A DNA stretch of 64,000 bases from Tetrahymena elliotti 4EA (lineage: Eukaryota; Ciliophora; Oligohymenophorea; Hymenostomatida; Tetrahymenidae): positions 62,001-126,000 of the forward strand of contig JH720396.1 of the NCBI GenBank assembly GCA_000231825.2, written 5' to 3'. A model generated the notes under the pieces. That model was not told where the DNA came from and did no database searches. It was given only the letters and a program-made list of their open reading frames with translations. This document shows, piece after piece, positions 1-64,000 of this stretch. The number at the start of each line of letters is the position of its first letter. Position 1 is the stretch's first letter. The position numbers and the translations under genes are program-made.

Positions 1-28
1 TTAGTTAGTTTATTTATTTACTTATCTA

Positions 29-1676
29 TCATTATTATGTGTCACTAGTTTAGGGTATCATATTTTTAGATATTTATTTACTATTTTTCATTTCTTGCAT
101 TTACTGCTGCTACATGATTCCATCATTATTTAATTCTTATAGTTATTACTGTACAATAGCATCATCTTACTTAGTTTGCTTTGTAGTTTCTTTTGTTTTT
201 TTCGATTTACTTTTTTTAGAAGGGGTAATCATTTTAAAGAATTTTTCTGAAATTTCTTTCATTTTATCAAAGCAGTTTAGTTATTTAGTTTTATTTGGAA
301 TTATTTCAAACATATCATCAGTTTAGTTTCCTTTATGTTCTTCAATTGCAAAAGCACATTACTTAACTAACGTATCTATACTTTAATTTACAGACTCTCC
401 AGTTAGAGCGCTAATTGTTATTAAAATAAAATAATGGTTTAATTTTTAATAATTATTGATAGATTTTTGAAGAGAAATTTTAATTTTCTAAATATACAAC
501 AAATAAATTCATTTAAAAGAAATAGTTAAATTTAATGTATTTATTATTTATTACCTTGTTTCAAAGTAGTTAATATTAAATTTAGAAGCAAGGTTAGCTC
601 CCTAAAGAGCACTAACTTATCTTTCCTAATTTTTTAATAATTGATTTACTATGTATAAAAGTTAAATGAAATAGAAGAAATATTATCTTTACCTCCTACC
701 TATCAACTTTATTTCCAATTAATATTTTTTTAACAGTTTTACTAGAATAATCATCTACTTATTGTAGCCAGTATTCTTCAATTTCTATTTTATTCAATTA
801 TAATTATTATTATTTTATAATTTCCAAAGAGTGTAATTGAAATTTGTAAACGACATAACATGTAAACAAACAAATTTTATATTTTTAAATAAGAAATTCA
901 GGCTTAAGCACATATTATACATATAATCAAATGTTATCTTGTGATTATTAAAAAAAGTTTTACATTTGCTTTCATTTATTTTAAAAGTATTTAGCTTTTT
1001 TTTAAGTGCTCAAAAAAAAAAATTAAGAAAAATAATTTTTGAAATTACTTTTAAAACTTTCATAATCGGTTAAGTCAAATGTGAGAATAACACCATCGGC
1101 CTTTTGGAAGAATGATTTTGTTATAGAAACGTACTTTTCCTAGCCAGCTGTATCCCATAAATTAATTTTAATGCTCAAGTCATTAACTTTGATTCTTTTT
1201 TTGAAATGATCAACACCGACTGTAGGATTTGGTCTCATTTTCATAGCATCGTTGCCGTTATTAAAATTGCTTGGATTTCCATTTGCTTATAAGTTCCATA
1301 TAATAATTAGATTAAATTTAAATAATTTCTTTTAAAAAAGCATGATAAGCAGTTAATTAAAAATTATCCTTACTGCCAAATTCATCACAATCATTATCAT
1401 TGTTGTTATCAGAAATATACTTTTGAGCTATGCAAGTTTTCCCTGCTCCTGTTAAATATACAAAGTGAAAAATAAATAAAATAGTTATTGATTTTCTTCA
1501 ATTAGAATGCTAAATTATTATTTAAAACTATCTTAATAAATCACTATTCATTGATGCTAATTCCTTTTCAGTATTAATTCTCAATTTTTGTTGAATGGAT
1601 TTAAAAACTCTCTATTCCTAAATTGCTTAAATTGTTTACCTGAGTTTCCTATAATAATAATATCTATTTGCACCAT
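29..1676 (-). CDS. Rab-family small GTPase, atypical (six exons)
   Basis: Small GTP-binding protein, presumably a membrane-traffic switch. Exons read on the minus strand: 1676-1640, 1448-1374, 1285-1049, 784-693, 625-555, 410-29. They join in frame with GT...AG introns. Visible motifs: P-loop GNSGAGKT (split by intron 1), switch I PTVGVDHF, switch II WDTAGQEKY, base-binding NKVD, and a degenerate SAL in place of SAK. About 25 residues rich in N, D and G sit between helix 1 and switch I, where a normal Rab has only a few. The C-terminus is long and glutamine-rich (QQQLQELNND..., ending TSDTQQ) and has no cysteine, so the usual Rab geranylgeranylation motif is missing. The start is the ATG directly before the P-loop strand. 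The family is secure; the subfamily is not recognised (it could be a Rab-like or RJL-type protein). No neighbour shares its promoter. Confidence 0.88.
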
Positions 1677-2685
1677 AGCTTATGTCTATTGTTTGTAAGG
1701 AGACTAAGACTAATTAAAATGGGTATAAAATATATAAGCTAATAAGGTTTTGAGTTTATAGCGTTAGGTATTAGTTTTTTTTGTTTAATATTGATTCTTT
1801 AATTGTAAAATTTCTTAATGATGTAAAGTAATTATTTTAATTAGTTTGCTCTAATTAATTAAGATAAAAAATTGAGATTTATTATTAATTCAGAATATTA
1901 ATATATTATTATTATTAATCTTGAAGCAAAGTAAAATTTATATAATCAAAAAGGATAAGCACGCCAGCATACATATCAGCAATTCAAAGATTTCCTCTAT
2001 TTTTCTATTTTTTCCAGCTCTCAATATTATTAAAAAGTATATCAATTAATTAAAATCAAATAAATTTTGATTAAAAACAAATAAGCAAGCAATCAAACAT
2101 ACAAAAATACAAACAAACAAACAAACAAGCAAAGAATAAATAATTTTTAAGAAGAAGCCTATTTTTCTTTCTTCTTCTTTTCAAGGGAATTTGAATAAAA
2201 AATTTGTAATTTTGATGCAAAAAAATTTAAAATTAATTGGAAAGTAGTTAAATACTGCTAAATAAAAATTTCATAGAAAAAATAAAAATACAATTCATAT
2301 ATGATTGGGTTAAATCTAAAGAAAAAAAAATTATCTTGAAAAGTTTTAAATTTTTAAAAATCATTTGATAGGACTCTCAATCTATTTGATCTGTGAAAAC
2401 AAGATATTGCAATATTTGTTTTATTATCTATCTATCTATCAATCAGAAGAATACACTCTTGATTTATTTCAAAAACAGCCAATAAAAATTAGTAAATAAA
2501 ACTTCGACAAGCCTTTAGAATCGAACATTTGATGAATTCTTACAAATTGAATTTAGAATTAGATATGATAGATAATTAAAATTATTGAAAAATATGCACA
2601 ATCAATTTTAAGATTTTCATTTGATTGATTGCCTGCATGTGACTAAAAATATAAAAATAAAATTATATTAAATAAATAAATTAGT
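1677..2685. other. Intergenic region with simple repeats
   Basis: About 1 kb of AT-rich DNA between the Rab-like start and the 3' end of the channel gene. I see no coding exon. It holds a CAAA microsatellite near 2110-2128 within a purine/AC-rich stretch, and a TATC run near 2425-2440. The part next to 1676 should carry the Rab-like promoter, but no motif is recognisable. Confidence 0.6.
2110..2128. repeat. (CAAA)n microsatellite
   Basis: Near-perfect CAAA units inside a longer A/C-rich stretch (about 2081-2134) upstream of the Rab-like gene. Simple-sequence DNA with no visible coding role. Confidence 0.8.
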
Positions 2686-5600
2686 TCATCCCTTTATGGT
2701 CATTTCTTATTATAAAATTCTAATGTTTTTTAATTTGGTATCCATTATTTGTTGCTATCTAGATTCAAATTCATCACATATGTTTCTGTTCCATTTGCAT
2801 TTTCTCTCCCTAAAATGTTTAAGTAGACCAAAAAGTTTACGTAATTCCATATGTTATGAGTCTTAGTGGTATGGCGTATAAAGTTGAACCCATTCTTTTC
2901 GAACTCCCATTTCTAGATATCGCATATAAAGCATACGTTTTCTATATCAAATTCTGTTTGATGTTACTCATCTCTCAAATCTGCAAATGCATCAATGATA
3001 ATACCACTAATCACATTCAACATAATCTGAGAAATAATAATGAAGAAAGAGAAATCAAAGATGAAAGTTGTATAAAAATCATAGTTAGAATTAGTAAAAC
3101 TCATATTGTACCCAAAAGTACCAATACCATTATCTTCTCTTAGGCCATAGAGTACCAAAGAAATTAAACAATGATATGGAGTATCACAAAGTTATTCATC
3201 AATGTATTCTCCTTATGGTCCTAGTACATTCAGTTAAAATCTCTAACTAAAGCTTGTAAAACCAGTAAATGCGTACATGTTTAAAAGAATAAGGATTAGG
3301 AGGAAAATACCTAATTATTATTTAAATTTTTAAAAAATTGTTCGTTCAAATAAATTCCATTCATTTTATGAAATTGAATAATTTCTACTTAGTTTATGTT
3401 AACTACTCACTCACTCTCTTTTAAAATAAATATCAGTTAATCTATGCATTTTAATTCATCCTCAAATAATAAAATCAAAATAAAATTTTAATGGCAAAGT
3501 ATCTACCAAAAATGTATGTTAATATTCATCAATTAACAATCAATAATTTTTTTGAGTTGAAATTATTATAGAGAGAGGGAAAGTTTTAAAACTAAATAGC
3601 TAAAAAGAAATTTTATTACCTAAGAATTTTCTCCAACGCATTTTAAGGGCTTGTAGTACAGAGTTCATAGTTTTATTGACAAAGACAAAACAGAGACAAA
3701 GCAAATAGAAGAAGAACTCACTAATATAGATACCACATAGTGAAAGTATCAAAATTAAAAAGAATGGTAATAAATCCTTTCTTTTAAAAATAGAATATAT
3801 CAATAAGATCTTTTATATTTGCATCCTCATCTTATTCTCTTGACTATCCTATTTCTTATACTCTTCATTGTTAGCAATATTTTACTATGTTTGCAATTCA
3901 TTTAATTCTATTCTATAATAAATCTTAAATCTTAGCAGAAGATAAAATGAAAGAATTATCATAGATAGATAAACATTTAATTTTCCTAAAACTTTTACAA
4001 AAGTAGTGTGTTCTCTAACAACCTTTAAATATTATTTTAAATAGTTTAGTTCAAATTTTTATTTTTCTCGAAAAGATTTTAAAGTTCATTTTTTTAAATA
4101 TTAGCTAATAATTCTTAAAAGAAAATAAATTTTTTTGGATGAATCATATTTCTTCAAAAGAGATTTCGAATTTATAATTTCTTAATCTGAAAAATAATAA
4201 ATTAGAGCAATTAAATTATTATTGATTGATTTAAATTTACTTAACCATCTTCTATCTTGTATGAGAAACTGACAAAGATAGTGATTATGAAGTTGATTAC
4301 AGCAAGTAATATGACAGGCTTTGAGTGATCAGAATCAAACATGACAATTTACAACAATTTTGGCCAAAGAGGAGAATAATTTTTAAAGAATTTTCTATTT
4401 TCTTCCATTTCAATCATAAAGTGTGGGACAGCATCAATCATAGAGCCCAATTTGGAACCGTTATTAGATCTATCAACGTTTTCTAAGAACTAGTTTTATG
4501 TTTCACTAGGAAAACAATATTGAGATAATTTTAATAAATTCAAAAATATTACTATGACAAAAAGAAACATTAAGGTGGTATAATATATTAGTATTCTATT
4601 AAATTTCCCTACGTATCAACTAGTTCTATTGTTTAAACTATACCATCTAGAAATTTAAAACCAGTTGTGATTATTCCATTATAAGTTGTTCTGTAATTAG
4701 CTGGATCCGATATTCTTTTTTTATAGAAATTAACATAGGTAGCGACTTCCTAAGATATTTTTTTATAGTTATTTAAGATCTTTGAAATAGAAACTAAGAT
4801 TTTAATTGGTTAATTTTTTTCTTCCAAAAGGACAGATTAATGAAGATTTTCTCCAAGCTAATACTTGTAAATTTGAATTAGCTTTGCTGGTATAAAGTAT
4901 AAATTTGTGTTATCTTAACTGCTTTCGTTTATTTCAATATTTAAGAAAGTCTATTTTAAAAATTTTAATCAATAAATACAGTATTTATTGGATAGTATTT
5001 TACCTTCACTATGTGTTTAAAAGTTTATAAAAAAGTTTCTTCTAAAACTTTGTAATTGACTACAGAGCTAATATTTTCTAAAATATAGTTATTTTATCCT
5101 TCCAACAAGGATATAACAAGTTCAAGTACATAAACTCTAACAGTTTATAGTGTTAGCATATCACTAGTTGCCTTTTTAATCAAAATTTTAGTAATAATCT
5201 ACCACATTTTCTACTAATTAAAGAGCTGAATAGTGAGATTTTAGTTTTCTAGACATGGACCCAAATGCATTTCAGCTAAACCAATCATTGAATATGTAAA
5301 AAGCTTTATAAATGTCTATGATATACCACCTTCCATTAACTTTAAATATGATTAAAATTACTCTCATTGCAAAAAAATAAAAAATTTTACTAATTATGCT
5401 TATGCTTTCTTGCTAGTTAAAGTATCAATTTACCATGATTTGAAAAGGAGTTCGCATAAACCTATCATTCTTCTAAGAATACCTTACTCACCAATAATTT
5501 TTTATAAATATTCATGTTATTCTTCAGCAAGATATCTAAACAACTGAATAAATTCTACACTTAGATCACCAATCTTATTTAATATTTTAATAATTAAAAT

Positions 5601-8600
5601 TAAAACATTATTTCATTTTTATACCCATCTTAATGTGTTATCTTCAAAGTTTGTTTCATAGTTCTTAACCAAAGAAAAGAGCTAAGGCATATACTAAGCA
5701 ACTAATATAAATAAAACAAATTTATTTGTTGGTTTATATAAGGGAATTAATATTTTACCAATTTGTAATATAGAAACAAATAGCTCTTTGTTTGTAGGAG
5801 ATTCTTCTAAATATTCTCTTATGATGCCTTAGAAAAGGGTTGTGTCTAAAATGAGAAGACGATTCATTAATTTAACATGATTACACATGGAATTATAATT
5901 ATAATATTCACAAGATTGCAATTTGCTATAAGGATAGAGAGCACTTGGTTGTTTAATTTAGTTAAGAATATAATTCATAAATATGCTGCTTATTTTGCAA
6001 AAATTTTTGAGCTTAATTTGTTAGTAGTGAATCTAATATAAAGGAGATTTTTCTATTAAAATAGACTCATTTTATTTATTACCTAAAGTATCAATGAAAT
6101 TTATTATTTCCTTATAAAAATCATAATACTAAGGATTAATGTTCTTTGGTTCAACAATACCAGAAGAACGACTCATGTGCTTTCTAATAAATATATTAAA
6201 CATAAATTAACACATCATTATTTATTCACAAAAGAATGTTTTACTTATAAATCTTGATGTATCTCTTGTTAACTAATCTTTGCTCATACTTTTCAAAGAT
6301 GTCTTCAATTTTACCAAAAAGTTTACCCTCTGGTGTGGAAGATTTCTATTCTAAAAGAGCATTTGCTTGTTGCTGCTTAAGATTACGAGGTATTTATGAT
6401 TTAAGCATAACATGAGTAAACAAGTCTCTTATAAATATAAATTCTATGACCAATTCCTAAATTTTCATAAGTTCTCTACCATTAAGAAAATTTGCATCTC
6501 CTACTAACTTAGTAAAGCTGATTATATTTTCAAAAGGCAAGAATATTGCATACAAACCAAAATCCTTCAAAAAGTTCAATTACTTTTTCAGCATTTTTTA
6601 GAAAATTTTAACTTTTGAAACAAATCCTTAAATATTAGCTCTTAGTAGCTTTTCTAGATTTTAAATATTGGATTTAAGAGCAAAGATTTTGGTAGACAAC
6701 TTATCTACTTTTAAGTCACTACCAATAAGCAAATTCATTTCAAAGTTTCTCTTTTCAAAGCTTTGGATGACATTTTTAGCTTTCAAGAAGTGAAGATTAA
6801 AAAATCTAAACATTTCAGTTTGAATATCAATAAAATACTCAGACTATTTTTAAAATTTAAAAATAATTTTTTTAATAAACAAAACTAAAATAAATTACAT
6901 CTTGATAAAGCTCTTCTAAGAAAGCATAAGTTTGTTCACTTAAATGAGAATTACTCATATCAGGGAATATTTCAGTTAATATGTCAATATTTTTTTAAGG
7001 GAAGATTGTTTCATTATTTTCCATAAGAATATTAAGCAACTTCATACATATAGCAAATAACTGGATTGTTTTAAAAGCTATGTGGTCTTCTTAAGTTTGT
7101 GAAATTTCTTTTAATTTAGTAAAGTTATTAGAATCATTAGCTGTAATAACAAAGCAGTCATCCTCTAATATTGTGTTAAATTTATTATTTACGTGTTTCA
7201 GACTTTCACTAATACCCTTTTTAATATATTTATGTGGCTTCATAGTCTTTTTAGAAAATAATCCCCCTTCGAACATCTCATCTACAATCATCAAGATATT
7301 TCTAGATATACCTATTATAATTAAGAAATTTTTTTAGTTAATAAATACAATAGATTTAAAAATTTACTCTAAAAGCAGTGATAAAGTACAGAACTTTTTT
7401 CATAATAATCTTCTTTCTTTTTAGTTCTTGAATCATATTTTTCAATTATTATTAAAATTGATTCATACATATTTATTCTAAATCTAAGAAGATTTTAATA
7501 AAGGAAAGAGGAGAGTTCAGTAACATCATAGTATTTGGTATCCACATGGTCAAGTACATGTTCAAAATGATCAAATATAAGAAGAGGTTAAGGGAATGTT
7601 TCTTTTTCTTTCAAAGAAGTGAGAAGATCATGATAAAATGTGCTAAACTCTAAATAAGAATCAGTTTAATCAATTAGCTTTTGTATAATTTCAAGGTTAT
7701 TCTTTTGCATTAATGCAGCCATATTGTCAATATTTTCATACCCATAAACTTTCAAGATATCCAAACATTTATTCAAAACAGCAAAAGGCTGCACATAATT
7801 AGGTGAAGAGTTCCTAAACATGTGAATATTTGTCTTACCACTTGATTTTGGGTGAATGAAAAAGTAATACTTTTTAAATTAAAAATATTTATTTCTTGGG
7901 TGAAAAAAGATAAAATATTTACTTAAAATAATCTTATAATAGATATATCAATTCCAGATCTTACGATTTTAGCTTAAAACTCTTTCAATTTCAAAGGGTA
8001 GTTTTTCTTATCTGATTTAGCTGAGCTCACAGAAGTCTTTAGAGTTTTGTTATTAATCAGTACAAGGAAAAATTCATATTCATCTGTGCTGATTATTTAA
8101 TTTAAGATATCAAATAATTCATTCTTCAAATCTTCAATAACCTCAGGAGGAGAAAAAGAATCTGTTAACTTTTTACCTTTGTAGCATTAAAATTTATTTA
8201 TTTATTTAAATCAAGAAATAAAATGAAAGAATAGTTTACCTAAGACATATTTATCAATTAATTTATCTAAATTTTTTCTAGGTTCTTTTAAAACATTTTT
8301 CTTTTAAAATAGATCCTTGAGGATAATGTATGAATTATAATTTTCTTCTGTGCATCTTCTAATACCTTCGATATACAGAGTAGAAGAAACGCATTATTCA
8401 CGCATAAGCTTTTGAATATTAGATTGAATTTTTTAAAATCCTTAAGGAGTTGAATCTAAGAACTTTTTATTCATTTAAATGTTCAATATTGTCCCAAATA
8501 ATATTTTATATATATTCATATTATTTATGTCATCACCTTCATATAAAAAGTAGAATTTCTTTTTTTCTACAGCATCATCTGGTAAATTCATATCTTTTTA

Positions 8601-10672
8601 TAATTCAAATGAGAAATTTATGTAATTTTATAAAATAATAGTTATCAATTACCATCTGCTATCTTTTGTCCTTCAGAGTTTTTTGAAATTTTTTCTTAAA
8701 ACGTTCTCTTAATCAACCCTTAATTGACAAGCTCTGTTTCAAATTATAAATCTTTTTAGTGGAAAAAGCAAAGCACTAAAATATCTGAAAGAAGAACCAA
8801 AGATTTTTCACTTATGATTTCACTGGCTTCTTCAGTTGTAAACTTTTAGAGCTCAACATTTAAAGTATTTAAGAGTTTCTTCAAAAAAGCAGGTTCTCTA
8901 CTTCCCTTTATAAAATGTTTAATACAACAATTAAAAGGATGATGAAATATAATTAATTTACTGATATCAGTCTACATTTAAGAATAGCTTTGATTATTTT
9001 TAGAGAGAAGTTAAGTAATTTGTTTTATATATTTATTGAAAAGTCGATATCGGATATTAAATCAATATATTACTTGATTTCTTTTGAAATATTTTAATAA
9101 TTTAAGACTATATAACCCTTTTGATTGTAATGTTAAGAAAAATCCCTTATTCCCATTCTCTAAAAAGGTGAATAATTTTCAATAGTTTTAGTTTCAATTT
9201 TCCTTAATTGAGAAATATCATCCTTTATCAACAATATATATATTTGCATAAGAAACTCTACAATCTTTTCATACCAATTCATTGAATAAGAATCAATAAC
9301 CTAAATTGTATTAGGCATATTCATAATAATGTTATGAATGTACTCTGTTGTTGTGATATTTAGGAATTTACTGTTAAGCTTTAAGAAACGCTTCTTTGTG
9401 TTATTATGTAAATTAACTAATTGCAAATTATCGTGGATAAATACATAATCCAAGAAAGAATTATCTTCTGCTAATTAAGCTATCTGATTTTCGCTTCCCA
9501 TTTTAGAAAATTTAGTTCTCATTAAGCTCATGTGAGCCTCAAATTTTTAAAATAAACCCATGTAAATAGCTTCATTCTCAAACAAGAAGTTAAAGAGGGG
9601 ATTAATAATACAATCTATTTTTAATTTAAAGAATTAAATTGAAATTTACTCAATTAAAATCAAATTATTATTGGCAATTTTAACATGATTTGGAGTGTTT
9701 ATTTAATGAAAGAAATTAGATGCTTTTTCAGTATTTTATTGAATGAAAAATTAAAATAATTTTTAAAATTAATGAACTTAAGTTTATTTATTTAAGTAAA
9801 ATAAAAGTTAAGCTCATTTATTTCTTTTTATTTAGAGACTTTGAAGTAAAATTCTAATTAATTAAAAGACATTTACACTTCATTTTCAAAATCTTTTTTA
9901 TTTAAAATACCATTTTATGGATTTAAAGATTTAAAAATATTATTTTTATTTTACCATCCATTCTGTTTTGGGTTATAATTTATTTGTATCTAGTGATAAA
10001 TGAACGCATTCTTGAAACTCTATGATGAGTGCAGTCATCACACTCACATTTCTAATTCTTGTTTGTTAAGACATACTCTTACAGATTATCTGTAGTAGGA
10101 ATTCTAGTTACAATTTATTTCATCTTTTTCATTTATTTTCCTTTCATAAATAATGCACTGGTATTCAGATTACTTGATGAATAGAGTTAATCTTAGTTGT
10201 TGTTTAAAAATATACTTTTGGATTCTAATCCTCTTAATTCTGCTCTATCATGTACTTCAAAATGGGCTCTATGTTTAGAATCATAAGCACAATAAAAACA
10301 AAGGGAAATGTTGCATCTAGGGCACATATAGAATTTCTTTCTAAAATTTGTATCTATATGATATAAGAAGCAATCTTTTACAATCAGAAGTTCTCTTTAA
10401 CGGAATTTATGACCAAGCATTGCGCAATCACAAAAAAAACGCGACTTTCTGAAATATTTTATATTATGACCTTCATGACAATATCCTATACAATATTTAC
10501 ATACACCATATCTTTCACTTGGAAAACAATCTAAGCATATATATTAATCCTACAAAATACTCTTCTTTCCTGTTTGCAAGAAAGAGCAAGCATGCTCTTT
10601 TTCTACAAGATTCTAAGCTTCAATGTGATATGTATAATGGTTTTCTAATTCAAACAATAACTTTTTATTCAT
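2686..10672 (-). CDS. UBR-box protein fused to an IP3-receptor/ryanodine-receptor-type Ca2+ channel
   Basis: Large multi-exon channel gene. N-terminus (10672-9955): after the first ATG comes a UBR box, residues about 29-98. Its zinc ligands are visible in CLDCFP, CKYC, CHEGH and FFCDC. A second Cys/His cluster (CPRC..CFYC..H..H) and ECDDCTHH follow. The exon ends ATG-GAT-G and joins in phase across intron 9954-9777 to a long helical region. RIH-associated homology is seen near 5030-5330 (GPCLENQ). Transmembrane segments lie near 4300-3000. The pore (about 3230-3090) reads CDTPYHC...GLREDNGIG, the position of the IP3R filter GLR.GGGVGD. S6 continues into IIIDAFADLRDE. The tail keeps the IP3R CxxC...H...H linker (CFICD, then RHTTKTH and NIWNY). 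The stop is TGA 2688-2686. Established: IP3R/RyR channels release stored Ca2+. The N-terminal beta-trefoil ligand-binding domains were not found, so the gating ligand is unknown. Channel identity is very secure; the fusion is well supported but untested by transcript. Confidence 0.8.
10380..10590 (-). other. UBR box (N-recognin zinc finger) coding segment
   Basis: Coding sequence of the UBR box inside the first exon of the channel gene. Spacing and ligands (C, CxxC, CxxC, CHxxH, FCDC) follow the N-degron-binding UBR fold of ubiquitin ligases. The usual CDCG is CDCA here. Confidence 0.85.
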
Positions 10673-12817
10673 CAAATGAAATCAGTGCTAATTTAGATAT
10701 AAATGTCTAGAATGATGCTCTTAAAGTCTTTATAATTATCTATTTAATTGTATTTTTAAATGTTTAAACCTATTGCTAGCTTTATCAACTTCCTAAAAAA
10801 GTATCCTTTTTATTAAAAATTGAGTAGTGTACAATAAGACTTTACAAAAAAACTTTAAATTTTTAATTATAGTTTTAATGAGTAATTAACTATTCAAAGA
10901 TTTCTCAATCAACAAGATAAAATTAAATTATATAAGAAATCGCAAATTTTCCAAGTATTTACAAAAAAATCTAAAATCAAAAAAAACTTAGTGCTCATTA
11001 TTTTAGGTTTTACTTAACTAAATATTCAGAAATTAAAAAAATGTTTTTTGATAGAATTTTTTAAAGCATAAAAATAAATATTATGGTAATACTTTTTGTT
11101 TGCAAATAAATATTTTGAATAGAATTAGCTTATATCACATTAAAAAATTAAGCTAAAAAGAGTCTATTTCATACATTTCTTTACTCTAAATTAGCTAATA
11201 AATTCTACTCTACTTTAATGATTTTTAAGTTTATATTTAGGAAATATGCAATTTTAAACAACTTAAATAATTAAATAGTATTTTTAATATTACTCAGTAA
11301 AATAATTTCTTTACTTATTTTTATTAAAAAGAAGAAAAAAAATTAATTTACATGCTTAACCATTAATTTAAATTAGTAATTCTTGCTTTCAAAATTACAA
11401 AACCAACAAATTTTTTCATAGAAAAATATATTCATTTGATTCAAAACTATTCCTAATAAACCAAATTATTTTTTAGGAGAATACTAATTAAATCAAATAA
11501 CTTTTGCAATTGAAGATATCACAAAAAAATAAATATTAAGATTATTTTTTTAAATTTTTAAGTAGATGTTTAGATTTATTTAATTTACCAATTTTCAACA
11601 TGGCACCTCTTTGTCTTTTTTTATTTATTATTCACTAGATATCTTTAAAACTTTTTCAAGAATTTATGGTTTATTGATTTTAAATTTCACTTTTGTTATT
11701 TACAAAGTATTTATTTTTAATAAATAACTAAATTAAGAAGATCATCAAATTTTCAATAAATAAAGCTCACAAATTATTTATTTTTTTTATCATTAAAAAT
11801 TAAATCCTGAAATTAGTACTTTAATAGAAAAAAAGGAAAAATATTTTATAAAAATTATGAAGGTCTGTCTAATGATAAAAACAAATTTTATAAAGGATAT
11901 TAATTAATCACACTTACTTCAAATTTTAAATTAATTAATCTATAAAAAATGATCAACTAATTTTTTAATTGATAAATTTTCCTAATCTGATATCTATTTT
12001 GTTTGTAATTCGGAAACTTACATTAGTTCTAAAAAAAGAAATAAAATATCTTTTAAGTTAATTTCCCAAAAAGACCAAATAAAAATGAACTTAAATTAAC
12101 TTGAATAGACTCCAAGGTCAATATACTAAATTTACTTTAATAGTCCATCATTAAATTTATTTTTAAGACTCAAAATAAATAATCTTTTTAGTTATTTTTT
12201 TTCATTAAAAAGAGAAACAGCTACCTACCATAAACAAATACTCAGTTTTTAACTTATAAATATAATTCTTATAATTAAGCTAATTCAATTATTTGCAAAG
12301 TAATAATATCATTCAAAATATATTTGTAAGTAATTTCAAGATCTCCCTTCATCAATCAGCTTTGTTTGTTTATCAAAATAAAAATAATAAATTAAGAGAT
12401 TAGTGAAATAGCATCTATTTATTTATTATTATTTTAATAACTATAAAATCAGCAAGAGTATTTTTCTAACACAAATTTTTTCTGACTGGTAACTGTGGAG
12501 GCTCTATTGAGATTTAGCAGATAAAAAATATTTCTTTTCTAATTGTTATCAGAAGTTTGATAGCAATTTCTGATATTTAAACATAACAAACAAATTTAGT
12601 GTTTGATTAATTATCAATCAATTTTAATTTTTTGATCATTAACAGAAATTTTCTATCCAAATTTTTTTCCAAATAAATAAAAGATTTATTAATTTGATTC
12701 TATTTTTATTCCACTTACTTTTAACAAAGGAAGGAAGATTTGTTTACAGCACAGCACAGTGTAAATAATAAATAATTTATTGATTAAATATTACAAAAAA
12801 ATAAAAAAGTTAAAAAA
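10673..12817. other. Long intergenic region between divergent genes
   Basis: About 2.1 kb of very AT-rich DNA between the start of the channel gene (-) and the start of the LRR gene (+). Checked on both strands by eye: no sustained reading frame, RNA gene or repeat array. It presumably holds both promoters. Confidence 0.6.
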
Positions 12818-15800
12818 ATGAAAAAGGGACAATATCTGTTTGAAAATTTAGAGGATGTAATTTATTAGCTAATATTAATTAAACATTAATTCAGTTTGAA
12901 AATTCTTTTTTTATGATAGTTTTTAGACTCCTCTTAATCCACTCACACTGATATCTGTATTGAACTATTGTAAATTAATATAATTTTTTAGTTTTCATTA
13001 TCAAATTTTAATTTTAATTTTTAAAAATAATCTAAATGATTTATTTCTTTAAATAAAAAAGATTTATCTCCTTCTCTCATAACTTTTAATAATACTTTTT
13101 TGCAATTATTATTTTATTTTTCAAAAGGTATTAATCAATTGGAGCATAGAGAGTATCAGACTTAAGTTCTGGTTTATCAAAGTGTATTTAATTGCATTCT
13201 CTTATACTTAATCTCGAGTAAATATTGAATTTATTTTTTTTGTAGATAAGAAATTAGAAGAAATTGTTTAATCAATAAAAACTAATTTAATAATTTTTAA
13301 TTTATCATTCATTGTTATTATAAAAGATCTACTCAGTTAGAAGCATAAGATGCCTCATGTTTGGCATCTGGACTTTCAAGTTATGCTAATCTCTAAAATT
13401 TACAAATACTTTTAGGGTAAAAAAAATTTACTTGATTATTTTAATATAAAATAATTGTTAATAAATTAAATTTTCACTAAAGAGAAAATGATATTTGTGA
13501 TGAAGGTATATCTTCTTTAGGATAATCTTTGAAGAAACTCTCTAAACTTAGATCTTTATCTTTAGATTTAAAGTAAAAAAAATACAATATAATGTTAATT
13601 TTAAAAATTATATATTTTTTCTTATCTTTACTTTGATAATATAAAAAGGTAAAATAATATCAAAGAATCTGGAATTCAATAATTAGTATCTTCATTATCT
13701 AACTGCTAAAACCTTACATCCTTTGAATTGAATCTCTAGTACAAAAATTTATTTTACTTAATAGAACTATTTATAGATTTATTTTAACAAAACTTAAATC
13801 ATGTATGTGTGGATATATTTTTATTATAATTATTTCTCTATTAATAAAGCAATAGCAATATAGGGGATGTTTTTGTATTATATATAGCAAATGGATTATC
13901 AGAATGGCCTAATCTCTAAAATTTAAAACTTGGGTTTAAGTAAATTTGATATGTTTATATGAGTTAAAAAACTTTGGTTTTTAAAGCAAAAATAATTTTT
14001 TTCATCTGCTTTGTTGGAAAAATCCTATTGATATCCAATAATTTACTTAAATATTTAAAATATCAAAAGGGAAAATTAATTGGAAATTTAGGCTGCCAAA
14101 AATTTAGGTTTTGGATTATCAAGATGTAGAAATCTCTAAACTTTAGATCTTGATTTAACGTAATAAAAATGATGATTCTCTTTGTTTTGATTTTAAAATT
14201 TAAATTTATCAATTATCATTTAAAGTAAAAAAATATATTTTTATTTGAAAGGAAAAATCCGATTGGTGATGAAGGAATATCAATTTTAGGTGAAGGATTA
14301 GTAAAGTGTACTAATCTTTAAACTTTGGTTTTAGTTTTAAAGTATTTCATTTTTATCACATTAGATTGTTATTTGATTTGATTTAAAAAAACTAAATTAT
14401 TTAAAAATTTTAAAAACTCTTTTGACCTTAATTTTGACTTTATTTTTTCATTTTTTTTTATGATTTTTAATTATATTACATATAAAAAGTGAAAACAACA
14501 TTGAAGAAACTGGTGCTTCAAATTTAGGTTCTTCATTGTAATGCTGTACCAATCTCTAAAAATTAATATTAAGTTTGGAGTAAAAAAATTTTTTATTAAA
14601 GTTAGTATCTATTTATTTGATATTATTTTTTTTGAATTAAAGCTCTAACAATATCAGAAAGAGTGGGACATAAAGCTTATGTTAAAGTTTAGCAAATAAT
14701 AGTAAGCTATAAAATTTAGAATTAGTTCTTTGGTAATAAAAATTATTTTCTTACTTAAAATTTTAAATTAGTAACATTTGATTCTCACATTCTTTTTTAA
14801 CTTTCCAAAAAATATTTAAATTAATTTTTTAAATGAAATAAAGCTCAAATAATATTGAGGGGGAATTTGATTTCGAATCCTCTCTAGCTAGGAGCACTAG
14901 TATCTAAGTTTTAAAACTCTTCTTTTGGTAATTTTTTTAGATTTAATAAATAATTTATGTTTAAAGTAGTACTTTGATATCAAAATAAAGTCTCAAATTA
15001 GGTTTCTGCCAAAATTACTCAATTAAAATTATATCTATCATTTTTTATTTTATTTGTATGTTTGTTTTATAAATTTACAGGTATAACTAATTAGGCATAG
15101 AAGGAGCTTTATCCTTAGGTTCAAGTTTAGCAAAAAGCAACACAATTTAAACTTTATTACTTGATCTTAAGTAAAAAGAATATTCATACTTTTATTTAAA
15201 TTTTTTATCCTAAGTTTATTTAAAATAAGATGGCAAATTAAAACATTTTTTTATCATAAAATATTTATTTATTGATATTAATTAAAAACTTATTCATTTT
15301 ATTTTTATAATTATTAGCGAAACTAATATTGGAGATGAAGGTCTCAAAGGCTTAGTTTCTTTTCTATCAAAATGCATCAGTCTATCCAATTTAACACTTG
15401 AACTCTAGTATGTTTTTGTTGGATATAAATAAACAAACTCTTTATTTATTCACATATTATTTAATGAGATATTTATTTTTAACTTTTTAAAAGAAACAAC
15501 ACTATAAGTAACAGTGGTGTTGCTGGTTTAAGTTCAAGTCTTAAAGACTTTAATAATCTTTAAATTTTGAATCTCAACTTAGGGTAAGCATGAATAAATT
15601 ATTTTATAAGAATAATCCTAATTTGTTTTAATTAAATTAAAGAAACAATAATATTGAGAAAGATGGATTTTAAAAGTTAGGTAATGCTTTGGCAAAATGT
15701 AACAACTTATTAAATTTGGAGCTTGAAATTAAGTAAAATAAAATTTAATTTTAAATAATAAAATAATTATTTTTCTTTCATAGTCTATTAAAATAATTTA

Positions 15801-16103
15801 TTTATCCTTTGAATTTTAAAATAGCACTAACCAAATTGATAACGAAGGAGCTGAAATTTTTACATCTGCTTTAAAAAATTGCAATAAACTTTAATTCTTA
15901 TATCTAAATCTATAGTAAGTATTTTTATTATCAAAAAAATGAAATAAAAATATTTAATTGATAAGAATCAACAATCTAAATACATTTTGTAAAGTAATAA
16001 TTAGATTAGTTATGCTGTTTAGAAAAAAGTCAGAAACTAACTGCAAAAGATAAAAGGTTTGGTAATCTTTATTAACCATATAGGAGATGATGAGGATGAT
16101 TGA
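12818..16103 (+). CDS. Leucine-rich-repeat protein, one repeat per exon
   Basis: First exon MKKGQYLFENLED, then a short second exon, followed by about 15 exons between 13138 and 15915. Each encodes one LRR of the RNase-inhibitor type, 26-29 residues, pattern NxIxxxGxxxLxxxLxxCxxLxxLxLxL (for example EETGASNLGSSL, KESGIQQLVSSLSNC, DNEGAEIFTSALKNC). Introns of about 70-170 bases fall at almost the same point and phase in every repeat, just after the LxLxL strand. The last exon ends KKVRNQLQKIKGL...GDDEDD before TGA 16101-16103. No catalytic domain is seen; a protein-interaction role is inferred from the fold. Similar LRR arrays occur beside kinase domains in ciliates, but no kinase is visible here. 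Exact splice sites of the first two exons are uncertain. Confidence 0.78.
13138..15915 (+). repeat. Tandem one-LRR-per-exon array (about 15 units)
   Basis: Repeated exon-intron modules of roughly 150-250 bases. The exon parts are alike and in the same phase; the introns look unrelated to each other. Units begin near 13140, 13328, 13485, 13650, 13853, 14068, 14256, 14493, 14643, 14845, 15082, 15318, 15497, 15645 and 15824. Confidence 0.75.
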
Positions 16104-16638
16104 TGACAAATATTTTTACTCACAACAAAATAATCACAATTAAAAAATAAAACCATTTTTTTATATGTTGAATAAACAATAAGTCAATCCATTTAGTAAT
16201 TTATATGCTAAATATTTGTTGTAAGCTTCTTTTGTCCAAATTTTTGGTGATCTTATCTTATCAAAATCTTTTATTTAATTATATTTTAAAGTTTTATCTT
16301 TTAGTAAATTGTATTTTATAGAATAATTTTTAAAAAATAAAAACTGATTAAAAGTTTTTAAATTTGAATAAGTGGATATTGGTTTTTATTAACAAGCATA
16401 AAAACTTTTAAAATGAATTAAAAAACTAATCTAAATAATTGAAAAAGTGAAAAATTACTGAAATTAATTTTTCAGACAAAATCAAAAAGCTTAATAAGTG
16501 TTATATATTTAGAAAGGAAACAATATTTAAATCCAATTAAAATGCACAAATAAAAATTATTTGTTGAACAAAATAAATAAATTTAATATTTTTAATGAAA
16601 AAAATTATCAAATTTATTGATGAAAATTTTTATTTTGA
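16104..16638. other. Intergenic region between convergent 3' ends
   Basis: About 535 bases of AT-rich DNA between two convergent genes. No gene or repeat is seen; it should contain both 3' UTRs and polyadenylation sites. Confidence 0.6.
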
Positions 16639-18349
16639 TCAGAAAAATTAATATGAGCTTTATTTTTCTTTATAAATTTTATCAAATGCAGCCAAAATAT
16701 CTTCATCATTGATCATATCTCTATTTTAATGAATACAATTATAAGCACTTTCGTTTGTAACATTTTCTAAGTCAGCACCGCTTAAACCTTCACTTTTACT
16801 GGCTATATCTTGTAATGTTTATTCATTTACTTTTTATTTTTTCTATTGAATTTAAAATTAAGATATTTAGTAAATTTATATTTTGGTTCAATAAAAAATG
16901 TATTTACATTTCTAAGATGAACTTAAAGGATACCTTTTCTTTCTTCTTCATCAGGAAGATTTACTTTAATTTTTGTATCAAATCTACCTGAACGAAGAAG
17001 AGCATCATCTATAAGCTAAAGTCTATTTGTTGCTGCAATAACAACAATATTTTCCATCTATTAGAATCCATCCATTTCGGTGAGGAGCTTAATTGATTGA
17101 TTAAAGATATCATTATAAATTGAATTTTTTGAATTTAAAATACTTAATTCAAGGTTGTAGCTCTTTCCATTTCAGCACCTTACTGTTCTGAGTCTTTATT
17201 TTTTCTTCTTGAACCTACACCATCTATTTCATCTATAAAAATGATACAAGGAGCGAATTTTCTTGCCTTTTAAAATAAATCTCTAACTCTCTTAGCACCA
17301 ACACCAACATACATTTCTACGAATTCACTTGCTGTTGTGAAAATGAAGCTAGCATTTGATTCACCAGCAGTGGCTTTTGCTAACATTGTTTTACCAGTTC
17401 CTAATATAAAATTAATAAGTAATTCTTCAAATGAAAAGAAAACAATAATACCTGGAGGACCATAAATTAAAACACCCTTTCTCAGTCTAGCTCCTACAGC
17501 TTGATATCTTTTAATATATTTGATAAAATTATATGACTAAATTTTTAAAAATATTTGGTAATACTTTAAAGGATGTTTTAAATAATCGATAATTTCTTAA
17601 AGCTAAGTTTTAGCATGATTTAAACCATAAATCTAATCAAACTTCACTTTTACTCTCATTTCATCATCAATAGGTTTAATTTCTCTTTCTGGCATAATAT
17701 ATCTAATTAATTAATTCATACATTTATTTATTAATAAATCTCATCTTTTTAATTTGTTTACTTTGTTGCCAATTTAAATGTAAGATAAGCACTGGCAAGA
17801 GTGACTAATATATTTGCAATATTGATTCCTTTATTTTTTTCGATGCTTGAGAAAACTATTTCAGGCTTTTCCCTATATTAATTAGATATTTTTTAGCTTT
17901 CAAATTTTAAATTATGTTTTAAAATTGCAATATTCTATTTTAAATTTCTTTCAATATTTTCTTTATTGATCAAATTCTACAAAATGTATGCATTTACTTA
18001 AGCAAAAGGAAAAGTCTATCTTTAGAGAGCATTGAAGCGTCTGTCTAATAATAAATATTGCTATTAGATGATCTAAATAAAAGATTTTTGCCTTCAACTA
18101 AAACCTTTTATTTTTATATTTTTAATTTAAATATGAATCAGTTAGGCAATTTATTTAGTTACCTCTGATATTATATTTTAAGATAGGGCCAACAAGAAGT
18201 AGCTGAGCTTAACTTTTGGGATAGACTATGCTTTACTTGCTTTGCCTAAGAAATAAAATGATATCACTAATGCTATACCAGCATAAACTGATTTGTTGTT
18301 TGAGAAAGTTTTTTTTAATTTCTTAATCCAGCTTTTTAAAAACTACATG
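16639..18349 (-). CDS. FtsH-type membrane AAA ATPase lacking the metallopeptidase domain
   Basis: N-terminus [15 protein letters not shown], then a first membrane segment ([15 protein letters not shown]), an intermembrane-type region, and a second membrane segment near 17840-17760 ([15 protein letters not shown]). The AAA module follows. FtsH-like entry: [13 protein letters not shown] and [12 protein letters not shown]. Walker A GPPGTGKT is split by an intron at 17448-17405. The pore loop is [18 protein letters not shown], Walker B IIFIDEID, then [20 protein letters not shown] with sensor and arginine-finger residues, and the lid [15 protein letters not shown]. The protein ends 15-20 residues after the lid (DKIYKEKQSSYQFF, TGA 16641-16639). 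FtsH/YME1/AFG3 proteases go on for some 200 residues of M41 peptidase with HExxH; none is present. It probably acts as a membrane-bound unfoldase or as a partner of an active FtsH, in mitochondria by analogy. An upstream 5' exon cannot be excluded. Confidence 0.82.
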
Positions 18350-19005
18350 ATTGCTTGCTATTATTTGTTAAAATTTTGAAGAATTAATTTGGTTGCTTTA
18401 TTATTAGATAGTATATCTAAGGTTTAACAATTTCAAAATCTTTTTCTTGCTTGGTATTTTAATTATTATTTTTGTTACAAGTTTATCAAATTTAATACTA
18501 TCAAAACCTAATACACCCTTAATTTGTATTATTTTTGGGAATATTCTCTATGATTCTTTAGATGTTAATCGACATCAACTAATGAATCTAATAATATACG
18601 TCATCAAATTATTTTAATTATATTTATAATTAAATTGGCAGTAGAGCTAAAAAATATATTAGTTCAATATTAAATTAATACAAATTCTAAAATTTTCAAC
18701 TCTACCCAACTAACAAAATTCATTAATTGAAAACAATATTTTATTTTAGAATTTTATTTTTTAAGATTCTTTTTTCATTTCTTTCTTTATTCTAATTTTT
18801 TTTTTCTATTTGAAATAAAAGATTAAAATTTTTTTATTTTTTATTTGGAAGGAAAAATATTTTTATTTGAAAAAAGTTTTGGATTAAATAAGATAAAAAT
18901 TAAATATGTTAGTTGAAGAAACTAAATACTAACAGACACATTGTAAATACTTGGTAAAAATGCATTATATAGTAATTATTTTAAATATGTCTTTTATTTT
19001 ATTGA
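18350..19005. other. Intergenic region, possible undetected 5' exon
   Basis: About 650 bases between the AAA ATPase start and the 3' end of the next minus-strand gene. On the minus strand around 18610-18480 a short frame starting MSINIQRIIENIPKNN reads like protein, but I found no splice that joins it in frame to the ATPase. Nothing else is seen. Confidence 0.45.
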
Positions 19006-20790
19006 TCATTATTGAATCTCTTCAATAGGTTCTGGAAGTTTGAAATTTAGTTTTTCTGGATCAGTAAAATCTTCAAGGTCTATTAATTCATTTTCTTCAG
19101 TGCACTTCTCAGTACAGGTGTGATTTATGAAAAACTTGAAGATTCCTAAATATCCCTAATTCTACAAATTAGGAAGACTTTTTACATCTAATGAGTAAAC
19201 TAGGGGTTTGAATATTTCGTTTTTATTTGGTGGATGAGAGTAGTTTGCAACCATATAATGGCCAAAAGTTCTTTAATATGATTAATGCCCAATCATTTAT
19301 TTATGTAATCCAATAGCATCAAAAGTGATTTCTTAAAAGCTAGCATTCTTCTTATAATTACTTAGGTCTTTCTGGAAAGGCTAACTTGAAAAGAAAATCT
19401 TTTAATTTTCAATTTCTACTTCATAAATACAGAAATCAACTATTTTCTCTTTTTCGAATATTTATTAAGCTATGATGATATCCTTATTTAGATTGATGTA
19501 ATATTCTAAGTCATTTTTCTCACTTCTTTTTATTTTCATAGGTATCTTACCAACTCTTTATTAGCCATTTTCTGCCAATTTGAAAACATAATTAGTATTA
19601 CCTTATGCAAATGGATGATTATCAACAGTAAGTTTAACCTCTTTATTAGTTTGGGAAATTATTAATGGCTAATCCCATCTTACGACATTTAGATACTCTT
19701 CATCTTTTTTGATGTTAAAATCATATCTGATAGCTTTAATTGAATCAGAAGTTAAATTATCTTTGATCACAAGGCTCTTTATTTTATCTTTGATTCCTTA
19801 AATACTAAATAGACTATGTTTTTCTTTTTCTTTATCTTAAACTTAAAATTCCTTTACTTCTACCTCTTCGTCTACTGCTTCAGCTCCTCTTTCTCTCAAA
19901 GATTTATTAGCATTCATTATTTCATCATACTTTTACTTAAACTCATAATTGCTTCTGTTGAATTAAGTATTACTTAGCATATTTTAGACTACTTAATAGT
20001 ACAACTTACTGGTATCTATTTGTTAAACTCCTTCTTCTTCTTAATTCTTAATGAGTGTTTCCAAAGCTGTTTTTACAATAAATTTTCCAAAATCTTTTAC
20101 CGAGCTTCCTAATTCACCTTATTGGATTTCAACTCCAGTATGCTTTTTGTATTCCAATGAAAGCTTACCCATCATTTTATCAGTATAAGAATTTATACGA
20201 GCAGAGTATAGCTTGATCTTCTTTTAAGCAAAGATTTTCATAAAGTGCTCTAAATCTTCCCCACTTGGATCCCCATTAGGATAACTATCTCCACTTCCAC
20301 AATCATTATAGTCCTTGCCATGTCCAGGTGCGTCTGCAATAAAAACTGCATATCTAGCTCCACTAGCCCAATCTTATTCTAAAGCATTCTTAAATCCTCC
20401 AAAAACATCTTCAGGTAAATCGCCTCCGCCAGCAGCACTTACACCAGAAACAAATTTTTTAAATTAACGCCAATTAGTTGAGAAAGGGGATATTGAAAAC
20501 CTTATTTTTCCATCCTAGATATCTCTATATCCACAAAAGCAGAGACGGATACAACTAGTTTTGAATTATTGTTTTATTTATTTAACAATAGCAAAGATTT
20601 CATTTTTGACAGCAGTGATCCAGCTTCCCATAGATCCTGTACAGTCAACAATAAACATCAAATCTAACTCTGATTTAGGTAACATAGAATACATGTATGA
20701 ATTGTATGTTTACACATCACTAGCTAAGCCTGAGAGTGTTTTTTGATAAATACTATTTGTTAATTTTTATTCTTCAAATAGAGATTTCAT
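19006..20790 (-). CDS. vWA domain protein with degenerate alpha-kinase domain (VwkA-like)
   Basis: Single-exon gene of 594 codons plus TGA. Residues about 40-230 form a von Willebrand A domain with an intact metal site: DCTGSMGSW, then GGGDLPEDVFGG and VFIADAPGHG. The C-terminal third matches the alpha-kinase fold, seen in Dictyostelium as vWA-alpha-kinase (VwkA). Matching parts are a PFQKDLSNYKKN segment, a FGHYMVAN segment and the Gly-rich/zinc tail GYLGIFKFFINHTCTEKC. Active alpha-kinases carry a DxQG motif before the Gly-rich loop. Here that position reads LVYSLDVKSLPN, so the catalytic Asp/Gln pair seems lost or moved. It may be an inactive or divergent kinase, or a scaffold. The start is the first ATG after a run of A and T and gives MKSLFEEQKL. 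Fold assignment is good for vWA and moderate for the kinase. Confidence 0.82.
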
Positions 20791-21907
20791 TTAATTTGTT
20801 TGAAAATAGTTTTTTTTTTTTTGATACTTTTTAGATAGATATGTTTGTTTTATCTTTTTATATTTTATAACAATTTTAATTTTTAATTAAAATCCAGTAT
20901 TCAAAATATAAAAAGAAATAAAGTGTCTATAGAAAGGATTTAATTAAAAATCTATAAAATAAGTAGATACTTCATAAATCAACAAATTTTGCAAGATTAT
21001 CTGATATCCACTTAATATTTCAAACAAGAAAATCTTTTTAGGAAATTTATCATGTAAAATAAAATTTAGATCAATATTTTTTCCTTTATAAGTTTCATAT
21101 TCATTCTTTGATTATCATAAATGAAGAAGAAAAATACTTTTTTGATCTTTTTAAATATCTATTTGATATTTTATATTATGATCAAATAGATATTAATAAT
21201 TAAGGATTAAATCGATATGAATTACTATTTTTTTTTATTCTTTTTTCATTAAGATTTTTTAAAAAGTTTTACAAATATACAGAAGAAAAAAAATGAAAGA
21301 AAGACTTTTATTATTTAATAATTTAAAAGAAAAAATTTAAAATTGAAACAAATAATAAAATACAAAAGTTTAATACATAAAAGTATTTTTATAGAATATT
21401 TTTGTATTATTTTTGTTATATTATTTTATTCTTATACCTGCTTTGAGGAAAGTTTTACATTTGTTTTATTATTATTTTTTAAATTGGTAAGATTGATTGA
21501 AATTGTTACATTTTAATTGATTTTTTGAATATGCAGAATTAAAATTTTTTAAATATTAAATAAGTCTACCAAATAATAAAGGAATTGTATTAAGTTAATT
21601 TTGAATTATTTTAAATAAAAATAATTAAATTTTTTATAATTTAATTAGTTGAAAGGTCAGATTAGATAGACTGATCTTTTATGTGTTAATTAATTACTTA
21701 TAATTTTCCAAAATTAAATGTTAAATTAATTTAAAATCCAAATTATATAAGAATAGAAAGAAAAGAGAAAGTAATATCTTTTTATTTTAATTATTTAAAG
21801 ACATAATTATTCATTCATTTTATTTTTTATTCATTAAAAAAAGTTTAAGAAATCTTACTCCTCCTCAAAATATTTTGCTTGAATGATTTTGTCTTCACCA
21901 ACCTTAC
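20791..21907. other. Intergenic region with a hairpin
   Basis: About 1.1 kb of AT-rich DNA between two minus-strand genes. No exon is seen apart from a possible alternative 3' end of the neighbouring gene near 21811-21853. It contains the inverted repeat listed separately. Confidence 0.55.
21154..21194. repeat. Perfect 14-bp inverted repeat with 13-base loop
   Basis: Left arm AATATCTATTTGAT (21154-21167) and right arm ATCAAATAGATATT (21181-21194) are exact reverse complements. It lies upstream of the vWA gene and downstream of the RRM-like gene. It could fold as RNA or serve as a dyad protein site; chance is possible in such AT-rich DNA. Confidence 0.7.
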
Positions 21908-24900
21908 TCACACAGGTTCAGGAGGAGGAGTTGGTGGTGATGGAGGTGTTGGTGGTGTTGAGGGTGTGTTTGGAGCTTGTTCTTATGGTGGTTAAGGAGC
22001 ATGTTGGTTACTTGGATTGATGAGCTCTTTAAGTAGTTAAAGCCTTTTTTCTTCTTATGTGGGTTAGGATACAGCTGGTTTAGCTTACTATTCTGCTGGG
22101 TTAATAACTGGCTAAGCACCTTAAATTATTCCCATTTAATTAGATGGATATTATTAAATAATTGTAGGTATTTATTGTGGTACTCCTAAAGTTTAGTTTT
22201 ATGTTGGCTAAATGATTTATCCAGGTTGGATCATATTTTGATTTACTACAGTCATATGGGGGTGAGGATGAATAATCTATTAAGGAGGTTAACCGAAAAC
22301 TAAAGTTTAGATAGTAGGCTATCCATAAACTAAAGGTTAGGGTTGCTTTCCTTAAATAATTTAATGTTGTGGAATCTATTAAACATTTTACATTTATATT
22401 TAAGCCCCTTAAATTCTATAACCATGAGCTTATCCATATAATGGTTATTATCCTAATACAATCTAAGGTTGCTAAACCATGTTAGGCTATACTTATTAAA
22501 CTATAGTAGGTATAACCTATCCAGTCTAAGGGTTTTATATCATTCCATAAGGTACAGGCTAGGATTATATTATAGCAGCTCCCTAGGAATTAGGAATTTA
22601 TTAGACCATACCCTAAAAAATTGGCTATTACATAGGTATTTGCCCTACTTAGCCTTGTATATATTAATTAACTTGAGCTTATTAAGGCAATACTTGATAA
22701 GCTTATTGATTTTATTATACTTATCCCTAAATTTATCCTGGCATAACAGGCTACATAATTTAGCTTTACTACTAAATTGGTTAAATTTATCCCATAGTTA
22801 CTAATTGAGGTTGATTAGGTTACGAAGGAAATTATTATGGAATACCTTGGTTTCTGTTAGATATTTACTATGCTTATATAACCATACCTGGAATTTACTA
22901 AGTGCCCTAAGGTATGGTGGCACTTTAATTTATTTATATTCCAATCTAAATCTACTAAACACCTTGCGATGGAATAGGTTAGATAGCTTAAGGATTTTAT
23001 ATTACCTATTGCTGTTATTATAACTAAGAATTAGGAGGAATACTGCTACTGTTTGTCAATATCTAATTAACTTAAATTTATGAGGGCTATTAACTTTATT
23101 ATTGTTATTATTGTGATTGTGCAGGTTGTGAATTTTAAAACTTTGAGCTTGTTTAGCTATCTGTTTTAGACATTTTTTTAATTTATTCGAAAGATTGAAT
23201 GTTTTGTTTACCACTGTTCTTTGAAGATTTTTCTTCCTATTAAGATAATTAATTTTTGTTATCGTTTGAACGCTTTGAACTTTATTTAGAATTATTTTAA
23301 TCTTTATCCCTATCTGAGCGATTATTTTTAGAGGAAGATTAATTTGAACCATAAATATTCATAGCCCTACTAGAATGTAATGTGCTAGAGATACCAACAT
23401 CATTTTAGACTTCTTCTTCTCTATTTTAATAGGAGTGACTATCATTTGTTGATTGAAGCATGCTAGAAGAAGATTATTTGCTTTATTACATATCTTCCTA
23501 ATACTGAATTCCTATCATACCACTACTATTCTTTAAAATGTCATTTAGCTTAACATTTGATACTCCTTTTTATTTTTGCTAATTTTAAATTTACTTTTCT
23601 TCGCTGAAATTGTTATTATTACTTTTTCTACCATCCTAATTTGTTCTCATACTTTAATAAGAATTACTATTCATTTAACTGCTTTAACGTAGTATACTCA
23701 AGGGGTCATTTTCTGACTATTTACTTCCAGAAGTTGTATTTTAATTACTTGGCTAATTGCCTGATGAATTATTATTGCTCCCGTTATTGTTATTGTTATT
23801 GTTACTGTTACTGTTACTATTATTATTATTACCATTATGAAAGCGACTACTTTGATGGTGATGATGATTGTTATTACTATTTGCATTACTATTGTTATTG
23901 CTAAAATTATTAGATTGTTAACTAGTGTTTTAATTGGAGCTATTATTGTTATTATTTCCATGAAAATTACTGAAATTATTGTTATTATTTGAATGCTATG
24001 AATTATAATTACTAAAATTATTTTTATTTTATTTGTTTGATTTGTTAAGATTTTCTTAATAAAGAAATTTATATTCTTAAAAGCTATCTTCGTCACTTAA
24101 ATCATCTGAGCTAATAAACGAGTTAGGTAATTTAATCTTCTAAAATCTTAAATTACTATTTTTATATGTAATATCTTCCTACTTAAGTTAAGCTATTTAT
24201 AAATTTATTTTTAATAAAGGATAATTTGAAACTTTAAATAAATATATTACGAGGCAATAATTAGTCCTCAAACCACTCTCTCTTCATTCTGCATTTGAAA
24301 AGCTTACAGCGTTTCAAAATATTTGATTGAACAAAGAAAATTTTATTTTTATCTTCTTTTGCCAACACATTTCTGGCAAAGCTACATTTAGGATGTATGT
24401 TACACTATTTTATTTTTCAAAAATGTTAAAAAACATAAAAAAAATAAATTCTTTATAATCAAATTACTTTGACTTTGTATTTTGGATTTATCCAATTTTA
24501 TTTGTGGAAAACAGTGCAAGCATATTCGCAATCCTCAACACTTTCAAACTAAGCAATAGTGCAGTATTGGTTTTTGATGTATGTAGGCTCCTCAACACAT
24601 TTTAGCTTTAAATGAGGATGCTTGTTTAGGATAAATTAAGATATTTATTGAGCTGTGAAATTAGGTATGTTACGGAATATACAAGCATAATAGCGTTTTA
24701 AATATTCAGGATTAGCCCTTTTATCTAGTGCCCACTTAAATTTTAAAGATCTGGGAAGGAGATTACGATTATTTTTTGTGGGTAAATCAAGTAGAGATTT
24801 ACTTACAATAAGTGCAGTAGTCTTTCTATAAAAATCAAAAATGAGAACTTTAACATTTTCAACGAAAATAATACTAAAATTTTTAACTTTTTTCTTATTT

Positions 24901-26171
24901 TTAACTGCAGACGTATCTAACTTGGACAAAGATGTTACAATTTTATATATTTCATGTTCGTCACATTCATTTTAGGGATCCTCTATATAAATTTTAGGAA
25001 TATCTGAATATTGCTCTGCCTCTTTTAGAGAAGAAACAATATCATATGAATGAAAGTCAAAGAAATTTAAGTAAATATCTTCCAAAGAAGCTACATCTTT
25101 ACTCCCTTTTTTGCTAAAATTATCTTCATTAAGCCTTTTTCTCATTATGCTTTTTTACTTTTCTGTTAATTTCTTAGATTTTTTTCTTTAGGGTGAATCT
25201 TTACTTTTTTTCTTGTGTTTGCTTTTTTAGATCCCTTTTTTCTTAGAATCATTAGATTTTTACATTTTCTTTTTCCTTTCTCTGCTACTACTGCTACTTA
25301 TTTATCTATCCCTCTACATATTTTTCTTTTCAAGTGCCATTTTACTCTATAATTAATACAATAAATTGCCTTATTCAGGATATTCTTACTCTATTATATG
25401 CTCATCATTTTCATCATTCATATTTTAATTTTTACTTTTCTTCTCAGTATTATCTTTATTATTACTAATAAAACCACAAGAATCTTCATCATCTGAGTGA
25501 TGCTTATTCATTTTCTTAGTTTATTTATCACTTTTATTTTGATTTTCTTCCTCCATTTAATAGCTTTTTTTATTCTTCTTTCTATTATTGCTACTTTTAC
25601 TACTTTCTCTATCACTATCTGAATTATTACTATCTTCGCTATCTTCACTATCTTAATCTTCATCATCACTGCTATCATATTCTTTATCACTGCTATTGCT
25701 AAATTCATTTTCATCATCACTCCTTCTATGATCATAGTAACTACCGTCAGAAGAATCTGTAAAGTTATATCTTGGAGATTCTTCTCCTGATGTAGCTTCC
25801 TCATACATCATGTAATTTAAATTCTATGAATATCTAGTTTTAGTCGAAAATTTATCAAGAAAGGATACTATTTGATTCTACTATTTATTCATTTTAGCCT
25901 ATTCAGCTAAATCAATTTTATTAATTTTGTAAAATCTGTTTATATTCTATTTTAAAATCTTTGTAATTTCATATGTATTTTAATTTTCCTAATCTACAAA
26001 CATTTTATAAAGCTAAAATTGATGCTCAAAACTATTTTATTAATTTTATGTGCTATTCTATTTTTCAATTTAAGATGAATTTGCTTAAAAAGGCTATCCT
26101 TCCATCTGAGATGGATGCTTTTGCTTTTAAGTTGACACACTTTTGGAGTTAGTTTATTATGTTGTGTTCAT
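21908..26171 (-). CDS. Large Ser/Lys/Asn/Gln/Pro-rich protein with possible RRM-like core
   Basis: Begins MNTTQQTNSKSVSTQ. The order is: an acidic Ser-rich region (about 25700-25450); a Lys/Ser-rich basic region (QRKKSKKLTEKQK, nuclear-localisation-like); and a conserved-looking core (about 25100-24260). In the core, YYACIFRNIPNFTAQ...TIAQFESVEDCEYACTVF resembles the two ribonucleoprotein strands of an RRM. A Cys-rich stretch follows (CNIHPKCSFARN, KRCKLFKC). Then come a long Asn/Ser tract and a Gln/Pro-rich tail ending in TPPPEPV. Introns are inferred at about 24470-24408 and 24248-24170; both keep the frame. The low-complexity half resembles prion-like tails of RNA-binding or transcription proteins. 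A nuclear RNA- or chromatin-related role is inferred only. A GTGAGTAAG donor-like site overlaps the stop, so the true end may lie near 21811. I do not recognise the family. Confidence 0.7.
23783..23831. repeat. Trinucleotide microsatellite coding for Asn/Ser
   Basis: GTTATT/GTTACT/ATT triplet run which on the minus strand reads as AAT/AAC/AGT codons (poly-Asn/Ser) in the gene above. Long frames on the plus strand here are by-products of the repeat. Confidence 0.8.
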
Positions 26172-27115
26172 AGTCTCAATTAAATTATTTAAGATAAAAA
26201 ATAAATGATATAAATAATCAAAACACTATTAATTAAATCTCTAAGAAATTAAATAATTATCAAAATAATGCATCTATTTATTAATATAAATAATTGCTTT
26301 GTTTTTCTAAACATTTTAGATTTCATCCTTATCTCTTTGATGACTCCTCTTCATGTTTTAATAAATTAAATTTTTAAAATCATGCAATTATTAAAAATCA
26401 TATTTTTTATATGTCTACTAAGCACACCAACAAGATACATAAACCCAATTAAAATATAAACAAAAATTATAACAGAATTATTTATTTGTTTTTAATTTAA
26501 AATTTCGGTTCAATTTTTAAAAAAATCTTAATTCTTAAAAAAATTTATTTTATAAAATATTGTTTTTTGAAAAAATCATTTTAATAGGTTATTACATTTT
26601 ATAAAAATATTATTTTTGAAAAACTAATTTTAATTGATTATTGCTTTGAAAAACTCATTTTAGTAGGCTGTTGCTTTGGAAAAAATAATTTTAATTAATT
26701 ATTTCTTCTGAAAAATGAGCAACCACACTTTTCCCTAAATATATTGAAACTATTTTGCATTTAACTTGTAAATATTTTTAATTTAAGTAAGAAATAAATC
26801 AAAAATATTTTTTATTTTTTTTTGGTTGTTGAAAAATGAGAAAAAATAATCAGAATAAAAAATAATGTTTATTTTGTTTAGTGTTAAAATGAATAGCTAA
26901 AATCCAGCATGAGATATAAAAATAAGACTATTTTTTTGCAAATATTTTGATATCAAGAATTATTTGGGTATTATTAATTTACTTTTAATCAATAAAAGCT
27001 AAAAAATTTTAATTTAATTTAAATCTAAAAAGATATGATTGTTAAAAGTTTAATTTATAGAAGTTTCTAATAGGTTAGTAGACTTTCATTTACAAATTCT
27101 CATTTTATAGCAAAA
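26172..27115. other. Divergent intergenic region with degenerate repeats
   Basis: About 940 bases between a minus-strand and a plus-strand start, presumably containing two promoters. The only structure seen is the short degenerate tandem repeat near 26560-26716. Confidence 0.6.
26560..26716. repeat. Degenerate tandem repeat, about 30-base unit
   Basis: Four to five copies of a unit like TTTGAAAAACTCATTTTA followed by GTAGGCTGTTGC-like sequence, diverged to differing degrees. The first two copies are separated by an extra 20-odd bases. Located in the shared 5' region of two divergent genes. Confidence 0.65.
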
Positions 27116-29092
27116 ATGAATGGTAATAAGCCTAAATTGCAGAAATTTAGCTAAAAATTAGAAGCTGTTTCTGTAAGTAAAGAAGAGCCTGGCATATAAG
27201 CTATTAAGTCATAAAAAAAATAGATAAATTCTTAGCAATCATTTAGAAGTAGAGTTAACAACAATTTGAGATAAAAATAAAAAATAGAAGAAAACCCATT
27301 TTAAAAAGTTTAAGATTAAGATATTGAATAAATCAACTAAGATGATTTAGAATTATTTGAAAAATGCTCTGAATTTATTGATTAAAAATAGTATGAGTAA
27401 GCAGCTCTGATTTTGTAAGAATTTTTAGATGGCTTAGAAGAATCTAAAGCTCATTCAGATGCTCTACAAATTTTAGAGTTGCAGAATAGTTTATATTTAT
27501 ATAGTAGAAAATACTTAGATGCCTATTTGGTGAGATCAAATATATCTAAATATATGGAATATGCCCCTACAAATTATTAAAAAGAAGAATTATAGAATTA
27601 AGTGATTAAATATTTTTATCAGCTAATATTCACTCATTAGTTACAAGCAGAAATGGATTTAGATATATTATATAAAAATCACTACAGATAGTTATAAGAA
27701 GAGAAAAAGGCTTTATTTGATCTAGCTATTGCTGTATGCATAAAATATTAATTTATTTTGTTGATATTGATTGAATTTGCTTTTATTTAATTTATAGGTT
27801 GGCCACTTTATTTCTCCTGATAAAGAAGCATAAGAAAAAGGAGTTGGTTTCATATAAAATTGCATCAAGAATACTTAGAATAAGCAAATTTTATGTAAAA
27901 ATTATCAATAAAAAGTAATTTATTTATTCATTTAATAATGTTGAAAATTATAACAATAGCATATGCGTTTTACAATTTGGGTGTTTACTAATTTAATTAG
28001 CTCGAGAATCCAAAAAAATTTATGGAAGAAGTCATATAAAATGAATAAACTAAAGATGATATGAAAAAGAAGATTTAGACTGTGATGAATAAAATAAATT
28101 CTAAGGAAAAGTTATTGATGAGTGATATATCTAATTCTCTTCAAAATATATTAGCATCAATCAACTTAAATAATTTAGGTGTATAAATATATTCAATTTA
28201 GGATATTATTGATAATAAACATAATTTGATCTTGTGTGACAAATTCTCTAGTAAAGCATTATTATTTTTAGCTTAAAACTATAACTTATTCAATATTTAA
28301 ATTGCCAAATCAGTAAATTAATTTTTTAGTTAGAAGTATTATCAAAATATTTTTTACTAAATAGCTAAGACTTCAACTTATGCATTTTGCTTATTAAATT
28401 ACTACTTAAAGAAAACAACACTAATAAAAAGCTAATTTCTTATATGCCTCCTTATTTGCTGATATTTAAAAAGTAATTAATTATGTTTATTCATAATATT
28501 TATCTAAATTTATTAAAAAAGCCTGAAGAAGCAAAAAAATTGCTAATGTAAAACCTATAAGATACAACTGATCCAGTAATTTATTCTTTTTACAATAAAA
28601 AAATAAAGAAATTTTGTTAATTTTAAATTAAAGATTCAAGACCCAGTTAGATATGAGACACTTAAATTGTTAAGCTTAGTTGATTTTGAAAATAAATATA
28701 GTAATGTCTTTATTAAAATTTAAAAGAGAAATCTCATTTTAAAATAATTCCTTCCTGATTTAATTTTTAAAAATAAATAATATTTTTAATTTATAATAGA
28801 GTTCAAAAAGATGGCATAAGATGTTATTCTAAAAGATAATTTGTAATATTGGTGTCTTAAATTATAAGATTTTGAATTATAGCCTTTGCACATAATACCA
28901 TAGAATGAATTAAAACTTATTTCTGATGAGGAATTAAGTGAATATAAAGATTATCTAGAAGGAGATGAATATTCATCAGGCGGTGAAGAAAGTGAAAACG
29001 ATTTAGAAGAAGAATATATAAAAAAGTGGGAAAAGTAATTTGAAAAAGCAGGAGTAGATATTAATAAAATAAAAAATACTTACTTAAAATGA
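27116..29092 (+). CDS. Unknown protein, mostly helical, acidic C-terminus (TPR-like?)
   Basis: Starts MNGNKPKLQKFSQKLE. Introns are inferred near 27735-27797, 27917-27955, 28477-28530 and 28580-28800, all with GTA starts and AG ends, and the exons join in frame. The N-terminal third has helix pairs that look like tetratricopeptide units, such as SEFIDQKQYEQAALILQEFL followed by LQNSLYLYSRKYLDAYLV. An unidentified middle part is followed by an acidic Ser/Glu-rich stretch (EYKDYLEGDEYSSGGEESEN). The end is EEEYIKKWEKQFEKAGVDIN...NTYLK and TGA 29090-29092. No catalytic motif, signal peptide or membrane segment is visible. I do not recognise the family; the TPR suggestion is weak and interior splice sites are approximate. 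Confidence 0.7.
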
Positions 29093-29838
29093 ATAATTAA
29101 AATGTTTTTACAATTTATTTCTTTTTATTTATTCATTATCAACCAAAATTCAAAAAAAAATTATTTATTCTAAGCTTCTCATATTTTATTAATTCTAGGG
29201 ATATTACGTGTATTTAAATAAATAAATTTTACATAATTTAGAATGCGTATTACCTTAATTAATGAGCTATTAATATTAAATATTAGAGTGTAAATATTTC
29301 TTTAGTGTATTAATTGAGTTCTAAAAAATTTTACTTTATCAGGTTGCAGTGTATTGAAATAGATACTTTATTAATTTTTTGTTTCTGTTTTGACTAAGTT
29401 TGAATTTTTTCTAAATATAATAACAATATTTATTATTTTATCCAAATCAAGAATGCTATTACACTACAAGTACAAAAAGAAATTTAGAAGATATCAACTT
29501 TTATTATTTGATATTATAATGCATATTAATGTAAAATACTTATTGATTCATTTAACAATATTTTCTTTTTTTATGTAAAATCTACATTTTCATTTAAAAG
29601 AATATTGATTTTCTGACAGGTTCACCTGTAAGTCTAATCAAGCATTATTCAATTATTAAATGCGATATTTAATCCTTTTTATTACATATCAAAAATAATT
29701 ATAAAAAAAATAAACATAAAGAACTAATTCAGCATTAAAATTAAAAGAAAAAATTTATTTATTTAAAATAAAGACAATATCAATTTTTATTTATTTCATA
29801 AGTAGCAATAGATCTAACGATACTAAAAAGCAAGCAAA
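29093..29838. other. Intergenic region
   Basis: About 750 bases of AT-rich DNA between two plus-strand genes. No coding exon or repeat is seen. The right end should contain the promoter of the LRR-patatin gene. Confidence 0.6.
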
Positions 29839-32800
29839 ATGAGTATTAAAGAACTTGCTAACTTAAAAAATGAGTTCTTAAATAAGTTTTTGAAAGATTG
29901 CGTTGAGTAAGATTTTATAAAATAGATTAGAAAGGTTCTAAAAGAATTCAAAGAATAAATATATGGAGGAGATAATTTGTAGAAATTGTTATCTGCAAAT
30001 TTATAGAGTTCAATTAGCACAAATCAAAGTACAGTATAAAGTTCAAATAGCACAATTAGTACCTCTAAAGGATATAGTAAATCCAACTAAAGTTTTTAAT
30101 AAGGAGCCAATAACTAAAATATTCAATAAGAAACAGAAGCAGCTAACATACAATACAACAATTAGTAAAGGTTTCTATTAGTAGCTGCATGTGAAGAAAT
30201 TTAGAAATTACTTAAGTATATAGTATAGCCTTATATAGTAATAAAATCATGTATAACAAATTTTGAGAGCAACTAAAAAAAGGATTTATTGGAATTAGTT
30301 AGTATAATTAAGCAAGAATTTGCTAACATAGATAAAAAAATAGCTCATGTTGTCAAGAATTACTCAGAAGTTCTCCCAATAAATATTTTAGATACTTTGA
30401 GTGATCTCTAGAAATATTATATTTAGCAAAGAAATGAGTACTTAGAAAAGAAGTTAGAAGACTTAGAGAAGCTTAAGTAAATGAGATACTTTCAAATTTA
30501 AGCTCCTTATATAGGATATCACTTAGTTGATGAAAATAAAGTTTAGTAATTATTTGAAAAAGCATCTATTTAGATTGAAAATTTAAGGATTTAGAGAGTT
30601 GGAACAGAATTTGTGCATCACTTCCAAAAATATTTAACTACTTATGTCTTTAACAAGTTACTCATGGACACAGATATACTTTCTGGTTTGGTTGTTTGCA
30701 TAAAAGATAACAAAAAGAAAAAAACCTATTTTTTCATTTAGTATTGTGATTTAAAAGTAGAAGAAATAGAATCAACTTCTTCTGCTGATTAGTAAATAGT
30801 TGTAGTACTTAACAAATATGGATAAAAATCTCCTGATTAACCTATCCCTACAAAGTAATTTATAACATTTCCTAAGATTTTAATTTTTTTCTATTTAAAT
30901 ATAATTTAAAATAAATTTATGAAAAAAACAAAGTAAAAATGGTTTTTTTGTCAACTAAAAGTGATAAGCAAAATAGAAGAAAAAAATATAAGAAATCTAT
31001 TTCTATTTTAGATAGAATATTAAATATGTTTTGAAATCATAAAATTGACATTTTTGGTTATTCATTCATATCATTTAATATTAAATTATTCTTTTAAATA
31101 TTCAATAGAAATGTAGATATGAATAGCTTTTTTAAGTAAATTGCTGCTTCATTTTTAAGTTTAAGCTTTGAGAGTTTTATCCCTAACTATGGCATTTGTG
31201 CAGAAACTGGGAAAATTTATAGACATTAGCTAAATACTACAAACGAAGATCGTACAGCTCATGCTGGTATTAAGAACCCATTATATTTTTTCAAAGAATT
31301 TTTTATGATGGAAAAGAAATCTAGTACTGAATTTTTATCATGCCTCAATTTAAAGCAATGTAATATGGCTAATTTCTTAGAGGCTTTGACATTATTGCAT
31401 GAATTTTAGAAAACAGATTTTAAATTTGAATTTAAGAAGGGAAGAAAGCTTCAGAGTTTGTACTTGAATAAAGATCACATAAATTCTCTCTAGTCCATAG
31501 TTCAAGAATTTAGTAGAACTCTTGTTTGGCTTGAAGAGAGTGTATTCCCTGTTAATGGAAAAGTTTGTTTGCTTTAGATTATGAATTAAATATAGCCTCT
31601 CGTTATTGAATTCTCAAATCGTATTATGAGCAAATCTATGTCAGAGCATTTAGGTTTTATGAAAAAAATTTCTATAGAAGATTTCTTAATCAAAATCTCA
31701 ACAAAAAAAGCCTTAAAAAAGTATATCTAGCAAAATAAATCATTTGAAGATAATCGTTTCTTAAAAGAAGAACTAACCTCAGGAGGAGAAACAAATCGTA
31801 CTGCTAGTTTAAGTGGATAAAGTTAAACTCCATAAGCAAATAGTGGTGGAAATGCTGGCCAACAAGCTTAATCAGGTTAATAATAAAATTCAAATACAGC
31901 AGGTAGTAATCTATCTGCTTAAGGTAATTCAAGTGCTGCTGGAAATTCAAATTCTTCATCATATTCAAACTAATCTTAAGGTCATAGTATGAATCAAAAT
32001 TAATTTGGCTAGTAAGGTATATAAATTACATAATATTTAATGGAGTTAAATCTTCTGAACTTTCATAGAAAAGAGCGAAAAGTTATATTAAAGTATGCAG
32101 CTGAAAATCTACTCTATTTGCCAATGGTCTTGAGTTTAGAACATACCTAGGATGTAATAAAAAAATTTAATAAATCCTGGAGAAGTACTCAGCTTTGGTT
32201 TGATAATTATTAATTTGTGTTTGATGAAATTGAAGATGACTCCATATTATTTTAAATTTAAAGAAAAAGCTCTTCTTAAAATAAAAACATCTACAACATA
32301 CCTAATCCACAACTTACGAATCAAAATTATAATAATTTATTTGCAACTCCCATCAAAAGAAAATAATCAAATAAACAATCCACTAATAATAATGAATAAA
32401 ATTTTCCTTCTGGTGAAAATATTTGTAACAGTTGCAACCATTTAAATGAATTTGAAAAAAATATTGATTCTAATGATAAATTTTTAAATGAAAGCGGGTT
32501 GAAGAAACCAGAATAATAAAAATAAGTTTTTGAAAGCATCTTTGTGGAGTTAATGGGATTAGTTTTTAATATGAATATTATGAGTATTTTGACAAGCTAA
32601 ACATTTTCAAATTTAAAGTATTTTGATGACTATAATTAGAAACATATTTATTTAATCAAAGCATACTTTAAATTCCCATAAGTTAGAGGTGATAAAGGAT
32701 ACAAGTTATCTGAGACTTTATTAGAAAGATCAATTAAGTTAAAGAAGTATAAATTAGCTTGCTTACTGTTAGATTAAGGAGAAGGAGTTAACATCACTAA

Positions 32801-35800
32801 AGATATTATTTTTAATTACTTAAGTGAAGAAAAATTAAAACCTCACCAATATAAAAAGGTTGAGCAGTAGTAAAATAGTAAATAGGAATTAAATGAAAAT
32901 AAGTTTGAGACCCCTAATTGTTTAAGGTGTGATGAAGATGGAGGTATATTACCTAGAGAATGTCAAGAATATGATGAAGAGACCATTTTGAAAATGGTCT
33001 AAGATAGAGAGGAATTTGATTAGAAGCTTCAACAATTAGTTATTAGACATCATGCATAATGGCTAAATGATTTTAATTGGGAAAAGATGTGGAGATAAGA
33101 GTTCAATCCTGAAAACCATAAAAAGACTTATGATTCTAATATTGATGACAATTCTATTATTGTTTATACAAATGAATATGGAGTTAGATGTCTTCCTATA
33201 GATATATGGACTTAAATATTTGATTTCAAGAAAATAGATTCCAGTAAACATGGTCAAGAAAATAAAATTGAATTATCAAGAGTTAAAATAGATGAAGAAT
33301 AAGAATCTGGTGATGAAAATACAGTTACAGCTCATAAAAAAGAAGGAAAAAATGATAAAATTTAGAAGTAATCATCCTTGAGCATTAATGATTAGAATCT
33401 TGAATTACAATAAAATTTTTCAAAAGAAGTATTGAGAGGAAATTCTCACAGTTAATCCCCCAAATCATAAAACTCATAAACAAATCTAAGTGAAGAAGGT
33501 AGGTAATCAAAGAAGGATTCAATATAATAAATATGTGATGATACCAATTAAGTAGACTAAGAGAAAAATAATGAATAACCTCCCAGTAGTTAACGCAGTT
33601 AAGAAAATGAATAAATATATGATTTAGAAGGAAAAAAGAAAAAAGAATCAGCAGATAACGAATAAGGTTTAAATGAGTAGGAACATGAGCAATAAAATCA
33701 AAATGAACCTGAAACTTAAGAGCAAAAAGAGGAAAAAATAAAATCAAGTTAGGATTTGGCTTCAAGAAAATCTTCATTAAATTAAAACCAATTAGCCACC
33801 TCTGATAAAAAATCAAATAATGAAGAGGAGGAGGAAAATATTTAAAGCATGTAAACAAAAGAAGAATAAGATAATTAAGACAACTAAGATGAACAACATA
33901 ATGAACAAAGGTTATCTTAGAAGTATGTATAGTCCCCTTAAAATTAGATTGAAGATTAAGATAATTCTTAAGAACACAAAAAATCATTGTAATTGAACTT
34001 CGAAGAATCTGATGAAGTGGGAAATCAAACAGTTAGACTATCTCCTCTTAATTCATAGTTTAACATAATAGACAATTTTTAGGAAGGTCAAAAACTGAAT
34101 GGAATTTTAGAATTAAAGAAATTCTCTTATTAAGATGAGAAAAATTATTTTATATCGAATTACTTGCAGACCTTATAGAATTCTTAAGATTAAGTTAAGT
34201 AAAGAAAATTGGTATTAGTTCATTGCTAAAACCTTGATTTTTTGGTTGAAGAATCTCCTGAATATCCTGGCTTGGCCTATGCAGAAGATTCATTAATTCA
34301 TTATTTTAGCAGTCACATGAAGCCAAAGAGAATGCTAGTTAGAATTAATGATGTTGACTACACATTCACTTAAGTTATTCATAACTGCATTTCTCTTTAA
34401 AATGTAATAAACTAAGATTTGCCTTACAGTTTTGATAAATAAAGTATTGGTGAGAGTATCCTTTTAAATATCATTATAGGGAAATAGCTAAATGGATTAG
34501 AAGATGAAATTCTTGAGCCGAATCCTAACAATCCAAAAGAATGCCGTTTAGTAAACATATCTACATCTTAACCTTTTGCTATGGAAATAATTAGATATAA
34601 CTCAATAAACTATGCTATAAACAATAAAAATGTCATCTTTTGTTTAGATCAAATGAATGACCCTGTTGATTCTGCTCTTATTATGAAATATAGATAAGTA
34701 AACCCTGAAAAGTTATTAGATGATTGGCTGAATGATCTATACTTTTTCTAGTAGAAATTAACCTAGTAAAGAATAGTAATTAATAATCCTAGATTCTTTA
34801 TTAAAACATAATCAAATTCTGAAGAGCAACAAACTTCATAAAATATTTAGATGAATAAAGCTATTCTCTTCTAAAAGGGCATGATAAAAGAGCTTTATTA
34901 TAGACTATCTAGACTAACAAAATATTTAAAGAAGATTCATTATGATGATCATTGTGGTAGCTTACCTAAATATCAAGAGATATTTGAGGCTGTTAGTCCA
35001 CATTTAGCAGATATGTATAAAAGAGTTAATACATAAAAAGATGTGCAATTATCCAGCAGATTTGAATAAATTCTATAAAACTTAGATAAAGTGAAATCAT
35101 TTGTAACTTGTGACATCCCTTCATTTTATTCTCATTTTACTTTAGAAAAGATCTACAACTATGAATCATTAGAAGAAGTTATATCAACTTTTAAAAGCAT
35201 AGGACCTTTATCTTCCAAAGAGATAGTCAAATAACTTTCTAAGCTACAAAGAAAAGATAATCTACAATGGGAGGATATCTTTTAAAATGTTAGTAAGAAT
35301 TCTTAGATCAGGTATATTTTAATTTTTTTTTTTCAGTTTAACATCTTATTTATATTCAATATTATTAATAAAGATAAATTATGATCAATGGCTATTTGGA
35401 TAATGATTGGAGTGATAGTAGTATGGTTGAAAAGTTTATGAGTCAGCTAACTGCCTTTTAGTAAAAGCCTGTTGCAGAATTCAAGCACCTTTTGTCAGAT
35501 TTAATATTTTATTAGAGTGACATAATATCATGGAAAATGATAAGGAACTTGGGTCATGATCGTATCACTACTCTATCATTGAAAGGATGCACTAAAATTA
35601 CTGATACTGATGTAGTAAAGATTTCAGAGAGCATGGTTAATTTAGTTTATTTAGATTTATCTAAAAACCCAAATATTATTAAATTTAATCACTCTATAAC
35701 TTCTAAGTGTAATTAGAGTAAACCTTTGTAATTCCCATAGCTAAAAACTTTAATTTTGGAAGAATGTGTTAATTTATGTATTTGTGATGTTGAAGGTTAG

Positions 35801-38800
35801 CACATACAGAATATTAACTTAAATACTTGCATTTTATTGCAAAATCTTATGACTGCAACACCAAGTTTAAAAAGAATAAGCTTAAAAACATGTCATTCTT
35901 TGCTAGAAGAGCATGCAATACTTTTCATAATTGAAGGAACAAACTGTATGATAGATGAGCAAACAAGTAGTGGAGCTTTCAGATAAACCTTAACTGCCAT
36001 GACGAAAAACCCACATAGTAAATTAAGCACCTATAAAATGTACGTTCTTAGTATATTTGGTCGTCTTTTCAATAAAGTAATAAAAATAATTCTTTTTTTT
36101 AGTTTTATAAAATGTTAAAATATATTTTGTAATTTTACAGATCAAGAACTTACAAGATTTATATCCTTTAGTTTATGCCTTGAGTAGGAGAGGTCTAAAT
36201 AAAGCTGCTTAGAATAAAGAATCAAGCAGCTTTTTCGGCTTCTCTAAAAAGTCAACCACAACCTCTGATTCTTTGGTGAAAAATTGTAGAGTGAGCTCTA
36301 TCAATCTTCTTCTAAAAAATTCAAATATTCGTGAACTTAAGTTTATGAATATTTGCGAAGAGTTCAAAGATCAAAACGTTACATCTATTCTTGAAATACT
36401 CTGTGAAAAATTCTAAGAGTCAGCTTAATCTTCCAACAAAAAAGAGTTAGTGACTGAAATTGATACAATAGATCTTTCAGATATTAAGTTATCAGAAAAA
36501 AATATGAAAAATTTAGGCGAAATTATTTCACTTATCAAAACAACATCTTCTCAAGGTTTGTCTATTTTTATTTAAAATAGCTAAGAACCTCTTAGCAAGG
36601 GAATGAAATATTTCTGTGAAGTAAAAATTTATTTATCAGCTATGAATTAATTATTTATTTTATTATTTTTTAATTCAGGGAGCTTTGAAAAACGAAATAA
36701 ACAAGCTAGACATGAGTAAGAATAGATTCGGTGAAGAGTAAATAGAAGAAATATGTTTAATGATAAAAGGAGTTGGAATCAATTAAAAACTGAATCAACT
36801 ATTTTTAAGAAATTGTAGAATTAATAATAATTTATTAGTAAAACTCAGTCAAGCAATTATGAAAAATGCAACTCTTAGAGTGCTAGATTTAAGTGACAAT
36901 TTATTTGACCATGAAGGTTTCAAAATATTTATGTAAAGTTTGTATGATAATACCACATTGACTAGTTTGATTTTAGATGGAAACTCTTTGACAGGCTAAG
37001 GCTTTTCTTCAATTAAGAAAGGAAGGTTTTTAAAGAAATTGAATTTAGAGTAATGTTGGCTTGAAGAGTTTGAAATTGCATAAATTTGTGAACTCCTAAA
37101 AGAATAATAATAGCTCAATTATCTTGACTTAAGTTTTAATAAGTTCAACATAAAAAGTACTTAGTAATTAGTTCAAAGTATTAAATAATCTAATTGCTTA
37201 AAAGAGCTCATAATTAAAAAAATATTTGATGAAGAAGAAAGTATATAAAATGCCTCTCATATTTCTGAAATATTGATCAATAACCCATCCTTACAAACTT
37301 TGGATATAAGTGGTAATTCTATTGGAAACGATGGATTAATCTAGTTTGGTAAAGCCTTACAATAAAACACAGTTTTAAGAGTATTGCTTATCAATGATGA
37401 TTCTAATTTTGGTCTTCGAGGTATTGGCTATCTTGCTGAGTTGATTTAATTTAATAACACCTTATAGGTAATTTACATAAATAAAAATGACCTCCTAAGC
37501 ATTTTTAATTTTTTAATTTTAAAAAAAGGTTTTAGAAATACAAGGAGTAGAGAATAACTAAGACAGTAAGCTAGAAGGGTTTTAAGCTGCTTGGGAAATG
37601 GTGAAATAAAAAATCCATAGAAATAATTTGTTCCGTCTTTCTAAATTGTCATCAAAAAAAATGAATAGTTTCTAAATGCCATTCTTAAAAAAAGGTAATA
37701 TCTCCCCTACTCATAGATCTCTAGATCAATCTTCTTTCTTTATGGGAGGTGAAAAATTAGACTCTACAAGAATTAAAGGAACTTCTGATCACTATAGATT
37801 AGGTTTAAGTATAGATGGTGGCGGTATGAGAGGTATTATCCCTGGTTGCATAATTCAATACTTATGCAAAGGTAAGAATTAAAATAATATTAAATACATA
37901 TTTAATTTATTAAATATTTAAACAGAAACTAAAAAAGAAGTACATGAAATTTTCGATGTTCTAGGAGGTACATCAATTGGAGGAATTCTAGCTTTGGCCT
38001 TAGTTTGTAAGAGAAAATATTTAATTTTAGATTTTAAATATTAAAAAAAATAAAAATTATTAGGCACACATGATGGTAAAAATCCTGTTGCAAGAGGAGC
38101 TGATCTTCCTTAATTCTTTGAAGAAAATGGTTGCACCATTTTTAATTCATCTAAAATGGTAGCTCTTTGGAATAATTTAAGAGATAAAAGCAAATATGAT
38201 CCAGCTGGTATTGAATCAATTTTGAAAAAATACTTTTAGAATTGCAAATTATCAGATGTTATCAAAGGCACAAGTGTTATAACAACTGCTATGAAAAGAG
38301 AAAATATTTAAGGTAATTTTTACTACCTGTTAAGTAATTTTTAGCAATTTATTTTTAAAAGGTAAAAATATGGCAAAGATTTTCAGATCTAAAGAAGCTA
38401 TGTTTTCAGATGACAAAAACTTTTATGTTAGAGATATTGCCAGAGCTACATCTGCTGCACCTACTTATTTCCCTTCAGCAGAAATTAAAAGTATTAATGG
38501 AGTCAAGAAATATTCTTTGATTGATGGTGCTTTAGGATAAAACAACCCATCAAAATTAGTCTTAGACGATATTAAAACAGAAGCACTAAACAGTGGAAAT
38601 GAGAAAAACTTTTTCCTATTATCGTTGAGTACAGGAACACCTATTACTACTCAATAAATATCATAAAATGCAGGTATCTTTAATCTAGTACCTATTATTA
38701 ACAGTTTAGGAGAAGGTGCACTTGCTTTCTTAGATAGAGATATTGAAAAAAGTGCTGACGGATAATATTTAAGAATAAATCCTGATATTCCTATCAAAAA

Positions 38801-38978
38801 ACACGAAGCTGAACTTGATAACACTGATCCAAAGATTATTGAAATCTATAAGCAATGTGGCTATAACTGTGCAGAGAAATACTTAAGTTAAGATTTAAAA
38901 TATGGTCCCTTCAATGACCAAAACCTATTGGATTGGTTAGCTGAGAATACGGCCAGAAAAAAAGATACTTATATTTGA
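29839..38978 (+). CDS. Giant LRR-patatin phospholipase with long N-terminal extension
   Basis: Three regions. (1) Residues 1 to about 1700 (29839-35313) are not recognised: helical stretches, an ankyrin-like piece (KYKLACLLLDQGEGVN), and a long Gln/Glu/Ser-rich linker (about 33280-34000). (2) RNase-inhibitor-type LRRs lie at about 35560-37500 (LRVLDLSDNLFDHEG, QTLDISGNSIGNDG). (3) A patatin domain lies at about 37795-38850. It has the oxyanion loop GGGMRG, nucleophile motif GTSIG and catalytic DGA (DGALG), so a Ser-Asp lipid acyl hydrolase is expected. Introns found: 30855-31108, 35314-35375, about 36072-36140, 36621-36679, about 37468-37528, 37873-37922, about 38007-38062, about 38312-38361. 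The join of parts 1 and 2 rests on the 62-base intron at 35314. Without it, the TGA of part 1 overlaps the only ATG of part 2, which argues for one gene. The active-site motifs are complete, so enzyme activity is likely. Confidence 0.75.
37795..38850 (+). other. Patatin-like phospholipase domain of the giant gene
   Basis: Exons coding for the catalytic domain: LSIDGGGMRGIIPG, then DVLGGTSIGGILALAL with the nucleophilic Ser, and LIDGALGQNNPSK with the catalytic Asp. Sequence between motifs (RDIARATSAAPTYFP) also fits the patatin family. Confidence 0.92.
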
Positions 38979-39685
38979 AAAATAATTTTAAATATTTAAT
39001 AAAAAATAAAAAACTCATTTCAAACTAATATTTTAATTCAATGTTTTATCATTATGACAAATTTAAAATTTACTTGACAATTTTTAAAAAATAAATTCTG
39101 TATTCTTAAAAAAGAACCAATCAACAAGAGTAAAATACTTAGTATAAATGTAATTAAGTGTGCATCTAAAAAGAGCTTCAGTAAATTGAGAAATTACAAG
39201 ATGTCTTTTTGAAAATGAGAGAACATTTTTAAAGTAAATAAAGAACTAATTGTTGTCAATAATAATTCTTATTTAAAGCTAAAAAATGAATAAATTTGTT
39301 TTTTTTTTGAAGTTGAATAAAATGTAAAAATTTAAAAATTAATTGAAAGTTAAAGTCATTTTTTATTTAGTTTTGTTCTCATTTTTCTTTGAAAAAAAAC
39401 ATCATTGAAACTACAAATTTCTAAATGTAAAATAAAATTTTTTTCTTTAATTTTCAAAAATTTCAGATTTTTAAAAAAGTAAATTGATTGTAAAGATTAT
39501 CTTAAATTAACTCACAAAAAATTAAGAGTACTCATAAAAAATATAAACCGATAAATATTACTATTAACAAAACGGAAGTATTTATTTTTGTAACTTAGTT
39601 AATTTTTTGGCTTAACACTTTAGTTTTAATTGAAAGATAATTTAGTGAAGCTTTAAGAATATCTGGTACTTTAATTAATTTAAAT
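38979..39685. other. Intergenic region between convergent 3' ends
   Basis: About 700 bases of AT-rich DNA between the LRR-patatin gene (+) and the Rab6 gene (-). No exon, RNA gene or repeat is visible. Confidence 0.6.
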
Positions 39686-40683
<998 letters not shown>

Positions 40684-41992
40684 TTCTAAAACTATTGTGC
40701 ACTTTATATTTTTAATGTCTTTATATGTACTAGTTAAGGCTTTAATTTCCTTAGTTTTAGATTTTTTTTTGCTTTTAATTAATTTATATATGTTTATGTA
40801 TCAACGACCATAAATATTATATTATCAATATTTTCCCCTTTAAATAATCGCTGTTTTTATTAATTAAAAATATTGATGTATGTATGCATAACCAAAACTT
40901 TTAAATTCTTACCTATTCCTTTTTTAACTCGCTATAAGCTGATATTAATCAACTACTCTTTTAGAACAACATATTATTAATGATTCGTTAAATAAATTAA
41001 TTACGATTGAATTAATTCATAGAAAAAGTAAGAACTTTTCCACTATATATTTTCTTTCATAAATTTTATAAAATAATATTATGATAAAAGTTTATTTTTT
41101 TCATACCAAAATGTAAAAGTAAAACATAAGTAAGAAAATAAATATTAATGAAAAATTAATGATCTAATGTACAACTTATTTCCAATTTATTCTTTCAAAT
41201 TAAGTCGAAAAAAACTCAAAATTTAATTAAAAAATAATCAATTCATATATTTAATCAATAATTGTTGTAATCAAATTTAAATTATTTTACATTGATTTAA
41301 GAAATTCCAGTCTTATACTAAAATAATCATCCTCCACTCTACTATTTAAATTTTGGATAGAATTAAGAAAAAAAATAATTTTTTTTTATTGATGATAATT
41401 GTAATTACTCCATACTTTGTTTCTAACAATCTTTTTTTAATAAAAATTATTTAAATTTTAACTGGTAATACAAAAAAAATTGCTAAAAAAGAAAAATTAA
41501 AAAATTTAAATTTTGTGAATTATCTCTTTTTAAATTAAAAAGAAATTTATTATTTAATATGAATATTTTTTTTAGTTGAAGATAATCTCCATTTTTTATT
41601 AAGTTGTCATTCAATTCTCCTTATTTTTTGTATATTTAATTAAAATGAACTAAATATTTTAATAATTCAATTTGCTTTATAATTTGAATTTTCTGACAAA
41701 TAGCACACATTAATAGAGTAAAAAGTGTTTTTTGATAGAATATAATTAGTGTTATTTATCTATCTATTGAAGAAAATTTAGCGCTGAAATTTTTATTTAT
41801 CAAATTAGATAGATAGTATCAGAAATGAGGTTTTATAAATCTATATTAGATTATTATGTAATTCCATATCTTTTTATTAAGGGCTTTTTTGATTGATAAA
41901 GCTGTTTTATTCATAAAATTTTATTAAAACTTTTAGTAAATACAAAACATAAAAAAATAAGATAAATATACAATTTATTCATAGTTTTTAAA
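40684..41992. other. Divergent intergenic region
   Basis: About 1.3 kb of AT-rich DNA between the Rab6 start (-) and the H2A.Y start (+). No coding or repeat structure is seen; it probably contains both promoters. Confidence 0.6.
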
Positions 41993-43138
41993 ATGGCAGC
42001 TCTAGATAAAATCATTTAACAAGTCCTAGATTCAATAGCAGAATAATAGGGTGATAGCAGAGATGATGAAGTTTATGTTATTGAAATTATGTCCTTACGT
42101 TTTGAGAAGTTTGATAATAGAATCAAATCTAAGCTTGAAAGATTCACATCCCTTCAAATGCTGACAATAAATGATTGCCTTATTTCTGATTTAACTAGTT
42201 TCCCTCATCTCCCTTCTTTGATTAGATTAGATTTGGTATTTAATAAAATTACTGGTGACTAGCTTGGATATTTAAGAGGATCCAGACATTTATAAACTTT
42301 AATGATTGGAGCTAATTAAATTGAAGATATTGAAGATTTGAAGAGACTTGGCCAAATGAGAGAATTAATTTAGCTTGATTTATTGAACAATCCAGTTGTT
42401 AACACAGATAATTATAGGAAAATTATTTTTAATCTGTTCCCTTCTTTGGTTATTCTAGATACATTAGATAAAAATGGAATTGACTAAGAAAAAGCTGCTC
42501 TAGATATCTCTGCTGCAAGAGTTCCTGATAACTTATTTGACAAATCTAAGCCTGCAAGCAGTACTTCAAAATAAGCTGTTAAAAGCTCTAAAGTATAAGC
42601 AATTAATATGTTCAGCTCTACATAAAAGGTAGCTGCAGTAAAATAAAATCCTAAACCTGTAGCTGCAAAAGTTTCATCAACACAAGCTTAAAATGATAAA
42701 TCTGATAAAACTGTACCTACAGTAGTTATTAATAGAAAATTAGCTGTTAAAGTAAGAGCTCCCCCTGCTCAATCTGGAAAATCTGGAAAAGGAAAAATGG
42801 ATGCCTTTAAAAAATAATCAACTTCAGCAAAGAGCGGATTAGTTTTCCCATGTGGAAGAATCAGAAGATATTTGAAGTAAACTTGTAAATAATTTAGAAT
42901 TTCTTCTAGCAGTAATATTTACTTAGCAGGTGTCCTAGAATATTTAACAGCTGAAGTCTTAGAAACTGCTGGAAACATAGCTAAAAATAATAAATATAGT
43001 AGAATCAATCCTTTACATATAAGAGAAGCTTTTAGAAACGATGCTGAGTTAAACTAATTTGTAAGTGGTACAATTATATCTGAAGGTGGTAGTACAAGTA
43101 CTAACTTTTTTATTCCTATAAATTAAAAATCTAAATGA
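41993..43138 (+). CDS. HTAY: Chimeric histone H2A variant with N-terminal LRR domain (H2A.Y)
   Basis: Intronless, 381 residues. Residues about 40-165 form an SDS22/ANP32-type LRR domain with cap ([55 protein letters not shown]). A Lys/Ser/Ala-rich linker follows. The last 105 residues are an H2A histone fold: [61 protein letters not shown]. Established knowledge: Tetrahymena has an essential chimeric H2A variant, H2A.Y, whose Sds22-like N-terminal part links PP1-type regulation to mitotic H3 S10 dephosphorylation. The architecture here matches. One acidic-patch position differs (NDAEL instead of the usual NDEEL), and the C-terminal tail is short (FFIPINQKSK). The symbol follows that variant and may be named differently in databases. 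Confidence 0.93.
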
Positions 43139-43940
43139 TGATTAAATAAAACAAAAAAAAATAAATTAATAATCTTTAATATAAAATAAAACAATAAAAA
43201 AATAGAATATTTATTATTTTAAACTCTTTACTATTTTAAACATTAGTTTATATAAAAAATGTGTGTGTTCTTTAAATATTACATTTAATTTAATAAAAAA
43301 TAAATAAATAAAGAATGAATGAATAAATTATTTTCAAATTAAATCATAATTGATATAATTTAATGAAACAAGTAAAGATGGAACGATGTACTTTCAAATT
43401 AAATGATTTTTTACTGATTGATATTTTATTTTTTAAATCTTACAGATTTAATTATTTTTAAACACTTTTTTTTGGATTAGTTTGTTTTGAAAATTTTAAT
43501 AACAAACAAAAGAAGAGATCTCAAAAAGTAAATAAATAAATAATCAACTCTTAAAATTTTTAAAAATTAATCTTTGAGTATAAAATTAATTTAAATGTAA
43601 AAAAATGTCAAGAAATTATTGCAAGACTAACTTTTTTAAAAAAATGAACTGCTGTCCAAAATTTTTTCATTTCTAAAATTAAGAGAATTTTTTAATTTTG
43701 AAACTAATTAATAATTAATTGCTAAAATCTTAAAGTATTTTAGCTACTAATTTTAAAATATTAAAATTTTACTTGCTTTTTAAAGTTTTAGCTTGATAGA
43801 TAGAGTAAAAAATAATTTCAGAATCATATGAAAAATTTTTGAAAGGAAATATAAAATATAAGAATGGTAATTTTAAGTTAATTAAGTTTTAATTTTGTTT
43901 GATAAATTTTATTAAATACTATTATTCTATAAATAAATAT
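43139..43940. other. Intergenic region between convergent 3' ends
   Basis: About 800 bases of AT-rich DNA between H2A.Y (+) and the potassium channel gene (-). No exon or repeat array is seen. Confidence 0.6.
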
Positions 43941-46900
43941 TCATTTTTTTATATTAAATGCTTATAATGTAGATGATAAGGATGAACCTGAATCTCTTTA
44001 CACTAATAAAGGTGATGAGCTTTCTTTTTTTGAATTTTAATTAGCTTATTATGGCAATTATTGATTTTACTAAATTTATTTCATAATTACTAAATGGTGT
44101 AAACCATTTAGTTTTTTAGGAGAACACATCATAGATTTAGTATCCTAATCACTATTTTAGGGGGCTTGTGAATTAGTTACATTTTATTTAGTATTTAATT
44201 GCAACTTGTTATATCTCATCATTAGCATAGTTTGATATGTTTTTTTTCTTTATTCCTTTAGTATTACAGACGGATTACTCTGTGGGAAATAAAATGAAAA
44301 ATCTTTATGTTTATCAAATTAATCAAATATTTCAAAATATTTAGCTGGAAAATCAAGAACATGATTTTAGCCAAACTACCTCATAGAGTATTTTAATTTG
44401 TAACTTAATTACTAAATATTATTATCACTTATATCAAATTTAGATTATTTGCTAGTTTCATCTCTATTAAATATGCTGAATTTTTTAGATAGTTAAGTAG
44501 ATGGTCTCCTTTTGTGATTTATATCAACTGATGGTGTTTTTTTGGTTAAATTAGTCTTTGAATTTATTGGAGAAGTTTCGATTTCTTAAGTTTCTTAATT
44601 ATGCTTTCTGTTTAGCTTTGAATTATTCATGTCCACAGATTTATCATTTTAACCTCCTTCTTCCTGAATTTAACATTAAACTTATTTAGTTTCTTCCATA
44701 TTTTAATGAATAGACATCCTAGATTTTATTTAATTTATAGTTTTTAGAATCGAAGTCCTACGCACAGCTTCTATTCCTTAATTTTAGAATTAAGATTAGG
44801 TGTTTTAAATTAAATCTTGTTATGAGCAATTTGAAGGAGATTTATTCCTTAATTCTATATTAGTTTCTATTAATTTTGAAGAAATCTTACTAAATTAGGG
44901 GCTATTCTAGATAAAATTTTAAGAAATATTTTATAACGTTGGTTGTTTCTGTAAGTTATTTTGAGTTTTTTATTAAGATTTTAAACTGGACTAATTAGAA
45001 AATTTTTTTTAATCTGTTTCTTATGATGAACTCCATAGGTCTTCTTCACTATCACTTTCCTCAGATTCTAATTAGAATTGAGATTCATATTCTGTTTAAT
45101 ATAATTTAGAGTTATTATTTTACTCTTCATTCAGATTTTATAAATACTATTATAAATCTTTTTGTTTTATTTTTTTTACATTTTAAAAAAAACTTTTATC
45201 CTCTTTTAAATCATTGAGTTTTTCTTCTAAGTTAATCTTTGTTATATTTTTTTTCTTTAATTGGCTCTCTGCTAGAAAGCTGCTACCTTTATCTAATTTC
45301 TTTTCATATAGTAAAGAACTCTCGTCTTAGTCATTGTCATCATCTTCTTCATCTTCATCCTCATCATCATCTATTTCTGAATCTGAGTAGTTATATATTT
45401 CACTTACATAGAACAATCTTAGCCTTTTTAAAGAAATTTAACAAATAGATTTATGTGAAAGAGCTTAAATAACATTTCTCCTTCTATTTATATTCCTACC
45501 TTCTTTATTTCTCATTTATTTAGGACAGTATACATTCTTAAAATTAACAAATTCTTTATCAAGTTTCAAATTATACAAAAAACAATTTGATGCAGAGTGA
45601 TCAAATTTATTGCAAGAAAAACAAGGTAATCCCTAATGATTTTTATAAAGATTTATTTAATCTCTTAGCATGCAATATTTTTCCTGATTAAAAAAAAATA
45701 AAAAAATCAGCTTCAATAAAATTATACAAAAAGTGTTTAATTTAATCCAAATATTTAACATCATTTAACAGAAATAAATTGAATTTAAAGATTAAATTAT
45801 TAGAGTGAGTTTAATATTTACATAATCAGATTCAAAAAGCTTGATTGTTTACAAGAAATCATTTTCTGAACAGTAAATTAAATGAGAACCATTTAAACTT
45901 TTCGCTGACATATCTTTAGGATTTCCTGTTAAGAAACTGCTAATACCTAACAGAGATCCTTTCTTTATTTTAAAAATTAAAAATAAGATATTGTATTTAT
46001 CCTGCAAGTTTTACTCCAACTGAAATAAGATCAAAGTCATCCCTATTTTAAGTTGTCTTACTATTAAAATAAAGTTACACAAAACCATTACATACAAAAT
46101 AAAAATTTCTATCCAAATCCCCCTAAGAAAATATAATCTCATTTGGACCAAAAGTCTTTTCCTTAACATGGCTTGTAAGCTTCATAATAAAATCCATAGA
46201 AAAATTTAATTTGAACAGCTTAATATCATTCAAGAATTTGCCAAAATATTCTCGATTCACTTCATCTCTAAGTGATTTCGATATTTTAAGAAGGATCTCC
46301 TCTCCTTTTTAAAAACTCTCTCTTTCTTAGCTTTATTCATATTCTAAAAATTTTATCACTTTCCTTTAAATTTTCTTTGAAATATTTCTTTGTTGCATAA
46401 GCTTGGTAATTTCAAATTTTTTATTTCTTTTATTAATAAAAAAATTTTTTTTATTGCTTAAAATAAAAAATAAAAAGAATGAATAAAATATTTTTCATTT
46501 GGTATTTTTTTATAATAAAAATAGAAATTTAAAATTATTTTTATTAAAATAATATAAATACCTATACTTTGCTTCCATCAAGGCCATTTCACTAAATATT
46601 CTACCTATTGTATTTATAGAATATGCAAAAATACCACAGGTACCTATAGTCATGAAAACAACATATAGTTTTTCATACATATTAATTGGAGCAATATCAC
46701 CGAAGCCTACAGTAATCATAGTTATAAAAGTAAAATAAAGAGAGTTTACATAGTTATTATACCAAGGATCATCAGAAAAACCATAATGAGTGATCCAATT
46801 AGGTGATGTAAGCATTCCTATATAATAGTATCCACATGCACAATAATGCCCCATATAACATACAAGTAAGCATAAATTCATTAAATCATAAGAGGTTGAA

Positions 46901-48540
46901 AATCTTTATTCTATTTAGAAGTGCTCATTTATTGTTTTTAAATTGATGATAATTTTTTTAATAGAAAAAATAGCAAACAACAAATCAACAATAAACAAGC
47001 CATTTTTATAATTTAATTATACTATCAGTACACAGATTAAATCAAAAGAGAATTTATTCTTTAGATAATTTCGAATTATTTCTTTCCTATCTGAAACAAA
47101 TGTTCCATTTTCATAATAAGAAATGTTAAAAGAAATAGCTATTTCAAATAATCCCATAAAAACAGGAAATATCCTAAATAATTCTTCATAAATAACATCA
47201 TTTTTAAGTTCTTATATTTGAAAGGAACTTTTTAATGGATAAATTATGAGTTAAAAAAATTGAATCAACAGAGTTATCAGGTTTAGCCACATTATGAATA
47301 GTCCATCAGGAGAAAATATCTTTTTTTTATTTTAAAAAAAAATATTTAACTAAGTTGTTATTCAATTTTAATATCTCAATTAAAGAAGCATGATAAAAAG
47401 GTTTTAAGATAATAATGAATGAAGGAAGATCAAGTAGTAATATTTAAAAATACCACTTCAAATTGATTAAATAAATTTGTTTTATTTAAAGAATGAATAT
47501 ATTATTATTTTAGAATATAAATAATTTACACCAATTTTTCTGAGAAACCCACAAAAAAGGGAAGTGAATAACTAGAAAAATTTGAGTTAAAAAAGATTAT
47601 TTCTCTTATCAATAGGATTATAAAAGTAAGCTTTGTCATTAATAATATTATAATGCTCTTTTTTTAGAAGTTGGATTTTATTTTTATCTAATTTTTATTT
47701 GAGGATGTTTGTGATCTTTCGAATGTAATAAATCTATTTTAATAAATTTCTTTTTTAATTTTTCTTTTCTTTTGATAGAATATCTATCACATTTAAGGCT
47801 CTATTTTTATTTTCATCTGCTTGTTAATTGCTTATGTTAAAATTATCTTATCCATTTTAAGGTTATTTTTGCATACTTAAAGTTAAATTTGAGTTTCTAA
47901 TAGCTAGCATAGTACTTCGCTTTTTAGTAAAAGTCCTACAAATTGATGATGATCTAACTGAATTTTCTCTACAAGATGATTTACCCATTGAAACAGATAT
48001 ATTTTAAACTGGTGATAAAAATTAAATATCATTTGGTGATTGTTGCTGTTGTTAATAGCTGAAAATATTTTTGCAAGTGTAGGAACCTGACCTGCTTTTT
48101 CTTTAACTTCTATTTTGATAACTATTAGTTAATATTATATCTTTTTTGTATTAATTATCTGAGCTTTATATGTCTACTTATTGTATTAAAGTAGAAGGTG
48201 ATTTACTTTCTGATTTATTCTTGCCAACAGAAGAAGAAGAGGACTCAGGGGAGTCTATGTTATCACTTGAATTATTTGCTTAATGCAGATCTTTTTAACA
48301 CTTAAAATCATCCATATTTGTTTTAAATATATGAATTGAATCAGACTATTATTTGATCATCTCTAATTAATTTCTAAAATTAATGTCTTCCAAAGCAAAA
48401 TCTTGTTCATATTCAGTTGATCTATCATTTTAAGCAAAATTTTATTAGCTTTAATCTAAATACTTATTATTTTCTTCAGACACACTGATATTAATTTAAT
48501 TTGTCTAAATATATGGTTGGCTTTATGTAATAAAATTCAT
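43941..48540 (-). CDS. Cyclic-nucleotide-gated/HCN-type potassium channel
   Basis: Starts MNFITQSQPYIQTNQ, with a long Ser/Gln-rich cytoplasmic N-terminus up to about 47650. Six membrane segments lie at about 47340-46570. They include an S2-S3 with YLKNKFSFDLICVLIV, a weakly charged S4-like helix (FAIFSIKKIIINLKT), and the K+ filter TVGFGD near 46695-46715. After a C-linker comes a cyclic-nucleotide-binding-type domain (about 46260-45830; FGPNEIIFSQGD, NFYFVCNGFVQLYF). The phosphate-binding cassette, normally GE..L followed by R.A, reads GISSFLTGNPKDMSAK, so cAMP/cGMP binding is doubtful. The tail of about 500 residues is Ser/Gln/Asp-rich and ends ALNIKK before TGA 43943-43941. Several introns interrupt the gene (for example near 46510-46400 and 45690-45610). 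Expected in plasma or ciliary membrane, setting excitability. Confidence 0.85.
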
Positions 48541-49113
48541 AATATTCAAATATTTGATTAGTAGAAGTATTAATTTTATTATTCTTACTATTCAAAATTT
48601 GTTATGAAAATTAGATTTTTTATTTAAACTTATCTAATGACAAGATAACAAAAAACTTTTTATTAATTGTTTAGATTAATTAATACTAAAAAAATTATTC
48701 CAAGTACTAATAAATAAATATGAACTGAATAAGGAAAATTATTGATAGGAAAGTATGTTAATAAAATACATATGAGCTATAAATTCCATCAAATAATTTA
48801 GAAAGACTTAGATGGAAATATTTATTTTTCTTACATTAGATATTAGGAGTTTTATAAACTAACTATGAAGAACGGTTTAAACATTTAACCTAATAAGCAA
48901 AAAAACATTACAAATTTATGAAAAATTTATTAAAAAAGAATGATACGATACTCTTTTATTAAAAAAAATGATTTATAAACATAAAATTTAATTTGAATTT
49001 ATTTTAATAATTAATTAATTTAAAGAGTAGCATTTATTAAATTTTTGTTTTTGTTTTTTTTGAGTAAGAAATACCAAATTATTTTGAACATTTTAATTAT
49101 TTCATTTATTTAA
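48541..49113. other. Intergenic region
   Basis: About 570 bases of AT-rich DNA between two minus-strand genes. No structure is seen; it should hold the K+ channel promoter. Confidence 0.6.
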
Positions 49114-52100
49114 TCAATTTTTTTTCGGTTTTAAAAATGTTGGAGGCTTTTTTAATGTGATGTGGGTCTGGCTTGATTATTATTCATTTTCTTGAGTTTG
49201 AGTTTAAGATCCACCTCCTTCATTATTTTGACCTTATTGTCCTTATTCTAAAAGGTTATCTTTACTGCTTGAATTTGAAGATTTTTTAACGGTATTTCTC
49301 TTATTTTAAGCAAGGATTGGTGTAAATGATCTTGATTTAGACTTTAGTCTCTCTCTATTTTCAGTAGACGAACTATTATTTTTAATACCTTCTTTTGAGT
49401 TCTACCTTGAGTGTCTTAATTTAGTGCCTTCTTCAGGAGATTCTAAACTTTTTCTTTAGACCTGTAAGGCTATTTAGCTGGCAGTAAATACTCCTTTATT
49501 TTCACTTACTCCATTTTGGTTTTACTTTTAATTAGTTTGCATATCATTACTATTTTTCTTTTATGCCGATTGTGACTAATTGTTTTATTAATTTACTTAG
49601 CTGCTTTATTATTGCGATTGGCTTTAATTATTATTTTTACTTAAGCTTTCTTAGTTTTTGTTATTGACTTAGGTATTTTATTCATTATTTTATATTTAAT
49701 CAACTGACTTAGTTTTAGGTGCACCTGGTCTTATGCTTAAAGCATTATTAATTTTATTGTTTAACATTTTATTTGTTTCTGCCTTTTTAGATGTAGTAGC
49801 ACTCTAAGGTTCTTTCAAATTATTATTGCTACCCATATTACTGCTAGAATTTTGTTGATAAGTATCACTATTCGCTTTATGTATTTAACTATGAGCAGGA
49901 AGATTGTTAAGATTATTGCTATTTGCATTGTTTAAATCAAATTGCTTTTATTTATCTTAGTTTTGCATAGAATTAACATTGCTATTCTCGGCTTCTTAAA
50001 TTGTAGACATAGGCTTTTTATCAAAGTTTTATTATTATAACTAAGATTGATTTGGAGATTTAATCTATTATTAATTATCTACAGGCTCTTGAAGCTGCTT
50101 CATATTCTAATTTTCTTATGGAATTGATTGTAATTAATTACTTTAATATTATGCATTAGATGTTTTTGTAGCTTAGTCTAAGTTTTGTCCAATTTATTCT
50201 TACTTATTTGTGAATCCCTAGCTCTTTACACTGTTATTCACTGCACTGTTTTGTTAAGCTTAAGTTAATTAATTGCTTGTCAATTTAGGTGATAACATAT
50301 TTTAATTATTGTTAGATTAAACTCCATCGTTAGGAGTGGGAGTTTAAGGCTCATAGTTACTAATACGATCTCTTCTTGCTTTTTACTAATCATTGTCTTA
50401 TTATTACTTATTTTGTATGTCTTCTAAAATTTACTATCTTTCTTTAAGTACAGAATTAAACCACTATTAAAGTTGGCTTTCTTAATAGGAACATCTTCTC
50501 ATTTCCCTTTCTTTAAATTATAGACTGTATTAAGTCGTTTCTTTGAAAAACGGATAGTCATTTACCTCACTAATAATAAACTAAGTATTATAAATATGTT
50601 AATATATTTCTTAAAGCTTTTCTCTAGTATCTGAAAGCTCAATAGAATTTAAATTTTTATTTATCTCCAAAGTAAAAGGATCTGTTATTTCTATCAACCC
50701 AATTTCTTAAGGAGTTACGAGCAGGCTATGTCTTTAATTAAAAATTTGATTAATTTTACTTTTACAGTCATTTATTAAAAATCAATAAATACCTGTATCT
50801 CATTTTAAAAAACTCAGAATAAGCATATAAGGCAAAGCAATCATCTTAGATCCTTAAGTAGGCATACGATATAATGTCCTAAACAAATTCATGAGCTCTT
50901 GGATACTCAAATTTAATATTAAAAATAGAAAACTTTTTAGATTCTTTACTGAAAGTTTGAACTTTAGCTACATTGTTTGAAGTTGCAACAATATATATAA
51001 TTTCTTCATAATAAATTGTATGTAAGGGTTTAACTTAGTTTTTTTTGCTAATAAAATTAATGCAAAAAGCATTAACTACTATATACACATATTCTAGCTC
51101 AGATTCATTTAGTTTAGCAGTAAAAAAGGAAGAACCATAAAAATTGTTTAGTCTTAGTTAGGCAAGTATATTAAACATGAGAGTATATTTATCTACATTC
51201 TCTATTTTCTCAATCTATATCATTTTACTAATAACTAAAGCGAATTCTTCCTATTTTTTATTGTTCAATCAAAATTCAATTATTTATAACTAAAAAATTA
51301 AATGAAAAAATTTGATCATGATAAACTAAGAAATCTTCAACTAAAATTGTTAGTTGTTTTAAAGGAATGAATTAACAGTCAAATAATATCAACTGTTTTA
51401 AAAAAATAACTTTTGAGAATCATATTAAGAAGTAAAAAAAAATCTCGAGATTGAAATAAAAATTATCTTTTTTAAAGGAAGATTTTTTTCAAAATATTAA
51501 TTAAAAAAAATGAAAAAAAAAAAATTCCGATTTAATTTTAAAATTACTTTGTTGTATTTGATTGAAGGAGGTATAAGATGTTCAATATTATTGAAAGTAA
51601 GGTTTAAATCTATTTTAGTCCTAGAAGTGCCTTTTGTAAGGTAAGCTAGGTAGTAGGCTGCTATACGTATTAAAGATGGGACTACAACTGATTTAGAGTA
51701 TAGTTCATTTGAATAAAAGCATCTTAATTATTCATCAAATAAACAACGAATTTGTAATTAATGAATATCACCTAGCCTTAAAGTATGAAATGGTTAATAT
51801 ATTCTACGCTTAACAAGAAAACTATAACATGGAAATTTGGCATAGCTTTAATCCCATTAACTCATCTTCTCTACTAATATGTCTTCAAACATAGCAGCAA
51901 TTTCTTCTTTATCAAATTTAGATGATTAATATATCCAATAATTGTATTTATCGATAACAGAATTCTTTAAAAAATAAGATCCTTCCTAAAAAATTAGATT
52001 TAAATGTAAAATACTTTTATACAAATAAATTTACTTGGTATATTATTTTCATAATCTAGCCTGCTGTGGTGAATGGATCTAAACTGAATTCTTAGCTTGT

Positions 52101-55100
52101 TTGATCAGGATAATTTATCTTAAAAATAAACTTTGTATAGCCTCTTAGTCTTTATTCAAGTTCAAATATGGATGGCACCCAATCAGGAATGGGAATTTCT
52201 TAAATGACAGCGTTTTAAAGAGAAACTAAAGCATCTTATGCCAATCTTGAAAATCTTTATCTGCCATAATATGTAAACAAGAAGTTTCTAATGAAATGAT
52301 TGAGCTCATACCTTTTTTAATATTTAATAATTTAAATTGAAAATTATTTTTATTAAATATAATACGAAGGAGGAGAGTAGATAGTTAGAATGCTAATGAT
52401 AGCTATCATATTATATTCAGAGAAATCGTTAAGCATAGGTGATGTAGAGTACTTTATAATTTATAGATAAACTTCATCTTTGAGATGAGGTGAAAATTTA
52501 GATTTATTCATTAATGAAATTAGTTTTTATAAAGTTGGAGCAGCTTTTGAAAAATAATTAATCTCTTTTTAATAAACGACAAGACAGTATACCAAGAATG
52601 TCATAGCCGCTTCTAGATCTTTGCTAGCTTCTGGAACAGGAAATTATATTAAAGGCTTTATGAAAGTGTCTTCTTCTCTATGAATAAACATATCACTAGG
52701 TTAAAGGTTGGACAAGGAAATTTCATTTTGTGTGTAGTAAAATTCGAATTTTCTGAGATAAATAAAATTTGTAAATTTATATTGCTATGAATACTAAACA
52801 ATATCAACAGGATGAAATACTTCATCAGATTTTGCTTCTATTGGAGATTTAATCTATTCTAATTCAAATTAATGATAAATATTTCTGCTTTGAAAGTTTG
52901 CATATTATATGTTTAATCTAGCACAAGCTAATTTCAAATCTTGTAAACCTTCATAAAATATTTTTTCGAAAATAGAAAATGGATTATCAGATTCAAGATC
53001 TTCAAAGTCTTCCAAAAAATACTATAATCTTTTATAAGCAAGATCCAAATAATAATTTGACTCAAATTTTGATAAAACTATTTCAAGAACATCATCATAC
53101 TCTATTAACACTTTTTAAGATAATTTGCTGAATAGCCCATAATCAGCTCTTGTACAATGACTGAAGAAGCTACCATTGATAGATATCTAAAAGATACCTA
53201 ATAATTTTCAAAATTAAATTAAATTTTTTTTTTTCATAGAAAAAACAAAGAATTATACTTTTTGGAACCTTTTTTCTGTCTTCATTTTGTCTCAAAAATC
53301 TAAAGCAATCGCCTTTTGAACCTTCAGAAGAAACCAAATCTAAGTCAGGATTGAAACCTTATTTTACATGTAACTTTATAAATTCATCTCTTTTTTCCTT
53401 AATAGCAAATAACTGTTCAACAACAGGACCTCTCAAATCTAATCTAACACACTCTTTGATTAAATAATGCATTTACTCATTAATTTCAGACTCAGGAATA
53501 TCTTCAAAATTAAGGAACTTTTCGATTTTTCTCATAATTGATTATTTTCTTTCCTCTGTAATTTCTAAATACTTTGAAAAGAATTCTAATTCTAAGCCAA
53601 CCAACTTTCCAATCACAAGTAATAAAGATATAGAGTAGTGATCTCTAATAAGCAGGGCCTAAAAGGATAAAAAATTAAATAAAAATTTTGCTTAAATTTA
53701 AATAAAAGAATACCTCACACAACTTTGTCCAAATAATTTCTTGAAGTGGCTCTAGCAACTAGAGAGGAAATTCAAAATCTAGATTATCAATTTCTTAGCA
53801 AAATTTAAGTAACTATTCGATTGTAATAAATTTATCTTTTTAAATTTTTTAGATAATTAATCTATAATCTTTAATTTTTTGTATGTGAGCTTTTCTATTT
53901 GGAGGTGGCTTATTTCCAAATCTCAATCTTTGAATACTTATATCTATTTATTTATTTTCTTACCTTCCTTAGGCTACGCTTCTATTATCTAGCTCTTAGT
54001 CATCTAACATTTAATCTCCTTCCTAATTTTGCCTTTTAAAGTGTCTTTGTTTCCTCGACTTTTAATCTTCTTTGATCTTAAAAACTATTATAATAATAAT
54101 TCATTGATCAATTTAAATTATTTTATTATGCAAAAAAAAATTAAATGAATTATCTTTTCATAATTTATGATTTAAATAATTAAAAATTTACAATTTTATC
54201 TTTTTATATCACTATCCATCTTGTTGAAAATACGAATTGAGTCTTATAAGATATCCTAGTGAAAAGGTAGAGGAAATATATTGAGATATATGTTAACATC
54301 ATTATTTTGTTATTGCATGTTGCTTATATTGCTCCCATCAGGTATTGATTAATCAGGATTACTAACCTAATCATTTTAATTATTTTATTTTATTACTTAT
54401 AAATAACCTTTGTAAAGTCTCCATAAATTGTATTTGCTAATATTATTGTAAGAAAGATTTAATGTTATCACTTAAGGTCTTATAGCTCTCAAAATTAATT
54501 ATTCTACAACCTCTACAATTTCATCTCCAATTTAGTTCTTTGATAAATCTAAACTAAATCCAAAATCTTCAAAAACAGCAATCGTGCTATCTTAGAGGAG
54601 GTTGATCAAATCAATAAAATCATAAAAATATTTTCTTTTTCCTAAGAATAAATTGCTAGATAAATCCAATGATTTTAAATTAGTGCAATTTTCAATAACT
54701 TTATTTAGCAAGGGTAAGCACTCATCTGTTAATTTATTCTAACTCAAATTAAGTGAAGTCAAGACAATATGTGCACTAATTATATCAGTTAGATTTTTTA
54801 AGATACTATAATTTATATTACACCTAATTTATTTAGAAAGCAAAAAATTAAATGAAAAACTTAGCATAAAATCAATGAAAAAAAATAATTTACTCATTAA
54901 AAATTAAAGAATAAATTTAATCATTTTTAATATTAATCAGCAAGTGCTTGTCCTATAAAATAAATTTATCTAATGTATAATCTCTACTGAAAGAAAGATA
55001 ATGGATTGCATGAGACTACATAAGAAACATACCTAAACAATCAACATATAATTCTAATTCCTCCTGAGTTTTTTGGTTTATTTTAACTTAAAAGTGAATG

Positions 55101-55945
55101 TTCTCAAATTAAATGCTTTCTTATATCCAATCAAGTATTTCATAATCTAAATCTAAGTTATACAGTTTACATGATTAGCTGTATTTCATCCAAGCAGAAC
55201 AAAGTTACATAGCTCTGTTTATCTATGAAACATCATCAACATTTTCAAAATAAACAACTTAGGTAGGTACACCTGCCTTTTCATAAAATAAATTTCTCAT
55301 TTGTATGACAAAAACTATTATATTTTTTATTGATTTTTTATGAATTTTACCTCAGCTGAAGTATCTTTTTAATCATATATATGCTACATAAGAAGAGGAT
55401 ATCTATATGGTAATGGTGGCTCATTTACTTTAAGTTTCAATCCCTCAATAACTTTCATTATACTTTCATGAGTGAGCTAAAGAGTTTTAATTTAGTTTGG
55501 ATCCATTTACTCCTTAGCTTAAAAAATAAATAATTTTTTATGTAAAAATATAAACCATAATATTATTAGATACCCAATGATTATGAAGTAATTGAAATAT
55601 CTTCTACATCTTAAAATGTCTTTGGCTCATATTCTTCAGGATGTTTATAAAATAATATTTAATTTTCAGTGACGACAAATCTTATGATTCTCCAGCAACA
55701 ATACACATCAGAATTTTTAATTTTTTCTATTTATTACAATGATAATAATTTAATCTATCAATCATTTTTTATCCATATCATCTTTTAATTTCTCAAATTT
55801 TCAACTTAATTGAGGAAATTAATTGTTTTATAAATTATTTTATTTGTCAAATATTACCATGAGATAAAAGAGCAGCAGTCCTAATACATAAAATTCTTGT
55901 TCCAGGCTTAAACCAAGGGTTAAGCTATTTTTATTTTGATGACAT
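49114..55945 (-). CDS. PH-like/LRR-MyTH4-FERM scaffold protein
   Basis: Starts MSSKQKQLNPWFKPG. N-terminal part: a possible PH-like strand region (ENQILFYKHPEEYEPKT, about 55700-55600), then LRRs at about 54830-54400 (LTSLNLSQNKLTDE, FSLDLSKNQIGDE, ITLNLSYNNISK). A 107-base intron near 54191-54085 joins this in frame to the second part. There a MyTH4 domain lies at about 52650-52240 (SPHLKDEVYLQIIKYS), followed by FERM lobes. These are F1 (FIFKINYPDQTSQEF), F2 (FLVKRRIY, RLGDIHQLQI) and F3 (about 51240-50850). A long Gln/Asn/Ser-rich tail ends in KKPPTFLKPKKN (TGA 49116-49114). MyTH4-FERM units usually follow myosin or kinesin motors and link cytoskeleton to membranes; no motor is present. 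If the central intron is wrong, these would be two genes, the second starting at 54010. Confidence 0.72.
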
Positions 55946-56987
55946 GTCTAAATAAATTCTACTCTCTTTAATTTTCTATTAATGTTTTTACTGTTAAAAT
56001 TTTCCTAATTATTGTGAGAATTACACTATCAAATAGTCTTTGAATTTATAAATTTTTTCAAAAATAATACTTGTAATTGTTATCTTATTGTAATTTTATG
56101 GTGATCAAAAATAAAATACTAAATACTTGCTTACTTCAACAAAATATTATTTGTATTATTGACAGTATACTTTAATAGCGAAAAATTCTAAAGCACAATA
56201 ATCTTTGTAATTTTAATCAAAAATTTAATATAGTCCAAAACAATTATTTTAGACTTGAAATTATTACATTTTTGAAGATTATCATTCAAATATAATAACC
56301 TTTGTAAAAAAAAAAAATCAATTTTAGAAATAATTCTCAGAAGGAATCATTCATTTAAAAATTTTTTTTATTAAAATATTTTCTAAATGATATTGTTTGT
56401 AAAAAATACATTTTTATATTTTGTTCTTTGATAAAAATATGCAGAAAGAAACAAACTTACTTAAATAAATTCACTATTTTTAAAACTAAAAATGTACAAA
56501 TTTAATAGTAAAACTTCAAAAATAATCATAATTTAATTAGTTCAAACCAAAATTTATCGGAATTCCAAATTATTTCAAAAGATTTAAAATAAAAATGTTT
56601 TCATAGTCATGTTTTATTTTTGATGATTCTCAATTTTTTTACTTCACTTTGATAATGTCATTTTGTGAAAATTTATTCAATATAAATAAGAATAGTCTTC
56701 TTAATGTTTTAATTAAAAGAATCCTTCATTCATTAAAGAACTATCATTTTTTAATACTCTTTAATCTTCTCAAACTAATGTTAAAACTAAGAAGTGTTCT
56801 TAAAAAAATTCTTTTTTTTGGTTAAATATTTTTTTTTTTAGAATCTTAAACTAAATTATTTAGAGCGATTTTAATTAAAATTTATCAGAAATACTTAAAT
56901 AGAAATACGATAGATAATTAATATTTTATAGCTGATAAAAAATAATCATCAAAACATATCAAATTTATATTTCTAATTATTAAGAAA
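55946..56987. other. Divergent intergenic region
   Basis: About 1 kb of AT-rich DNA between the MyTH4-FERM gene (-) and the DNA glycosylase gene (+). No exon or repeat is visible. Confidence 0.6.
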
Positions 56988-57776
56988 ATGCCTCCTAGAA
57001 AAACTAAAGATTAAAGTGGTAGGGTTTAGAAAAGACCTGTCGAAGAAGAATTAGATGAGATTGAATAAGATGTGAAAATGGATAGTGAAGAATAAAAAGA
57101 GAAACCACCTAAAGAGAACACTTCAAATACTAAACCTAAAAGTGATAATGATGATATACTCAAAAAATTAGGTGATGATGATCCCATTCCAAAAGAATTT
57201 TACAATTGTTGTGTTGTAGATTTAGCTTAAAAGTTAATCGGTACTTATCTTGTGAGAGTTATGGATGACGGAACTATTTTAAAGGCTATGATTGTTGAAA
57301 CTGAAGCATACAAAGCTCCTTTAGACAAAGCTTGCCATGCATATAATAATAAAAAAACTGAAAAGACTAAATGGTTTTGGTAAGATGGAGGTCATTTATA
57401 TATGTACAGTATTTATGGAAATAATAATTGCATGAATATTGTAAGTGCTACTAAAGATGAACCAGAAGCAGTTCTTATCCGTGCCTTAGAACCTATTTAA
57501 GGTATTTAAGTTATGAGAAAACTTAGAAATAATCCTAAATTAAAGGACAAAGACTTAACTAATGGTCCTGGTAAACTTACATAAGCAATTAACATTGATA
57601 AAGATTACAATGGACATGCTCTTTTTGAAAAGGGTAAATTATATCTTGTTAAGGGATTAGATAAATCTGCAGTCTAGATTGAATCAAGCAAAAGAATAAA
57701 TATAGACTATGCATAAGAGTGGGTAGATAAGCTTTGGAGATTCACTCTAAAAGGAAGTAAATTTGTATCTAAATGA
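56988..57776 (+). CDS. MPG: DNA-3-methyladenine glycosylase (AAG/MPG family)
   Basis: Intronless, 262 residues. It starts base-excision repair by cutting alkylated or deaminated purines from DNA. Residues 1 to about 65 form a charged, low-complexity, probably nuclear N-terminus (MPPRKTKDQSGRVQK). The catalytic fold follows: CCVVDLAQKLIGTYLVR, the catalytic glutamate in IVETEAYKAPLDKACHA, the intercalation/base-pocket region YMYSIYGNNNCMNIVSA, VLIRALEP, and NGPGKLTQAINI, all hallmarks of the family. It ends LKGSKFVSK before TGA 57774-57776. The length after the N-terminal tail is normal for the family. The start is the first ATG and lies in an A-rich context (AAGAAAATG). Confidence 0.95.
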
Positions 57777-58257
57777 AGTATTTGCTTATTTTCTAAGATT
57801 TATATTAATGTATCAAATTAATTTCTAATTTAATAGCGCCTTTTCCACTTTTTTCTGTAAAATCAAATTTTCCCTCTCTTTTTTACATGTTATTAAACAT
57901 CATTTTGGACATAAAAATTGCTACATTTCAAAATTTATTTTGTTCACTATTTCTAATTAAAAAATATCAAAACATATTTAAAAATCTTATGAAAAGCTTT
58001 TATTAATTTAAAAAATGAATTTTTTGATAAAATACTTATATCTTATTGATCTTTTTATCCAACGAAGATATTTTATTGATTAATAAATACTCATTTTCAA
58101 ACGACAATAACAAAATAAATAATATAAACTACAGATTAATTCAATAAATATTTATAAAATTAGAATTTTCTTTTAAAAAATTATTTTCATTTTTCAAAAA
58201 ATTTATTAGTATGAAAGAGTATTGAGATAGAATTCAATTACTAAAGTTCGAAATTAC
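57777..58257. other. Intergenic region between convergent 3' ends
   Basis: About 480 bases of AT-rich DNA between the glycosylase (+) and the kinase-like gene (-). Nothing else is seen. Confidence 0.6.
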
Positions 58258-61200
58258 TCAAAATATTCTTTCTACATCACCAACATGAATTTTGGTACCG
58301 CTCTCAGTAGATTCACTAGAATAATCAGCAGAGAATAAAGTAACAAAACTATTTATGTCCAAATCTTAAAAAAGTTCATTTTCTAAATTGCAAGGATCAT
58401 TTGTAAAGCTTTAATTATCCTAAATTTGAATATCTTAGAATGATTCAAAGGAATTATTATTAGAGTTTTCTTGAATTTGGATCTCTTCATAAAAATTTTA
58501 ACTTTATATATTTTGATTGTAATCATTTTCATTCATATTATCATTTGAATAATTACTAGTTAATTCATTTATTTAATCCAAATTTCCTTTACTTACTATT
58601 TTTTCAGATTTATTTTCTTCTTAAATATCATTTTAATTAGTATTTTTAACAGTATTTTCATAATCCATTTCTTTATTTTCTAAATTAATTTCACTACTAA
58701 ATTAATCATTTAATAAATCTTATCTGGCTAAAGATTGATTGTTTTAGTTACTACCTTCAATATTTTTTTCTAAAGATTTTTATTATTAGGAAGCAGTTTC
58801 GTCATCTATCTATGATGAATAATTTTATTTAAAAATAAATTAAAAAATCTTAAAAAAATTAGTTTTCATTTTGAATAGTAACCAAAAGAAAAAATGTTAA
58901 ATTTTACTTGTTTTAGATTCTGGCAGTTTTTCTTGGACTAACAATTTTACTTTTTTTAATCTTCGTTCAGGTTGCTTTACACAAGTTATTAATTTAAAGA
59001 ATTATTTTAAGATTAAATGTTTTCTTTAAAACCCTCTTGCTAATTTTTAGAATAAGTATATTTAAGGAGATCACATTAATCTAAGTGAACTTCTTATTTT
59101 TGAATTTTGGAATTAATTTAATTAGTTTAAATTTCAATAGATTTTGTTTCGAATTCATTATTTTGTTGAAAACTGTTTATTAATACTTCTTTTTAAATAG
59201 TTTCACTTGAATTTTTAGTTTAATTCTATTACCCTTATTCAGAATCCCCTTTTTTTTTTTAATCATTTTATTAATTATCTATCTATTAATTAGTATCACT
59301 TAACATCATTTCTGACCTTTTTTTAAATAAAAATTTAAAATTTAATGAAATTAAAAAAAATAATTTATCTTTACCTGATTCCTCTTAAATAAATTTCATT
59401 ATGAGTATTTTCACACAAATCAATTTTATTTTCTTTATATAGGTATAAGAAGCGAGCTTAATTATGACTGTTCTTTAATGACATAATTTAAGATTAATAA
59501 ACGAAATATGCTTATTTTAAGCTTTTCGATATGATTGCATGGTTCATTTTTATTATATTTTTATAAAAAGGAATTTTTCTTTCTTTTTTATAATAAACAA
59601 GCAAATTTTAAATTGACCAAAAATAGTGCTCCTTTTTGAAAGAGCAAATTGAAAGATAGAGATAGGCTTTTGGATTAGAATTGTTAAGATTTATATAAGT
59701 TTCGAAAACTTATTTGGCTTTTTTAAAATTTTATTGCTATAGATATATCAATCCCAAATTTAGGAGAGCACTATTATTATTTTCATCAAATGAAGTTAAA
59801 AATAAACATACTTGTTTAGCCATTTCATATAAATTTAATTTCATCAAAGAATCTATAATTTTTTCTAATATTGAATGTTGTTTTTAGTTTTTATAGATGA
59901 ATTGTAAGCATTTTATTTAATTCTTAAAATCAAAATTCAATTCAAATAATTTTGATAAATAATTTGTTTAAATAGTATTTTTGGGATCAAAATTTAATAC
60001 TTGTTTTTAAACAGATAATGCCTATTGTGTCAAACCTATTGCTAAGTATTATTAGGATAAAAAGTTAAAGAATTAATTTGTATCCTCTTAAGTATTCATA
60101 CCACCAAAATTTATTTTAAAGATATTAATATTACTGATATAAATTTTTTTGTTTTTATTTTAGAAAATTTACTCCATTTTTTTTTAGACACTTTCGACTC
60201 TTTCAAATTTTAAATTACAAATGTTTTCATTCTATTTTAGTGAATTACTTTAAGAGTCCCAAATAGGATTTGAACTTATATCCTCTAAATCAATATCAAT
60301 TCTTCTTCTTTTAGGTTTTTTTGATTATAAATTTAAAAAAAGGTTATAATTTTCCCAATACAAATGGGAGATAATTTATTATTCTATTAGAAGTTAATAA
60401 TTTTCAAAGGATTTAATATTATTCTTAATTACTTAAATAGCATCTAAATAATTTTTTTATTTAAGTAATAATTGGCAAGCTAAATAAGTATGTTCAATTT
60501 AATCAGGATTTTTTAAGTTGCAAATAATCAATACATCTTTCATAAATTTCTTTTTTTAAGTATTAATATCATATTATGTAAAAGATTTAACTAGCTGGTA
60601 TATCTTATCTACATTTAGCATACTTAATTATTTACTTAAAATAGAGTTATATTATTATGCTAGCAATTAAATTTGCCCTTTTAAGTCCAACATTTATTTT
60701 CCTTAAATATTCTATAATAAATTCTATTATAGTTTCTGTTATAAAAAGGGTTCATAATAGTCAAAATATTATTATTTTTCTAAAATTGAACTGATAAATC
60801 TCCTAAAATCTAAAACATCACATAAAACTAAACTTTAACTTTATTTTGTAATTTCACTATTTTCTTATGAATCAAATTATTTTTATATATTCCATATTTT
60901 TATCTCATGCATATCATTTATAAAAACTGCTCCATCAGTTAGTATTTGAGCACTTAAATTTTTACTTTGTAAATAATCAAGGAGATTTAATACTTGTAAA
61001 GCAATTTTTGAAACCAAAATTTTGTAAAGCAAAAATTCTTGGTAAATTTAACACCACTTATTTATAGTCAATCCAAACTTCTCTAACTGCACAAAAAAGT
61101 ATTCGTTAATTTAAAATGAGTCATAAAACTTCATGATATATGAATTTTTGCACTCGCTTAATATTTAACTTCTTTTTTAGGCTTCGGCAAGTTTTTTAGA

Positions 61201-61517
61201 AGAGATTTTATTTTTATCATCAAAAAGCAGAAATATTAGTATGGTATATTCTTTCTAAGTGAGAATATCTTTTACATTTATTAATCTAGTATCACCTTAA
61301 TTATATTTTAATTATTCTATCACTTGAAAGTTAAACCTTCTCAGAAGTAATTCTTCGACTGTTTTTAAATTAGATTAAAATTCTTAGCCTTCTTTTTACA
61401 ATTTATTCATTTTATCTTTTCCCTAATTTTGAAGAAAAAAATTGATTTATTATATAAAAATCAATTACAAAAAATTATATTGAACAATTTAAATACCCAT
61501 TTCTAATCTAGCTTCAT
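58258..61517 (-). CDS. Degenerate protein-kinase-like protein with TPR-like repeats
   Basis: Start MKLDQKW, first intron at about 61498-61425. Residues about 40-190 look like a kinase fold: DILTQKEYTILIFLLFDDKN as N-lobe, SYIMKFYDSFQINEYFFVQ as hinge region, IALQVLNLLDYLQSKNLS at the place of the helix before HRD. But the HRDxKxxN loop reads LSAQILTDGAVFI and the DFG position reads IKIWN, so catalytic residues are missing: a pseudokinase, if it is a kinase at all. Helix pairs follow that resemble TPRs (about 60700-60350; HTYLACQLLLKQKNYLDAIQ), then a Ser/Asn/Glu-rich C-terminus ending VGDVERIF before TGA 58260-58258. Function unknown. The kinase-TPR combination is familiar from ciliate genomes, but the assignment here rests on weak similarity. 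Introns beyond the first are approximate. Confidence 0.65.
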
Positions 61518-62666
61518 GATTGCCAAACAAACATTTTCAAAAATTAATTCAAGAATTTGTAAATGAAATCAAATTTTATTCTTCTTAAACTGAAAGATAA
61601 TTAATTTTCTCAATAAACTTTATCATTTTTCACAAAGAAAAAAAAAGTAAAATGCCTATTACTATCAATAGACAGATATCTAATAGATTTTTAAAATCTT
61701 TGTTCTATTTATTTAAATTAGTATCAACCCCTTTTTTCACTAGAATCAAACTTCCTCATCAATTATCAATCTATTCTAATCTAAATAAACTAAAGAACAA
61801 TCAAAAAAACTTTATCAAAATTTAGCAAAAATTTTTTAATGCAAAAATTAAACCAAATAAAGGATCAAACCCCCCTTTTTTATTGTTTTTAGTCAAATTA
61901 AAAAAGAAGTATTTATTTTATAATAATAATACTAAAAAATTGTTTGCTTTGATTCAAAATGAAAATAATCATTTGCAATTTATTTTGAAGAATATGTTTA
62001 ATCACTTAACTGAAATGAATTTTGAGTTTTTTATTTCTTTTTTTATTTTGTGATTAACAAATTTAAGTCTGTTATTGAATCCCCTATTTGATAATTCCAT
62101 AATAGTTTATCTAATGCCATTACAAGAAACAATTCCTAAGTCGATATTTTTTCTGTTTTAGAAATATTTTAGAAAGACTTAAATTATTTCATGTATGTAA
62201 TTGTTGCAATAAATTTTAAAATAATAAATGCTAGGTGAAATTTATTTTAAAAGAAATAAACAAAGACTACAAGTTAATATTCTTTTATTATTCCTAAACA
62301 GTTCTGAGATAATACACCAAAATTGTTTATTATTATTTAGAGTAAGGGAAAAGTGTTATTCCAAAAAATACAAATGAATCTTTGTCTCAATTTATAGTTT
62401 ATTTTTTATGAAAAGATAAAAATAATATCTATTGACAATAATTACTTTATTCATTTGATAAATATATGAAAGGATTTCGTGGACATGCAAGATCCTCATA
62501 TTTGTACTTTTTTATTTTTCTTAAAAAAAAGATTTATATGACTAGAAAGATCCAATTGTTTACGCAATTTTTATTAAGATAAAAAATATTTGGCAATTAC
62601 AAAACTTAGTACTATTGTAGTTAACAAAGTTAATTTTATAAATAAAAATAGGTGTGCTTAAAAAAA
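61518..62666. other. Divergent intergenic region
   Basis: About 1.15 kb of AT-rich DNA between the kinase-like gene (-) and the decarboxylase gene (+). No exon, repeat array or RNA gene is seen on either strand. Confidence 0.6.
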
Positions 62667-63977
62667 ATGGAACAAGATAAGATATAATAGACCAACGAGA
62701 TGAAGATTGGAGATTTTACAGTTAGTTAGCTAGTTTAAAAATATAGTACTCCATTATATGTTTACAATGCTTAAATCATTAAGGAAAAATGTTAATAATT
62801 ATTGAATGCATTAAAGTTATTACCTACTTAAACCAAGGCACTTTATGCTTGTAAGGCTAACACTAATATTGCTGTCATTAAGTTAATGAAGGAGTAAGGA
62901 ATCTAAGGAATCGATGCTGTTTCCCTCTAAGAAATCCAATTAGCAAAAAAAGCTGGATTTGATGGAAGAGATATTTAATTTACTGAGAATTTCATTGGTT
63001 AGAAAGAAATGGAGGATTCTTTAAGAGAAGGAAGCTTACTTTGCATAGGAGAATTAGATACTTTAGAAACATTAGGTAAGCGTCTTTAATCTAAGTAGCT
63101 TGTTTTGAAGGAAACTGAGAACGGAGAAAAACTAAAAGTAGCAGTACGTATTAATCCTGATGTAGGAGTTGGCGAATGTGAGCATACAATTACAGGAGGA
63201 CCTAAAAGCAAATTCGGTATCTACTGCAACTAAATTGAAGAAATTATTAAAATCTGCTAGAAATACCCAATTGAAATTGAGGGAATACATCAGCATATTG
63301 GATCAAACATGGTCTAAAAAGATATGGATAAATATGTTTAATCTATTAAAAAAATATTTGATGTAGCTCTTTAAATAAAGGGTCTTAAATTTATTAATGT
63401 AGGTGGAGGTATTGGTGTTCCTTATGTAGATGGTGTAAAACCTTTAAATCTCATTGAAGCTTATGAAAAAGTAGCTGAAGAATACAGACTCTTTAAAGAA
63501 AAATATGGTCATGATGTAGAAATCCGTGTCGAACCTGGTCGTTTCTTAGTTGCTGAAAGTGGTTTCCTTTTAACTACAGTAACTGCTATTAAGAAAAATT
63601 AATATAGCACATGGATAGGTACTGATACAGGTATGAACCACTTAATCCGTCCAGCTCTTTATGAATCTTATCACAAAATAGAAAATGCATCTAATTATGA
63701 ATCTGTTAAAAATGAAAATAATGAAAGACAATTAGTAAATGTATGTGGTAATATTTGTGAGAGTGCAGATGTTTTTGGTCAGAACAGAGAAATTAGAACA
63801 GTTAAAGATGATGACATATTAGCTATTTACAACGGAGGTGCATATGGATTCTGTATGGCTAGTAATTACAACTCTAGAAATAGACCAGCAGAAGTTCTCG
63901 TTGATGGATCTGTAGAAAAACTTATCAGAAGAAGAGAAACTTTAGAAGATTAACTTGCAACCTAAATCTTTGATTGA
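62667..63977 (+). CDS. lysA: Diaminopimelate decarboxylase (PLP fold-III)
   Basis: Intronless, 436 residues. Expected reaction: meso-diaminopimelate to L-lysine plus CO2, the last step of lysine synthesis, with PLP cofactor. Seen: the PLP-binding lysine in LYACKANTN (about K63), GIHQHIGSNM, the glycine loop NVGGGIGVPY, EPGRFLVAESG, GTDTGMNHLIRPALYESYH, and the subunit-crossing active-site cysteine in CGNICESADVFG. This set fits LysA rather than ornithine decarboxylase: the RPALYxxYH and ESADVFG motifs are LysA-type. Length equals that of bacterial enzymes. No targeting peptide is evident (MEQDKIQQTNEMKIGDF), suggesting the cytosol. The gene uses TAA/TAG as Gln, so it is a resident ciliate gene and not contamination. 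Substrate assignment is by motif; related decarboxylases cannot be fully excluded. Confidence 0.9.
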
Positions 63978-64000
63978 TAATAAAAATATAATTTAATTTA

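Follow-up and report, generated by a model that had tools for sequence, protein, structure and literature searches.

A predicted Tetrahymena gene joining a UBR box to an IP3R/RyR-type channel domain

Introduction

Among the channels described in ciliates, Paramecium CRC-VI-3 offers a parallel to the gene analysed here. It is an N-terminally truncated protein of 2021 aa, conserved mainly in the channel domain; its selectivity filter is not conserved, its transmembrane domain groups with CRC-IV/V, it is located in early endosomes, and its cDNA starts inside a previously annotated separate upstream gene (main text of PMC3213138). In most Paramecium CRCs the filter motif is likewise incomplete, in several of them S3 and S4 are described as one stretch, and the term “UBR” is absent from the main text of the same paper. 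With regard to UBR boxes, D1715 of UBR4 holds the free amino group of the ligand, with F1713 beside it (available text of PMC10687169), and the N-recognin function of FBXO11 (UBR6) has been described as largely unknown (available text of PMC8346999).

The gene reported here lies in a window of 64,000 nucleotides of the Tetrahymena elliotti genome (C111:62001-126000), in which TAA and TAG encode Gln. Its predicted product begins with a UBR box and ends with an IP3R/RyR-type channel domain. Protein searches, which reached relatives sharing short exact words, returned a single other channel carrying such a box, a copy in Tetrahymena utriculariae, and no description of a channel of this kind came up among the open-licence papers listed.

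Results and Discussion

Gene model and the T. utriculariae orthologue

The gene occupies 10672..2700 of the minus strand, on which all features below are located, and ends with TGA at 2702-2700. A crude gene finder, trained in the first round partly on this gene and in the second on its own predictions at the 23 other channel loci, returned an identical model in both rounds, with 16 exons and a predicted protein of 2147 aa. All 15 introns start with GTA and end with AG. Long introns are not rare in the window: 25 of 153 predicted introns are at least 200 nt and 12 of 153 at least 300 nt long, in a crude count that covers both strands and includes some spurious genes.

The best relative of the protein, UBR domain included, is T. 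utriculariae ABPG72_010894 (P0001), named a hypothetical protein in NCBI and annotated as one gene; this would put the present Tetrahymena close to the thermophila/malaccensis/utriculariae clade. The two share 97.0% identity over 2146 aa without a gap, so that all junctions agree; P0001 is one residue shorter at the C-terminus and otherwise differs in nothing essential, and we regard it as the same gene. A search of P0001 against viral contigs gave no match. Its locus tag would derive from the annotation in PMC12516953, the available text of which describes gene prediction by BRAKER2 with RNA-seq and protein hints, and the P0001 model may carry the same prediction error as ours.

The UBR box

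Exon 1 (9955..10672; 718 nt, GC 0.288; donor GTAAAATA) encodes residues 1-239 and is 97.5% identical to P0001, in which all 28 Cys and His residues of this part are unchanged. The UBR box that had been read by eye at the N-terminus was borne out: Pfam zf-UBR scored 31.3 bits on the exon (cut-off 25.2), above the family threshold, and an early model of the protein, with 2233 aa, gave 26.7 bits. The box spans residues 28-84 (10421..10591), with C29, C46, C49, C58, C61, C65, H66, H69, C81 and C83. Its PDB matches were FBXO11 (9.5e-10, the best), UBR4 (2.9e-8) and BIG (5.5e-8), which by sequence place it in the FBXO11/UBR4/BIG class.

Two further Cys/His clusters follow in the same exon. One, at residues 117-141 (10250..10324), has the pattern CxxC, CxxC, HxxH, H and is conserved in P0001; as a second UBR box it was unsupported (4.2 bits against up to 9.0 for shuffles). 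The other, CxCxxCxHH, was read from the sequence at residues 209-217 (10022..10048). An AlphaFold2 model of the UBR exon alone had a pLDDT of 30 and was not used. When the UBR part was used by itself as the query of a protein search, again reaching relatives that share short exact words, only P0001 was returned. Elsewhere in the genome the sole other match to the exon was at C5:683048 (1.1e-4), where a UBR box appears UBR4-like by sequence.

This relationship raises the question of whether the box couples the channel to turnover by ubiquitin, as a membrane-anchored substrate receptor or a partner of a UBR4-like ligase, and has no part in gating. Among solved structures, the closest to it belong to E3 ligases, and a UBR4-like box is present in the genome at C5:683048; however, neither P0001 nor the early model of this protein contains a Pfam match to RING, HECT, F-box or PHD, and we consider this explanation unlikely.

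A second explanation is that the box works as a ligand sensor, such that the binding of free N-termini, be they N-degrons or those of other peptides, controls opening and closing in the way that IP3 acts on IP3R. Counting on the PDB alignment with the numbering of PMC10687169 (available text), F1713 and D1715 of UBR4 are kept as F80 and D82, and the box stands at the N-terminus of a protein that has no recognisable IP3 trefoil. On the other hand, F1671 of the UBR4 aromatic pocket and its neighbour E1670 are replaced by S38 and K37, and the last zinc ligand, C1724, has no Cys counterpart, although H88 is nearby; with regard to the three zinc sites, 8 Cys and 2 His are kept and the C1724 equivalent is absent. 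Besides, the best match is FBXO11, for which PMC8346999 gives the N-recognin function as largely unknown. Gating by N-degrons, as the initial annotation put it, therefore becomes speculative, since both the aromatic pocket residue and the last zinc ligand are missing, and we regard a sensor of this kind as improbable. The same low estimate applies to the more specific proposal that the channel is gated directly by free N-termini, that is proteolysis products or N-degrons, binding to the UBR modules, possibly in an old ciliate subfamily that includes CRC-VI-3.

The channel domain

The last ~650 aa form an IP3R/RyR channel, with the putative end of RIH_assoc, six transmembrane segments, a pore and a zinc linker. 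An IP3R/RyR-type pore at the C-terminus had been proposed from the letters alone, and the homology searches agreed with it. PDB matches were ITPR3 (1.3e-32) and RyR1 (4e-25), and the best match outside Tetrahymena was Paramecium P0003 (1.5e-44). Residues 1690-2142 aligned to a profile headed by P0003 (6.8e-43) and residues 1495-2143 to a wider channel profile (7.7e-49). P0003 has 2994 aa with Pfam RIH_assoc and Ion_trans and no UBR domain; it is probably CRC-IV-1, given its length and its GGGIGD filter, and its N-terminus reads like the IP3R trefoil, though Pfam does not call it.

The Pfam search that had been suggested for the spliced protein was only partly favorable. The zf-UBR family exceeded its cut-off, but RIH_assoc was silent and Ion_trans reached 23.0 bits on P0001 (cut-off 25), so that no channel domain was above the Pfam cut-off. 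Similarly, only half of the expected RIH-associated region was recovered: its second half, containing GPCLENQN, aligned with P0003 and an oomycete channel. In PDB this stretch gave only ferritin-like matches with E of 0.12 and above, which we treat as noise.

Membrane segments were placed by hydropathy and homology at residues 1782-2054 (2982..4327). By hydropathy these are S1 (1782-1806), S2 (1821-1840), S3/S4 (1892-1926, a single hydropathic stretch), S5 (1940-1966) and S6 (2024-2054). The selectivity-filter region GLREDNGIGTFG, residues 2000-2011 (3111..3146), was located by alignment to GLRNGGGVGD. It reads DNGIGT, in place of GGGVGD in IP3R, and does not match the GGG[V/I]GD of the superfamily, the Asp being replaced. 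This replacement makes Ca2+ permeation unsure; because the filter is incomplete in most Paramecium CRCs too, it is not decisive for membership of the superfamily. Behind S6, the CxxC/H..H linker of IP3R type noted earlier could be aligned as CFIC...HTTKTHN at residues 2071-2097 (2853..2933).

The altered filter, together with a very long branch in the tree described below, is what might be expected if the protein were no longer a functional Ca2+ channel and its pore-like domain had a structural or other ionic role. However, S6 and the linker zinc finger are well kept, and the two species share 96.6% identity in exon 16, which makes this reading distinctly improbable.

Two glutamates of the Ca2+-activation site are kept, as judged by alignment: E1433 (5523..5525) would correspond to the first, E1978 of IP3R1, and E1500 (5271..5273), ahead of GPCLENQN, to the second, E2042. 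Both were placed with what we take to be the IP3R1 motif around E1978 and E2042. Other ligands of the site are not kept, Q2045 being Leu and N1981 being His by spacing. The positions of the IP3R1 site residues were themselves assigned by spacing from the available text of PMC9663519.

The middle region

Exons 2 to early 12 (5301..9614) encode residues 240-1490, for which no family match was detected. Within these ~1250 aa, no IP3R similarity was found by hhalign against ciliate channel profiles or by Pfam. Residues about 239-1407 gave only noise against PDB, and the region matched only itself or noise in its own genome. Residues 240-300, which by eye resembled an IP3R RIH domain, scored -1.9 bits with a local profile against up to 6.6 for shuffles; besides its 4 seeds this profile detected just 3 further channels, and a diverged RIH could escape it.

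The view that the remainder of the protein is an IP3R with its trefoil exchanged thus gained no support in the tests run, and in view of the middle region any coupling between the UBR box and the pore is putative. That a recognisable IP3-binding trefoil is missing did hold, since PF08709 and PF02815 had no match in the gene. However, these families matched upstream of only 10 of the 23 other channel loci (11 with one weak match) and missed the remaining 12-13, so the absence is weak evidence by itself. A trefoil profile of our own, with four proteins as seeds, detected nothing beyond those four and therefore tests nothing.

Joining of the UBR exon to the channel

Several observations argue that the UBR exon and the channel belong to one gene. 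The codon score is +0.24 per codon at the end of the UBR exon and -0.14 in the same frame beyond the donor, where the frame is non-coding. In the channel frame it is -0.07 at 9774-9616, +0.25 at 9612-9562, that is in the 17 codons before the first ATG (9561), and +0.27 after this ATG. The channel coding sequence thus seemingly begins ahead of every ATG in its frame, which requires splicing to some preceding sequence; the nearest coding sequence on the upstream side is the UBR exon, whose donor is in phase and which contains no stop. It had been stated that the channel frame has no ATG before about 9550; the first is at 9561, preceded by the 17 complete coding-like codons.

The acceptor needs correction. 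It had been put at 9777, with the second exon starting at 9776, whereas the codon score, the GC content of 9776-9616 (14.9%) and the junction in P0001 all point to 9615. Intron 1 is accordingly placed at 9615..9954 (340 nt, about 15% GC) and exon 2 at 8962..9614. With split points placed between 9954 and 9480 at steps of 6 nt, the best two-gene parse was 9.5 nats worse than one gene. Together with the pre-ATG codons and the same junction in P0001, this upholds the in-phase joining initially proposed; on sequence grounds a single predicted gene is strongly supported, though not proved.

It is very improbable that prediction merged two adjoining genes, one for a small UBR protein and the other for a channel with a truncated N-terminus: the join does span a 340-nt AT-rich gap, the difference in score is moderate and a parse exists with a 316-aa UBR protein ending at 9660 and a channel from 9561, but this parse leaves 98 nt from stop to ATG, needs an extra exon with a codon score of 0.0 and discards the 17 coding-like codons, and the T. 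utriculariae annotation shows one gene with the same junction.

Other channels in the genome and phylogeny

The genome searched comprised 90 Mb in 134 contigs. Other channel matches were grouped into 23 loci, and no UBR box was found in the 10-13 kb examined at each. At four of them (C38, C46, C53 and C14b) trefoil matches lay beyond the examined stretch, which did not contain the 5' ends; near these loci a genome-wide search (E to 0.001) found no zf-UBR. This search scores only the best candidates, and C5:683048 is absent from its list. The 16 other zf-UBR places each lay either on a contig that has no grouped channel or over 85 kb away from such a channel.

A tree of 39 channel domains put the UBR channel together with P0001 in a lone lineage with a stem length of 1.84, on the side of the P0003-like and animal channels (87/85). 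The placement of this lineage is unsure because of the long branches.

Proposed function

From what the sequence shows, namely a gene model that fuses the two parts, a UBR box, a pore with its linker and two Ca2+-site glutamates, we propose that the protein is a subunit of an intracellular cation channel, of the Ca2+-release type, in the IP3R/RyR superfamily with a cytosolic N-terminal UBR module, probably activated by Ca2+ and not opened by IP3, a proposal to which we give an even chance. By analogy, the channel would be a tetramer in an internal membrane, with its four UBR modules facing the cytosol, and might open through the Ca2+ site at the junction of RIH_assoc and linker. IP3 would not be the opener. 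The partner bound by the UBR module, a protein or a peptide, would place, assemble or tune the channel.

Should the pore be under the control of the UBR module, this would be a new mode of opening for a channel of the IP3R family and would directly connect Ca2+ signalling with the N-degron field; if the reading with gating by N-termini is true, proteolysis would be linked to Ca2+ release. Even if the module only places or degrades the channel, the gene suggests that the N-terminal sensing end of the superfamily is exchangeable. Knock-out and tagging are possible in the laboratory model Tetrahymena thermophila.

Comparison with known systems

The UBR-channel protein resembles IP3R/RyR in the putative end of RIH_assoc, the six transmembrane segments, the pore, an S6 reading GIIIDAFADLR, the CxxC/HxxxxxH linker and the predicted Ca2+-site glutamates. 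It differs from them in its N-terminal UBR module, in its altered filter, in ~1250 aa without detected relatives, and in having no recognised trefoil or RIH domain. With UBR4/BIG and FBXO11 it has in common the zinc-ligand pattern through FFCDC; in contrast, their boxes lie inside E3-ligase components, whereas no E3 module was detected here, and compared with UBR4 its box has neither the last zinc ligand nor the aromatic pocket residue. Paramecium CRC-VI-3, as compared by its description in PMC3213138 only, parallels the gene in its truncated N-terminus, unconserved filter and upstream start, and we predict it as a candidate orthologue of the UBR channel.

Channel loci and UBR-box matches elsewhere in the genome

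Among the 23 other IP3R/RyR-type channel loci of this genome, two adjoined each other on contig C103 (~14.7 and 26.1 kb) and two on contig C98 (~47.6 and 61.5 kb), the latter genes forming a pair in the tree of 39 channel domains. Three clustered matches to zf-UBR, the Pfam family of the UBR box, were located on contig C7 (919706, 939722 and 944622). For CRC-VI-3, the Paramecium channel considered a candidate orthologue of the UBR-box channel, cDNA placed the start inside an upstream gene model, as described in the published account (PMC3213138).

Other genes in the window

A single-exon ORF of 381 aa (41993-43135, plus strand) contained leucine-rich repeats (residues 58-157) followed by a histone fold (residues 235-348; PF00125, 6e-11), which is an unusual combination. 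An ornithine/DAP-type PLP decarboxylase was found at 62466-63974 (plus strand). Besides, the gene at 19009-20790 (minus strand) combined an alpha-kinase domain with a VWA domain, in which it resembles Dictyostelium VwkA.
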